From Galdieria sulphuraria (taxonomy: Eukaryota; Rhodophyta; Bangiophyceae; Galdieriales; Galdieriaceae), in contig NW_005178437.1 of the NCBI RefSeq assembly GCF_000341285.1, positions 62,001 through 126,000 on the forward strand: a stretch of DNA of 64,000 nt, in the 5' to 3' direction. Positions within the stretch are counted from its first letter, which is position 1; each line of letters begins with the position of its first letter. Position numbers and translations under genes: made by a program. This document shows, one piece after another, positions 1-64,000 of this stretch. The notes under the pieces are model-generated. The model had not been told where the DNA came from, ran no database searches, and saw only the letters and a list, made by a program, of their open reading frames with translations.

Positions 1-3000
1 CAACTTCAATCTCTTTCGCTTCCAATATGAACTTGGAAATCACCACTGGACTATCCAAAGAAACTTTTGCAGCTTCAGTAAGATAGGATTCCAAGTCTTC
101 GGGTTTATGAGCTACATTCATCGCAGCTCCGGATAATACATAACTGGGACGAACTAAACAAGGATATCCAACTTTCAGACAAAATGCTTTGGCATCTTCA
201 AGACTAGTAAGTTCCTTCCATTCTGGTTGGTCTACTTGAAGCCTATCTAACATTCTTGAAAATTTGTATCTGTTTTCAGCACCATCAATCATCTCTGGAG
301 TAGTTCCTAATATTCTGGCATGTTGTCTATGTAGCTGCATAGCAATATTATTTGGAATTTGTCCTCCCATAGAAACAATAACGCCTGTAGCTTTTTCCAA
401 CTCATAAATATCCAAAACTCGCTCTAAAGACAATTCTTCAAAATAGAGACGATCACATTCATCATAATCCGTAGATACCTACATTGAAAGAAAATGCTTC
501 AACTTTAGAACCAAAAAAAAGAATACATAAATTTACCGTTTCAGGGTTGTGATTCACCATGACAGAATAAATGTGTTGATTCCTAAGAGTACGAACAGCA
601 CTCACTGCACACCAATCAAACTCGACAGAAGAACCAATGCGATAAGCTCCCGAACCAAGAACCATGATGCCTTCTCTGTCAAATGCTACATCATTCTTTT
701 GCATTTCCTTGGAAAGATTATAACCTCTTCCATTTACATAGGTTGTATAAAGATAATTGGTCACAGCAGGAAATTCCGCTATTCAAAAAATATAAATACT
801 ATCAAAGGCAAATCATTCTAAATCTTACCAGCAACGGTATCAATTCTTTTCACCAAAGGTTTCACTTGTAGTTGCATACGGAGACTTCGTATCACCAATT
901 CGGTTTCTCCAATACATTTTGCAATGTGTTTATCACTCATACCCAAAGACTTGGCATACCACAAATCTAGTTCTTGTAAGGACTGACCGTTGGAAGCAAC
1001 CTTTTGCAAATGTTTTTCGAGTAAAATAATGCTTTCCAAATGATTAAGAAACCATCTATCTATATGCGTTAGTTGGTGAATCTTGTCGACAGTCATTCCA
1101 TTTGCTAATCCATTAGCTATGGCAAAAATTCTCTCATCAGTAGGATTCGACATTTCCTCAGTAGTATACGGAACAACTGAGCTGTCCAAACCAAAAACAT
1201 AATTTTCCTTTACACAACGAATAGCTTTTTGTATCGCTTCACAAAAGTTGCGTCCAATTGCCATTACTTCGCCAACAGACTTCATAGAAGAACCTAACAA
1301 CTTGCTAACTCTTGTAAACTTCTTCAAATCCCAGCGTGGCATTTTCACAACAATGTAATCCAAACTAGGTTCAAAACATGCCGTAGTACTTTGTGTAATA
1401 GAATTGCGAATCTGAGTAAGCGGTATTCCTAATGCTAATTTGGCAGCGACGAATGCCAAAGGATATCCAGTGGCTTTACTAGCCAATGCTGAGGATCGCG
1501 AGAGACGAGCATTCACTTCGATGATACAATATTGTCGACTATTGGGGTTTAAAGCAAACTGAATGTTGCATTCACCTACGACACCCAAATGTCGAATAGT
1601 TTTCATGGCTGAATCACGCAACATATGATATTCATAGTCATCCAAAGTCTGACTGGGAGCAACGACAATAGACTCTCCCGTGTGAATGCCTAATGGATCA
1701 AAATTCTCCATGTTACAAACCTAATGAATGAGTGTATAAAAGAAAACAAATCATATTTGATTAGTTATAAGAACTTGCAATAAAAAAATGTTCAACTACC
1801 GTGATACAGTGATCATAGGCATCACGAACTACTTCATACTCAATTTCTTTCCAACCCTTCATAGATTTCTCTATCAATACTTGGTCTGATGTTGAAAATG
1901 CCCTCGATGCCAAATTGGTCAATTCTTCAGCATCATTTGCAAAACCTGAACCAAGACCTCCTAATGCAAATGCTGCTCGCAAAATTACAGGGTAACTAAC
2001 AATCATCAAAACAAGTTCCAAATACTAATTATGAAGCATACCCAATTTCTTTAGCAGCTTTCAATGTAGCATCCAATGAAGAACATGCAATGGAATGAGC
2101 AAATGGCTCTCCTATTTCTGAAAGACGAAGGTTGAACCTCTCTCGATCTTCTGTATCCAGAATGGTTTCAATAGGAGTGCCTAAAACACTTACACCATAC
2201 TCTTCAAATATACCACTCTGATGCAGTTTGATACCACAATTGAGTGCTGTTTGTCCTCCAAACGTCACAAGAATACCATCCGGTCTTTCATTTCGAATCA
2301 CTTTGGCCACACTTTCGGGATTAATAGGAAGGAAATAAACCTTGTCTGCCATTCCTCTCGATGTTTGAACTGTTGCAATATTAGGATTGACTAAAACGGT
2401 CTTGATGCCTTCTTCTTTCAAAGCTTTCAAAGCTTGAGTACCAGAATAATCAAATTCTCCAGCTTGACCAATAGAAAGTCCACCACTACCCAATAACAAA
2501 ACTTTCCTTATATGACGACCATCTTCTTCTATTGACTTTGGAATCTTTGGTTTCTTGTAGTTCAAAAAGATATCCCATGCAGAAACATAATTGGAGGCTG
2601 ACTGTGTAGATTTGTTTGTTTGCACAATATCTAAAAATAAGTCAAACAAGAATTCCGTATCATGTGGTCCTGCACTTGCTTCCGGATGAAACTGAACGGA
2701 AAAAAATGGAAAACGATCGTTACATATGCCTTCGTTGGTTTGATCATTCAAGTTGACGTAAAGGGGTTGCCAATGGGGAATCTTTTTACTGCTCGTATCA
2801 ACTGCATATCCATGATTCTGCGAAGTTATATAACAATGTCCACTCGTTAATTCCAAACATGGCACATTGTGACCTCGATTTCCATATTTCATCTTAAACG
2901 TCTCAAAACCAGCAGCTAGACTCAATAGTTGATGACCCAAACATATTCCAAACATAGGAGTCACACGCGACGAATCTCTCTTTTCTGCTGCTTCCAAAAT

Positions 3001-3929
3001 ATTCTTGATGTGATGGATTGTGATTTCACACATACTAGGGTCACCAGGTCCATTGGATAGAAAGATACCGTCAATATTTTGAAGTGTTTCTGGAGAAGAA
3101 AAATCATAGTCCCAAGGAACCAAAGTTATTTGGGCCTGGCGATTTAAGAAACATCGAATCTGATTATATTTGATGCCACAATCTACCATAAGAATATGAC
3201 AAAGGGTGTTTCCTAAAGGAGGACGATATATGATGGGCTCCTTAATGGAAACTTGAGCAACAAGGTTTGTTTGATTAAGATCATAGAAAGAAAGTTCCGA
3301 ATCTACTACAATTTTCGCTAGCATCGTTCCCTGTACTCTCCATTAGAACAATATCATATTGAAAAGGATGGAAATTACTTTCTCTCTGATTATCTGCGTC
3401 AATTGTCGTGTATCTATATCATATATACCACTAACGTTGTTCCTCTTCAGCCATGAATCAAAGGAGCTTTCTGCTTTCCAATGTGAATGCTTCTCAGTGA
3501 AGGAAGAAACGACAACTCCAGCAGTGTGAATTTCATAACTTTCGAAATAAAGAGGAATTCCGTTGTGATCCACCTAATTATGTTATAAGCACATAATAAC
3601 CACACCATTAGAAAAGAATATCGAACCTCTTTCTCTGAGGGTACTCCATAGTTACCGATAAGTGGATAGGTAAAGCAGAGAATCTGGCCACGATAGGAAG
3701 GATCCGTCAGTGCTTCAGGATATCCGACCATTCCAGTCTGAAAGACTGCTTCTCCAGAAGAACTCCTTTTGGCACCAAACGAATATCCATGAAATACGGT
3801 GCCTAGAGAGCATCACACAGATAGTTCAGAAACTCCACAGACCCACGGAATGTGCTACTTGCCGTCTTCCAAAATAAGCTTGGCAGGAGTAGGCATCTCT
3901 GTCGATCCATTTTCCTTGTATCCGTTCAT
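1..3929 (-). CDS. Carbamoyl-phosphate synthase, fused glutaminase and synthetase (3' end outside window)
   Basis: Makes carbamoyl phosphate from glutamine, bicarbonate and ATP for pyrimidine and arginine synthesis. Exons read on the minus strand: 3863-3929, 3627-3802, 3379-3573, 2042-3330, 1800-1995, 829-1720, 537-778, 1-478; all phases agree. The N-terminal half is the small-subunit and class-I glutaminase domain, with the nucleophile in FGICLGHQ and the catalytic His/Glu in [11 protein letters not shown]. It runs without a break into the first ATP-grasp synthetase half ([20 protein letters not shown]) and the start of the second half at the window edge. This single-chain arrangement is that of animal and fungal CPSase II. 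The first ATG at 3929 follows an in-frame stop and leaves almost no leader, so a cytosolic protein is inferred. The first intron (3803-3862) is GC-AG. Whether aspartate transcarbamylase follows cannot be seen. Confidence 0.93.
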
Positions 3930-4060
3930 TCTCTTGTTCCAACAAAGACACTAAATTGTACAGCAGAAACACAACACTTCCAAGGAAAAGATGACAGTCT
4001 TCTTCTCCCCCAAGTGAATTGGAAATCAATTGGTATTTACCGACGATGAAAAATGCCAAC

Positions 4061-4074
4061 TTTTTGGCGCCATT
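4061..4074. promoter_or_regulatory. E2F-like motif upstream of carbamoyl-phosphate synthase
   Basis: TTTTTGGCGCCATT fits the E2F/DP consensus TTTSGCGC and lies about 130 bp upstream of the synthase start codon, in the 197-bp gap behind OGG1. Binding is inferred only. Confidence 0.3.
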
Positions 4075-4126
4075 CACAAAAAGATATTCAATAAGTAATG
4101 TTTTCATATTCAGTTTCATAACTATC

Positions 4127-5232
4127 TCAACTAGCTTCTTTTTGATTGTTCCTTCTACTTGTTTCAAGTTCTCCTACAAACAACGTATTGTGTGCCCATC
4201 CAGCATAAGCTTTCCAATCATTTCAAAACTTGAATACTCGTAAAATGCGATTTCTTACCACCAAATTTCTGCCGAAACCATTCACCAATTTCTCGATGAA
4301 CACGTTGAGTCAAAGTTTTTCCGTGTAATTGTGGTAAATAATATTTCAAAACGACTTGCCAAATATGAGTGTCCACCGGAATTTCATCATGTTTTCCTAA
4401 TGAAACGAGTGCAATACAAGAAGCTACCTTGTGTCCTATTCCTGGCAACTGCATAAGTTGTGAAACCACTTGTTCTCTGTCTAATTGTTTCAACTCTGAT
4501 AGCCATTCAATACCACCCAACTGGACTAGTCGATCGATAGTATGTACAAGATACTTGGCACGATATCCAAAGCGATGACTACGCAAGTCTTGTTCTGTAA
4601 CGCTTCGCATTTGATTTAATGTAGGAAAGCAATAAAACTTAACCAATTGGATGTTTCAATCAAGTGGAATAGTAAAAGCCTCTTACCTTGTGTTGTTCAA
4701 CTTGTCCTATGTAGTTACCATGTTGTGCTATGAATTGCATCATCTTGGAAATGCGTTGTATATTATTATTTGACGAACACAGATAGCCACATAAACATTC
4801 GAAAGGATCCAAAGACAACACTCGTGCTCCTTGTGTATATTCGACAACCTTCTCGAACCGAGGATCCACTTTGCAGAATTGTTCCAACAGTGAGGAATAG
4901 GAAATGTGCAGATTGAAAAACTCAACCAGTCGTTTCCTTAGATGTTCTATGGAAATTGATTCAGAAAGACAGTGAACGGGTTGAAAGTATACCGGTCCCA
5001 AAGTATTCGGTTGATACAGTTGAACGATAGTGTCATCAACAACACCTAACCAATATTCTTGATTATCTTTTTCTTTCCCGTATCGCTTCCAGAGAAAACT
5101 TTGTCCACAAGGCAACGTTCTACTTAAAGAAAGTTCCTTTGGTGGGTTATTTAAAGGATACCAAAGAGAGGAGGCTTTGCCGCAAAGCCTTTGTCTTTTA
5201 GAAAACTTTCGAACTTTACTTTGGAGTTCCAT
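4127..5232 (-). CDS. OGG1: 8-oxoguanine DNA glycosylase
   Basis: Bifunctional glycosylase/lyase that removes 8-oxoguanine opposite cytosine in base excision repair. Exons 4687-5232, 4259-4637 and 4127-4209 join in frame to 335 residues, close to the human length. Visible family marks: LPCGQSFLWK in the N-terminal OGG domain, FGYRAKYLV, the helix-hairpin-helix LPGIGHKVASCI with the catalytic lysine, the catalytic aspartate in IPVDTHIW, and the C-terminal AYAGWAHNTLF, recovered only by splicing the last 83-nt exon. An upstream in-frame ATG at 5322 would add 30 residues but lies only 10 bp from the end of the next gene; I prefer 5232. No clear targeting peptide from that start. Confidence 0.93.
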
Positions 5233-5331
5233 TCTATAATAACTACGACAATGCAAAGAAAACAAGGTAAAAATTCTTATCGTGTTCTTCTGATCATATC
5301 CATATAATATCCAACCAATCATTCATTCCAT

Positions 5332-6681
5332 TTAAACAACTGCAAAAAAACTTTCCATTTCTCGATGACGTAGAAAATGACCAACTAGAATGGAACGACT
5401 CCATGCAAAATATACAACCAAGAAAAGACAACCGATGATATACCAATGCATATTCGACTTGAATAGGAATGCTTTCCTTTTCTCCATGATCAAACTCATG
5501 TGCTTTCTCGAAGACGGATGATAAGAAATGGTGTTGGTGAATAAGAATTGAAAAATAGAAAGTACAGGACAGAATATCGCTACTTGAAATAGTTCGTCAC
5601 CCTTTTCGAGTTGCAATAAAGACCCGCAGTATTGGTTACAGATAGGATTCTTATATTGACTAATAGGTTTCCCATCTTCCTTAATAAATGCATAAGCACC
5701 TCCTCCAACAGGATCATTGGAACATCTAACCACAAATGTCGACTCCTCAAACTTTGCCAAAGTTGAACAACCAAACTCATGACGAGAAGTTGCCAGTACA
5801 TGTTGGGCAGTAACTAAATGAAACAATAGACATCTGTTATTGGAATGATAAGTAGGATAGCTCATAAAAAAGTAATCTGAAACTGCTCCGATTCCTGCAG
5901 GACTAGCAGCAATGTTGGTGATGGGAAAAAATAACTTTCGTTGATTCAATACTGGCAAAATAAGACACTTAAGAAATAGAGAAGATTGAATTCCTTTTCC
6001 TCGATGTTGTCGCTTGATCATCGTAAGACCTAGATGCAGAATTGGACCATGATATAAATGCAACACATTTCGAAAGATAAGATGTAATAGATATTGATTC
6101 CAACTGGATTCAGTAGTTTGCAAAAAGTTCTCGTATTTGTCTACAACAGAGGAATCGATAGGAGGTAAATAACACATAGCAGTGAATCCAATTGGCTCAT
6201 TCTTATCATATGCTATGGAAATGACACGATTCTTAAGAGCATCTCCGTTACCTGAGAAGACACCATATAAAGGAACTTCGTCCAAAGAATCTTGTGCTAT
6301 TTGACGTAATTCCTGAACTAGTAACTCTATTGAAGAGGTCGACATCCATCTTCCAGGTTGGTCATAAGTTTTGACAGTAAATGAAGAAGACTCTCTCTGT
6401 CCTCTTCTACTACGTTTCACTTTGCTTTCGTGGCATTGTATCCAAGGCTTTGTGAGGTAATTCAACTTTGTCGAGTTTTCATCTTCAAGAACATCAGCTA
6501 TCTTCAAGTTCATATGCATAATATTGCAAAGTATATATTCAAGTATTTGAAGAGAGGACTTTATCCAACTATGAGGCCATATATCATATGGAAAGCATAC
6601 GGGTAATATTGATAGGAATAGTAAAAATATACAACCAACAACACACCAAAGGAAGAATAGAAAGAAAACAGTTAAGGTCAT
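5332..6681 (-). CDS. Membrane protein with GNAT-like acyltransferase core
   Basis: Single-exon protein of 449 residues. The first about 30 residues are a strong hydrophobic segment, and a second lies near the C-terminus (about 415-432, WYIIGCLFLVVYFAWS). Between them the stretch LTMIKRQHRGKGIQSSLF looks like the acetyl-CoA pyrophosphate-binding motif (R/Q-x-x-G-x-G/A) of GNAT acetyltransferases, followed by NIAASPAG where GNATs have their last strands. The substrate is unknown. It lies head-to-tail with OGG1. I do not recognise an orthologue by name; the acyltransferase call rests on the motif alone. A short upstream ORF in another frame (6584-6790) was left out. Confidence 0.6.
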   Translation of the reverse strand: MTLTVFFLFFLWCVVGCIFLLFLSILPVCFPYDIWPHSWIKSSLQILEYILCNIMHMNLKIADVLEDENSTKLNYLTKPWIQCHESKVKRSRRGQRESSSFTVKTYDQPGRWMSTSSIELLVQELRQIAQDSLDEVPLYGVFSGNGDALKNRVISIAYDKNEPIGFTAMCYLPPIDSSVVDKYENFLQTTESSWNQYLLHLIFRNVLHLYHGPILHLGLTMIKRQHRGKGIQSSLFLKCLILPVLNQRKLFFPITNIAASPAGIGAVSDYFFMSYPTYHSNNRCLLFHLVTAQHVLATSRHEFGCSTLAKFEESTFVVRCSNDPVGGGAYAFIKEDGKPISQYKNPICNQYCGSLLQLEKGDELFQVAIFCPVLSIFQFLFTNTISYHPSSRKHMSLIMEKRKAFLFKSNMHWYIIGCLFLVVYFAWSRSILVGHFLRHREMESFFAVV

Positions 6682-6902
6682 GATAACTTTGAAAGAGAAT
6701 ACAGAAAATGTGATTCATACTATTCAAAACAGCTGATTCTGACATGTGGTAACGGATCGAATCCATCCTTTGGATACCCAATGATTCCAATCTAAAGGGG
6801 AATGATTAGATTCAATTTATTTTTAATATGTATATGTATATATATATATGTATACGTAGAAGTAGTAACGCACCCGACTGAAAAAGGTATTACATATTAT
6901 AG
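6682..6902. other. Short intergenic region with TA-rich tract
   Basis: Gap of about 220 bp between two minus-strand genes. It holds a TATA/TGTA-rich tract at about 6828-6855 that could serve as a promoter element for the membrane GNAT-like gene. No further coding signal was found. Confidence 0.4.
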
Positions 6903-7746
6903 TTAGACTCTAGTTGCTCTCATCGAACGAAAGCAAGCTTCCATTATCATAAGGTCTTCTTCAGTATATCCTTCATTTTGTAGAAATATAGGAATTTCCA
7001 CTTCTCTGGGATTGAATGGAATATCTTCATCCTCTTCCACAACGAAGCTATCCGATAATACAATGTTTCTGGATAAACTTTCTTTCTTTTCAATAATTCC
7101 ACTATTGGAGACCTTTGAGCATGCAGAGAGCTCGGTGTTTTTGGTTTCTAGTTCTGCTACCATCTCTCGCTCTGCCGAATAATTTCCTGATTCTTGATTC
7201 TTTTCAATGTCGCTTTGAGCTGTAGGATCATATACAATTTCAAATAGAGAAGCTTTACAAAAAGAACATGGTGCAGACTTGTCAGTTCTCTTTCTCTGAA
7301 TACGAAAGAAACAGCTACTACAAATGCACTACAATGGCAAAGTTTCAAACAAGCTATTTTTTGTTGTTTGAAATACTTACTTGTTTACAACAAACTGTGT
7401 AGTTCAAAGCAGGATAATAATAGAAACAGATGGGACACTCCAATCGGTATTCCTCGGACTTGACTTCACTTCCTTTGTATCTGGGAGCAACTATCTTATT
7501 CTTTATCAGCTTTACAAAGGTACTTTCTTCTAAATAAAACTGAGTGGGAATCAATTTTGGTTCTTCTGTGCTGTTTCCTCGTCTGGTTGAATAGTTTCGT
7601 TGCCTCCTGGAACGAGTCGACCGGGAGAACATGTTCCTCATATAAAGCAAACGATCACTTCTGGGAACACTGTTATTCATATAGTAAGGTCCTAGTGAGC
7701 CATTAGAGGAAAGGTCCCAAACACTAGTAGAAGAAGCGTTTCCCAT
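6903..7746 (-). CDS. SIP5/DA2-type RING-finger protein, probably N-myristoylated
   Basis: Exons 7381-7746 and 6903-7328 join to 263 residues. The splice restores a complete RING-like zinc site: ECPICFYYYP, then CCKQCICSSCF, then CSFC. This spacing and the CPICF-YYP-LN-CC context are those of yeast Sip5 and plant DA2-type E3 ligases. The start at 7746 gives MGNASS, a good N-myristoylation signal, as in Sip5 relatives; an ATG three codons upstream would hide it, so I chose the second. The C-terminal half is acidic and ends in EDLMIMEACFRSMR, a possible amphipathic or ubiquitin-binding helix. Ubiquitin ligase activity is inferred from the family; no substrate can be read from the sequence. Confidence 0.82.
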
Positions 7747-8442
7747 GAATATCAACGGTGGTTTTGCGTACAGTCACTATTTGCACAAAAGGGAGTAGAA
7801 AGAAGTGCAACTTGACAAAAATTTTCAAATAGAAAAATGCAAATAGACTAGAATGAAACTGGCTGATAAGTTATCGGGGAGAAATAGACACTTCATCCAA
7901 AGACGATCCTAAAATGATCGCCATGAATAGCCTCGATGGACACTTCATTCAAATCGGTCTCTTGCGGGAAAAAATGCCCAATGCAGAATTGCGCCACGTG
8001 GACAATCGGTGCCTTTACAACCAGAAGGACTATATATACCGTGACTTTTTTTATCAACTGATGCAATCTAAAAAGCCATTTGGTAATCTGCTATTTTTAG
8101 AAACATTGTAACAACTATGACTCTCTTGAGATTGAAAAGATGGATTGAGATGTTTACAAGAAATCGCATTGATCTCTTGAAATGAATGGCAATAAGATTT
8201 GCTTTTGAAGTGAAATAAGCTTTGTATATGACCGTTATGAAGTAAAAAGGCGCTAGTGAAAGGGGAGGGACAACCATTTGCCAAGGCGCCCAATGAAATT
8301 TGAATTTGTACTTTTTCAAAATTCGTGGCAAACCTTACTTATTCTGCAGGGATTGTGCTCTCAGCCTCCCAAGTTTCGAACAACTTTATTTCAGATAACA
8401 TTTGGTATTTCCTTTGATACAGACCACTCGTGAAAGGAGTAA
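7747..8442. other. Divergent intergenic region (RING gene / DP gene)
   Basis: About 700 bp between divergent start codons. It contains a TATATATA box near 8031, a CACGTG palindrome at 7996-8001 and GGCGCC at 8285-8290. A 65-codon ORF (7914-8111, plus) and overlapping antisense ORFs (8054-8331) have no recognisable product and conflict with each other, so I treat this as regulatory DNA. Confidence 0.45.
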
Positions 8443-9714
8443 ATGCTACAAAATGCAAGTCAACGATTCAACCCGAGAAAAAAGGAAATATCCTTACAAA
8501 ACTATATTGGAAAGCACTCAGATGACTTGACTCTAGTTGGAACTTTTCCCTCTTCTCTTGAAGAACGAGCGTCTTCTTCAAACGGTATGTTCAACTTGTT
8601 CTATTTCTTTCAGTATACATACTAATCTTGTATATATCAAGGTATGTCAACCATTCAGAGTTCAAAGCAAGTAAATGGACGATATTACTATAATAATATG
8701 CAATCAAACACTACGAATCCAGTTCAATCGATAGATGAAACTGTTTCTTCTTCCAATAGCAGAAAGAGAAGGAAAAGAGATCCACCTTCTGCTCATGAAG
8801 AATTGGAAAAGACAAATGTTACTCGAAAACCAAAAAGACGACCACCATCTCAAAGCACCTTTTCTTTATCTACCGTACCAAAGCGTGGATTGAAGTTGAT
8901 GACTTTGACCATCTGTGATGCAATACAAGGACATGGAAGCACCACTTATGCTCAGCTTGCCCAAGATCTCGCTCTTGTATTAGGCATTCCTCTTCCCGCA
9001 AGCTCTGAATTAAAGAATGATCCGAATATGGCCATTTTGGAAAAGAATATTCGAAGGAGAGTTTATGATTGCCTCAATGTCTTAATTGCTATTGGTATTA
9101 TTGAAAAGACAGATGGAGGAAGATATCTTAAATGGGTTGGAAAGACCAACTTTTCATATGATCAATGCCATAGTATTTCCTCTTCACCGAACGTTAATAC
9201 TCAAAGGGAGGAGACTTGTTCAGGGATAGCTAGTTATCATAAGAATTCCATGAATGAACAACTCTTATCACAATTGGAACAAAAGAGGAAGACGATAGAA
9301 GAAAAACGAGAAAACCTTGAATTATTGCGACGGCAGGAATGTGCCTTTCAAAGACTGATTGACAGAAACAGGAAATTTTCAAGACAATACTGCTTTCAAG
9401 AATCGAAAATTGAACTTCCCTTTATTCTTGTTCGTACACCGTCTTCGTCTGAAATATTTCTTGAAACAACTGAAGATCAGACCATGATGAAATTTAAGTT
9501 TACGGAATTGTTCTATTTGCACGGTGACGCCGAAGTTGTGACTAATTTAGAGGCTATGCAAACCAACTATTCAAAGTCGTCAAGTCCAGGGCTGAGTGCC
9601 TCCACTGACCACCATCCACCGTTACTCGATTTGAAACGTGAAGAAGACTGGCTGCCTTGTGACAAAGAGAATCTTCCTTATTTTACGACTAATAACTATC
9701 AACTTTCAGCGTAA
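8443..9714 (+). CDS. DP transcription factor, E2F dimerisation partner
   Basis: Exons 8443-8584 and 8642-9714 give 404 residues. The DNA-binding winged helix spans about residues 130-210: KRGLKLMTLTICDAIQ, then KNIRRRVYDCLNVLIAIGII, then KWVGK. The KNIRRRVYDALNVL-type recognition helix is diagnostic for DP rather than E2F, which has RRRIYDITNVL. A coiled-coil dimerisation helix follows (QLLSQLEQKRKTIEEKRENLELL) and then the DP conserved region (PFILVRTPSSSEIFLE). The N-terminus is basic and low in complexity. Known role: pairs with E2F to switch on S-phase genes through TTTSGCGC sites, several of which occur in this window. The first exon is less certain; an ATG at 8644 could start a 357-residue form. 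Confidence 0.9.
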
Positions 9715-9981
9715 ACGGCAAGTTCAACAAATGCATAATATAAACGCTAAATATGAAACTATTCTTGGAAAGTATCTTTCAGTGTCGCGCTTTCTTCTTT
9801 GGTCTTTGGTGCTTTGTCCTTGTTGCTTTAGGATGGCATCTTTTCACTCGAATGGAAGGATTCTCTTTGCAATCTTCCAAAGAACTGGTCTCCACTACAG
9901 TTTCCCAAGGTCTCAACCAAAACTTAGCACTTGCACAATGCATATCTTCATCATTCAATTCCTCGACAAGTGAATCCATTC

Positions 9982-10578
9982 ATGCAACATTCAACCAATC
10001 GTGCTACAGCTATGTTTGCTGTTCCTGGTATGGAACTATCTGAGCAAGGAAACTTTTCAATAGGCACAGGTTGTTATTGTCTTCATCAAAGAGTTTATGC
10101 TAGTTTATGGGGACGTGTGAGTTTTCAAGAAACAGGTGAAGCCAACTCTTTGAGGATCGATATCCAACCGAGAACGCGTAGTCAACGTAGTACTTGTGTA
10201 CCAACCGTGGGTGATGAGGTGATTGGCAAAGTATTGAAAGTAACTTGGCGTGCAGTGGTAGTGGAAATATTTGCCATACAAGAGAAGCTACTTTGTTATA
10301 CTTTTCGTGGAGTGGTTCGATTACCTGATGTGGCAACAACCTCAAGTGATAAGATAGATTTGCACAACTGTTTTCGTCCAGGAGATATTATAAGAGCTCA
10401 AGTTGTTAGTTTGGGTGATCCACAAGCTTATTATCTTTCCACTAGCCGCAGTTGCGATGGAGTTATTTATGCTATGAGCAGTGCAGGTCATCCTATGGAA
10501 CCTTTCAACGAAGATCAAATGATTTGTACAAAGACCCAAACCAAAGAATATAGAAAGGTAGGGTTCGGAAGCAAATAA
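9982..10578 (+). CDS. CSL4: Exosome complex cap subunit CSL4
   Basis: Non-catalytic S1-domain cap protein of the RNA exosome, which guides RNA to the nuclease in nucleus and cytosol. Single exon, 198 residues from the ATG at 9982 or 188 from 10012, close to human EXOSC1 (195). The order matches the family: N-terminal VPGMEL and GTGCYC strand region, the S1 domain beginning VGDEVIGKVLKV, the highly conserved FRPGDIIRAQVVSLGD, YYLSTSRS, and a zinc-ribbon-like tail ending YRKV, in which I do not see paired cysteines. It ends 30 bp from the stop of SPT20 on the other strand. Confidence 0.9.
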   Translation: MQHSTNRATAMFAVPGMELSEQGNFSIGTGCYCLHQRVYASLWGRVSFQETGEANSLRIDIQPRTRSQRSTCVPTVGDEVIGKVLKVTWRAVVVEIFAIQEKLLCYTFRGVVRLPDVATTSSDKIDLHNCFRPGDIIRAQVVSLGDPQAYYLSTSRSCDGVIYAMSSAGHPMEPFNEDQMICTKTQTKEYRKVGFGSK

Positions 10579-10608
10579 GAAGAGTAATTTTGTATTGCAA
10601 ATGCGTTA

Positions 10609-13033
10609 TCATGGCATATTAGCACCATGAAAACTAGATGTAGAAGAATGTACGGGAGAACTTGTTCTCTTATTCCCTAAAAACGTCGCATGAGTCATAT
10701 TATCGTTGCCAGTTACACTCAAAGCATTTTGAAAAGTTGTTCTATTCGCTGATGTTTGCGCCACAAGTGGTTTGGGTCCTCTTACAACTGGTGCTGTAGT
10801 GGGAAGAGGAGCGGAAGTAGTCGTAGTGGAAGAAGAGGAAGGATGTATTGGATTGTTGGAATATAATGTTCCTGTACTCGGCCTTTTCCTATATTCACTT
10901 TGTACGCCTTGATAAAACGAAGCATTATTTTGAGGTACAGTTGAATGATTTCCTACAGGGAAATTTTTTCCATAAACAGTTGCTGGATTCCCACCTAATG
11001 AATGATAAGGAATGGGTCGTATTCCTGGTTGTGCTTGAGCCAAAGATATCGAAGGACTCGTTGCGAATGGGAGACTTGTGAGAGCATCCAACCTTGGATT
11101 AGTAGATGGAGAGGAAGAAGGATGGACTGAAGGATTGTTGGGAATATTGGATGGCCTTTTCTGAAACGTTCTTTCAGGAATAGATTCGGAACTGGTATCT
11201 CTAAGTTTCTCAAAGGGTCCTCGAAAGGAATCCAATATACAAACATATCCTTCAAATTCACATATTCTTCTAAAATTATCTGCAAAGTCCATTGCATGTT
11301 CTAAACTGTTAGTAGTAAAGCTATTCACATCTACAGAACCATCTCGTATATAGCTTCTTCTCGATTCACAATAATACATTGGGTTACCTTTTTTAACAAT
11401 TTGAAGAGAACAGTGCACTTGCTTTGTCGGTACGGATGAAGTACTCTTACGCGCATAAGAAAATGCCAATATTCTTAAGATGTCAGGACGCAAACGAGTA
11501 GGACTCGCACCCGATAATCGAACATTATCATTCAATGAAATGTCTTTGGATAAATATATGTTGCGTTTGTAAGTATAAAGCGCAAATCGATGCTCCTCCA
11601 AGTTGCTATTGGAACATAAATGAATGGGCTTCCATGAAAGTTCATGAAGAGAAGAAGGCAACACCGAATGATTCCCAATGAGCGAGCCATGATGAATATT
11701 ACTATTCACTTTTCTTCCATCCACTACTGTAGATGACTTGCCTAAAGTCTTGGATATTCCTTCCAATGGCTTTTCATCTCTTCCATGAAATGATTCCATT
11801 ATCATACAAACATATAAAACAATACTTTGGGGTGATAAGTAACCAGCACCACGACCCAATTCTCTCCAACTATGCAATACTCCTTTGTCATCTTTGGTAT
11901 TCATTCTCGGTCTGCGTATTCTATTCCATTGTAAAGAGTCCAATGGATGGATAAAAGAAAAACGAGGAACATGGCTATCACAATGAATGTTTCGAAATAA
12001 TATTGATAAGAGGAAACGCTCTAGTTGCATTTTCGTTTCTATCTCTATTCTTCCATCATACTTGGAACGAACCGTCGCTCGATCAATATCCGATAATATA
12101 TTATAAAAATCGGGTCGCAATATCAACTTGTATGTTACAGGAGAACTCTTATTGGATGATTTCATCGATGTCTGAAGAAATCCTTGAAAATTGGAACGAA
12201 AGTCACGAATTTCTGCTATCAAACATCCTTGATAATAGTGAAAGGAATGATTGGTAGGTAAGTCTTCGTAAGGAGGTATCAAACCCAAATCTAAAGCTTG
12301 TATCAGTCTCTTTGAATGATGATCATATGGAAAAAGTAGTTTGCGACTATCTTTGGTATAGCCTTGGTCATACAACTCTATAGATAAAGAAACCTAATAT
12401 AGAAGTTATCACAATTATGATAAACTGTAACTCGAGACAAACCTTCAAGTCGGGCAATGCATCGACAACAAAACCAGCTGGTGAAAACCCTTCTATAGCA
12501 AACTGTTTACAACGCTTCTCCAAAGTGCTATATAACCTTTGCCATAAAGTGTGACGATGGCTACCCGTCGAAAGGGAAGGTAAAGTTGCCACTTGATTCG
12601 AAGCTGTAAGACTGTTCGACCCCAAAGTTTCTTCATCAACTCTATTCTCTGTCGTATCGTTTGAAAGAGACTTATTCGCTTGTCTTTCTTCTGAATGGGA
12701 GGGCTGGACAACCATCGGTTCCGTCGTCATACAATCCTTTGGTTCGTTATCCACAATATGCTCTTGAAACGACGCAACACTTTCTTTTGCCTCCTCATCT
12801 TCAAATAACTTGGCTAGTTTTTCTTTTACCAACACTGAATCCTGATTGAGAGAAGGGCTCTCAACTCTTTCTGTCAACTGTCTCTTTCGCTTTCTGTTGT
12901 TGTTGCATCTTCTTTTTCTCAACTTTACAACGGTGGGAAAAGAGTCTTTCTCCGAGTCACCCAAAAAAGGTTCTAATAAAGGGCTTTTCCACTCTTCCCA
13001 ACCAAGTTGCCACTCCAACTTGACCGTCGTCAT
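10609..13033 (-). CDS. SPT20: SAGA complex subunit SPT20-like
   Basis: Exons 12443-13033 and 10609-12393 join to 791 residues. The conserved Spt20 domain sits across the splice: VDALPDLKVSLSIELYDQGY, then LLFPYDHHSKRLIQALDLGLIP, then the signature FHYYQGCLIAEIRDFR. Spt20 is a structural subunit of the SAGA histone acetyltransferase coactivator. The first 140 residues carry basic patches, including a likely nuclear signal RKRRCNNNRKRKRQ. The last 300 residues are low-complexity Ser/Thr/Pro/Asn-rich, as in other Spt20 proteins. Convergent with CSL4. The assignment rests on the short conserved domain. Confidence 0.82.
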
Positions 13034-13707
13034 TATCTCCTATTTATTTGGGTTGAATACAAACAACTCCAGTCACTTTTATATTTTATGCCACTTGGAT
13101 AAAAGAACCATTCATTACTACAAGTGTCTAACTGTTGGAAGATACATATATTTATATATAGTTATTTATTTAGTAACTGGAGAGCTATTCAAGAATATAT
13201 TACAGTAAAAAAATTCTATTGTTTACAATACGAGTGTCGGTGGTAATAACCAAAACTCTTTCAAAAGTTGCTTCAACACTGGAACTATTCTTTCCAAAAA
13301 GACCTTAGTATTGATGACCAAAATGGATGGATAAAACTTCTAGCCAAGTGAGAAACTTTCATAAGGGTATGATTATGAGTCATTTTGGACAACGAAAGAG
13401 CAGTTGTAAAGTCATCCATTACACAAAAAAGAAAAGAGATAGTCACGACCGAATCGTTGAAGACGACTAGAACATCTGCTGTTCTTGTCCATTGGAATAT
13501 TTGGGGTGGATTCAGCCGAGATGGGCAAGCAATGGGATTCTCCTAACGGGTTGGAATTTGATTGGTTCAACCAGCAGACCTGAAGAAATTGTATTCTCCG
13601 GCCGATCTTTAAAACATTGTGCTCTCTACAAAAATTTCATTACTTTGCACTTTGGATTTGTGTGTTCTGACCAGCTGAAAATAGAATCCAATAGTAGTTT
13701 TATTACA
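13034..13707. other. Divergent intergenic region (SPT20 / sugar transporter)
   Basis: About 670 bp between start codons, assuming the transporter starts at 13708. It has an AT-rich tract near 13145-13170. On the minus strand a 44-residue ORF (13285-13419, beginning MDDFTTALSL) and an overlapping open frame ending VLKQLLKEFWLLPPTLVL could be remains of, or exons of, a small gene, but I could not build a supported product. The plus frame is open from 13492 upstream of the transporter without recognisable protein sequence. Confidence 0.35.
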
Positions 13708-15351
13708 ATGGAAATAGAGTCGCTGGAAACTAACCAAGAACGAGAGACAAATGCTCCAGAGGTATGGGAAGAAGAAGAGGAAGACGAAGCAGCGAAGAAA
13801 GATGATGGCTCCACCAAGTTTCTTAAAGTGTTTGCCGTTATAGCAGGTTGGGGCTCCACCTTTTTTGGAGTTGATACTTCAGTTATTGGAGGTGCAGCTC
13901 TATATGTTCAACCTGATCTTAGTATCTCCCCTTTACAATGGTCCTGGATAACCTCTGTTCCACTGTTAGCAGCTTGCTTTGGTTTAGGTACCTCGATACC
14001 TCTTTGTTATCATATTGGAAGAAAATATGTCGTCCTCTTGGCTGCTGTTCTATATCTTGCTGGAGCTACCATGTCGGCCGCTGCAGATTCCATGGTGGTC
14101 TTGTTGGTTGGACGTATTATTCTAGGCTTAGGTATGGGCTTGGAAGCCATGGTTATTCCTATCTATCTGGCAGAGTTGGTACCTAAACAACATCGTGGTG
14201 GCCATCTAAATATTTTCAACTCCTTACAAACATTTGGTGGTTTCATTGCTGCCATCATCGATGGTATCTTTCAGAATGTTTCTGGAGGTTGGAGATATAT
14301 GTTAGGCTCAGGTGTTATTGGACCTGCACTTCAATTGGTTTTCGCTTTGTTCATTCCAGAAAGTCCGAGATGGTATATTCAAAAAGGACGAGTTGCAGAT
14401 GCAGAACGTTCATGGAAACGTATCCGTAAAGACATGCCAAAGACCAGGAAGGAATTCTTGGAACTTAAAGAAAATGTTGAGAATGAGATGAAAGAAGCAA
14501 AAGGATCCATGAAAGTCATTCATGAAATTCTGACGATTCCTAGAATCCGTGCAACATTTGTGATTGGTGCTTTGATATCTTTGGCACAGCAGTGGAATGG
14601 GGCAACTGCTATTGCTTATTATTTACCAACACTTATTTCTCAAATGGGAGTATCAGTAAAGAATTCAGTATATGCTAATATTCCTATTTACTTTTACAAC
14701 TCTTGTTGTACGCTTCCTTCTTTCTTCTTATTTGATCGTTTTGGAAGAAGGCCAGTTCTTTTAATTACTATGCCTATTCTGATAATAGGGCTTATTATTT
14801 CTGGATGTTCGTTACAGGCATCAACCGTTGCTTCACGTTCTGGAGGATTCTTTGTGGGATTGGCTCTTTACTATGTTGGTTATCAAATAGGCGTATCTCC
14901 TTTGGCATGGGCCATCAACGGTGAAATCTACGAATTGCACGTGCGAAATTGGGGAATGTCATGGGGTGCTGCAATCCTATTGGGTTCTGCATTTTCTGTG
15001 AGTTATACGTTTACCAGACAAGTACGAGCATTTACGAAAACTGGAGTATTTGGTTTATATGCAGGGTTTACTCTGATATTCTGGTTTATACTTATTATAT
15101 TGATGCCGGAGACCAATGCTAGAACACTAGAAGATATACGAAACATATTTGATGAAGGACTTGTTGGTTTGGCAAAGTACAATTGGAGCCAAACAAAAGC
15201 ATGGGTGAATACGAAACTTGGAAAGCAAAAGAAAGAAGACACCAAAGAATCCGATGAACTTCCCAACACATCTCCACTAGTAATAGTGCAGGAGAAAGCT
15301 TCTGCCAAGGAAGATGAGCCAGCATTGGCTACCATTCAACAAAATGCATAA
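13708..15351 (+). CDS. Sugar/polyol:H+ symporter (MFS sugar porter family)
   Basis: Single exon. The ATG at 13708 gives 547 residues starting with an acidic cytosolic tail; the frame is open 72 codons further upstream, but that part is not protein-like. Sugar-porter signatures are present: YHIGRK after TM2, PESPRWYIQKGR after TM6, QQWNGATAIAYYLPT in TM7, DRFGRRP after TM8, and the terminal PETNART. Twelve membrane helices fit the hydrophobic pattern. The protein should sit in the plasma or vacuolar membrane. Galdieria is known for an expanded set of monosaccharide and polyol importers used in heterotrophic growth, and this would be one of them; the substrate cannot be read from the sequence. 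Confidence 0.9.
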   Translation: MEIESLETNQERETNAPEVWEEEEEDEAAKKDDGSTKFLKVFAVIAGWGSTFFGVDTSVIGGAALYVQPDLSISPLQWSWITSVPLLAACFGLGTSIPLCYHIGRKYVVLLAAVLYLAGATMSAAADSMVVLLVGRIILGLGMGLEAMVIPIYLAELVPKQHRGGHLNIFNSLQTFGGFIAAIIDGIFQNVSGGWRYMLGSGVIGPALQLVFALFIPESPRWYIQKGRVADAERSWKRIRKDMPKTRKEFLELKENVENEMKEAKGSMKVIHEILTIPRIRATFVIGALISLAQQWNGATAIAYYLPTLISQMGVSVKNSVYANIPIYFYNSCCTLPSFFLFDRFGRRPVLLITMPILIIGLIISGCSLQASTVASRSGGFFVGLALYYVGYQIGVSPLAWAINGEIYELHVRNWGMSWGAAILLGSAFSVSYTFTRQVRAFTKTGVFGLYAGFTLIFWFILIILMPETNARTLEDIRNIFDEGLVGLAKYNWSQTKAWVNTKLGKQKKEDTKESDELPNTSPLVIVQEKASAKEDEPALATIQQNA

Positions 15352-15475
15352 TACATCACTTTATGTGGTATGAGATGGATGCTTTATTGAATGTTTTGTG
15401 ATTAAAGTCTTTTCGTATCATGAGTTCAAGTCAAATAAATAGACTTTAAATTGAAATATTTATTTGGTGCAAACC

Positions 15476-17300
15476 TTATGACATGGCGGTATCGTCCATG
15501 ATGACTGATTGGGTAGATGACAGTTGTTCTCTTCTCCACTCAATTTCCTTTAAAAGATCTCTAGCTTGATCTCTTTCAGTTCCTGGAAAGTCGACTAATC
15601 TAGAACAATAATTTTCTGCATCCTCTAATCTTCCTTTGACAATGCAATATCGAGTAAGAAACAACAAAGCCTCTGCAGTTTCTGAACCATCCAATCCATC
15701 TTCTTCTCGAAGTTCCAGCTCTTTCAAATAAAACGAATGCGCCTTCTCCGAGTCTCCCATTTGATCATAAAGATGTGCAATTCTACGAAATACAACCACT
15801 TCTCGATCCTCGCATTTTAAAGCCCTTTCATAACAAGTCAAGGCATCTTGAAGTTTACCAAATTCTTCTAAACAAAGCCCCATAGCACACCACATACGGG
15901 AATCAAATGGACGTAATGATGCTGCCTTTCGATAATAATAAAGAGAATAACTTGGCATTCGTAAAAGTTCATAAGCTTGACCCAAACCATACCACGCTCG
16001 AAAATCTTTTGGTTGAATATCTACCGCTTTGCGATAAGCTTCAATAGCTTTCGAAGTATTCTTCATCTCTACATATTCATGTCCAATCAAAGTTAACGCA
16101 GATACATAATGAGGATTCAGTTTCAAGGCTCGCTCAAAGTAGATAACCGCTTTCTCATGATCTCCACGAAGTGAATAATAATTGCCAACAACAGTGCAAG
16201 TTTCTGGTCGATATTTTTCTACCAAAATACAATGATGCGCCAGCATGCTCAACTCTGCTTGTTGTTCTCTTACGTACAAAATATTGGAATAAATATCCAT
16301 ACCATCAATACATTGCGGATCATTCCTTCTCATTTCTTCATAATAGAGAGCAGATTCATCAAAATCTCGTCGATCATAATAAAGATAAGCAATTTGACTC
16401 AGTAAGAAGGTATTCTTTGGAAAGTATGATAGCAATACATTTAGAAGTTGTAAAGCATCTTCATATTCTCTTCGTTCCATAAATAACATGGCGTAATATA
16501 CCGCAGTCATCCAATGTTGTGGCAACGATGCATTCAAAGATTCTTCTTCTTCTTCAACGGAAACCAAATGTGATAATTCTTTCCACGCATCGAATAGAAA
16601 TGGAAACTGAACAACTGCACGAATGAAAAATGAAATCGCTTGCTTTCTACGGTCCAAGTTCCTGGATATGATGCCGCAAAGATAACATAAGAAACCACTC
16701 TATATCATGATTCAACACATATGGAACATCAACCTTACTACAAGACTTACCAGCATTCCATTTTGAGATTTTTCAAAATGGCAAATTTCTGACAAAATTG
16801 GTTCAAGTTGGCGAGTTTGCAACGCTTTGATACTCTATATACCATACAATTTACCAGTGAAAAGATGATAAAGGGCTTAGTGTGCGCTTGTATTTTCATA
16901 CCTGGATGGAACTATCTAAACGTTCCTTCTCACTTGCTAAGAAAAGCGAATAACATCTTAAAAAAACACTAGTCTCATTTTCCAGGTTCTTCAAGCACTC
17001 CGCACATCTTCGATATTCGCGACAGTCAAAATATCTCCTTCCTAAAAGAAAAGCGGTACACTCTTTTTGCTCTAATTCATTTTCATTATATAAATTGATC
17101 GAAACTTTTGTCCGTTCTTGTGATTTGCTTTCAAGAGAGAAGGCTAGCTCAGCACACCATCGAGCAGAATACACCAAACCTCTTTTGGTAAGTTGCTGGA
17201 TGGCTTTAAGTAGTTGACTGGAGACAATTTGAGGACTAGACAAATGTTCTTGACAGAGCTGAGTCAATTGCTGTGTTTTCAGCTGAAGTTTTGAACTCAT
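15476..17300 (-). CDS. CDC23: Anaphase-promoting complex subunit 8 (CDC23), TPR protein
   Basis: Exons 16902-17300, 16751-16834 and 15476-16699 join to 568 residues (human 597). The splice yields NGMLSGFLCYLCGIISRNLD, followed by a run of tetratricopeptide repeats such as PETCTVVGNYYSLRGDHEKA, ALKLNPHYVSALTLIGHEY and DIQPKDFRAWYGLGQAYEL. These are the most conserved Cdc23 segments. APC8 is a scaffold subunit of the APC/C ubiquitin ligase that drives anaphase and mitotic exit. The N-terminal helical repeats (RGLVYSARWCAELAFSL) also match. The ATG at 17300 is preferred; upstream in-frame ATGs would run into the divergent V-ATPase promoter. A second APC/C subunit, APC1, lies at 52.9 kb. Confidence 0.92.
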
Positions 17301-17410
17301 ATTAAGGTGTGTGACGCGTTTGAATAAAGAAATCGTTGCGCGCTCAACTACATGGCATTTTTTTTTCGGGACATTGCTAATCCTTCTCTTCTTATTCATC
17401 ATAATAAGGG

Positions 17411-17953
17411 ATGCAAAGTCAGACGAAAACAAAGCGCACCAAACTTTTATCCGTTATAGGAGACGAGGTTTGTCAAGGTCAATTTTTCTCGTACGTTTTC
17501 TCAAGTTTTTCCTCGTAGGACACGGTTTGTGGTTTTCTGTTGGCAGGTATTGGAGAAGTGAACCAGCATAAAGAATCCAATTATTTTGTTGTGAAGAGTA
17601 AGTGGTTATTTTATGTATATTGAAGAAAGTGAATGGGAAGTACTTTGGACAGAGGATACGCCAGTTTCTGCGATAGAAGAGACCTTTAAACGATTTACGA
17701 GTAGTGAAGATATTGCTGTGGTGATTATCAATCAACATGTAAGTGTCCATGTTGTTCTCTACATAACTTATCTAAATATGTGTATGTATATATTTGGTGA
17801 ATCAAGGTTGCTGAGAAAATTCGTGATCTAGTGTACAGTTACCGTGCTCCGATTCCTGCAGTGTTAGAGATACCTAGCAAAGACCAACCTTATGACTTAT
17901 CACAAGACTCGACAGTGAAAAGAGTAAGACAAATGTTGGGTTTAGGTGCCTAA
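17411..17953 (+). CDS. V-type H+-ATPase subunit F
   Basis: Four small exons, 17411-17467, 17519-17597, 17653-17738 and 17807-17953, give 122 residues, the normal length. The product reads KLLSVIGDED, GFLLAGIGEV, NYFVVKKDTPVSAIEETFKR, DIAVVIINQH and IPAVLEIPSKDQPYD, a near-complete match to the family. Subunit F belongs to the central rotor stalk of the vacuolar proton pump. For the second intron, a nearer acceptor would make a 28-nt intron and insert foreign residues; the acceptor at 17652 (55-nt intron) restores the conserved KKDTPVS. Start codons of this gene and CDC23 are 110 bp apart on opposite strands, so the promoter is shared. Confidence 0.93.
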
Positions 17954-17991
17954 TGAATAAAACTTTGAGTTGCTTCATCTCGAATACATAC

Positions 17992-18016
17992 ATATATAGA
18001 TATATATATATATATA
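17992..18016. repeat. TA microsatellite
   Basis: Mostly uninterrupted TA dinucleotides between the V-ATPase F gene and the following BBD-like gene; it could also act as a TATA element for that gene. Confidence 0.7.
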
Positions 18017-18037
18017 AATAAATTTCATCCATTGGAG

Positions 18038-19810
18038 ATGGAGAGAATGGCTTTTGTGGTGTCGACTACGCAAGGCCGATATCGTTCATGTTCTGAATGG
18101 AAAAGAAGAAGAGTAACAGCGAACCACTATTTATTACAAGATAAAGTGTATAAGCCTACTTTTCAAGGCTCTCGTCTGTTATGGCACCAACTTGGATGCC
18201 CCACTTTTGCACTATCCTTTTTTCAGAAAAAGGGAGGTGTACATTCCTTCTGGCAGAGTGGGCTTTGGCAGATGAAACCTTTTATTACCTGTTGTGATTC
18301 CAACTATTTTTTTGACTATGGAGAGCACATCTCTGTTGAGTTGAAGCAGCTACAAGTGGTTTCCGGTGGTACCCACTGTTTATTGGTATTGTCAAGAACA
18401 GCAACAGACACTGTAGGACAAAGATATGACCAATTGGCAAAGGATTATGAAGCCAGTCAGGAACCTTTTGTCGAACATCTTGTTGAAAAGAGCCATTCTG
18501 CTTTCAGTAAAGCTTCAGCTACAGGGTCTTCTTTTCCGAGAACTTCCCATTCATCTAGAGTAGTTCCAGTGTTCATGTCTGTTGGTGAAAGTACGGAGTT
18601 GATACAAACCATTCATCGACAGTCAGGACACAGTGTTATTGGTCACCATTGGTATGGCTATGGTTCCAATGCTTTACTGAACTTTGCAAGACTATTGTAC
18701 TTTTTAAGAAAGGCGCTACATATGATAGGGCTTGTTGAAAATATGGCAAAGATTGGTCAGCCTAGAAATAGTTTGAAACTCATTCTGGCGCTGTTTATGA
18801 GAATTGTGAATCATACAAAGTATCCTACTTTTCAAGCTTGTTTTTATGAATGGATGGTCAAGGATGTCGGGTTTGAAGTAGAGCAAGTAGTATTGCACGG
18901 TGTGAATTCAAATGATATGATATCAGATATTCGGAAACAAGAGAATACGAGTAGTGGTTCTCAGGTATCATCGTATTCCAACTCGTTGAACCACGTCAAC
19001 GGAGGAAGTTCAAAGAACAGCAATATTTATGCAAGTTGTTGTCTTCCAGTATCACGTCCAGACCAGTGGATTCGAGCTCGTTTATGTCTTTCGAAAGATG
19101 GAAAACAATTCTTTGTCAATCTACCTCCCTGGGATGCGTTAGGATTATCTTTCTTGGCATCACTTCAAATTCCCATTTATGTTCATGCCTCTTTATGGAT
19201 ACGAGGTTCTACTAGCAAAGGTTATATTCCTTGCTATGATAGCCGAATTGTAGTTGCACCTATCAACAACAACAACAACAACAACAATGATAAAGAAAAC
19301 ACAACGCGTAGTTCCTCATTGGATGAAACCATAATGAAGAGTCATTTGGAAGAAAGGAAATGGAATTCCACTCCATCGAACACATTCCCTCACAACAGTT
19401 TACCTTTTCGAGCACAAAGACACTCGATACCATTTCATTCTCCAGAAATACATCAGATCATTCCATTCAGGAGATCCACTGATCAGAAACCAATGCGTTT
19501 TATACCTTTTACTGACGATGTTCGATATTCTCTCCGTGAGATGCTTTTAGAGGGTCAATTTATGGAAGCGCAACAGTTGCTATCTCAGCTACCATCGTTG
19601 CAGTGGGAATTGGAAATATTGGATGCTATAAGAAAGGAAGATTATCTTACGGCAAGTCGTTTACAAAGCAAATTGAAAATGATAGTACAACTGGAGAAAA
19701 TCCTGTTGAGGAAAAAAGAAGGAGCTAGTCCTGAAGAAAAGAACAAGGAAAAAGATTCAGAAGAGGACTGTGCGGATGAAGAAGGCTCAAAGGAAGAAGA
19801 GAAAGATTAG
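18038..19810 (+). CDS. Bifunctional-nuclease-domain (BFN/DUF151) protein with UVR motif, BBD-like
   Basis: Single exon, about 590 residues (ATGs at 18032, 18038 and 18047 are all possible). The BFN fold is split: first strands ISVELKQLQVVSGG, then VVPVFMSVGESTELI, the helix FEVEQVVLHGV, and RARLCLSKDGKQ ending in the hallmark PPWDALGLSFLASLQIPIYV (family pattern RPSDALALALR-IPIYV). A UVR-type helix pair follows near residue 540 (AIRKEDYLTASRLQSKL). BFN plus UVR is the layout of plant BBD1/2 nucleases, themselves derived from cyanobacterial proteins. Odd here are two long insertions inside the BFN domain and a poly-Asn run coded by AAC repeats. A plastid location is plausible but only inferred. 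The C-terminus is highly acidic and lysine-rich. Confidence 0.72.
   Translation: MERMAFVVSTTQGRYRSCSEWKRRRVTANHYLLQDKVYKPTFQGSRLLWHQLGCPTFALSFFQKKGGVHSFWQSGLWQMKPFITCCDSNYFFDYGEHISVELKQLQVVSGGTHCLLVLSRTATDTVGQRYDQLAKDYEASQEPFVEHLVEKSHSAFSKASATGSSFPRTSHSSRVVPVFMSVGESTELIQTIHRQSGHSVIGHHWYGYGSNALLNFARLLYFLRKALHMIGLVENMAKIGQPRNSLKLILALFMRIVNHTKYPTFQACFYEWMVKDVGFEVEQVVLHGVNSNDMISDIRKQENTSSGSQVSSYSNSLNHVNGGSSKNSNIYASCCLPVSRPDQWIRARLCLSKDGKQFFVNLPPWDALGLSFLASLQIPIYVHASLWIRGSTSKGYIPCYDSRIVVAPINNNNNNNNDKENTTRSSSLDETIMKSHLEERKWNSTPSNTFPHNSLPFRAQRHSIPFHSPEIHQIIPFRRSTDQKPMRFIPFTDDVRYSLREMLLEGQFMEAQQLLSQLPSLQWELEILDAIRKEDYLTASRLQSKLKMIVQLEKILLRKKEGASPEEKNKEKDSEEDCADEEGSKEEEKD
19264..19287 (+). repeat. AAC trinucleotide repeat coding poly-Asn
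   Basis: Eight AAC-type codons inside the BBD-like gene; a similar Asn run occurs in the Era GTPase gene. Confidence 0.85.
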
Positions 19811-19865
19811 GTTTTCTGTTGTTCATATGTAATAAATGAAGAATTTGGAATTCATTGAAAAATGC

Positions 19866-19880
19866 ATTTGGCGCAATTTT
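19866..19880. promoter_or_regulatory. E2F-like motif upstream of ENTH gene
   Basis: ATTTGGCGCAATTTT, matching TTTSGCGC, lies about 100 bp before the ENTH-protein start codon. Function is inferred only. Confidence 0.25.
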
Positions 19881-19977
19881 TCTGTTATTGGGGATTGACA
19901 TAAGGTGTTCAATATTCCACTATCAGAAGAAGACCTGTAAAACAGTGGATTGAGGAGTTTGTGTCCGTCTATCTTTT

Positions 19978-21336
19978 ATGGATACTGTACGACAATTGAA
20001 ACACCGTATAAAGAATATCAAGTGGAAGAACGTGAAACGTACAGCTTCCATAGCCAAAGGCAAGGCTGTCTCCAAGGTGAAAGACTTTTATATGACAGAC
20101 TTTGAAAACCGTGTACGTAAAGCGACTTCCAATAGAAACTGGAGTGTTGGGTCGGTTGAACTGGCAGAAATAGCACAGTACAGTTATAACCCGTTGTTGT
20201 ACAAAATTATGATGGACATAGTGTACAGTCGTTTAAAAGATAAGGGACACAACTGGAGAAGAGTTTACAAGGCATTGGAGCTAATTCGTTATTTAATATT
20301 GCACGGAGCACCAGGAGTACTCTTGGATATGCAACACAGCGTTCATACCTTTGAAGCGCTCGAAAATTTTCGTTATGTGCATCCTAAGACTGGTAAGGAT
20401 GTGGGTCATAACGTGCGACTTAAGGCCAAGCAACTTGTTGACTTGATAAGGGATCGCAGGCTATTGGAAAAGGAGCGAGAACAGAGTAGAGCTATGCTAG
20501 ACAAAATATCTCAATCCAAAAGAGTTGCTTATTCAAGCACTACTGCCTATTTAGATAAAAGTAAAGCCAAAGTGGAAGACACTCCTGGAGAACGTATATC
20601 TCAACGGCGTATCGTTGTAGATAAAGACTACAGTATTCATTCCAACGACGATATTGGCAGCGCCAGTAGTAACTACAGAGGTTCTATTGGCTCCGAGAAC
20701 AAGCGAATGACAGTTCAAGCTACGTGTCACGACTCTCATCTATCGACCAACAAGCAGCATCCTACTCAAGAACACTTGGAAAACGACTTATTACTTTTGG
20801 ACGATTTATCCCAAGATGATGAAGCCTCTGTCAGTGAGGAGTCCATTCATGATGTAGAAAGTGACAAGGATTTCGGGGAATTTGTTGAGAGTTTATCCGA
20901 CATGAAATTGGAAGAATCATCAAGGAAAAGCGCTGACGATTTCCTGACAGATTTAAAGCTCCCAGAAGGGGCACCTGATTGGCAACGAAGTACTTGTGAG
21001 AATTCTAATGATCAGTTCGTTTCAAAAGTAAAAGCCAATACCAGTACAAGAGAAAATTTGCAGAAAACAATGTCAGAGGACAATGTTATTACAACGAAGA
21101 TCGAAGATGATGTATCCAATGAAATGAATCGAAATTCCAAGTTAGTTGCCAAAAGTCCTCCTAATGACTCGATTTCCAGTGGCAAGGGAACAAAGAAAAA
21201 AGCTTCGGATTCTCAAATTACCACTTTAGATTCACGGCAAGTACGAGGCATCACTTCTCAGGAGGACAATCAAGACGATCCATTTGGTCAGCTTGTGAGT
21301 GAATGGATAAATGCATCACATCCAAGTCATCGGTAA
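19978..21336 (+). CDS. Epsin-like ENTH-domain protein
   Basis: Single exon, 452 residues. Residues about 20-165 form the ENTH domain: TDFENRVRKATSNRNWSVGS, YNPLLYKIMMDIVYSRLKDK, NWRRVYKALELIRYLILHGA and NVRLKAKQLVDLIRDR. ENTH proteins bind phosphoinositides and recruit clathrin adaptors in endocytosis or at the trans-Golgi. The rest is disordered and acidic, with a clathrin-box-like LLLLDD at about 275 and a DPF adaptor-binding motif near the end (DDPFGQL). No ubiquitin-interacting motif or NPF triplet is visible, so it is closer to a minimal epsin/EpsinR type. Confidence 0.88.
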   Translation: MDTVRQLKHRIKNIKWKNVKRTASIAKGKAVSKVKDFYMTDFENRVRKATSNRNWSVGSVELAEIAQYSYNPLLYKIMMDIVYSRLKDKGHNWRRVYKALELIRYLILHGAPGVLLDMQHSVHTFEALENFRYVHPKTGKDVGHNVRLKAKQLVDLIRDRRLLEKEREQSRAMLDKISQSKRVAYSSTTAYLDKSKAKVEDTPGERISQRRIVVDKDYSIHSNDDIGSASSNYRGSIGSENKRMTVQATCHDSHLSTNKQHPTQEHLENDLLLLDDLSQDDEASVSEESIHDVESDKDFGEFVESLSDMKLEESSRKSADDFLTDLKLPEGAPDWQRSTCENSNDQFVSKVKANTSTRENLQKTMSEDNVITTKIEDDVSNEMNRNSKLVAKSPPNDSISSGKGTKKKASDSQITTLDSRQVRGITSQEDNQDDPFGQLVSEWINASHPSHR

Positions 21337-21376
21337 ATAAACAATTGCATCTCTTATTTATTGTTACAACAGTTGT

Positions 21377-22159
21377 TTACTCTTGTAAGAAAGTTTGCGG
21401 TTGTTCGGTCAACTTGTAGCTTTCTTCTCTGTTTTGATGTAAAAAGCATTGGATTCTAGTCCATAATACATGAATACAGTCCTCTATAGTTGAATTTGCA
21501 GTATGTAATATAATATCGGGATGTTCTGGAATCTCATAAGGAGAATCGATACCCGTGAACTGCTGAATCTCACCGTTTCTAGCCTTGGCATAAAGACCTT
21601 TTGGATCTCTTTCTTCACAGACATTCAATGGACCTTAGATGAACCAAGTGGGATCAACAGAAATGTAATGGTTGGCTATCACCTACAATCTACCAATACT
21701 TCCCAAAAAGGGAGTCTTTTTCTTTCATGCATTCTCCTTATGTTGATTCTATCCTTTTGAAAGGGAGTTATTGCTGCTACTAGAGTGATAGCTCCCATGT
21801 CTGTCAAGATGGTGGCAATTTCTCCGAGGCGTCGAATATTTTCCGTACGGTCCTATATCTGCATGGTTAGAGAGAAGAAGAAACCTATCTAGTTTCCACT
21901 CATGCGTTGTTCGTATAACTCAAGTCGCTATTGATACCCTTTCTCATGATATCTATTTATGTAGTTCAGAGTGCAAATGTATTGTAGCCAACGAAATAAT
22001 CTCACCACCATCGATACAATAACAAAGTCTTCCTTCTTCTAACAATTTGTTTTCCAAAGAATAGCATATGGTGGATTTACCTGAAGCAGATAAACCTGTA
22101 AACCATATCGTCAAACCTCGTTGTCCTAATAAATGATATCGAAGACCACGTTGATTCAT
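21377..22159 (-). CDS. Adenylylsulfate (APS) kinase
   Basis: Phosphorylates APS to PAPS, the sulfate donor. Exons 22006-22159, 21906-21952, 21687-21852 and 21377-21633 give 207 residues, the usual CysC length. Visible: the P-loop [11 protein letters not shown], then [26 protein letters not shown], the catalytic-loop region [15 protein letters not shown], and [18 protein letters not shown] with FTGIDSPYE. Without splicing none of the middle motifs exist. The second intron (21853-21905) is GC-AG: the only boundary that joins SYTNN to DRTEN. In-frame ATGs at 22189 and 22231 could add a short leader, but the second would overlap the divergent gene. Confidence 0.92.
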
Positions 22160-22177
22160 GAGAAGAAAAAATGAAAA

Positions 22178-22190
22178 ATTTGGCGCCATC
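22178..22190. promoter_or_regulatory. E2F-like motif between APS kinase and Pat-like gene
   Basis: AATTTGGCGCCATC fits TTTSGCGC and lies between the divergent start codons at 22159 and 22199, so it could serve both genes. Inferred. Confidence 0.28.
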
Positions 22191-22198
22191 GTTGAGAA

Positions 22199-25100
22199 AT
22201 GATTCTGCTGAAGAAATGTTGCAGTGGCCAACTGTATAGAAAACGTATCTTTGACTCTACTTCTTTGTCGTTGGAAGTTAATTCAAAATATCTACAGAAG
22301 TTTGGGACCTATATACTTCAATGCTTTGTTCATTCGTCCACAGATTTTTCTGCTGATTCCTACCATTCTTTGCTTGTGGGTAAGCAGGAACTGGATGCTT
22401 TCTTTCGGCCAAAGCAAGTCACTCTAGTAGTTGGAGATGTTCCAATTGACAGAAAGTTGCACATGTTGTGGAAGAATTTGCAAGATGGTACAAAGTTATT
22501 TAACTTGGAAGCTGCTAGTGTTGGTACTACAGAAAGATATGGAAAGATGTTCACCAATGGCTTAAAGAGTGTTGAAGATCTCAGAGGACCCATCGATCTT
22601 GTCGTAATAGCAACGCATGTATCAGAGGTTCAGGGTGTTTTGCATAGTTTGGCAAAGAAAGGAACCAAAGCTTGTTTACTCTCATCACTTATAACTTGGG
22701 ACAAGTTGGGTACAAAAGAAACGCAGAATGTCTTTCGAGAAATTGCATCGGTTGCGTCACAACATCAAATAAGACTCATAGGTTCTGATAGCTTAGGTAT
22801 ATTGAACTGTCGTTTGGGACTGAATGTATCGTCGTCTTTATCTCGAGACTATCTTCCTGGCCAAGTTGCGTTGTTATCCCAAAGTGGTTCTTTGATTTGT
22901 TCATTGTTAGATTGGTCGGTAAAAGAACGTTTCGGTTTTTCAGGAGTGGCAGATGTTGGAACTATGTTGGATGTGGATTGGGCTGACCTGATTCACTACT
23001 TTGGCAATGATCGTCATACACACTCTATTTTGATTTATGCAGAAGGCATTGGAAATGTACGACGTTTTCTATCTGCTGCTCGAGAAGTAGCAGTAAGCAA
23101 ACCCATCATGCTGATAAAGCCTTACAAATTGCACATTTCTTCCAAAACAGTAAGCACTCGTCCGATATCAGGAAAGGGAACGATTCCCAAGGAACTAAAA
23201 GGCCCTCTTGATTTATTGACATTTGATGAAAATGCTGTCTTAGATGAAGTATTTCGAAGGTCTGGAGTGCTTCGAGTGGAAAGTGTCAATGATCTATTTT
23301 TAACAGCTCGAGTTTTGGCACATCAACCTCGTCCACTGGGTTCCAAATTGACCATTATTAGTAATGCTGGTGGACCAGGTTATTTGGCAGCAGACCAACT
23401 TATCGCTGGAGGAGGACAACTATCCTCATTATCGGCCAAAGTTTCTTCCAAGATTCAGAAAGTATTGCCGAGCCACTTGCCAACAGTCAATCCAGTAAGT
23501 TTCGTTTTTATTCATATTCTCCATTTCTTAAAGGCTTCAGATTGATCTATCAGGGAATGCCTCAGCAAATGACTACAAGGAAGTATTGGAGGCCTGTTTT
23601 GAGAATGCTGAAACCGATGGAGCGTTAGTGATTCTAACACCACAGACGATGACTCAAGGCACGGAAACTGCACAAGTGTTGGCGGATATGAGTAATCAAT
23701 GGAGAGAAAAACACAAACCACTATTGACAAGTTTTATGGGAGGAAAAGAATTGATGGAAGCGCAAGAGATATTACGCAATGCTCAAATTCCCAATTTTGC
23801 ATTTTCGGATGTAAGAAAGACCACCTTTTGTAACCCAATGATGACCGAATTCTTACTTGAAAAATGTTTCATAGACTGCAGCTTCTGTTTGGAATTATCT
23901 GTGGCGATATAATGAATACTTACAGAGTCTTTATCAAGTTCCTGATTCGGGTTTATCAGAAGTTGCTTATTGGAAGGAATCTCAAAGAACAGCGGAAGCC
24001 ATGTTACGTTCCATTCAGAAACAAGGAAGGTCTCTTATGACGGAAATAGAGAGCAAGAAATTGGTTGGTTAAAAATTTTCAGTCGTTTCAAAATCTTGCT
24101 GAATATTCTCTTTTTATAAATAGTTGCAAATCTATCAAATTCCCGTCGTCGATACTCGCGTAGCAAAGGAAGAAGAAGAAGCTGTGGAAATGGCCAAGGA
24201 ATTAGGATTCCCTGTTGTTTTGAAACTTCATTCAGAGACGATTATTCACAAGTCCGAAGTAGGAGGAGTGAAATTGAATCTGACTTCTTCGGAAGCAGTT
24301 AAATATGCGTTCCGCTCCATTCGTGAGAGCTGTGGTCGTCTTCGAGGAAGACAACATTTTCAGGGAGTTGTTATTTATAGGATGATTGATAAACCCAGGG
24401 ATACTCATGAAGTAATGTTGGGTTCTATGATTGACTCACAAGCTGGACCTGTGATTCAGTTTGGCACAGGTGGTAGCCTTGTTCATGTTTACGAAGACTT
24501 TGCAATAGCATTACCTCCTTTGAATACTCATTTAGCGCGTCAGATGATGTCGAGAACCAAAATTTATGGAGCGTTGGTAGCTGCACGTAAGACTTTGGGA
24601 ATGGATACCAGGAAGATCGAAGAAATTGTCGAACGTTTTTCAAGAATGGTCACGGAACAAGCTGCGTTTGTCAAGGCTTGTGAGATCAATCCGATTATAG
24701 TTGGTCCGAAAACTATCTTAGTAGCTGATGCTCGTGTCTGGCTTCATGAAGTTAGCAAACATTCTCCTCAGTTAACTCCCAGCCCAGCTATTCGTCCTTA
24801 TCCTAGTGAGTATGTATTCTCTTGGCCCGGAGATTCCATGGGAACTCCGCCCTTCTTAGTGAGGCCCATTCGACCTGAAGATGTACATCGTTTAAAGCGT
24901 TTTATGGAACTGATTCTTAAACTGAAAAGGAACGAAAGCAGTATATCGGATTCTAAATTATTGATGACAGCTACGTTACCTGAAGATGTTCCTATGGAAT
25001 TGTTTGAAATGTTGTCCCATGACAATCGTTGGAAGGATGTTACATTGCAACGATTAAATGAGCGAGTGGTTTCCATTTGTCATGCAGATTATTCTACCAC

Positions 25101-25440
25101 TATAACATTAGTAGCTGAAACGATGGACTCAGAAAGTGGCGAAATGGAATTTCATGGTTTTGCATCCCTTTGTTTACGCAAAGGTACTAAAGAGGAAGGA
25201 GTCATCTCATTGATCATGAAAGAAAACAATACCCTTGCCAATGAATTATTTAGAAGATTGATAGTTATTGCGAAACAGGAGAGTTTGAGTAAGCTGACAT
25301 TTTGTTTCCATGAAAAGGAAGCTTCACTTGAAAAGCTGGGTCGCCAGATTGGTTTTCATTTTGAAAAACAAGGTTCTCAGTTATGTAGAGCTACAAAAAT
25401 ATTCGCGAATGAAACTAGGAAAGAGAATCTTTCAGCTTGA
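22199..25440 (+). CDS. Pat-type protein: NDP-forming acyl-CoA synthetase domains fused to a GNAT domain
   Basis: Exons 22199-23494, 23541-23810, 23875-24063 and 24124-25440 give 1023 residues. Order: possible mitochondrial leader; CoA-binding Rossmann domain (VTLVVGDVP); succinyl-CoA-ligase-like domain (VALLSQSGSLICSLLDW, ADVGTMLDVDWADLIHYFG); second flavodoxin-like part (NAGGPGYLAADQL); ATP-grasp (GFPVVLKLHSETIIHKSEVGGV); C-terminal GNAT-like part starting FLVRPIRPED. This is the layout of bacterial Pat/PatZ lysine acetyltransferases, which acetylate acetyl-CoA synthetase. The HTGAL-type catalytic His loop of true ADP-forming synthetases is missing before FRRSGVLRVES, as in bacterial Pat. 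The GNAT part also lacks a clear Q/R-x-x-G-x-G loop and may be degenerate. Probably of bacterial origin (inference). Confidence 0.82.
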
Positions 25441-25512
25441 AGAGGAATGTGAATGGAATCTTCATCTGTCCAAATGACTGGGAACGTTCAATTGAATTAT
25501 TTTTGAAGAAGA

Positions 25513-26422
25513 ATGTCATCCGGCGAAAGACCTGTTTTATCAGCATATGAATATGCTGCTGCTGGTGCCATTGCAGGTGCTGTTGAAGTAACTATTCAAC
25601 AGCCAGAAATAGCTTGGAAAAATGCTATCCAAGACAAGAGACCTATCATGTTCCATCCCAAGTTCTTTTATAGAGGTCTCACCATCAACATTGCTTCCAT
25701 GGCGCCTTATACAGCTGTACAGTTTGCATTAAATGGTATGATGACCAAGTGGTTGAGTAAAGGTAAGCTTTTTTATTTGCTTTATTTCTAAAAGAAGAAC
25801 CTAGTTTATGGAATTAGGGGGTGAACGTCCTTTGGGTGACTGGGAAAAGCTGGGAATTGCTGCAACTGCTGGTGGTTTGAGTGCTCTTATTTCAGGCCCT
25901 GCAGAATTGATACTTATACGTCAACAACGTCTGGGAAGTGCGTTGGTTCCAACGGCCAAAGATATTCTTATTCGAAAAGAAATTCTTCGAGGATTTTCGT
26001 TGGCATTTCTTAGGGACAGTATTTATGTATGTGGCTATTTAGGTTTGACACCACTATGGAAAGAACAATTAATGAAAAGTTTTCCTGACAAGTTTGGGGA
26101 TAAACCATTGGCTGCTTCGATGGTTGCTAGTGTTGCAGCTGGTCTAGTAGCAGCAGTTGGTACGCAACCTTTTGATACCATCAAGACAAGATACCAAGCA
26201 ATGATGCCTCCTTTGGATAATTCGAAACATTTTTCATATTCTTGGTTGTCTGTATGTAAACAGATGAAGGATCAAGCTGGAAGTTGGCGGGTTTTGTACG
26301 ATGGAATGATTCCACGAGGCATGCGAATAGTTTTTGGAGTATTTATATTAAGTGAATGTCGAGATGTGATGGAGTCTTGGTTTGAGAAGAGAAAAATGAA
26401 TAAAGTTGCAACGGTTTCCTAA
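25513..26422 (+). CDS. Mitochondrial carrier (SLC25) family protein
   Basis: Exons 25513-25762 and 25818-26422 give 284 residues, the carrier length. Three repeats of two helices are recognisable: AAAGAIAGAVEVTIQQPEI, then AATAGGLSALISGPAELILI, then ASVAAGLVAAVGTQPFDTIK, the last with the canonical PxD/ExxK signature followed by TRYQ. The first two signatures are degenerate (QPEIAWK, GPAELILIRQQ), resembling 2-oxodicarboxylate and tricarboxylate-like carriers. The acceptor at 25817 is required, because the nearer AG gives a stop at once. The substrate is unknown. Location is the inner mitochondrial membrane, inferred from the family. Confidence 0.85.
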
Positions 26423-26448
26423 TCATAACATTGATATACGCAATGGAA

Positions 26449-29400
26449 TTATATCTTCCATTGAGAGAACAATAGCTCCAAAGGTTCCTTTTGTTTCTTG
26501 CTTTGTTCTTTTAACCATTCTTCGAGTAATACGAATACATCTTTGCGTTTCCAAACACAGATAGATTGCGAGTCTCCTGCATTTCTACAGAGAGGTGTCA
26601 AGAAGGAAGAATGTTGAGATGGAGAAATTGGTGCACNTAAATGTGATGACGATATTTGATCCAATAAGGTCGTCCATTCTTGATGTTTGTGGAACACAGA
26701 ATAATTGCCGAATAAATAAATTGCACATCGAGCGCGACTCGTAAGAACATTGATTCTTCTTTCATCTCTCAAGTGGCCCGTTAACAGAGAACTTGACACC
26801 AATGAGATAAGAATGATGTCCTTTTCTTTGCCTTGAAATTCGTCCGTCGTGAAGATGGATACTGGTTGATCATGCAGTGTTGTTGAATGTTGTTCATTTG
26901 AAGCAAAACTTTGAAAGTAAACTAGAAAGACATGTTTCAGTAATTTCTTCTGTTTCCTATAAGGAGTCAACACAGCAATACGATTCCAAGAAACATTCCA
27001 ATAATGCAAATAGTGCAAAAACTGGGCAATGGCTTTGGCTTCCATGGGATTTTCATAAGGGGAATCTGAGAGAGACGATTCGTTGATGGTTGGATTGGAA
27101 ACATCAAGAAATAAAACTCTACTACAAATGCCCTGTGGCATCCAGAAATGATTATCTTGATAAATATCATTCAATACATTTTGCTTGAATGTTACTCCAT
27201 CCGTATGATAAGTGGCTTCTGTTTTTTGATAACGAAATCGATACAAATCAGCAATGCAAGGAGCAGCTCGTCCTTGTTCTTCCAACTGAATAAAAGGAAA
27301 CTTCAAATGAATCAATCTGGAAAATAATGAAACCTGATGTGAAGATAGCTGTTCCAAAATGTCATTGTTTGCGGAGCGATACTGGACGATAGGAGCTAAC
27401 TGCAAATCATCGCCAATCAGAATCGTTCGTATTGGTTGATATCTGGCAAATAAAATAAACTGATTCCATTCCGTAACTAGAGCAGCTTCTTCTACTATAG
27501 CAGCCACTATTTTGGTATGTCCATCAGAAGGCCAGTGTTCTGCATATTTCATTAAAGATGCAAAGGTAGTTATTACCAACTGACAATGAGAAAGCAACTC
27601 TTTGAAATAAACAGAAAAACGTGGATGAAAACTTCGTAGTAGAGAATCACATTTTGTAAGCAAAATGCAATCTCTCAGTAAAGCTATTCGCTTCCAATTT
27701 CGACTCCTTTCCATTTCTTCTTTGCTGGAGTATTTCTGAATCGTTGCTTCTAACCAAGATAAACCTATCTGATCCAAGTATTTACTCAATAGATAGGGAC
27801 ATGTTTCATAGTCTTCAATGGCCTCACAAAGATTGGTCAACCAATTGTCCTCTTTAGAATGCTGATATTGTCCATATTCCTTGGCAAACTCTGACAGGTG
27901 TTTCCACAATTTGTCCCGGAACTCCTTCATCACATAATAATGACCTTCCAATGTAAGCTGTCTGATAACCTTGTCATTGGACTGCCTTCCCAATCTTAAG
28001 ATGGGCTGAAGGAGAGGATGTAATGTTGTGACAGAACGATGAGTACACAAGTCTATTCCTGGGTAGCAATGTTCTTTAGGATAACATTTCTGAAGAACCT
28101 TTTTTGCCAAATGATCAGCTGCTTCATTTGATTGAGCTACGATCATCAGAACAGAAGATGAAGCATTCTTATCTTCCTGCTGCCTGTCAACAAATCTATT
28201 TTGCAAGAAGAATCGAATGATGCAATTAGCAACTTCTGTTTTGCCAGTTCCAGGAGGTCCTCGAATAAGAACCAGTCGTTGCAACCAACTTGCACAAAGT
28301 GCTGCCTTTTGAGCCTCGTACAAATAGGCAAATGATGTTTCATGAGGTATATGAAACTTGTCGGAAACAACAAAAGAACAAGATGTATTTGTAAAAGTAT
28401 CACCTAATTTGCGTAGATAAACGAAAGAACGAAAATTTTCATCTACCTCAAGTTGAAAGCCAGGGATAATGGAAGCAAGACTAGAAAGAAGTCCTTGTGC
28501 ATCGGGTATAAACGGATACAGACATATTTCTTGATGAGTTTCATCATTTACGAGCATATCTAATGTTTTGCTTTCCGATAACGAAAAAGAATCCTGCGTC
28601 AGAATACTGGAGAAAAACTCGGGTATTACTTCTTGGTGTTGGTCATCATCCAAATTGGCAATCGACAAAGTGTACCAATCATAAAGCTCTTCCAAAACTT
28701 CTTGATGTATATCGTTTGGAGCTTCCAAACATATCAAATACATTGCCTTTTCAGTCTCTATCCAGTCCATCCGATCATTGGAGACAAATGTAACAGAAAA
28801 TTTCCGCAAAGAACTTTGGTTTCCTTGCTTGTCATTCTTCCATCTTGCAGAATAACAAAGGCCAATCCACTGAATATCATTCCAATGCAAAGAGTCGCTA
28901 CTATCCAAAAAGTTATCCATTGCATTAGACAGGAATAAGGCACCCAATCTTCCAAAAGAGTTGGTTCTGGCAAGTTCATCATCACTTCCGAGGAAACGCA
29001 CTTGGCCATTATAGGAAAACAGCAAATGTCCTTTCTCTATCTGACGGCTTAAAAGTCTGTTTTGCTCCAAATGAGTAACAGAAAAGATAAAACTTCGTTC
29101 TGTTCGTATCCTCTCCTTATGTACGTTCAATGCTGAGTACATTTTGTATGCCAACTCTGCTTTGCAAATAGTGAACAAAGAACAGAGATAACTTATCGTA
29201 GAAGGATAGCAGCACGAAGGAGGAATCATACAAAGATTGTTACCCATTAGAGCATTCAAGTATGAAATATCTGGAAAACAACAGTCAGTGCCAGTAAGTT
29301 TCTTCCAAAATGATAAATGTGTTAATATCAATTGACGTAAAGAAACTTCGGATGGACACGGTGGCCCTTTTCTGCGCTTTCTCATAAGCTCCAAAATTCT

Positions 29401-30492
29401 AAGCAAAACAAGGAAACATAATTTCCAACATCTACCTAAAGATATGCTATACTTTTTACATTGGAACATCAGAAACTCTTTCAATTTTTGCAAACAATGC
29501 TTCCAAGGATCTATCGAGTCACTGCATTCTGAATCCGAGAAGCAAATGATAAAAATGGCTAAATACAATCCCATGGCAGAGTTTTGCAAAGAAAAATAAA
29601 ACCAAAGCAAATAAGTGCTCATATTCTCCAATTCCTCTTCGTTTTCCAGAAGATTTTCCGGAGAGGCCACAGTTACTACGCCAACCAAGTCAATGAAATG
29701 AGATAATGTCAACTTGATAAAGGAATATTGATGATTCTTTGTAGCATTGGCGATGGGTATTCTATAAGTCTCCAGAAATTTATTCCATTCTTTTCGATTC
29801 GGTTCTGTTGATAGGAAAATTCTCAAGTCACTCAGTGCCACCCTTTGTAAAACTGGAGCAATAATAGAATATATGAAATCGATATTTTGATAGCACATCA
29901 TGCTTCGCAATAAATTGATGAATAAGGTCAATTTCCAAGAAGCCGGTTTTTCCAAAGCTTGTAGATGAGATGCAATTCTTTCAACAAGTTCCTTCACAAT
30001 ATGGAAGGCATTATTGGGACTATAATGATCTTTCATGACGCAAATTTGGAAAGATTCTTTGTTGAACTCGATTTTATGAAGCAATACGAAGCAAGCTGGA
30101 AATAGATACACTTCTTCCAAGCACAACGAAGAAGTGTGGTTGTTTAGTTGAGACAGCAGAGGTGCAAACCAGTTTTCCCAAGCAGCTGTTTGGTTCAACC
30201 ATTTACCAACTGACTGAATGTCTTTGTTCTCTTTGATCAGATAGTTTTTAAAAATATCTTCCAACTTTTCGTTTGTTTCCTTTGAAATTCGAGACACTAC
30301 GTCACTCCAAACATCCTCAAGTCCTATTGTCAATAAAAATTTGCAACTTGGTTTCAACTAACTTACCTCATGACTGATAAGATAATAAAGTACACTACAT
30401 ACAACAAAAGTTAGTTCTTTGTCTTGAAGGTGGATTTCAGCAGTCTTTACTGTGTGCCAATATTTATGAGCAAATGTATAAAAATTCTTCAT
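26449..30492 (-). CDS. Aquarius-like superfamily 1 RNA helicase
   Basis: Exons 30367-30492 and 26449-30315 give 1330 residues. The C-terminal half carries the SF1 helicase core: LIRGPPGTGKTEVANCII (Walker A), a VEEAA motif II in the Aquarius style (EEAA instead of DEAA), LIGDDLQLAPIVQ (III), LEEQGRAAPCIADLYRFRY (IV), TTDEFQGKEKDIILISLV (V) and RRINVLTSRARCAIYLFG (VI). The QGRA-LYRFRY block and GHLRDERR closely follow Aquarius/Cwf11, the intron-binding helicase of the spliceosome. The N-terminal 600 residues are helical and very divergent. Aquarius is usually about 1480 residues. The base at 26637 is an N and makes one codon unreadable; the frame is kept. Confidence 0.75.
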
Positions 30493-30502
30493 TTGGCGCC
30501 AA
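30491..30502. promoter_or_regulatory. E2F-like palindrome at start codon of helicase gene
   Basis: ATTTGGCGCCAA contains the E2F core and overlaps the proposed helicase start codon. Function is inferred only. Confidence 0.25.
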
Positions 30503-30791
30503 CTTCTTTGAGCATTTTTTTTTGGAAAACAAAGCATTTCTTTAAGGAGATAAAGAACTCTAAACTTTTCCTCTTTTATGGGAAGTAAAATCCAACCATT
30601 GCAAACCCAACAAGTTTTATTTTGCTTGAACTAGAATTCTAAGCAAAAGTCGACCTTTTTGTTATTCTCTTTCGCACCATCCTTCAAAGAAAAACACACT
30701 CGACGTGGTGTGCTAAAGAGGAGATAAACCTGGTATGTATGGTTCCTTCGGTAACTTGTAGAAATACAAAAAGTTTATAAAAGTCAAACGT
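30503..30791. other. Intergenic region between helicase and SRP9
   Basis: About 290 bp upstream of the helicase and downstream of SRP9, both minus. AT-rich; no tRNA-like fold or coding exon was found. Confidence 0.4.
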
Positions 30792-31135
30792 CTACACCGC
30801 ACTCTTTTCAGTCGATAAAGTAGACATGTTGGCCAGAAACCAGGCATTGATAGTTTTCAACTTTTCTAAATCTTGGTTTGGATGTAGCATAAACTGTAAA
30901 CACTATATGAAACTAAGACTTGCTGGACACTAATCGATAACGAAACTTACCTCTTGATCATCAGTTACTTTAAGCGTTATTTTTCCATCCTTGCTTCGAT
31001 ACTTCACAGAATATCTAGTCTACTCTTGTTTATTGCAGCAAAGAAAGTCTCTTATTTGCGTACCTTGTTTGGTTTATTGAAATACATCCTTTGGACAGTG
31101 GACCAAAAGACTGGCCATTCTTCCAAGTAAACCAT
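30792..31135 (-). CDS. SRP9: Signal recognition particle 9 kDa protein
   Basis: Small three-exon gene: 31064-31135, 30951-31019 and 30792-30902, joined by 44- and 48-nt GT-AG introns to an 83-residue protein (human 86). It reads MVYLEEWPVFWSTVQRMYFN, then KTRYSVKYRSKDGKITLKVT, DDQECLQF, and DLEKLKTINAWFLANM. The core KTR-x-K-YR-x-DGK-x-x-LKVTDD is the SRP9 signature. SRP9 pairs with SRP14 on the Alu domain of SRP RNA and slows translation during targeting to the ER. The exons are individually too short to stand out as open frames. Its start lies 57 bp from that of the divergent phosphate transporter. Confidence 0.92.
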
Positions 31136-31192
31136 TGAAGAATAGAATTGGTGATTTCGAGAGTGTGGTGGTGGGCCTTGTTGTGTCTTATT

Positions 31193-32716
31193 ATGACGGA
31201 AAGCGAAGGAAGTTCCATACAAGTTGTAGAAGAAGAACCCCCGAAGAATATCTATGATCGAGTGAACCAAAAACTTGCTTCTGCAAGGTATAGTGAAGAT
31301 AATCAAGCTGAACAGTATAGAGAAGAAGAAGTTCGTCTGTATGGTGGGTTCCGTTCGCCTACTATTAGCACTATAGTGTCAGGTATAGGCTTCTTTTCTG
31401 AGGCTTATGACTTGTATGTAGTCAACGTCTTGAGTGAGTTATGGAAGAAAGAGTATCCTACTTATTTCTCTCAGAACAGTAGCATGATTTCCCGAATCGG
31501 CAACTCCGCTATAGTTGGTGCTATTATTGGTCAGCTTTTCTTTGGCCTTATTGGTGACAGAGTTGGTCGCAAGGCCGGACTTTTGGTGACTTCTACCATA
31601 TTGTTTTTGGGTCCTGTTCTTAGTTCTGTTTCTTTCGGTGCAAACGGAAGTATAAATGGCTTATTTTGGATGCTTGTAGTGGTTCGTGGCTTTCTTGGAG
31701 TTGGTATAGGTGGTGAGTATCCTTGTGCTTCAGTTTCTGCTGCAGAAGCGGGGGATGACGCAAAAGTGAAGCGTGGGAAAACTGTATTATTTGTTTTCTC
31801 AATGCAGGGCGTTGGTCAAGTTGTTGGCATCGTTGTGGCTATTATAGCTTTGCTTTTTACCAAAAGTAATTTTCATGTCGACAATACCTCAGGCTTTCAT
31901 GCTGTATGGCGTTTTGTTTTGGCTTTTGGTGCTCTGCCGATCATTCCTGTTTTTGTTTTGAGAACTAGAATGAGAGACTCGTTGAGGTTTCGTATTGCAG
32001 GATATAAGCGTCGGAAAGTGCCTATGTTAGTTACTTTTCGTTATTATTGGATTCGTCTAGTTGGAACTGCAGGCTGTTGGTTCTTGAATGATATAGTACA
32101 ATATTCAAATGGAATATTTTCTTCCGAAATCATTACTGGTGTTGTTGCTGGTAGTGATAAAACTGTTCTAGACATTGCCATGTTTACGCTTTTAGTTGCG
32201 ATTTTAACGTTACCGGGATATTATGTCGCTGCATTGACGGTTGACAAGATTGGACATAAAAGGTTGCAGATAATTGGATTTGCTTGTGTTGGGTTATGTG
32301 GGATTCTGATTGGTGGACTTATCAATCAGTTAGAGAATCAACCTGGAGCATTCATCCTTATGTATGGAATTTTCCTATTCTTTGTTCAATTTGGTTCGAA
32401 TACAACAACTTTTCTTCTTGCCGCTGAACTTTATTCGACACCCGTTCGAACGACTTGTGCGGGCATTTCAGCTGCTTTCGGAAAGGCTGGTGCTGCTATT
32501 GGAACGCAATTCTTGGGTCCCATTGAACATGCGTTTAGTGGGAATAATGGTGTTCGAGCAGTATTTATTATTGCTGGTGGTGTTAGTATACTCGGTGCTT
32601 TACTTACATGGTGGGTTATTCCGGAACCCAACAAGAGAACTTTGGAAGATGAGGACTTTAGTTTTGCTGAATATTGCATTCGGCATGGAGTGGATGCAAA
32701 ATTATTTTCATCGTAA
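31193..32716 (+). CDS. Phosphate:H+ symporter (PHS family, PHO84-like)
   Basis: Single exon; first ATG at 31193, 507 residues, twelve membrane helices. Diagnostic stretches: SGIGFFSEAYDLYVVN in TM1, LFFGLIGDRVGRKAGLLV after TM2, GVGIGGEYPCASVSAAE in TM4, FVFSMQGVGQVVG in TM5, FLLAAELYSTPVRTTCAGIS, and the terminal PEPNKRTLED. All match plant PHT1 and yeast Pho84 high-affinity phosphate importers of the plasma membrane. The divergent intergenic space shared with SRP9 is only 57 bp, so phosphate control elements, if any, must be very compact or lie inside SRP9. Confidence 0.92.
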   Translation: MTESEGSSIQVVEEEPPKNIYDRVNQKLASARYSEDNQAEQYREEEVRLYGGFRSPTISTIVSGIGFFSEAYDLYVVNVLSELWKKEYPTYFSQNSSMISRIGNSAIVGAIIGQLFFGLIGDRVGRKAGLLVTSTILFLGPVLSSVSFGANGSINGLFWMLVVVRGFLGVGIGGEYPCASVSAAEAGDDAKVKRGKTVLFVFSMQGVGQVVGIVVAIIALLFTKSNFHVDNTSGFHAVWRFVLAFGALPIIPVFVLRTRMRDSLRFRIAGYKRRKVPMLVTFRYYWIRLVGTAGCWFLNDIVQYSNGIFSSEIITGVVAGSDKTVLDIAMFTLLVAILTLPGYYVAALTVDKIGHKRLQIIGFACVGLCGILIGGLINQLENQPGAFILMYGIFLFFVQFGSNTTTFLLAAELYSTPVRTTCAGISAAFGKAGAAIGTQFLGPIEHAFSGNNGVRAVFIIAGGVSILGALLTWWVIPEPNKRTLEDEDFSFAEYCIRHGVDAKLFSS

Positions 32717-32904
32717 TTTTATTCTTTTTGTAGACTATTTTCCAAGTGATCAATTATATTCTTTATGAGTTGTTAGTTGACCAAAGCATTGAAAGAGCAT
32801 AATTATCATCGACATATTATGTCGCAACTATAAAAATGCTTGCATAAAACGTGATTGTTTCTTCTTCTCTTTCAACATATCATTTCTAGTGAATAATAAT
32901 CGAT

Positions 32905-34474
32905 TCAAGATGATTCCGACTTGACATTCAAATACAAAATAACTGGCAACTTCCAGGACTGACTGAGATCTCTTTCCGCTGCTCGTTGTATCCACTTCAA
33001 GTTGGAACCTCGAGGACCCAACACCATTCCTATTTGAGACTTTCGTTCCAACAGCATTCGTTCTTCAATAGCAATGACTCCAGAAGATATCAGTTTACAA
33101 CTCTCCAACTGAAACTTGGCATGGTAAGGAACTTCAAAATGTACACAATGCAACAATTTTTCACGAAGTATATCTTCCATCATATCTACAAAAGAACCAC
33201 CATATGGAATAGCAAGAGGTGATAACCAAGGACCAGGTCTGCACATTTCAAAAAGAAAGTCTCGTACGTGATCGATTCCTTTATCCTTTTTGGCAGATAT
33301 CATAAAGCTCATAGCAAATGGAAAAGTATCATAAAATTCCTTTGCCATATCCGGAAGATACTGGCGATTGGCTAAGTGATCTACTTTGTTCAAACCCAAA
33401 ATCCAAACTTGTTTGTTGTTGCTTCTTATTTGCTCTTCTCTAACTTCATTCTTTTGAATACTCTCGGCTTCTTGTTGAGTCAATATATTCCTAATAAATT
33501 CCTTTCCTTGTTCCTCCATCCGTTGTTTCAGTTCTATTAACATTCTTTTGGTAGCTTCTCTAGCAATTCTACAACTACAATCCACAATAACAAAACATAC
33601 ATCAGCATTCCAAGCAGCATTCCAAGCAGCTACAAGAAATGCTCGTTCATGATGAACTTTAGCAGCATCATCACTACCAATCATCCCAGGAGTATCTCAA
33701 TAACAACAATTGAATCTCACATGGGAAATAATGAGAATCTATCTACTTACCGTAAATCAACAATTGCTTTTCATCTCTAGTCACATACACACTATGAGTT
33801 TTCCTGGTAGTATTTCTCTTTCTAGATACTGCAACTACTTTGTTTCCTAAAAGTCTATTCAACAACGTAGATTTGCCTGCATTAGGTAGTCCAATCACAG
33901 CGACACTTGCAGTCTTTTGTTGCTCTATCGGAACACTGACGATGGAAGTCTCCATAAAAGGTTCTGTAACTGCACAAGGTAATAAAAGACGTTGGTCTTT
34001 CTCTCCTGATCGAAACAATTTCCCAACGATACCTCGAAACTTGAGATATTCCTTTTCCGTCAATTGCATTATATTGTCTCCTCTGTAAAGTGTTTGATAA
34101 ATCATCGAGTCTTCTTCTTCTTGGTGAACAGGTCGTTCTACATGAGACAAGTCTTCTTTGGTTTCTACATCCACAGTGTTGGCGAAATGTACCGTAAAAT
34201 CGTCGTTGCTTTGCTTTCTCTTGGTGGTTACCAACATGGAAGCTTTATGAGGTTTCGTTGGTTTCTTAGTTGGTATCGGTTCATAAGTAACTTGGACTTG
34301 CTGTGATGGCTCGACTTTGGGTCGTTCTTTTGTCCACGTTATTTTCTTTAACGAATGGGAAACTATTCCACTATTATTATTATTATTATTATAACCAACT
34401 GGTTTCCAAGTAATATGTTTTCGAGAAAGAATACTCATATATCGTTTGAACACAACAGAAAGGTGACTTTTCAT
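32905..34474 (-). CDS. Era-type GTPase with KH domain (organellar)
   Basis: Exons 33751-34474 and 32905-33695 join to 504 residues. G-domain motifs: G1 [10 protein letters not shown]2 in NTTRKTH, G3 DTPGM (built across the splice), G4 NKVD, G5 SAKKDKG. The KH domain ends the protein ([20 protein letters not shown]). Era binds the 3' end of 16S/12S rRNA and helps assemble the small ribosomal subunit. The 200-residue N-terminal extension with basic start [19 protein letters not shown] points to mitochondrion or plastid. It includes an Asn run coded by an ATT-type repeat (on the plus strand). The open frame continues upstream without ATG, so 34474 is the first usable start. Confidence 0.9.
34372..34392. 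repeat. ATT trinucleotide repeat
   Basis: Repeat inside the Era gene, read as Asn codons on the coding strand. Confidence 0.8.
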
Positions 34475-34554
34475 ATCGTCTTTGGTATCACAAACATCCA
34501 CCAAGAAAACCAAAAACTTTGAAAGCCATTATGAAAGAAAAATGTTGAGTCCAT

Positions 34555-35952
34555 TTATTTGAATATCGATGGCAAAATATGCAACCGATCCAAATCTCCT
34601 ATTAAGAGAAACCCACTTGCAACTAGAAACAAGAATAATGCTGTCCTATTTACAGCATCTTGAACCCGCAACGGTAAAGGTACTCCTCGAATGGCTTCCC
34701 ATAACAAAAATAACATTTGACCACCATCCAAAGCAGGTATAGGAAGGGAGTTGATCAAAGCCAAATTGATAGATATGGCTGCAGCAAATGAAAAAAGGGA
34801 AGCCGCATCGTTCTTAGCCAATTCAGCTCCCATACTTACTACTCCAATGGGTCCAGCTAAACCACTTGAAGATTGACGAAAATGAGTAACCAGACGATAC
34901 AAGCCACCAAAAACTTGACCTGAAAACCGTACAAATTCCGAATGAGTCAACTCAATACTATTCCATATACTCGTGGGACGCTGTCGACTGATTTTCATGT
35001 TGGGAATCAACTCTACTCCTCCTAAAGTAGCTTCTCCATTTTTGTTACAACATTCAGGCTTCAATTCAATGGAGCGATATTCATTTCCTCTTTTGATAGT
35101 AATCTGTAATACTTTACCTCCACTTGAACGAATATTATCAGCCAATATCTTTGCTGACATACCAGATGCAGGTATGGGTTCTCCTTGTAGCTCCACAATG
35201 ACATCGTTGGGTTGTAAACCAGCTTGACTTGCTGGTCCATCCAAATTCTGAATATTCATAACAACTGCTCCAGGTGAAAAGGATGGTTCTGCCATACCGA
35301 ATATACTGATGGAACTGAACAATGAAATCCAAGCAAAAAAGATATTGGCAATTACACCCGCAGATATTACAATAGCTCGTTGTCCAACAGGTCTGTTAGA
35401 AAGAAGGTTAGGATCTGATAACTTTTGTGTTTCTCCTGTTGACTCGTCCTTTGTGGTTTCTTCAGGAAAGGAAACAAAACCTCCCAATGGTATCATGCGC
35501 AAGGAGAATTCAGTTTCCGAGTTTTTCGGTTTGTACGAAAGAAAAGAAGGACCAAAACCTATGGAAAAGTTTTTCACTCGAATGCCTTGTAGTCTTGCAG
35601 CGAAGAAATGTCCAGCTTCATGAACGATGATAACCAAAGCAAGCACTGCTAGTCCACTTAAACTGCTAGTAAACTGTAATAGTGATGCCGAAGGTGTATA
35701 TGCCAATAGAGATTGCGTCAAATATATCGGTTGAACATCGTTGGTAGAAAAAAGACACCGCAAAGCGCGCGCCAATTTTAGGTTGTTTGGCCACTTCTTG
35801 TTATGTCGAGAAAAGCAACTCTCGGACTTGCGAGATGCAAACTTGTAACATATTCCTTCTTTAGTGCATGTTATTCTTGGTTTGAATAACTCATTACTTT
35901 GAAAACAACACGTATGTAACCAGTGAAAAGGTTTTCTGTTAGACAGTGTCAT
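34555..35952 (-). CDS. Site-2 zinc metalloprotease (RseP/ARASP type, M50), probably plastid
   Basis: Single exon, 465 residues. The zinc-binding motif HEAGH is at residues 111-115 and the third ligand region is PALDGGQ in a late membrane helix. A PDZ domain lies between (GPASQAGLQPNDVIVELQG), followed by PTSIWNSIEL and GLAGPIGVVSMGAELAK, as in bacterial RseP and plant ARASP. These proteases cut membrane-embedded substrates. Residues 1-90 are rich in Ser, Arg and Lys and poor in acids, consistent with a plastid transit peptide. Four membrane helices are expected. Its start is about 100 bp from the end of the next minus-strand gene. Confidence 0.9.
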   Translation of the reverse strand: MTLSNRKPFHWLHTCCFQSNELFKPRITCTKEGICYKFASRKSESCFSRHNKKWPNNLKLARALRCLFSTNDVQPIYLTQSLLAYTPSASLLQFTSSLSGLAVLALVIIVHEAGHFFAARLQGIRVKNFSIGFGPSFLSYKPKNSETEFSLRMIPLGGFVSFPEETTKDESTGETQKLSDPNLLSNRPVGQRAIVISAGVIANIFFAWISLFSSISIFGMAEPSFSPGAVVMNIQNLDGPASQAGLQPNDVIVELQGEPIPASGMSAKILADNIRSSGGKVLQITIKRGNEYRSIELKPECCNKNGEATLGGVELIPNMKISRQRPTSIWNSIELTHSEFVRFSGQVFGGLYRLVTHFRQSSSGLAGPIGVVSMGAELAKNDAASLFSFAAAISINLALINSLPIPALDGGQMLFLLWEAIRGVPLPLRVQDAVNRTALFLFLVASGFLLIGDLDRLHILPSIFK

Positions 35953-36054
35953 TCTTTCCTCTTATCCACACAACTCTTCGATTCATTATCTCTGAATGGG
36001 ATTTTTATGCCTTTTGGATTTACACCACAAACTCTTTCCTATTCTATTATCCTC

Positions 36055-36579
36055 TTATATAAACCCTGACCCTGTCATAGGATTATGAGAGTGTTGAATA
36101 GCTGCCATAATCATAGATACAGTCAACAGTGTAATTATCCAAAATCTCCAATCCTTCGCCAACAGAGACAACCTGGGAACATTGAGCGGCGGCTTCATCG
36201 GAAACTTGGCACGTTGTCCTTTCAATGTTCCCCAAAGAGTATGTGGCTTGGACTTTTTACTTTCTATTTTTCCAGTAGCCACATATTTCACCCATTCAAA
36301 GTCCCAATCCACACTGGTTGAAGGGATTTCGTGATATGAGCGTTGAGATACAAACGACTCTCCAGAGTGGTGGGGCGGTATGTTTTCAGAATGACTAGAC
36401 TCATTTGGGTCTCGTTCACTGTCTCGTTGACAAGCACATACAGCCAGACTGTATTTCCTGGTTCTCACTGTAAACCAAAATGGATGAGGAATGGCCACAA
36501 ACAACATCATCAAAAAATGAACAATGAATGACAAATGGTCCCAAATGAGAATTTGTAGGCGGGCTATTCCAACTTTCAT
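36055..36579 (-). CDS. Small membrane protein of unknown function
   Basis: Single open frame of 174 residues. An N-terminal hydrophobic stretch (about 8-36) may be a signal or transit segment; a second clear membrane helix ([15 protein letters not shown]) lies near the C-terminus. Between them is a hydrophilic, Ser/His-rich loop and a tryptophan-rich part ([15 protein letters not shown]). I do not recognise a family. Its start codon is 43 bp from that of RAD51 on the other strand. Introns cannot be excluded in the first third, where the sequence is least protein-like. Confidence 0.5.
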
Positions 36580-36622
36580 TCAAATTTGTATTTGGTCCAG
36601 CATCTCTCACAACCAAGCTGCA

Positions 36623-37692
36623 ATGAGCAAGTCCTTACTACAAGAGCCTATCAAGTCGGAGGAAGATTCTGAAGAGTTCTTAGGACCCTTGGCAATACAA
36701 AAGTTGGAACAAGTTGGAATCTCTTCAACTGATATCAAAAAGCTACAAGATGCTGGATATCATACCATAGAATCTGTTGCTTATACGACGAAAAAGACAT
36801 TGCTAGACGTCAAGGGGATAAGTGAAGCCAAAGCAGAAAAGATTATCAACGAGTGTGCCAAATTAGTAAATATGGGTTTCACTACTGCCTATGAATATCA
36901 CAAGACTAGACAAGAAATTATTTCATTGACCACCGGAAGTCAGGAATTGGATAACCTGTTGGCTGGAGGAATAGAAACTGGTTCTATCACTGAACTGTTT
37001 GGAGAGTTTCGTACCGGAAAAACACAATTATGTCATACTCTTTGTGTTACTTGTCAGTTACCTATCGAAAATGGAGGTGGAGAAGGCAAAGCGTTGTACA
37101 TAGATTCGGAAGGTACATTTAGACCTGAAAGGATTGTGGCCATTTCGGAACGATATGGTTTGAATAGTGAAGATGTTTTGAACAACATTGCTGTTGCACG
37201 TGCATATAATTCCGATCATCAACTTCAGTTGTTAACTCAAGCATGTGCATTGATGGCAGAAAGCAGGTAGGGAATGAAACTTGTTTTCTGTTTTGAATAT
37301 TGCTTATATTATTTAGATATGCTCTTATTATAGTGGATTCTGCTACTGCTTTATATCGTACCGATTATTCTGGAAGAGGAGAACTTGCAGCCAGACAACA
37401 ACATATGGCAAGGTTCTTACGAGCATTACAAAAACTTGCAGACGAATTTGGTGTTGCTGTAGTTATTACTAATCAAGTAGTTGCACAAGTGGATGGTGGT
37501 GCTATGTTTGCTGTTGATCCTAAAAAGCCAATTGGAGGAAATATTATTGCACATGCATCTCAAACCAGATTGTATTTGAGAAAAGGAAGAGCAGAGAATC
37601 GTATATGCAAGATATATGATTCACCTTGTTTACCTGAAGCAGAAGCCACGTTCTCCATAATGGCAGATGGTATTCGAGATGCTTCTGATTAG
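36623..37692 (+). CDS. RAD51: RAD51 recombinase
   Basis: Exons 36623-37266 and 37317-37692 give 339 residues, exactly the human length. An N-terminal helix-hairpin-helix domain ([19 protein letters not shown]) precedes the RecA core with Walker [10 protein letters not shown] at 127-135 (human position 127), [15 protein letters not shown], Walker [13 protein letters not shown], and the L2 region [14 protein letters not shown]. It ends with [19 protein letters not shown]. Forms nucleoprotein filaments for strand exchange in homologous recombination. The GEFRTGKTQ and FGEF context and tail favour RAD51 over DMC1. An ATG 99 nt upstream would extend into the neighbour gene and is not needed. Confidence 0.96.
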
Positions 37693-37813
37693 TATTCCAT
37701 TGATAATGCATTAAATAGACGAACAACTATTTTATATAGAAACATGAAGAATCCATGAATGCCATTGCAACTGAATGGATTCCAGTTCTTTCTATATTAT
37801 CCTTACATGAACA

Positions 37814-39750
37814 TCAATCACCTTCACTCCATTGCACTGCATATTTGGCAGCCAAATAATCACTTTCGATTGGACCTCTTCCACCGTAATCGTACAAAAT
37901 AGGTTTCCACGAATCTTGAGCCATTTCCATTTCCTTCAATGAAGGAGTAAATATATTCCAAGCCACTTCCAATTCATCATCACGAATAAACAAACTTTTC
38001 TCACCATGTATGACATCCAGAATAAGTCTCTCATAGGCATCAGGTATATCTTTACTATCTTCCCAAGCCGTACGATAGAAGAGATTCAAACGTGCCTCTT
38101 CCAAACGCGAAGTAAAACCCGGTGCCTTGCTAAGAATACGCATATAAATGGCTTCATCTGGTTGTACTCTAATCACCAATTCATTATGTGGAAGATGTGA
38201 CGAAACTACTTGAGAAAATAGTCCACCAGGAACAGATTGAAACTGAATACGTATTTCTGCCTATATATATATATATATATTCCCTTTTCATCAAATCAAT
38301 AAAATAAGCTTGAATTTTCCTATTACCTTGCGTTCATCCAATGCCTTACCAGCCTTCATAAGAAATGGTACACCTGACCATCTTCTATTATCCACTTGAA
38401 ATACACAAGCAGCAAAAGTAGGAGTATGACTATCATTCATTACTCCAGGTTCCGATAAATAAGAACGTTGAGGATTCTATTCAACCAACCATCCAACATT
38501 CAACTCTATCGAAATGTATAGAAAAAGATGCAAAAAACACCCACCTGACGGTCTCTATATTGACCAAGTACAAAGTCTGATGCTTTTAAAGGACGTATAG
38601 AGCGTAGAAATTTTACCTTTTCATCTCGAATATCTTCCGCATGTAAAGTTACTGGTTGTTCCATACCCAACAATGCCATCACTTGTAATAAATGATTCTG
38701 CATAATATCTCTAATAATTCCATATTCATCGAAATATCCAGCTCTTCCTTCCACACCAAAATTCTCTTTAAACACAATTTGAATGGAAGCTATATGGTCT
38801 CGATTCCATAAAGGCTCAAATAGATAATTGGCAAACCGTAAAACCATCAAATTTTGTACCAACTCCTTTCCCAAATAGTGATCAATTCGGTATATTTCAT
38901 CTTCAGAAATACAATTGCGAAGACTATTTCGAAGCTGTAGATAAGAAGTAATGTCTTTTCCAAATGGTTTTTCCATGACGATGCGATTCCAACCTCGTTG
39001 CGTTCTTCCGCTTTCATGAACATGATGTACCACATTTTCAAATACTTGAGAAGGAACAGCTAAATAATATAGTCTATCCACTCGAGTATTGGGAAATGAT
39101 TGTTCAAAGTTGTTCAAAAATTGATCCAATCGAACAAAATCTTCAGTTCTATCATACATACCTGACATATAGTGACATTTGGGTAGAAACTCATCCATCT
39201 TTCGTTGACACTGTGGGCCATCGATAACTCTACAAGTCAATGATTCCATAATAGAGTTTCTAAACTCTTCTTGAGTCATTTGTCTTCTAGCATAACCTAC
39301 AATGAGAAAGTCCTTTGGTAACAAATCGTGATAATACAAGGAAAACAAAGCAGGAAAAGTTTTCTTCTTTGCCAAGTCTCCACTAGCACCAATAACAACA
39401 ATACATAAAGGCTCTTCTTTTGCTCTCTGTTTTCGTTTCTTGACGGAGTCCATCAAACTAGGATCTAAAGTGTCTCCGAGGTGGCTGAAGTGTTGTCTTG
39501 GAATAGCTGGACGTTCATTGGTAGTTATAGGAAGAGTTGTTTCTAATGAAGAGTCGTTCCATTGAGGGGCGATATTATCCAAATCTCCTTGAACAGCTTG
39601 AATAGAAGCTAAACGAGGAGCAAAGAACGACTTGTCCACTTTAGAGAAATACAAAGGAGTTGTCCATCCCTTTGTATATTTTGTTTTCCATAAGTGAGAT
39701 GAAGATGTATTGGTATTCCAAAAACCAGTTATGAATAGAGGTATCCACAT
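37814..39750 (-). CDS. Glucose-6-phosphate 1-dehydrogenase
   Basis: First oxidative step of the pentose phosphate pathway, giving NADPH. Exons 38545-39750, 38327-38476 and 37814-38260 join to 600 residues. NADP-binding VIGASGDLAKKKTFPALF, the active site RIDHYLGKE, VMEKPFGKD, FKENFGVEGRAGYFD and RWSGVPFLMKAGKALDERK are all intact. The first about 115 residues precede the NADP fold and are Ser/Thr/Lys-rich with few acids at the start, suggesting an organellar, probably plastid, isoform. The last intron (38261-38326) opens with a normal GT and carries a TA repeat just before its AG. The divergent Pumilio gene starts 345 bp away. Confidence 0.93.
38262..38280. repeat. TA microsatellite inside an intron
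   Basis: TA dinucleotides at the 3' end of the last G6PDH intron, taking the place of a pyrimidine tract. Confidence 0.75.
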
Positions 39751-40095
39751 ATTGCTCTTACACGTTGAGAAGAAGAAAATAAAATGGTGAAAATGGTTCT
39801 TTCAATCTATGATGGATAGTCAGTCGTATTATGTCCAAATAAAATTTTTTTTTATTTCAATTGCTTTATATTTCTATTTCAATGACAAAAATTGATAAAG
39901 AAATATATAAGCATATCATTCCTAGAATGGATTGTTGCTATAGTTTCCATTTGAATCAGTGGATCAGTCTCTCTCCTCTTTGTCGGCCATCCGTGTGTGC
40001 TGAGGAGAGCAGAGCTCCAAAGAATGAGAGATTGTTATGTGGAGATTATGTATCATTCATTGGGGTTGTGATTCTTTTCTATTGATCATTCGTTT
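39751..40095. other. Divergent intergenic region (G6PDH / Pumilio)
   Basis: About 345 bp. A T-rich tract lies at 39841-39855. A 74-codon ORF (39861-40085) has no recognisable product and is taken as chance. Confidence 0.4.
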
Positions 40096-41511
40096 ATGGA
40101 AGAACAACATACAGAAATATTTCAAGACTTTCTAGCTTGGTCAGATTCTCCTTGTTATATGGAATATTATGATAGCACTTCATCTCAGTTAGGTTGGGAG
40201 TCTTCTTATTTCAATGACCTACAATGGTTATCTCAGTGGAAGCCTAAAGTATCAAACCCTAGTCTTACTGATGGATATGAATATTCTTATGGAGCCAATT
40301 CCATAAGGCAAGTTTCACACCAAAACCTTTTCATTTACTCTTCCTTAAGGAAAAAGGACTCTTCTCCATCTTATGATGATATAAGACAATCATCTGACAC
40401 TATTCATAGCCCTCGTTACATATCCAAAGAAACATATAATCTATCAAATAGGGACTTGTGTTCCCAACTGAATAACAATTCTATTCAAAACTTATCTATT
40501 CATTCATCTTCTACTCCGACTATTACTCGTTCGGATATTTGTAAACTGGTTAAACAAAGACATGGCTGTCAATTATTATTACATCAACTACAATTGGGCT
40601 CCTCTTTGGCTTCTCAAGAAATCATGGAAACTTGTTGTCTTCATTTTGGAATATGGATGAAACATCCTATTGCGAATTTTCTATGTCAACAAGTATGGAA
40701 ATGCTTATCTGAGCAACAACGAATGGATATTCTACAACGTCATTGGGATATATTACCTAAAGCAGCATTACATACTTATAGTACTCGAGTGGTTCAAGTG
40801 ATGATATCTTCTTGTGGTGAAGAAGAAAATGAGAATAGAAATGTTTGTATAAGCTATTTACAATCGATATTGTCAAGTGTAGCCAAGTTTTTGTTTAAAG
40901 ATGTGAATGGAGCTCATGTCATTCAACATTGTTTTCTTTATTGGTCAAGTGAAGATAATCAATTTCTCTATCATACTATACAAGAAAACTTTCTAGAATT
41001 GGCTACTCATCGACAAGGCTGTTGTATGATTCAAACAAGTATGGATTTTGCTTGTTCTTCTCAACTAGATGATATAGCAACCAACATTATTCAGCATATC
41101 TTTGTATTAATACACGATGCATTTGGTAACTATGTAGTACAACATATATTGGATAGCAAAAATCCCCGATATATTCACGACATTATGAAGAAACTTCAAG
41201 GTCATTGGTATGAAATGTCTATGGAAAAGTTTTCTTCCAACATTACTGAAAAATGTTTACAACTTGCTGAAGCTACTCAACGTTGGGAAATGATAGAGGA
41301 GCTTGCCCAAGAATGTTCCAACATAGGTAATCTATTACATGATGCTTATGGAAATTATGTCATTCAAAGAATGTTACAAGTTGCTTCTCAACCTCAAAAG
41401 ATACAACTGAAAGAATGCATTGAAAAGTATTGGAATACTCTCAGTCGTTCTCGATATGGAAAACAAATCCAATACAATTTGGAAAAGTTGATGAATTGTA
41501 TCAACTATTAG
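40096..41511 (+). CDS. Pumilio-family (PUF) RNA-binding protein
   Basis: Single exon, 471 residues. After a 150-residue Ser/Tyr-rich leader come eight PUF repeats, with RNA-reading helices HGCQLLLHQL, HPIANFLCQQ, YSTRVVQVMI, NGAHVIQHCF, QGCCMIQTSM, FGNYVVQHIL, FSSNITEKCL and YGNYVIQRML. Using the known PUF code (NYxxQ reads U, SNxxE reads G, C/S-RxxQ reads A), repeats 8, 7 and 6 predict UGU and repeat 5 fits A, so the canonical UGUA core is kept; repeats 1 and 2 have lost recognisable code residues. PUF proteins bind 3'UTRs and repress or localise mRNAs. The stop codon overlaps the convergent SNM1 gene. Confidence 0.92.
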   Translation: MEEQHTEIFQDFLAWSDSPCYMEYYDSTSSQLGWESSYFNDLQWLSQWKPKVSNPSLTDGYEYSYGANSIRQVSHQNLFIYSSLRKKDSSPSYDDIRQSSDTIHSPRYISKETYNLSNRDLCSQLNNNSIQNLSIHSSSTPTITRSDICKLVKQRHGCQLLLHQLQLGSSLASQEIMETCCLHFGIWMKHPIANFLCQQVWKCLSEQQRMDILQRHWDILPKAALHTYSTRVVQVMISSCGEEENENRNVCISYLQSILSSVAKFLFKDVNGAHVIQHCFLYWSSEDNQFLYHTIQENFLELATHRQGCCMIQTSMDFACSSQLDDIATNIIQHIFVLIHDAFGNYVVQHILDSKNPRYIHDIMKKLQGHWYEMSMEKFSSNITEKCLQLAEATQRWEMIEELAQECSNIGNLLHDAYGNYVIQRMLQVASQPQKIQLKECIEKYWNTLSRSRYGKQIQYNLEKLMNCINY

Positions 41512-42846
41512 ATGCTTTGAAATAGGAAAGAATATCTCCTTTAACCAACTTGGGTTTGTTATATTGTTGTTGGGTCGATGGGTCTTCGTTATCCACTGAG
41601 TCTTTCAGCCATTTTTGTAAAAAGGCTCTTTTGACTTGTGTTTCTGCCAATAAATGATGAAAGGGATGTTTTGATCTTTTCGAAGAGAATGATACGGTTG
41701 GAATAACTTGTTTGGGTCTTAACCAAGCAATGAAATGGTACAATTCATCATAATTGCTATGTTCACTATAAGGTATTCCATATATAGATAATCTGGAATG
41801 ATCCTTTTCTTGAAAATATTCTCCGCGATTGCTATGCCAAGTCCAACCAGTAGGAACCAATGCCATTACTCTTTGTAATAAGCCATTTGGATGGAAAGAA
41901 TCAGAATAATGATGATGGGAGAATACTTGTCTATTTCTACAATGATTGGCCATATATAACATTTCTTCTAAAGCTTCAAAATTGGGAAGCAATCTACCAG
42001 GCACACTTTCTGCCACTCTATTCCATCCCACCAACCAAATAGGACTAGCAGCAGGATCTGTCGTAAAGTATTCGTTGAATATATCTTCGTTCCAAAATTC
42101 TAAACAACGTAAAACTTTCCATTTGTCTGGACTCACATAAATACGATATCCATTTTGAATAAGAGCATCGATGATACGTTCTTTTCCGATACTATAGGTA
42201 GCTATCAAATACAAAGTATGTCTACTTGTACAATCTATTCTATTTGAGTTGGAATCTTGAAAAGGAATCCTATTCATATTCTGTATCTTATGAACGATGC
42301 GTTGAATGGTCTGTGCTTGACTAGGAAATCGATATTTCCGATGACAATAAGTGGTATCCAAATAAACAGCATCCAGACATATATTATTCAATACTAATCA
42401 CACAACTTATTCCATATCTTATCTATAGAATAAGACAACTTACCTATCAATTCCTTTTTCAAGTCTTGTGTAAACCTCATATCACCCGTATGCAAATAGT
42501 TGCTTCCTTCTGATGTTTGAAATAGTATCATAACAGAGCCTGGACAATGATTGGCATCAAGAAACCTTATTTGTACTTTATCTACTAGAAAAGGTTCATT
42601 ATTATGCTTTGCTACGATCCATTGGGGGTCGACTAGAGTTATTCTTTCCAATAAACGAGCAGTAATAGGTGAGCAATAAATGAAGCCCTGTTGAAAGTTG
42701 GAACCAAGTCCTCGATAGTGATCATAGTGCCAGTGAGTTAGAAAGAATGCTGACACCTGAGTTGGTAACTTGAGAAAGTAGTCCACTAGAAAAAGAGTAT
42801 GAGGTACTTGATGAGAAGTTGGAATATGATTCCAGTTTTCATTCAT
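41501..42846 (-). CDS. SNM1/PSO2-type DNA cross-link repair nuclease
   Basis: Exons 42444-42846 and 41501-42393 give 431 residues. Metallo-beta-lactamase zinc motif THWHYDHYRG (HxHxDH), then DANHCPGSVMILF and LHTGDMRF, then the beta-CASP part beginning VYLDTTYCHRKYRFP, with IPYSEHSNYDEL and LRPKQVIPTVS at the end. This is the minimal catalytic core of SNM1/Pso2/Apollo 5' exonucleases, used in interstrand cross-link repair; there is no zinc finger or long N-terminal extension. The C-terminal tail DILSYF is a possible PCNA-type short motif only by loose resemblance. Its last codons overlap the end of the Pumilio gene. Confidence 0.92.
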
Positions 42847-42870
42847 GCCCAATATAAATATAAATACATA

Positions 42871-42888
42871 TTATTATTATTATTATTC
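42871..42888. repeat. TTA trinucleotide repeat
   Basis: Short repeat just upstream of the SNM1 start codon in the 205-bp divergent gap with the ubiquitin protease gene. Confidence 0.7.
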
Positions 42889-43051
42889 AACTGATGATGA
42901 TATACTTTAGGCATTGATAAAGTATTCTTTGTTCCGTTTGATGATAAGACAACTCCATTCTTATACTAAATTCTTTTCTTTCTCTTCTTCTACTTCTTTT
43001 TTTTTAGATATGGGAATGCGGTCGTCGATATTTTATTATTCTTGATAAGAA

Positions 43052-44778
43052 ATGTCCAAAAAGTCTAAAGGAAAACAGAAAAAGTATCGTCAACCCAACA
43101 AGAAAAGAAATAAAAATACCAAACCATCCAACCTAAAACAAACAACTTGTTCCAACCACAACTCTTCTTGTCTATGTAGTGAAAACGAAAGAAAGACGAG
43201 ATTGGCTGAAATTATTGCTGAAGAATGGAAAGGAAATATAATAACACCCAAAGGTTTGAAGAATTTGGGTAATACTTGGTAAGTATACTATATATATATA
43301 TTAGAAGTGGGCATATAATCCTATTTCTCTTGTTAGTTTCCTCAACGCAGTATTACAAAATATTGGTCGATTGCCTGCCCTTCGAAGTTATTTTTTAGGT
43401 CAATCTATTACAAGTGGTGAACACGGTGTGACTTTATCTTTGAGAGTATTCTTTCATACTATGTGGTTATTACAAGACCAAAGCATATTTCGACCCCATA
43501 AGTTATTGGACCATTTGGGAAAGTATTCCAGTCGCTTTCGTGGTTATGAACAACAAGATGCTCATGAAGCCTTGAGAGTATTGATGGAGTCTTTAATGGA
43601 AGAAGCAACTGTTAATATGGATAATTCTAGCAGTGATTCAAGTAGTCATAGTGACTCCAATCATAACCACGAGTCTTGGATGGAAAAAGTATTTCTAGGA
43701 AAGTTGCAAAGTTGTGTGGAATGTGAACAGTGTCATTCGATATCTACCGTTGAAGAACCTTTTTTAGACATTTCATTATGTTTGGAAACTCAAAATACCG
43801 ATGAGACTTGTTCTGTTGCGGGAGGTTGTACGAGAAATCAGATCATTTGTGATACAGCAATGATGAGTCAACAGAGTCTATTATCTGTAGATAATGCAAT
43901 GTTATCTATGGAAAGCAACTTGTCAGAACAAGTGATGGTCAACGAAGAAGAAGAGAAGAATAGTCCAGAAATGATTTCCTTATGGGAAGAAGATATCCAT
44001 CAAGTTACTTTAGGGTTAGACTCCTTATTTGAAGAATCCAATAATGTAGAATGGAGTGATTATGTAAGTAATAATGATTTGGATTTCAATGAAGAACAAA
44101 AAGGTAAGTTTTATAAGACAAAGAAATGGAATAGGATGATGATATGTATTATTGACTTGTGAAGACATAGTTGTTCATTCTTCTTCAAAGAGTCTAACCA
44201 AACCTATCTCTTCTTCATCTACTACCACAACACTTTATGCAAGTATTCAAGACAGCTTACAAGCATTTCTTTCTCCAGAAATATTACAAGGAGAGAATGC
44301 TTACTATTGTGAGTCTTGCAATCGACAACAACAAAGTGAGTCAACCCAAAAACATTGTAATAAGGATTCCGTTTCCTCTCAACAGAGATATATTCGTACC
44401 AAAGCAAAGAAACATTTTTTATTTCGGAAACTTGGTCAAGTTATTATTTTCCATTTGAAGAGATTTCGACAAGTTGGTTTTCACTTTGAAAAGGTTTCAG
44501 GTAAAATGTCATTTCCATTGGAATGGAATCTCTCCAGTTATACACAAGAGCAACAAGGAGATTCCACAGAGAATGATTATTATTTGTCAGGAATAGTTGT
44601 TCATCAGGGTTCTTTAGAATGGGGTCATTATATTGCATATATTCGTGCAAGTTGTTCACCACAAGAGCATCGTTGGTATTATTGTAGTGATGAACATGTA
44701 ACATTGGTACAAGATGAAGAACAAATCTTCAATAGTGAAGCTTATATTTTGTTTTATTGTAAAAAACAACGACAATGA
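43052..44778 (+). CDS. Ubiquitin-specific protease (USP family)
   Basis: Exons 43052-43278, 43337-44103 and 44171-44778 join to 533 residues. The Cys box GLKNLGNTCFLNAVLQ is created exactly at the first splice; QQDAHEALRVLMESL follows. The zinc-binding ECEQC and CESCN pairs and the His box HQGSLEWGHYIAYIR with WYYCSDEHVTLV complete the UCH fold. It removes ubiquitin from proteins. The very basic Lys/Gln-rich N-terminus and direct NLGNT context recall USP16/45, but there is no zf-UBP domain, so I leave the subfamily open. An acidic insertion sits in the middle (about residues 235-330). Ends 11 bp from the stop of the convergent DNA methyltransferase. Confidence 0.9.
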
Positions 44779-44789
44779 AAGTAATACTT

Positions 44790-46533
44790 TCAGTTAGATA
44801 TATGAGTTATTATACTATCCAATAGAAAACTACAAAATGCTTCAATGACTGGAACACAAAAACTATTTCCCAATAATTTCCAACGGGTACGAAAACTTGA
44901 AGAACATTCCATCACACATTCCGTATAACGATCGGGAAACCTAAAAGTCCTTATTGAATGAATGGGATGAGATTATCATAACTTACCCTAGTATTCTTTC
45001 TGCTTCAATGATATTCAATCCTCTCTTTTCTTGGTCATTATACCAAACAGTATTGAAACGATTATCAAAAGCTCGAGGTGCATAATTATTGGTAGTTATA
45101 GTATAAGCTTTAGGATATTGTGCTCTAGCATGATCCATTAAAATATCTTGTAAATAACAATTTGGTTTTTCTTCTAGTGTCCATATTCTCTTGGCATTAG
45201 GAATATTAGTCCAATAATAACGATATCGAATACCAGCTGAGAATCTTGACGCATCTACTAAGATAGGCTCCACTCCTAAAGCATCCGTAATGATTTGTCT
45301 ATCTTGAGCATTCATGGAAGCCACATTTTCTAATAAAAAGTATCGAGGCTTCAATTCTTCTAATAGACGAACATATTCAAAGAATAAGGAACTGGGACCT
45401 GATTGAATACCTCGTTGACGACCCAATCGGGATAAACTTTGACATGGACTTCCTCCAATCATAAAGTCTACACCTTCAGGAATATCTCTTTTGCTTACTT
45501 GTCGAATATCACCCAACGAAATGATATCTGGAAAACGAGTATGAGCCACTCGTATAGCTTTTGAATCAATTTCGGAAGCATAATAACGAACATGAACTAT
45601 TCCTAGTCTTTGCAAAGCCAAACGAGCTGCAGCTATTCCATCAAAAGCACTAAATACGATCATTTGAGGAGTAAATTCCGTTGTGTTTCGATCTTTCACT
45701 AATTGCGATAGTTGAGAAAAGATGAGCTTCAAGGAATGATGCTCATGATTATGGTTATGATTCGATTCCTTTTTTAGGTTTCCATCAGAGCAATGATACA
45801 ATAATGAAAAAGAATCGTTGAACCAATTCCAACTGGATATTTGATATTGAATATTGACTGAAGGAGTTTGAATGATATCTAAGGAATCATGTTTCTTATT
45901 GAAGGACGATAATAATAATAAGGGAGGAATATCTCGATGAGTTTTTGTTATAGATTGATTTTGTTGTTCACATAAAGCACATAACCAAATATCTTTCAAC
46001 TTGTTCTGATTCAAAGGTGGACAGACACAAGCAAAATGTAAAGTTATTGGACACTTTTCACAACATATCAAAGTATCTCCTAACCAATCATTTTCTTCAT
46101 CTGAACAACAACTTTCTGAAAAAGAATCAGAAGAAGCACTCTTATGGGTTGATCTTCTTTTGCTTTGTTTGTCTTTCCAATATTTTTGCCAACCACCTTC
46201 AGGCACTGCACAACTATCACAGTCATAATAAGAACCATCAGGTCCTATATTTCGAATACTACGAAAGGATATATTGGATCGATTACCAACCCTAGATTGG
46301 GACAATCCAATGTGTTGATGATGGGCAGTTGTATAAACTGAAGATGGATAAGAGTTGTCTTTTCTATTCGGTTTCCAAGTCTCATCATAGTCTTCATAGT
46401 CTTTATCGGAATCACTTGGTTGACTATCAGTTGATGTGCTTATATTGGAATCCTTATTCCATAAAGTGGATGGATAAACCAAGTCTTTAATAGATATGGG
46501 AGATATATTGGCTTTCTTTCCCAATTCACTCAT
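44790..46533 (-). CDS. DNMT3-like DNA cytosine-5 methyltransferase with PHD finger
   Basis: Exons 44987-46533 and 44790-44940 give 565 residues. C-terminal C5-methyltransferase: motif I VFSAFDGIAAARLALQRLG, catalytic motif IV IGGSPCQSLSRLGRQRG, motif VI LLENVASM, motif VIII RYRYYWTNIP, and motif X LLGNSFCVPVIEAFC, which lies in the small last exon. The ASEIDSKAI and DVxxV layout and short target domain point to the DNMT3 group. Upstream is a PHD-type zinc finger: YDCDSC, then CCEKCPITLHFACVCPPL, then WLCALC, interrupted by a long Ser/acidic loop. DNMT3 enzymes have a related ADD finger that reads histone H3. The start at 46533 lies 17 bp after the stop of the upstream gene; another at 46560 would overlap it. 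Confidence 0.88.
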
Positions 46534-46549
46534 TCCAAAACAATATATT

Positions 46550-49296
46550 TTACATTCCATTCACTATGCATTCCATACCATCCTTACCATTTCTTCGACT
46601 ATATATAATCCACTGATTACAAACAAACTCTCGTTGCCAAGATTCTACAGAAGATGCAGGTTGTATAACAACTCTTTTCAAAAACCAAGAAGGAAATAAT
46701 CCACTTCCTTGATGACCAACTCTTATTTTGTTGGGTATTTGTAAACTATCTGGAACAGAAATCACAAAAGTGTCTTGTCCTCGACGACAAAAATGCGAAC
46801 CATCAGAATTAGAAAACAACAATCGTTCGGTGTGATTTCCATTTTCATCAAATAGTTGAATCCATACAGAAGCATCCGTTCCTGCTCCCCAACAGTCACC
46901 AGTTTGGAAAGTAATCATCCAAGGTTTGGTACATAAATTCGTCGTTCCAGTTTCATTCTGAACAGATACTAGAGAAGAGACTCCTGTAGAATGCCAAATA
47001 GTATTGAGAGATTGATTGGCCAATCTCCATAAAGACAACGGAGTTCTTCTCATCACAAGTTGTGCTGCTTCTCTCCAATCTAAATTTTCCAATTGTCGAA
47101 ATAATCGTATGGAATTATTGCTCAAAGTGTGTCTTGAGGAGTCATGGTAAGTATGAAAAGGAGAAACCAATCTTTTCTTCCAATAATCGATATCCGGTTG
47201 AATCACAAAATAATTTCCACTCCTAGTCCAAGTATAAAAACTTTCATCCTATCAACCCATTTTCAGTTTTGATCAACAACCAAATAGTGATACAAGTACT
47301 TGTAAAGTGGCTTTGAAAGTTAACCACAATCTAAGCCAACCATTGGAATGAGTATTATCCGAATGTACTATTCCATTCTTATCAATAGGAATCCAATACT
47401 CTTTAGGTTGAATATCGCCATAATGATCGATACAAATATAAGCACGACCTAATAATGCTTCTTTAGCAAAAGGGTCTTGATCCATCACAGTCAAAGTCAA
47501 ATATTCTTCTTGAATATGACAAACTGGAAATTCTGTAAATGCATTCCATACGGGACATATTTCATTTCTTAGACTAGTAAATGATGCCTTATGAGAACCC
47601 CATTCCAATAAACAACGAACATCATTTATGAAACAATCAGGATTGTCCATATGATGCAATTGATAAGCTTCCAATAGATGAATTTGTATCCAACCTTGTG
47701 GAATAGAAGATTCTTCAAAGTCTATATGATTAGATAGGTTGTTTTCTATTTTAGGAGTTGTTTCCAATGCAGTGGGATCCCAAAGCTTTTCATAAGAATA
47801 CTTTACATGAACGGAAGCTATCGAATGAGGTTGAAAAGAAGAAGAAGAAGAATGAGACCATCTAGAAGCTATCAAAGGCAACCAAATATCCATATTCTTA
47901 TCTACAGCATCTTTACATACTTCCAATGGTAACCAACCAGAACCGATCAAGATATCTTGTCCTAAGGAATTCACCATCTACAAACTCTCTTTCAATCATC
48001 ATGATTATCATCCATAGTCAATATTGATTACCTGAAATAGTCCTTGTGGAGTATGATACAGTCGAATATTGATCCATTGCTTACATTGATTGGTTATCAG
48101 AAATTCAAACTTTTCTTCAAATATGGGTTCATTGGTTCGATAACTCTTATGTGTAGTCATCACTTGACGTCCTAATTGAATAGTTATCGATGGATTCCAT
48201 TCCGAATAGTTTGCAAATAGATCTTCCGATATCGATATTTGGGCACTTAAAATGCGTATAGTTAATACGCCATCAGTACCTGGTGGATAACTAGCATTGT
48301 CTTTCAATGTATAAAAGAAACTCAGTAGAGATGAAGAATTGCCAGGATGACTTGTAAGACTTTGGAAGGATCGACTTGATGTTGGTTGAATAGGTACACT
48401 TATCTTATTAGGAAATAACATCTTTTCAAATGCTTTGACTGTTAAAAGATGATAAAGCCAAGAACGAAATGCTGGAATGTCCATCAAATCTATACCACTT
48501 GCCAAAGGTACAATCTCCAAATAAACTTTAGGCTGTTGTACAAAGGAAAACTTTAAACTTTCAATACCCCACGAACAATCATTTAAGCCCAACTCCTAAT
48601 ATAAGCTCCACTGTTCAGTTCCTATTTCTGATGAGAATAGATGGAAAGACTTACCAAACGTAATTTGGAGTGAATATTTATTTTTCGAACACTCAAAAGA
48701 GGAGGCTTTATACCCAACAGAGTAGCTGTGACCCGAACTTCACTACTACGAGCCATCCAATCCATATCTGCGTCCAATACAATAGTGTCTGCAGAAAAAG
48801 TTCTAAAACACTTGAGGTTATGAAGTTCAGGTGCGTGTCTTCCAAGTGTTAAATGAGTAACCATTACATCTTTGAGGAATTGAGGTTGATGCTTCTTTGC
48901 CAATTGTTGTAATTCCTTCATCAACAAGTCTGACCAGGTAGTCTCCAACTTTTCCCATAGTTTACCGATAATTCTATTGAGCCATAAAGCAGATTCCATA
49001 TTTTCACATAAAGGATACTGTAAAGAGTTGAATGGACCTTTTCTTTCTGATAAAACATTCTTCTTTCTTTTGTTCCACTTGGATAGTAAAAAGAACAGCA
49101 CACTATGGAAGAAAGATTCACAAGTGAGAATGGACATCATCATAAAGAGGCCGTTGAATATTATACTTACCAAGAGATAGCCAAAGTAAATATTCCCGAA
49201 AAGAAACCCTTTTCTTTCAATAAGCATATCAAATACCAACACCAACGTTTTACTTACCAACCAAAATGAAGATCGCCATACCACATCTTTCTCCAT
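46550..49296 (-). CDS. Extended-synaptotagmin-like membrane-contact protein: TM, SMP, C2 domains and C-terminal PLAT
   Basis: Six exons: 49258-49296, 49171-49208, 48655-49102, 48032-48595, 47300-47977 and 46550-47248, giving 821 residues with every phase matching. Order: short N-terminus and hydrophobic hairpin (FWLGFFSGIFTLAISCVLFF); SMP lipid-transfer domain (ALWLNRIIGKLWEKLETTW, FRTFSADTIVLDADMDW, ATLLGIKPPLLSVRKI); two C2-like domains (GVLTIRILSAQIS, then GWIQIHLLEAYQL with LTLTVMDQDPF); and a PLAT/LH2 beta-sandwich (ITFQTGDCWGAGTDASVWIQ, VGHQGSGLFPSWFLKRVVI). SMP-C2 proteins tether the ER to the plasma membrane and move lipids. The C2 part could end at a stop at 47273, but a 51-nt GT-AG intron (47249-47299) joins it to the PLAT exon in frame. 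Confidence 0.8.
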
Positions 49297-49308
49297 TTGT
49301 TTACAAAA

Positions 49309-50184
49309 ATGTTTGTGGAATGGTTATTTCATAAGCATGGATCGATTGGATTAAGACTTGCCACTTGTGTAAAGTCATTCAAAACACGTTTATTAAGAGT
49401 GTCACAATTGCATCCCATTATGTTTCATACAAATAGTGATTCTTCAGATAATGATATAGAGTTTGTGTCTTGCCAATCTGGTGTTGTTGGCGTGGAGAAT
49501 AAGGATTCCAACTGTTCTCATCAAAGAGAAAAGCTTACAAGAGAAGAAACTTTCCAAAGTCCATTATCAACAACAAACCAATATGAATATCAATATCGCC
49601 CAATACTTTTGATGTTGATTGGTATACCAGGTTCTGGTAAGACTACTTTTGCTAAGAAACTTGAAGCAAAAGGATGGTATGCCTATTTCTACTATGCTTT
49701 TATATAGTTGAGAATGTTTTCGAAAAGGTGTAGAGTTTGTCAAGATGAGCTATTCACTCGTCAGCAGTGCGAGAATTATACCATAACCCATCTCTTGCAA
49801 GGTAAATCAATCGTTATTGATAGATGCAACGTCACAAAGGAACAGAGAGCAATATGGATAAGTATGTGCATAATTTGCGTTTTATAAACTAACAAAGATT
49901 GTTAAGACCTTGCAAAGAATGCAAATGCAGTCGTAGGTTGTGTTGTCTTTACAACTCCTATACATATTTGTATTTCTAGAGTAGCTCAAAGAAGTGAACA
50001 TCCCAACTTGAAAGGCAACGACCCAAAAACTGAAAACGTTATCTTCCAATTCGCACGAGAGTTTTGTGCTCCAATAGCTGAAGAAGGAATTGACTTTTGT
50101 CGTCGTATACAAACTGAACAAGATGAATATCGTATATTACAACAACTGGAAACAATATTGGATAGCAACTCACTGTCCTCTTAA
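49309..50184 (+). CDS. P-loop kinase of the PNKP/bHLH140-like (AAA_33) group
   Basis: Exons 49309-49676, 49728-49861 and 49907-50184 give 259 residues. Walker A IGIPGSGKTTFAKKL; then GWCRVCQDEL, SIVIDRCNVTKEQRAIWINL (lid and Walker-B-like region), and VVGCVVFTTPIHICISRVAQ with RSEHPNL. The DRCN-x-x-x-EQR and VCISR-x-x-R-x-x-H features are shared with the kinase half of polynucleotide kinase/phosphatase and plant aprataxin-like bHLH140. A role in RNA or DNA 5'-end phosphorylation is inferred. No HIT, zinc-finger or phosphatase domain is attached. The first ATG (49309) is only 12 bp from the divergent E-Syt start and would give a basic, mitochondrial-type leader; an ATG at 49420 gives 222 residues and leaves a more normal gap. 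Confidence 0.72.
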
Positions 50185-50696
50185 CATTCTTTATCAGCTG
50201 ACCACTCCAATCTAGCCAGTTGAGTCTGCAGTTGTTTTACAGTTTCTTCGATATATCTTAGTTGTGGGTTATTTTCAATCCATTTCTTTCCTCATTTTAA
50301 ACTTATATCAAGTTTCAACCAGAAAGAACCTACCTGCTGCTGTTCTGGTTCAGTTCCCAATTGTTGAGTACGAACTTGCAGTTCATTATACAGTCTTTGT
50401 CGATAATTCTCCAAAGTTTCCATCACTTCTATCAACTCTGCAGCTTTGGCTGCTTTATTATCAAATTTAGGTTGTGCTTGTTTCTTGTAGTGGTCCAAAG
50501 AGGAGGGTAAAGCTTCCTTTTCAGGAAAAGGTAACTTATCACAAGCGTAATAAGTACGAAATATTTTATGAAAGTTGAGGTGAGAAGGTCCTGAAACGAT
50601 TGGTTTATGATAACCACTAGTTCTTCTTTCTTCTTTTCTAATCAAAACTGTTCCACTTGAAACTACAAACATAAGAAAGTAACTAGAAGAACCCAT
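50181..50696 (-). CDS. Small coiled-coil protein with N-terminal hydrophobic anchor, unknown
   Basis: Exons 50334-50696 and 50181-50285 (48-nt intron) give 155 residues. The start MGSSSYFLMFVVSSGTVLI is a short hydrophobic anchor or possible myristoylation site (MGSSS). The last 70 residues form a coiled coil in two parts, ELIEVMETLENYRQRLYNEL and LRYIEETVKQLQTQLARLEW, the second supplied by the last exon. I recognise no family. The splice is supported by the continued heptad pattern and correct phase. The stop codon shares the TTAA palindrome with the stop of the convergent kinase. Confidence 0.6.
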
Positions 50697-50828
50697 TTTT
50701 TACTCAATGCCTTTTGTCAATTCACAAATTACTAAAAAGTCAGTAAAAGAAGAAACAAATGTATATGTATGTATATATTAAGTTGATGTGTGTAACTCAT
50801 CTTTCCATTGGGTTGAGATATTTTATCC

Positions 50829-52580
50829 TCATCGACGAATACTAACAGATAAGAGATTTTCCAAATACTCAAGTCCTATACAATATCATCCTTAGAAAGA
50901 AAACAAAATATCAATAGTTCCCTTACTTTCTTGTAATGCTTGCACTGTACTTCTCAATTCGTCGTTTTCTGTACAAAGTTCTTCCATACGTTTCTGATAA
51001 GCCTCTTGTTGTATCTAACAAATTGTTCTTCATAAAAGTCTTATATGTGCAAATAAATATATTATCTCACTTTTTTTCTTTGACGAGAACGTTCCGCACT
51101 TCTACGATTTTGCATAGCTCGATATGCTTTCCGTTCTTCTTCCGTCTATTATATTTGAACAATCAATGAAATGGAATGAAACGTGAAAACTTACCATTTC
51201 TGGATGTTTTCTCTTTCGACCTCGCCTCTTTACTGTTCTTGTTTCATGCTTTTCCATATTGGATATATGATCATCATCCAGAGTTGGATTGTTATGATTG
51301 CTGTTCGTATTGTCTGAATGGCTTCCACTATAAGTAGACTGATTGGTTGAATATTCTCCACTCTTGCATTCCAACAATTCCTCTCTATCTGAACTCGAGT
51401 CATTAGAAACAGATAAATTCTCATGCTCATCTCCACTGTTTTGAAAAGAGTCATAAACACTTGAATTGGCTTCCGTTTGTCGACTTCTCCTCTTTGGACT
51501 CTTTTCATTTCTATCTTGAGGCAAAACATTCCAATTCGAGGTAAACTCTCGAATCCAATTAGGTGCATTATCCTTGATTGCCTGAGAGCCAAGTAGAGAA
51601 TGGTTATCATTTGTACCAGTTACCCAATCAACTGGAGAAGAAACAAGAGAAGACTCTTCCATATGGAAACCAGTATCCCTTGGAGTAGTCCAAGCTCGAG
51701 GTGTAGCTCCAGAACGTAAAGAGGATAGACCTTTTGGAGTAAACAAATCTGGAAAGTAATCCGTTAAACGAGCAAATAAATCGTCATTGTTATCCACTAA
51801 AGTATTCGGTTCGTCCAATCTCTCCAAAGGTAACTTGGGACTTATTATCGAAGGTTTTGTGTCCACATTCGAAGAAGATACTGCACTATGAAACCCCACA
51901 GCTGAAGTCTGACTATTGCCTTGTTTCGTAACACTAGTAAAAGAACGAGGTGAAGTAGGAGGTTGAACTACGTTCGATTGAGCTTGTTTGGAACAACTTG
52001 ACTGTTCGTGACGGTTAGCATTACCAGTCCTTTCTCAACATAAGGAAGATTGTCACAGGGAAAGCAAATCGTGTGCACTAACCTTGCGTTAGTCTCCGTT
52101 ATTTTCGAGTCTCTCTTCACTACACTGACTAATTCTTTTGGGTCCGTTACTCCATTCTTCATGGACTCCACTACAATGCACATTCTCTCGAGAGCTTCTG
52201 GTTTCTTTTGAGGATCCAAACCACCTAATTCAATCATACGAAGCAAAGACTCTGTTTGTTCGTATATTTCGGGAATTCCATAGTCATAGAGAGTCTTATT
52301 GTCTTGGGTACGCAGTTCAACTGAATAAGGAAAGCCAATTACAGCAAAAACAACGTAAATACCTTGCAATTCTATATTTCCAAAGTGAAAATGAAGCATA
52401 TCTATGAAGTGGAATTCTTCGCAAAGCTTCTTCTTCACGTCTCCTATAGTATCATAAACGGAAACTTGCAGTTGTCGTCGTTGTCCGTCTGGCAAGTCCT
52501 TTCATAGGTTTGTATAGCAAACCAAAAATATATCAAGTGCTTACCAATAGCAAGGGAAAGGTTTCGTCAGACTGTCGCAT
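50829..52580 (-). CDS. Fusion protein: N-terminal ubiquitin-like domain and C-terminal bZIP
   Basis: Seven exons: 52545-52580, 52363-52498, 52083-52320, 51195-52029, 51071-51145, 50927-51014, 50829-50875; all phases fit, giving 484 residues. Residues about 8-80 look like a ubiquitin fold: FPLLLDLPDGQRRQLQVSVY, DTIGDVKKKL, and DNKTLYDYGI followed by SLLRMIEL (ubiquitin: RTLSDYNI-LHLVLRL). A long Ser/Asn-rich linker follows. Residues 416-440 are a bZIP basic region (NRRSAERSRQRKK) and 441-478 a zipper with four leucines at perfect seven-residue steps (EELCTENDELRSTVQAL, then RLEYL). A bZIP gene starting inside exon 4 is unlikely, because that frame has no ATG until residue M of MEESS. The function as a regulated transcription factor is inferred. 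Confidence 0.78.
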
Positions 52581-52581
52581 C

Positions 52582-52603
52582 TATATATATATATATATAT
52601 ATA
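52582..52603. repeat. TA microsatellite directly upstream of the UBL-bZIP start
   Basis: TA dinucleotides end one base before the proposed ATG (minus strand reads TATAG-ATG), so this could also be an intron end with a further 5' exon upstream. Confidence 0.75.
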
Positions 52604-52929
52604 CGATATTCAAGTTTCTCTTCTTCTTCTCACTTGATCGATCGATCAATGCTCACGAAAAAAGCATTATCGATTTTTTCTTTGTTTCTAATTTGGGAAA
52701 TATTGAAGAGCTTTTTCCTTATTGGATAAACACACATTCGTATTCTAAAGAGTGAGAACCAAAGAATATGTATATGATCATAGAAAATACACATATCGCC
52801 AACTTGAATGCATAATAAGCCAAATTGTAGGAAATTCTATTATTCTTTGTTGAGTATTTATGAATCCAAAAAAGCTTATTATCATCGAGCGCCATTTTTG
52901 TAAAGTTGCCCAATTTGGACGATTTGAAA
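52604..52929. other. Divergent intergenic region (UBL-bZIP / APC1)
   Basis: About 325 bp, AT-rich, with GAGCGCCATTTTTG at 52887-52900 close to the APC1 start. It may hold an untranslated or small 5' exon of the UBL-bZIP gene; none could be supported. Confidence 0.35.
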
Positions 52930-55900
52930 ATGTCGTATTGTGAAGTTTTTCTACAAAAGACAACACTCAATTCTAAATTTGTTCCGAAACCAGGAGAAAA
53001 GACTTGTGTTTATGGTACCGAAGAAAATGAACTAGTGCTTCACAAAAATGGGAAGAATATATCTATCGTATGGAAAGTAGCAGATTGGACTAAGCGAAAG
53101 TTTTCTTTTGTTGCCGAAGGAGACCGCGTTTCCTTGCCTGTGCTTTTTACCGATGGGACTTATGACTATGTGGCTGTGTGTATATCTGATCGACTAATTC
53201 TTTTTGATGAGATGGGCAACGACAACTTTTGGCAACTTGGATATGGCTTTTCAGGCAGTGTTTGTTGTGAACTGTTGGAACTTTCTTGGGCAGTCATCTT
53301 ACCATTGACTCCAAATAACAAATACAGTTCAAAAGACACGGTTTATTTATTATTTCAAAAGAAACAAAGAAAACTTTATTTCCTTCGAGGTGTCCATCAA
53401 GGAGAACGTATCATCTATTGTAGTTCAGACTTGCCTCTGTTGGTTACTTATGACGAAGTTTTAGAAACGATGTCTCTAGTGCTCTGTAATGAAGAAAAGA
53501 TAGAAAGTGAAAGAGATATTTCTGTAGATGAAACAGACTTGGACTCCTTCTTTGTAGACAGAGTAGATGAAGTATTTCACATAACACCAAAAGAGTTTAG
53601 TTTTTTTCATGATGAGTTGGGACAGTTGTATTTGGCTATTCTAGACCAATATGCTTATTTATACATGTTACTAGTTCAAGGTGCTAGTTGGTCTGAGAGA
53701 AAACAAAACAACATGCATTTGGAGAAGCTTCATTTGAAGATGAAGTTGGAAGCTTTCATTAGCATCCAGGCAGTTGCAATAACTCGAGAAGAATTCAAAG
53801 ATCTATTATGTTTAGATGCGATGGGACTGTTTCATGTTTATATTGGATGCCAATGGATCTTTCGTTTTGAACTATTTTGGATATCGGAAGCATCAGTATC
53901 TTTTGCCTTGGTGACCAGAGCTTATGACTCTTACCAAAGGGAAGGGAATCAACTTTCATGTTTTGTGAGGTCTTTGAAGGACTCAGTCTCTTCAAGTGTT
54001 ACTTTGGAATGGAATGATAATCAGTTTTATCGCATTTCATTAGATTGTTTTCGTCCTCATTCACAACCAACGAAAGATATTTTGATATGTTCATTTGCAG
54101 CTTTGAAACCCGAATTAAGTTGTTTGTTGCGTTCTTTGTGGATTTTCTATATGCATTGTCAACACAACGATCGTTCCTTCTCAACGGCTTCACTAGAACA
54201 TTGCAAAGAATGGAAGAGTTTGGAACAGTCATTAGATATTTTGAGAAATTATTTACTTCATGCATATGAAAATTCATTAGGATTGAGTTGTGTTGTTGAA
54301 GGGTTACTATCCAAATTGTTGAATGGAGGCTTGAAAGAAGAGTTGCTTAGAAATACAAAGAATGATGAGAATGCTCGGTCTCTACTTTTGTACGACTATT
54401 CTTTCAATAGTTATTTGGCTCGCAAATATTCGATATTCTACAAGAATGAGAACATATCATTTCTTCCTTGGGAAATCAGTTCTTCACAAATACAGATGGA
54501 TACTCGAATACTAATTTCAAAAGCCGACTCTATTGGCCAAATAGTTTATTCAATAGCAACTGCCTTTCATCTACTTTATGAATGTTACAAGACTTGCGTC
54601 ACAAATGAGAATCAGTTGGAAGCAGTTGCCAGACAAGTAAAGAAGTGGATAGCTTTATTAGGTTGTTCTAGTTGGATGGAACACTATGATCGAGACTTGT
54701 TACATCCAATTTATTATGATCATCAACAGTTGGAAGAACTTTCTACCCCTCTTTGTTGTATTTTTGATGCATTGTCCAGTGCTGTCATAGGAAATCTCGA
54801 AGATTTGGCTTTGCTAAAGGCTACCATTCAAAAGTTTCATTTTAGAGGTCTTTATAATCCACTTGAACGACTTGAAAAGATATGTGTTGCTCTAGAAATG
54901 ATTTTCCAAAATGATAATGGCTCTTTGGAAAGTATAGTCTCTATTCCTTCATTTGTACAGAATATTTTGCCTACCTTACCTCTAAGTCTATCCACACCAA
55001 TCTACGACACATTGCAAAACTGCAAGTTTCTCAATGATTCATATAAGGACAATTGGATAGATGCTCAATTGAATAACTTGTATAATGATGACATTTTCAA
55101 ATTGTTAGGAATGGAAGAAATGGAGACAAGTGAATGGAATATGTCTCATAAATTAGAGATGGAGTCCATGTATATGGAAGACCTATTACTTGACTTTGAT
55201 ACGAGTAATTATACATCGGGAATGGAAGTGAATGATCCTTGTATTCATATGAGGTTTGCAGCTGATCGAAGAACTATGGAAGTACAGAATTTATTGGATT
55301 CTGCTTCTCCATTATCTTTAGACTCCCTTGACTTGAAAGCATTGTATGAAGATGATTCTGTCACTGTATCTTCAAACAAATTACTTGGAAGACTTTTAAA
55401 GAATTTAGGTGTTTGTATAGGAAGAGGTGCTTTTGCATTGGGTACCTATATTTCCTTTGATCCTACGGAACCTATTGTGATACCAAAAATTTGGTAAGCT
55501 ACACAATGCCTCTCTTTCTTTTTCTTGTGTGACTTTAAAATATCTCATTTTCTATAGTTTAGCTGCCAAAGCTCCTTCTGATTCCTTACCACTTGTGAAG
55601 TTGGACATGTCTAGTGTTTCTGTTCATTACTTTGATTGGCCACGTTTTCATAATGGAGTTGCTGCAAGTTTGAGGTTCTTTCGAAGAGAACCTTGTTATG
55701 GTGATCCTAATTCTCCTGAAACTATGTTATCTCGTTCCTGGATAGTTAGTAATAAACCACCGGAGCCTTGTGCTTCTCATGCAGGGGTGTTGCTTGGACT
55801 TGGTTTGACTGGCCATCTTCCTGTGTTGCAAACAACAGATTGGTATAGTTACTTGATAGGAAGAGATGAACTTACTTGCGTTGGATTGATTTTGGGTGTT

Positions 55901-58388
55901 GCCTGTAGTGGAAGAGGCACAATGGACAATTCAGCAACTAAAATGTTATGTATTCATATAAGACATTTCAATCCCTTGTCATTTTCTCAACCTGAATGGG
56001 AAGTTCCTGTTTCAGTTCAGGTAAAAGTTATCCATAACATTTTGTTTCTTTTCTAATGGAATACTTTGTCAAGTCTGCTGCATGTTTTGGTTTAGGTCTT
56101 TTATATCAAGGAACTTGTCATCGTCTTATGGTTGAAGGTTTATATGCCGAAATGACTCGAAATATGGAGCCCGATATTCCTTTGGGACAAAGACAAGGTT
56201 TTTGTTTGGCAGTTGGTTTTGGTTTGGGTTTTATTTGTTTAGGAATGGGTCCAAAAAGCGCTGCATTACAAGACCTTCATTTGGAAGAGAAACTGTATTC
56301 TTGTATTTATGGCAAGAATACAAAAAGCACTTCACAATCAATCATTTTGGATACTCATCCAAATGTTATTTTAGAGAATTATTCTAACAACGATGTGATT
56401 ACTCCGGCAGCTCTCATGGCTTTATGTCTCATGTAAGGAATATTTTTGCGTTATATATCTTACTTTTATATAATTCTGTTGTTGGTAGGTATTTACAGAC
56501 CAATGATTGGAGTGTTGCCAACATGCTTACTATTCCAGAATCGCTTTATGAATTGGAGAGTATTCGACCAGATCATTTATATTTGTTTGTATTATCACGA
56601 CAGTTGATACTATGGGACTATATTTATGCAACCCCTTCTTATCTTATCAATTTGTTGCCGAGCCTTTGTAAGAATTCCTTACTAGTGGGAGGACAAGAGA
56701 TATCTTTGGATGCATTATTAGAACAATTACGTCGAAAATTAAGCGAAGACAATCCTATGACCGATATAATTGTAGGAACTATAATGATTCTTTTGGCTGC
56801 TGCTGTAAGCATCGGCCTACGATATGCTGGAACATTCGACTCTCAAGCCTATACTCTAGTCAAGCAATTATTTCTTAGTCTGGAGAAGATTGTGCCAACC
56901 CATATTTCCATGTATTTGGGTTTATTGCCGCTGTCTTTGTCTTTGATTATGGCAGGAAGTGGAAATTTGGAGCTACTTAGAATATTGCGTCGTTTACACA
57001 AAAGCATTCGTCACAAATCAGATACAAGTCACTCTTCTAGATATGCCAATTATATGATGAATAGCATGTCTATTGGCTTTTTATTTCTTGGAGGTGGTAG
57101 TTGCAGTTTTCAAAGGAGTCGCTTTGCGATTGCTTCCTTATTATGTGCACTATATCCCGTTTTTCCTGCATCTCCTACTGACAATCAGTATCATCTTCAA
57201 GCATTTCGACATTTCTATATTTTAGCTACTGAGAATCGATTATTGGAAACTCGCGATATTCGAACGAACAAGCCTTGTTTTGTTCCAATAGAAATAACGT
57301 TGAAGGATAGTCGAGATTATTATTCTAGTACTTGGAGGTTAATGTCACCTTGTTTAGTACCTGAATGGACAATTGTTGAAAAGATTCAAATAAGCGGTCC
57401 GAGATATTTACCGAGAACATTTGTAATAGATGAAAACTTTCTGGAGAAAAATAGTCTATTGGAAAGACATCGAAAGAAAGCAAAGAATCCTTCCAATTCG
57501 AATCCATTTATGAAAGTAGAATACGGACGTATAGTTGTCTTTGTGAGACGCCGAATGGGTCAACTTGACTATTCTATGGATCCCAAAGGTACTCGAGGAC
57601 TGTTATCTCGTGTCATTGCCATATCCTTGAAAGGACGAATGTTAACTTCTTCATGGCCATTGTTTCATTCTTTTCCTATTCAAGTGGACACTCAAGATGA
57701 GATAGCAATGGAGAGTCTTATGGAATATCCATCTTTATCCGGTTTTTTTCAATATTTTTGTGAACCCACAAAGCCTTCCATTTATGATGCTATTCTATAT
57801 GAGATTCTATCACATGATAAGCCTGAAGCTTTGCAACTCTATTTAGAGATGATGAACATATGCAATTGTAGTATGGCGAAATGGTCTTTGCATTCTTTAT
57901 CCATGAAACATTTGAGTATTTTATCGCAATATTTTCATTATGGTCGTTTTCTCAACAACTCTATTATGAATGACGAACATATTCCTATTCTTGAACCCAC
58001 TTTTGTACAAATGTGTTTTCTTCATGTGAAAAATCAACTAGAAAGTAGTCATCTCGACTGGTCTCTCTTTCAATCAGCAATAACAATGAAACCAGAAAGA
58101 TATTCTCAGCAGACTAGTCACATCATGAAAAAAGATGAACAAACTTTATGGAATCAAAAATGGCTATGGATGTATTTACAACTCATGCAAGTACCTCACA
58201 TTCCACTCATAAGACGATTGTATGAAGATTGGAGACAACAAATGCCCAATTGGGATGGACACTCGTCTCGGATGATAAAATGGTGGTTACTATCTCAACA
58301 ACTATTTCCTAGTCGATATCAACAAAGTATTCCTCTACTTTGTAAAATATGGACAGAATGGTTGGATAGAAATACATTTTTAGGTTAA
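52930..58388 (+). CDS. APC1: Anaphase-promoting complex subunit 1
   Basis: Largest scaffold subunit of the APC/C ubiquitin ligase. Exons 52930-55493, 55558-56020, 56074-56432 and 56489-58388 join to 1761 residues (human 1944). The N-terminal beta-propeller part is divergent. The middle and PC-repeat part is clear: RFAADRRTMEVQNLLDSA, IPKICLAAKAP, FHNGVAASLRF, WIVSNKPPEPCASHAGVLLG, LGLTGHLPVL, CVGLILGVACSGRGTMD, AACFGLGLLYQGTCHR and ALCLMYLQTNDWSVANMLTI, the last built across a splice. With CDC23 at 15.5 kb this is the second APC/C subunit here. The stop TAA overlaps the stop of the convergent CYP38 gene. Confidence 0.93.
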
Positions 58389-59821
58389 AAAGCGCCTTCT
58401 TTTTCCCATTTATCTATTCCATTCAATATCCGAGTATAAGTTATTTTATCTTTGGGTGAAATTTGGGGAAGATATTCTAATCCTTGAACAATATATCCAA
58501 AAGTAGCTACATTGCCATTGAGAATATTTCCTCCTTTGTTTCTGGCTTGTTCTGATCTGGGATCCAATGTAAATATGAAGAAGCTGGAATTGGCATCGTT
58601 CTCATCTTCCGAAGAATGTACCATAGCTATTGCTCCAAAGGCTGTCATAGGCAAAACAGGTTGCAAATCAGCTAAATCTGCAGTTTCTAAAGTCTTTCCC
58701 CAAATAGGGTAAGGATCTCCATCTATCAAAACTTCCATAGGAATATTGCGAGGTTTCTGAGTATCTGGATCGATAAATAATTGTTTGGGTTGAATCAACA
58801 AATAGAAACCTGAATCCTTGTCCACTACTGTTGCATCTTGATATAAGTTATTCAATAAAACTTGCATAAAATTTCCACTAGTCAAAGGTGCACTATAACC
58901 ATCCAATACAATTACTAAATGGATACTGTTTCCTATTGGACTGCCATTCTTATCTCTAAAAGGTGAAGAATTCAATGCAACATTGGCTTTCGTAATCGTC
59001 ATTTCCACAGTGGCTCTTCCTTTCAATCGAGGTAAGGAATCATACTTGTGTGGTATTGGATAAGGAAATCCTTGAACCATCCACTCTTCTAACTGAGCAA
59101 TTTTATCCAAACTTGTTTCTGTCTCGTTAGCAATGTCATTTTTCATATCTTTGACTGCCTTTTTACTATTTTTTGCAATTTGTATTTTATCTCGAATAAT
59201 GCCGAGCAATTGATCGATATCTCCCAAAGCACTGGCAGCTTCATCTCTATGTTCCTTTCTACTATCCAACAATATTTCAACTTCACTTTTATGCAAGATT
59301 TGTACTGCCTTTTGTATATCCTTCCAAGCCAACGAAAGACCTGATTTTCCAGGTGAGTGCAAATCGATAAGCAATTGTTCCAAAGTTGATTGTAATACTC
59401 TTATAGGTTCATCGATAGGAATGGGAAGAGCATAACGTAATATGGCCTTTCCATTGGTGACAATATACCTTCTAAGAAGTGTATTATCTGAGATAACGCT
59501 GGCTTGTACTTGCCAAGAATCCTTGTCCAGACCCATCAACAAAGGAGCAGTATTAATTAGCAAAGTACTAAATAAGAAAAGTGTCAAATGGACAATACAG
59601 CCATATTTTAAGTTATGTGTCGAGCAACTGATAAGCCAACTATCACGGTAGAGTTTGAGTCCTCTGTGAACACAACACCCAACTGGGTGACAAAAATTCG
59701 TTTCACTATTTATAAACTTGTTCTTGGAACCATTCGTTGATTTCTTACTCAACTTTTTCCAAGGCTTTAATATCTTTGGTTGGTTTGTAAAGTACAATAG
59801 AGATTGGAAACCCAATGTCAT
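58385..59821 (-). CDS. CYP38/TLP40-like cyclophilin of the thylakoid lumen
   Basis: Single exon; the ATG at 59821 gives 478 residues, while one at 59893 would lie 2 bp after the upstream stop. A long leader with basic part and hydrophobic stretch (HLTLFLFSTLLINTAPLLMG) looks like a bipartite transit peptide for the thylakoid lumen. Then a helical bundle with the acidic four-helix stretch seen in CYP38, the motif LPRLKGRATVEMTI, and the divergent cyclophilin barrel (IVLDGYSAPLTSGNFMQVLL, then AIAMVHSSEDENDANSSFFI, then ATFGYIVQGLEYL). CYP38 helps photosystem II assembly and is generally thought to lack isomerase activity. Direct evidence that the organism has a plastid. Confidence 0.9.
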   Translation of the reverse strand: MTLGFQSLLYFTNQPKILKPWKKLSKKSTNGSKNKFINSETNFCHPVGCCVHRGLKLYRDSWLISCSTHNLKYGCIVHLTLFLFSTLLINTAPLLMGLDKDSWQVQASVISDNTLLRRYIVTNGKAILRYALPIPIDEPIRVLQSTLEQLLIDLHSPGKSGLSLAWKDIQKAVQILHKSEVEILLDSRKEHRDEAASALGDIDQLLGIIRDKIQIAKNSKKAVKDMKNDIANETETSLDKIAQLEEWMVQGFPYPIPHKYDSLPRLKGRATVEMTITKANVALNSSPFRDKNGSPIGNSIHLVIVLDGYSAPLTSGNFMQVLLNNLYQDATVVDKDSGFYLLIQPKQLFIDPDTQKPRNIPMEVLIDGDPYPIWGKTLETADLADLQPVLPMTAFGAIAMVHSSEDENDANSSFFIFTLDPRSEQARNKGGNILNGNVATFGYIVQGLEYLPQISPKDKITYTRILNGIDKWEKEGAF

Positions 59822-59895
59822 ATAAGATATTATATAATCTCCTTTTCCAATCCTTTCTTTTTTTACATTCTTTTTATGATTTTCATACAACATAG

Positions 59896-60795
59896 TCAAC
59901 TTCTCAATACACCGGAGTCTCGAAGTCTTTGTTCTAAACTTTGCAATTGTTCTCTACTTACTTGTTCCATCTTTTGTCTTTCTTCACTTATGACTTCTCT
60001 TACACCTTTGACTTCAGGAATATAGTGCATAAGCATATTTTCTACTCCACTTTTCAAAGTCACTACACTAGAACTACAAGTCGTACAAGAACCTTGTAAT
60101 TCCAAGTCTACAATACCAGTATCTGGATTATATCCTCTATACAATATATTTCCTCCATCCTCTGCAACTGCAGGTTTGATTCTTGTTTCCAACAATTCCT
60201 TTATCATAGCAACTACTTCATCGTCTTCCGGTCTTATAGTAGTATCTGACTCGGGTAAACTTCCCAAAAGAACGGGTTCTTCACTACTATAAAATTCTAG
60301 TATGGCTTCAAATATCTCAGGCCTTAACACCGACCAACTGACATCTTCCCTTTTGGTTACCGTCACAAAGTCAGGACCTAAGAAAACTGAAGATATGCCT
60401 TCAATCCGAAACAGCCTTTTTGCTAAAGGCGATATTTGAGCAGACTGAGCGTTGGGAAAGTCTACACTTGCTTCATTAGGAACTACTTCTCTACCTGGTA
60501 AAAACTTGACAGAGTCTGGGTTAGGAGTGGGTTGACTTTGTAAGAATAACGAGCGTTTGAGCGATAATAATAGTGTTGGTTGTTGGAGTACTTGTCTATG
60601 AGGGAAACCATGAGTGCCTTTGTATAATGAATGACTTGACCCAGGCAACACAGAAGTAGTATATAAGTTATGCTTTGGATAGCTGAAGAAACGAAAAGTC
60701 AAAGGGTTCTCATGAGTCAAGTTTCCAACACGACTATTAACAATAAAAATGGCAAGTGACTGAAGGCGGGTTCGAGCACTTGAAAAGAACGACAT
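59896..60795 (-). CDS. NFU1: NFU1-type iron-sulfur cluster scaffold (mitochondrial)
   Basis: Single exon, 299 residues from the ATG at 60795. Leader MSFFSSARTRLQSLAIFIV with Arg and Ser and no acids fits a mitochondrial presequence. The Nfu_N domain starts LFLQSQPTPNPDSVKFLPGR and includes SPLAKRLFRIEGISSVFLGP with FVTVTKRE. The NifU-like domain has IKPAVAEDGGNI and the cluster ligands CTTC in ELQGSCTTCSSSVVTLKSG. NFU1 hands 4Fe-4S clusters to lipoate synthase and complex II. Start codons of NFU1 and the SAS-6-like gene are about 60 bp apart on opposite strands. Confidence 0.95.
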   Translation of the reverse strand: MSFFSSARTRLQSLAIFIVNSRVGNLTHENPLTFRFFSYPKHNLYTTSVLPGSSHSLYKGTHGFPHRQVLQQPTLLLSLKRSLFLQSQPTPNPDSVKFLPGREVVPNEASVDFPNAQSAQISPLAKRLFRIEGISSVFLGPDFVTVTKREDVSWSVLRPEIFEAILEFYSSEEPVLLGSLPESDTTIRPEDDEVVAMIKELLETRIKPAVAEDGGNILYRGYNPDTGIVDLELQGSCTTCSSSVVTLKSGVENMLMHYIPEVKGVREVISEERQKMEQVSREQLQSLEQRLRDSGVLRS

Positions 60796-60856
60796 GACAA
60801 GTAAGAAATGGAAAAGTCGATTCCTTATTTGAATTGCAAAGAGAAAAGTCAAACAA

Positions 60857-62613
60857 ATGACTACGCTCTGTTATTCTTCTAACCATACTCAAACATTGTT
60901 AGTCAAGGTCATTTCTTTGAATGGAGAACATAACAAGATAACGGTTACCATCACTACTTGTTATGAAACCCAAAATGTAGCCAACAAAATATTTCGTTTG
61001 AAACTTTTCGACGAAAAAGACCCCTTTTTATTTTACGAATGTTATTGGGATGAAGATAGTTTTCTCGTCTTCAAACACCAACAAAACCTGTTGGTGGATT
61101 TTCAAGGTTTTGGGAGCAAATTTCACGAGTTGTTGTCCAACTGTCGAGAGGATAAGGAAAGGTTTCAAGCCACTTTATCCATGAAAGACAAAGAATTGGC
61201 AACTTTGATAATTGAAGAAAACACTCGATTCCGGACACTGACTTATCTATCTGTTGATTTAAATGTTGCGAGCCACGAGACGATACATAAGTAAGAGAGA
61301 GAGAGATACACGTTCTTATCAACATATTCAAAGTGTAACAACTTGTAGTCATTTTAAATTATCGCTGAATAGACTATACGGAATGATAGAGAATATGCAG
61401 TCGCAAGTTGCTCATTTGGAAACTCAGTTGGGACAAGAGAAGAGTAAAAATGAGCAGCTTTCCAATCAGTTGCATCAACTTGAATCAGATACTGGTAAGT
61501 TTAATGGATAAAAATTCATTTGAAAGCCAAATTCTCATTTGTTTGTTGTCTACAAAAGAACGTCAATTGGAAGATTGGAAAAGAGAAAAGGAACGACAGT
61601 TGAACCAAATTAGAGAAGAGAAGAAAGCTGAAAGAGAGAAATTATGGGAAGATTTGGAAGCACAGAAAAGAGAAGATATAAAAGTGTATCAAGATGAAGT
61701 CCTTGTTTGGAAACAAAAAGCTGAACAATGGAATACCGAAGTAACTCATTTACGAGAGTTGTTGGAACAAACTCAAAAAGAACTGAAAGGAATGCGTTCC
61801 AAAAGAGATGAACTAGAGTCACAATTTGATCAAGCTAAAGCTGACTTGAAAACTATGAAACAAGAGAAAGAACATTACTTATTAGATTTGGAACAAAAGA
61901 CTAGCCGTTTGGAAGAGTTGGAAAGACGGAATCGGGAATTGTCTACTCAAATAGAAGAATGGCAAACCCAATCAGAGTTTCAGACTCGTGAATGGGAAAA
62001 GGTAATGAAATATCAAAGGACAGAACAGAATACTAAAGAAGCTTTCAAGGATAAAGAAGAAAAAGAAAATTTGAAGACCCAGTTGGAATTGTATCGGATG
62101 AGTCGTAGTCGTTTGGAAGAAAAACTCAAAAGTTCTATTGGAGAAATCAACAAAGGCAACAGTATCATTGAAAAACTTCAAGAAGAGTTGAAGAACGCGA
62201 GACAAAAGGCAAAAATGAAGACAACCATTGCCAATCAACAAGAACAACTATTACAAGAGAAACAACATAAAATAGAACAACTCATACAAGAGATGCAAGT
62301 TTTGAATCAAAAAGTCTCAAGCAAAGAACGCGAGTTGGAGCATTTAAATCAATCTTTCCAGACTTGTAATGCGAAATTGGAGGAAAACCAAAAAGTATTG
62401 GAAAGTAACCAGCAATTGATCAATTGGCTTAATAAGGAATTGAATGAACTGCAGTTGTCTAGTCAGATTTTTTCGAAGCCTTTGAAGTCTTCATTTGCGA
62501 CCTTTCCTTCAGCAGCAGCCTACAATAAGAAAGATCGTTCTGCTTCCAATCCTTTGGATAACAATCCTTCTGCTGCCACAAGTAGAAAAGAAACATTAGT
62601 GGATAAAGCATGA
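60857..62613 (+). CDS. SAS-6-like centriole cartwheel protein
   Basis: Exons 60857-61290, 61349-61494 and 61559-62613 give 544 residues. Residues 1-145 match the SAS-6 head domain: FRLKLFDEKDPFLFYECYW, HQQNLLVDFQGFGSKFHELL (SAS-6 pattern QQ-x-LLVDF-x-x-F-x-x-K-x-x-x-LL) and the loop EENTRFRTLTYLSVDL, where F125 fits the Phe that inserts into the neighbouring head (human SAS-6 F131 in ETNPFKHLTHL). About residues 160-500 form one long coiled coil, then a Ser/Ala-rich tail, as in SAS-6 (about 600 residues). SAS-6 builds the ninefold cartwheel of centrioles. XRCC4/XLF share the fold but not the LLVDF block. Red algae are regarded as lacking centrioles and flagella, so the role here is open. Confidence 0.8.
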
Positions 62614-64000
62614 AACTCATTTGACCCAAAATTGTTATGATGACTTTCTTGTATATTTGTGAATGAAATAAATAGATAAAAAATGGATTGAGGAACCCAA
62701 TACTTTCTTTTATGTTCCTTAAGTGGACAAGTGATTCTGTATTTGTGAACTTCAGTCGGTTCTTAAATGAAAGCAACTAAAATGGAAATAGCAACAACTG
62801 AAGTTGTCAAATACATTTTGAAAAGAGTTGCACAACTCTTCAGTTGCATTTAAATGGATAGAAACAAGATCATCCATGGTCCTCTTACCATTTCATTTCG
62901 AACATATTCTTTACTTGATGAGAAATGAATGTCCTTTAAAAAATGCTTCATTTTGGGAACCAATCTTTATATTGTTTATCTTGATGGAGATTAAGGTTCA
63001 ATGTTTGTAATCAACTTGGAAAAATAACAACTGGTTGCTCACTATTTCATTACAGTCAAAGCTTTGATCAAAATTCTTTGCTCTTATAGCCATTTCACTA
63101 TTCATTATTTCATTCTGAATATCCACAAGCTGTATGAAATAGTTGGCAATATACTTTTTACTTACAATCAACATAACTGTTATTGTAATAATAACTTCCT
63201 CTTTCAATCGTCAAGAAATAAACAAATGCAGATGGAACCCAAGAAAGTAACTCTCATTCTCTCTCACGCATATTCCATTGCATAAAGATAGTTTTCTATG
63301 TTCTCGAATTTCTCTTCTATGTGAATAATATCTTCCTCAAAAGGTCACAACATGGGCAAACTTGACAAGCAAATCGAATGTAGCTAAGATTTTGCCAAGG
63401 AGAAATGTTATTCTGAAGAACGTATTTCCAACGTTGGTCAGAAATAGTGTCCAAAATGGAACCAAGTTGACTACATTCTTTATATACAATTCCACACAAG
63501 TTGAAAACCTTGTCATTTTTTTGTTCTACTATTATCCAAAAAGAAAAGAAGTTACGACTGGGAATCCACTACTAAGGACATTGTTCCCATAACAACTACA
63601 CAATTTTTTGTATCCAACAAAACGATGTTGTAGAAATTCATTTAGATGATATCAGTGCTTCTCAGAAAATTTCTTATAGTTTCTCTATAGAAGAATAATC
63701 TGTTGCAGAAAGTGATCTTAGAGTTTTGATTTCAAGCGACTCAGTTCTCTATTATTTACTCTGTCTCTACCGCAGCATTTTCTGAATTTACTGAATAAAC
63801 ACACAAAGGATACATTGCCATGAGCTCAAGAATTGTAGCACAAATGTAATGTTCAAACAATACCGCTCTCGCAAGTTGGAAAATAAAAAAAATTCTCAAG
63901 ACTTTATTTCGATGAGGGAGATTAGAAAAAGAAGCCTTTTGTAAGCATTTTCCAGTAAGACCAGGTTCAGTGCTTCATCTCCTTTTCAAGAAACTCATGG
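62614..64000. other. Right-edge region without a supported gene
   Basis: Nearly 1.4 kb, by far the emptiest part of the window. On the minus strand 63317-63499 reads as a possible terminal exon: CGIVYKECSQLGSILDTISD, then WQNLSYIRFACQVCPCCDLL before a stop, with a cysteine cluster. On the plus strand a short open frame ends DVVEIHLDDISASQKISYSF near 63700. The antisense frame there (beginning MNFYNIVLLD) conflicts with it. No tRNA fold was seen. These may be ends of genes lying beyond the window. Confidence 0.35.

What the first reader, a model, noticed from the sequence alone, without database searches (positions are those of the whole stretch)
60857..62613. SAS-6-like gene in a lineage thought to have no centrioles
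Seen: head domain with QQNLLVDF, DEKDPFLFY and the NTRF loop, followed by about 340 residues of coiled coil. Known: SAS-6 forms the centriole cartwheel and its distribution follows that of centrioles and cilia; red algae have neither but possess polar rings at spindle poles. Inference: either an ancestral cartwheel protein was kept for another ring-like structure such as polar rings, or the family is broader than thought.
Basis: partly seen in the sequence, partly recalled or inferred. Interest (0 to 1): 0.82.

Follow-up and report, generated by a model that had tools for sequence, protein, structure and literature searches.

The report
Centriole-building gene in centriole-less red alga
A red alga, very probably Galdieria, carries an apparently intact full-length gene for SAS-6, the protein that builds the central wheel of centrioles, although red algae are described as having no centrioles or cilia, so the protein may have kept a non-centriole job that can be tested in the lab.

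Summary
Window 60857-62613 (+) is a three-exon gene for a 544-residue protein. Its head matches Pfam SAS-6_N (E 2e-24); no XRCC4, XLF or CCDC61 model or chain is listed. F125 aligns with the ring-forming Phe of solved SAS-6 heads. A ~345-residue helical coil follows; its end, not its first half, matches human SASS6 typed from recall, far beyond heptad-preserving shuffles. So it is SAS-6 proper, not the tail-less SAS6L.

The host is inferred, not proven, to be Galdieria (GC 37.2%, short introns, plastid-lumen cyclophilin). Red algae are diagnosed as lacking centrioles and basal bodies, with polar rings instead. SAS-6 outside centriole builders has printed precedents, Ostreococcus tauri and Encephalitozoon cuniculi, so this is a new member in an unexpected place, not a new family.

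Best guess: a retained oligomerising scaffold at a non-centriolar microtubule site, polar ring or base of the haploid "tadpole" tail, which holds microtubules and is reported for Galdieria but not three other cyanidiophycean genera. Function is untested. No genome was held, so partner genes and other red algae were not searched.

The parts
60857..62613 (+). SAS-6 gene, start codon to stop codon, 3 exons, 544 aa
   Evidence: Spliced translation open throughout; Pfam SAS-6_N E 4.5e-23; codon score within the range of 25 neighbouring ORFs
60857..61290 (+). Exon 1: head domain (residues 1-145)
   Evidence: SAS-6_N over residues 28-135, E 2e-24; the best 23 of 30 PDB rows are SAS-6-type chains
61079..61102 (+). 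QQNLLVDF, residues 75-82, in the stretch that by homology holds the helix-turn-helix of the Phe pocket
   Evidence: Coordinates; invariant columns Q76, L79, D81, F82, F85, K88, L92, L93, C96 in a 4-sequence alignment; pocket described in PMC3939493 (passages); the mapping onto this protein is inference
61229..61231 (+). Codon of F125, counterpart of the head-to-head interface Phe
   Evidence: Coordinates; aligned with Phe in 2y3v and 6zz8, and with D in 2y3w and E in 6z4a at the same place
61291..61348 (+). Intron 1, 58 nt, GT-AG
61349..61494 (+). Exon 2: end of head, start of coil
   Evidence: coding score 0.246 bits/codon in frame
61495..61558 (+). Intron 2, 64 nt, GT-AG
61559..62613 (+). 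Exon 3: coil and short tail
   Evidence: Predicted helices over residues 196-353 and 359-499, mean pLDDT 82.4; windowed heptad periodicity
62032..62457 (+). Conserved end of the coil (residues 352-493), including LINWLNKELNE at 62416-62448
   Evidence: Local score 267 against recalled human SASS6; heptad-preserving shuffles mean 97, maximum 143 of 1000; repeated with a slightly shorter human string: 263, maximum 138 of 1000, reversed human 111
60796..60856 (.). 61-nt gap to the first in-frame ATG (60795, minus strand) of the divergent NFU gene; probably a shared promoter
   Evidence: for the ATG; NFU domains; promoter function is inference

Best explanation
The gene is a conventional, full-length SAS-6, most simply kept from a ciliated ancestor of red algae by a Galdieria-like alga. 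Shown here: gene model, family, architecture, interface Phe by alignment. Inferred: the protein dimerises through its coil, and the dimers join head to head through F125, giving rings, arcs or stacks. Guessed: in the absence of centrioles these oligomers scaffold a non-centriolar microtubule-organising site, either the spindle-pole polar ring or the base of the microtubule-containing tail of haploid 'tadpole' cells; I lean to the tail.
For: Gene intact and coding. SAS-6_N E 2e-24, no rival family listed. Interface Phe and the residues of the pocket stretch conserved. Coil, with its end matching recalled human SASS6. Host traits: window GC 0.372, against 37.6% in G. partita and 54.6-65.7% in the other cyanidiophycean genera; 16,347 introns in G. 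partita against 44 in one Cyanidium strain (PMC13353863 passages); CYP38-type plastid cyclophilin. Red algae are diagnosed without centrioles and with polar rings. Galdieria haploids have a tail with actin and microtubules, not observed in the other three genera; Galdieria also has a myosin gene that those three lack. Precedent for a SAS-6 relative in a non-cartwheel microtubule structure: Toxoplasma SAS6L in linear arrays on conoid fibres.
Against: No localisation, expression or phenotype was seen. The host is inferred from composition and gene content. No other red-algal genome was searched, so whether the three other genera or other red algae have SAS-6 is unknown. Partner genes (CEP135, SAS-4/CPAP, STIL, PLK4) could not be looked for. 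The head model failed (pLDDT 38). The first part of the coil (residues 150-330) is not significantly like human SASS6 (99; 35 of 1000 shuffles reach it; reversed human gives 124). The human sequence is recalled. No second Galdieria strain was compared, so purifying selection is not shown. Spindle microtubules are said not to converge on polar rings.
Confidence: 0.5

Rival explanations
1. Cryptic centriole: Galdieria, or an unseen gamete stage, still builds a cartwheel or reduced basal body, and SAS-6 does its usual job.
For: The protein looks complete, including the interface Phe and the coil end. A sexual cycle and motile haploid cells were described for Galdieria only in 2022, as cited by PMC13353863, which itself allows for as-yet-unknown gametes.
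Against: Red algae are diagnosed as having no ciliated stage, centriole or basal body. The described tail holds actin and microtubules and cells migrate across surfaces; the main text of PMC13353863 does not contain 'centriole', 'cilia' or 'centrosome', and 'flagell' only in a reference title.
Confidence: 0.15
2. Polar-ring component: SAS-6 is a building block of the ring that sits at red-algal spindle poles, in every mitosis and life stage. (This is the other branch of my best guess, stated alone.)
For: Polar rings stand in the diagnosis of red algae in place of centrioles, and SAS-6 is a ring-forming protein.
Against: The same diagnosis says that chromosomal and interzonal microtubules do not converge on the polar rings. 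Polar rings in Galdieria itself were not checked. If general, the gene should occur across red algae; no report was found in 'SAS-6'+'Galdieria' (0 papers) or 'SAS-6'+'red algae'+'centriole' (3 papers; passages seen, none links the two; two of the three are held only in part). C. merolae was in the genome set of one ciliary survey, but its tables were not seen.
Confidence: 0.2
3. Relic: the gene is a vestige with little or no function, not yet lost.
For: Function is unshown, and red algae are described without the organelle.
Against: Intact 544 codons, GT-AG splice sites, gene-like codon usage, and head and coil-end motifs conserved.
Confidence: 0.08
4. Wrong host: the contig is from a ciliated alga or is a contaminant, so SAS-6 is expected.
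Against: Low GC, short introns and several touching or overlapping ORFs fit Galdieria. SAS-6 lies 61 nt from an NFU gene and has the codon usage of its neighbours, so it is not a separate insert. The GATase-CPSase fusion is unlike green plants (recalled).
Confidence: 0.07

Closest known systems
SAS-6 / SASS6 / Bld12p (centriole cartwheel protein; PDB 2y3v, 6z4a, 3q0x, 6zz8, 4ckm)
   Same: Head family (E 2e-24), interface Phe and pocket stretch, ~345-residue helical coil, conserved coil end.
   Different: Host lineage is described as having no centriole or cilium; the first part of the coil is not significantly like the human one; the tail after the last predicted helix is about 45 residues.
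SAS6L (SAS-6-like; Toxoplasma conoid, Trypanosoma basal plate)
   Same: Shares the head domain; precedent for work outside the cartwheel.
   Different: SAS6L lacks the coiled-coil tail; this protein has it. Head score alone does not separate them: Toxoplasma SAS6L (9y9z) has 26 bits against 44 for the best SAS-6, but two chains named SAS-6 (9zmk, 5al7) have only 23 and 20.
SAS-6 of Ostreococcus tauri and Encephalitozoon cuniculi
   Same: Reported in addition to the eukaryotes known to build centrioles or basal bodies.
   Different: Different lineages; sequences not compared here.
XRCC4 / XLF / PAXX / CCDC61
   Same: Same head-plus-coil superfamily (recalled).
   Different: None among the Pfam or PDB rows listed up to E 10 (HMMER's filters drop most Pfam matches above about 0.1).

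Membership tests
SAS-6 | SAS-6_N head domain | tested here: met
   PF16531 E 2e-24, 86.7 bits against cut-off 25
SAS-6 | Interface Phe at the tip of the beta6-beta7 hairpin | tested here: met
   F125 aligns with Phe in 2y3v and 6zz8, and with D in 2y3w and E in 6z4a; by alignment only
SAS-6 | Hydrophobic pocket / head homodimer | tested here: inconclusive
   Pocket-stretch residues conserved, but the head model is unusable, pLDDT 37.8
SAS-6 | ~300-residue coiled coil after the head | tested here: met
   (no proline); one whole-length periodicity test negative; dimerisation not tested
SAS-6 | Conserved end of the coil as in vertebrate SASS6 | tested here: met
   Score 267, shuffle maximum 143 of 1000; 263, maximum 138 of 1000, in a repeat. 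Human sequence recalled: its 117-residue head stretch equals 6z4a except F131/E; the coil part was not checked against any record. First part of coil not significant (35 of 1000 shuffles)
SAS-6 | Forms nine-fold cartwheels in centrioles | not testable with these tools
   Needs microscopy; the lineage is described as lacking centrioles
SAS6L | Head without a coiled-coil tail | tested here: not met
   Tail of about 345 mostly helical residues present
XRCC4 / XLF / PAXX / CCDC61 | Match to those families | tested here: not met
   None among 8 (full-length) and 4 (head) Pfam rows, nor among 30 PDB rows, at E up to 10
Red alga (Galdieria) | GC near 37.6%, about two short introns per gene, compact genome, plastid | tested here: inconclusive
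   GC 0.372, SAS-6 introns 58 and 64 nt, gaps of 50 nt or less (or overlap) before 12 of 36 ORFs of 200 aa or more, CYP38-type protein all fit published values. Introns per gene not measured; no species match possible

The most novel reading that the evidence does not exclude
The microtubule tail of Galdieria haploid 'tadpole' cells is organised by a remodelled, non-nine-fold basal-body remnant built on SAS-6, so red algae did not lose the flagellar apparatus completely but one lineage converted it into a crawling tail.
Probability: 0.17. Interest if true: 0.88.

Novelty: new member of a known kind. Interest (0 to 1): 0.68.

Why it matters
SAS-6 is widely treated as a marker of centrioles. An intact full-length copy in a lineage defined by lacking them makes two questions directly testable in a transformable alga: what SAS-6 can do without a centriole, and what red-algal spindle poles or Galdieria's microtubule tail are built from. 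It would also add a lineage to the short list of printed exceptions.

Tried and rejected
XRCC4, XLF, PAXX, CCDC61 and SAS6L were considered and rejected. Transfer from a prokaryote or virus was considered: no relative was confirmed in viral contigs or genome contigs; the short patterns matched 6, 85, 96 and 43 stretches, none confirmed by tblastn. A whole-genome search for SAS-6 failed because no genome is held, so partner genes were not sought. The AlphaFold2 head model is too poor to use, and no fold search was run. The PDB search with the coil found nothing up to E 0.1. A single-phase periodicity test of the coil was negative; a windowed one was positive. The first part of the coil does not match human SASS6 beyond shuffles. 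Five window ORFs without Pfam matches were read for centriolar candidates; none was recognised by eye. Rfam: 0 matches at gathering scores in the window. A crude intron survey found candidates in 4 of 13 ORFs and proves little. I first thought the ORF-poor right edge (62614-64000) unusual; one search shows five other stretches of 1 kb or more without an ORF of 200 aa, so that was dropped.

'SAS-6'+'Galdieria' gave 0 papers; 'Galdieria'+'centriole' gave 8, of which only PMC6492006 was opened, the other 7 seen in the listing only. Thirteen papers were opened, none read whole: passages of PMC4979663, PMC5756292, PMC6070874, PMC5880011, PMC3939493, PMC10952624, PMC6492006, PMC2837639, PMC3268115 and PMC12819142; passages and one section of PMC3697468; passages, section 7 (first of two parts) and section 17 of PMC13353863; PMC13062707 was searched for five terms with no occurrence. 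PMC6070874 has no 'red alga' and PMC10952624 no 'SAS'.

Full report
What is there. The plus-strand ORF at 60857 is interrupted by two GT-AG introns of 58 and 64 nt; splicing them gives an uninterrupted 544-residue protein ending at 62613. Each exon scores as coding in the predicted frame, and the 15 other exon-frame scores are negative. The CDS score of 0.293 bits per codon lies inside the range, 0.157-0.314, of the 25 window ORFs that trained the codon table. The gene starts 61 nt from the first in-frame ATG of a divergent NFU gene. Downstream, all six frames of 62614-64000 score negative.

What family. Pfam gives SAS-6_N (PF16531) at E 4.5e-23 for the protein and 2e-24 for residues 1-157; the other rows (7 and 3) are below their cut-offs, and none is XRCC4, XLF, PAXX or CCDC61. 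Against the PDB, 30 distinct sequences are listed up to E 10 for the head; the best 23 are SAS-6-type chains (E 2e-10 to 0.004, one of them Toxoplasma SAS6L at 7e-5), and the other 7 carry unrelated names, with E of 0.26 or more. In a four-sequence alignment 19 columns are invariant, nine of them between Q76 and C96. PMC3939493 (passages) describes how the Phe at the tip of the beta6-beta7 hairpin enters a pocket made by a helix-turn-helix and the base of the hairpin. F125 aligns with this Phe; at the same place 2y3w carries Asp and 6z4a Glu.

The tail. SAS6L proteins share the head but lack the tail, whereas SAS-6 proteins are generally about 600 aa with about 300 aa rich in predicted coiled coil (PMC3697468, section read). 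Here residues 150-495 have heptad-like periodicity (windowed power 0.663, shuffle mean 0.206, 0 of 500 shuffles reach it), although a whole-length single-phase test was negative (1272 of 2000). AlphaFold2 on exon 3 alone gives helices over residues 196-353 and 359-499 at mean pLDDT 82. The end of the coil (residues 352-493) aligns with human SASS6, typed from recall, with score 267; 1000 heptad-preserving shuffles averaged 97 and reached at most 143. A repeat gave 263 against a maximum of 138, and 111 against the reversed human coil. The first part of the coil does not pass the same test: 99, reached by 35 of 1000 shuffles, and 124 against reversed human. The human head stretch as recalled equals 6z4a over 117 residues except F131/E; the recalled coil letters were not checked against a record. 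Head, coil and coil end together point to canonical SAS-6; head score alone would not separate it from SAS6L, since two chains named SAS-6 score below 9y9z.

Which organism. No genome is held. Window GC is 0.372. PMC13353863 gives GC 37.6% and 16,347 introns for G. partita, against 54.6-65.7% and a few dozen introns for the other three genera. PMC5880011 (passages) notes the exceptionally low GC and two introns per gene of G. sulphuraria among red algae. Thirty of 35 other window ORFs of 200 aa or more match Pfam at E 0.001 or better, some below Pfam's own cut-off; they include a CYP38-type plastid cyclophilin, a GATase-CPSase fusion and a PHD plus C5-methylase protein. I put Galdieria at about 0.9; it is not a species match.

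Why it is surprising. The eukaryote classification of 2019 diagnoses red algae as without ciliated stages, centrioles, basal bodies or other 9+2 structures, with polar rings instead (PMC6492006, passage). PMC3939493 calls SAS-6 found in all eukaryotes with cilia at some stage. But SAS-6 was reported earlier in Encephalitozoon cuniculi and Ostreococcus tauri, beside the known centriole builders, so this is not unprecedented. I found no paper that reports it in red algae: 'SAS-6'+'Galdieria' 0 papers; 'SAS-6'+'red algae'+'centriole' 3 papers, passages seen, none reporting it (two of them held only in part). The library lacks most subscription journals, and database annotation was not checked.

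How it may work. Shown: sequence, family, architecture. Inferred from solved SAS-6: coil dimerisation plus head-to-head contact through F125, giving curved oligomers. Guessed: the oligomers scaffold a microtubule-organising site that is not a centriole. Two places are open. Polar rings are in the diagnosis of red algae, though spindle microtubules are said not to converge on them and Galdieria was not checked. The haploid tail of Galdieria, with actin and microtubules, is not observed in the other three genera. Galdieria also has a myosin gene that those genera lack, which fits retention of cytoskeletal genes; whether those genera lack SAS-6 was not tested. Toxoplasma SAS6L, in linear arrays on conoid fibres (PMC12819142, passages), shows that this head can serve in a non-cartwheel microtubule structure.

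Verdict. An apparently intact, canonical SAS-6 in a very probable Galdieria. New member of a known kind, in a place where its usual organelle is said to be absent. Function open and directly testable.

Noticed in passing
44986-46560 (-): ORF with a C5 cytosine methylase domain and a weak PHD-finger match (below Pfam's cut-off), Dnmt3-like; PMC13353863 reports three Dnmt3 genes in Galdieria.
   Followed up: no
2032-3342 (-) and 821-1720 (-): Glutamine amidotransferase fused to the start of carbamoyl-phosphate synthase (CPSII/CAD-like); the gene runs towards the left window edge.
   Followed up: no
36521-37267 (+): RAD51, closer to RAD51 (E 1.6e-92) than to DMC1 (E 8.4e-59) chains.
   Followed up: yes
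22196-25437 (+): Two consecutive ORFs with Succ_CoA_lig and ATP-grasp_5 domains, resembling an ADP-forming acyl-CoA synthetase.
   Followed up: no
26637: A single ambiguous base (N) inside the large AAA helicase ORF 26452-30357.
   Followed up: no
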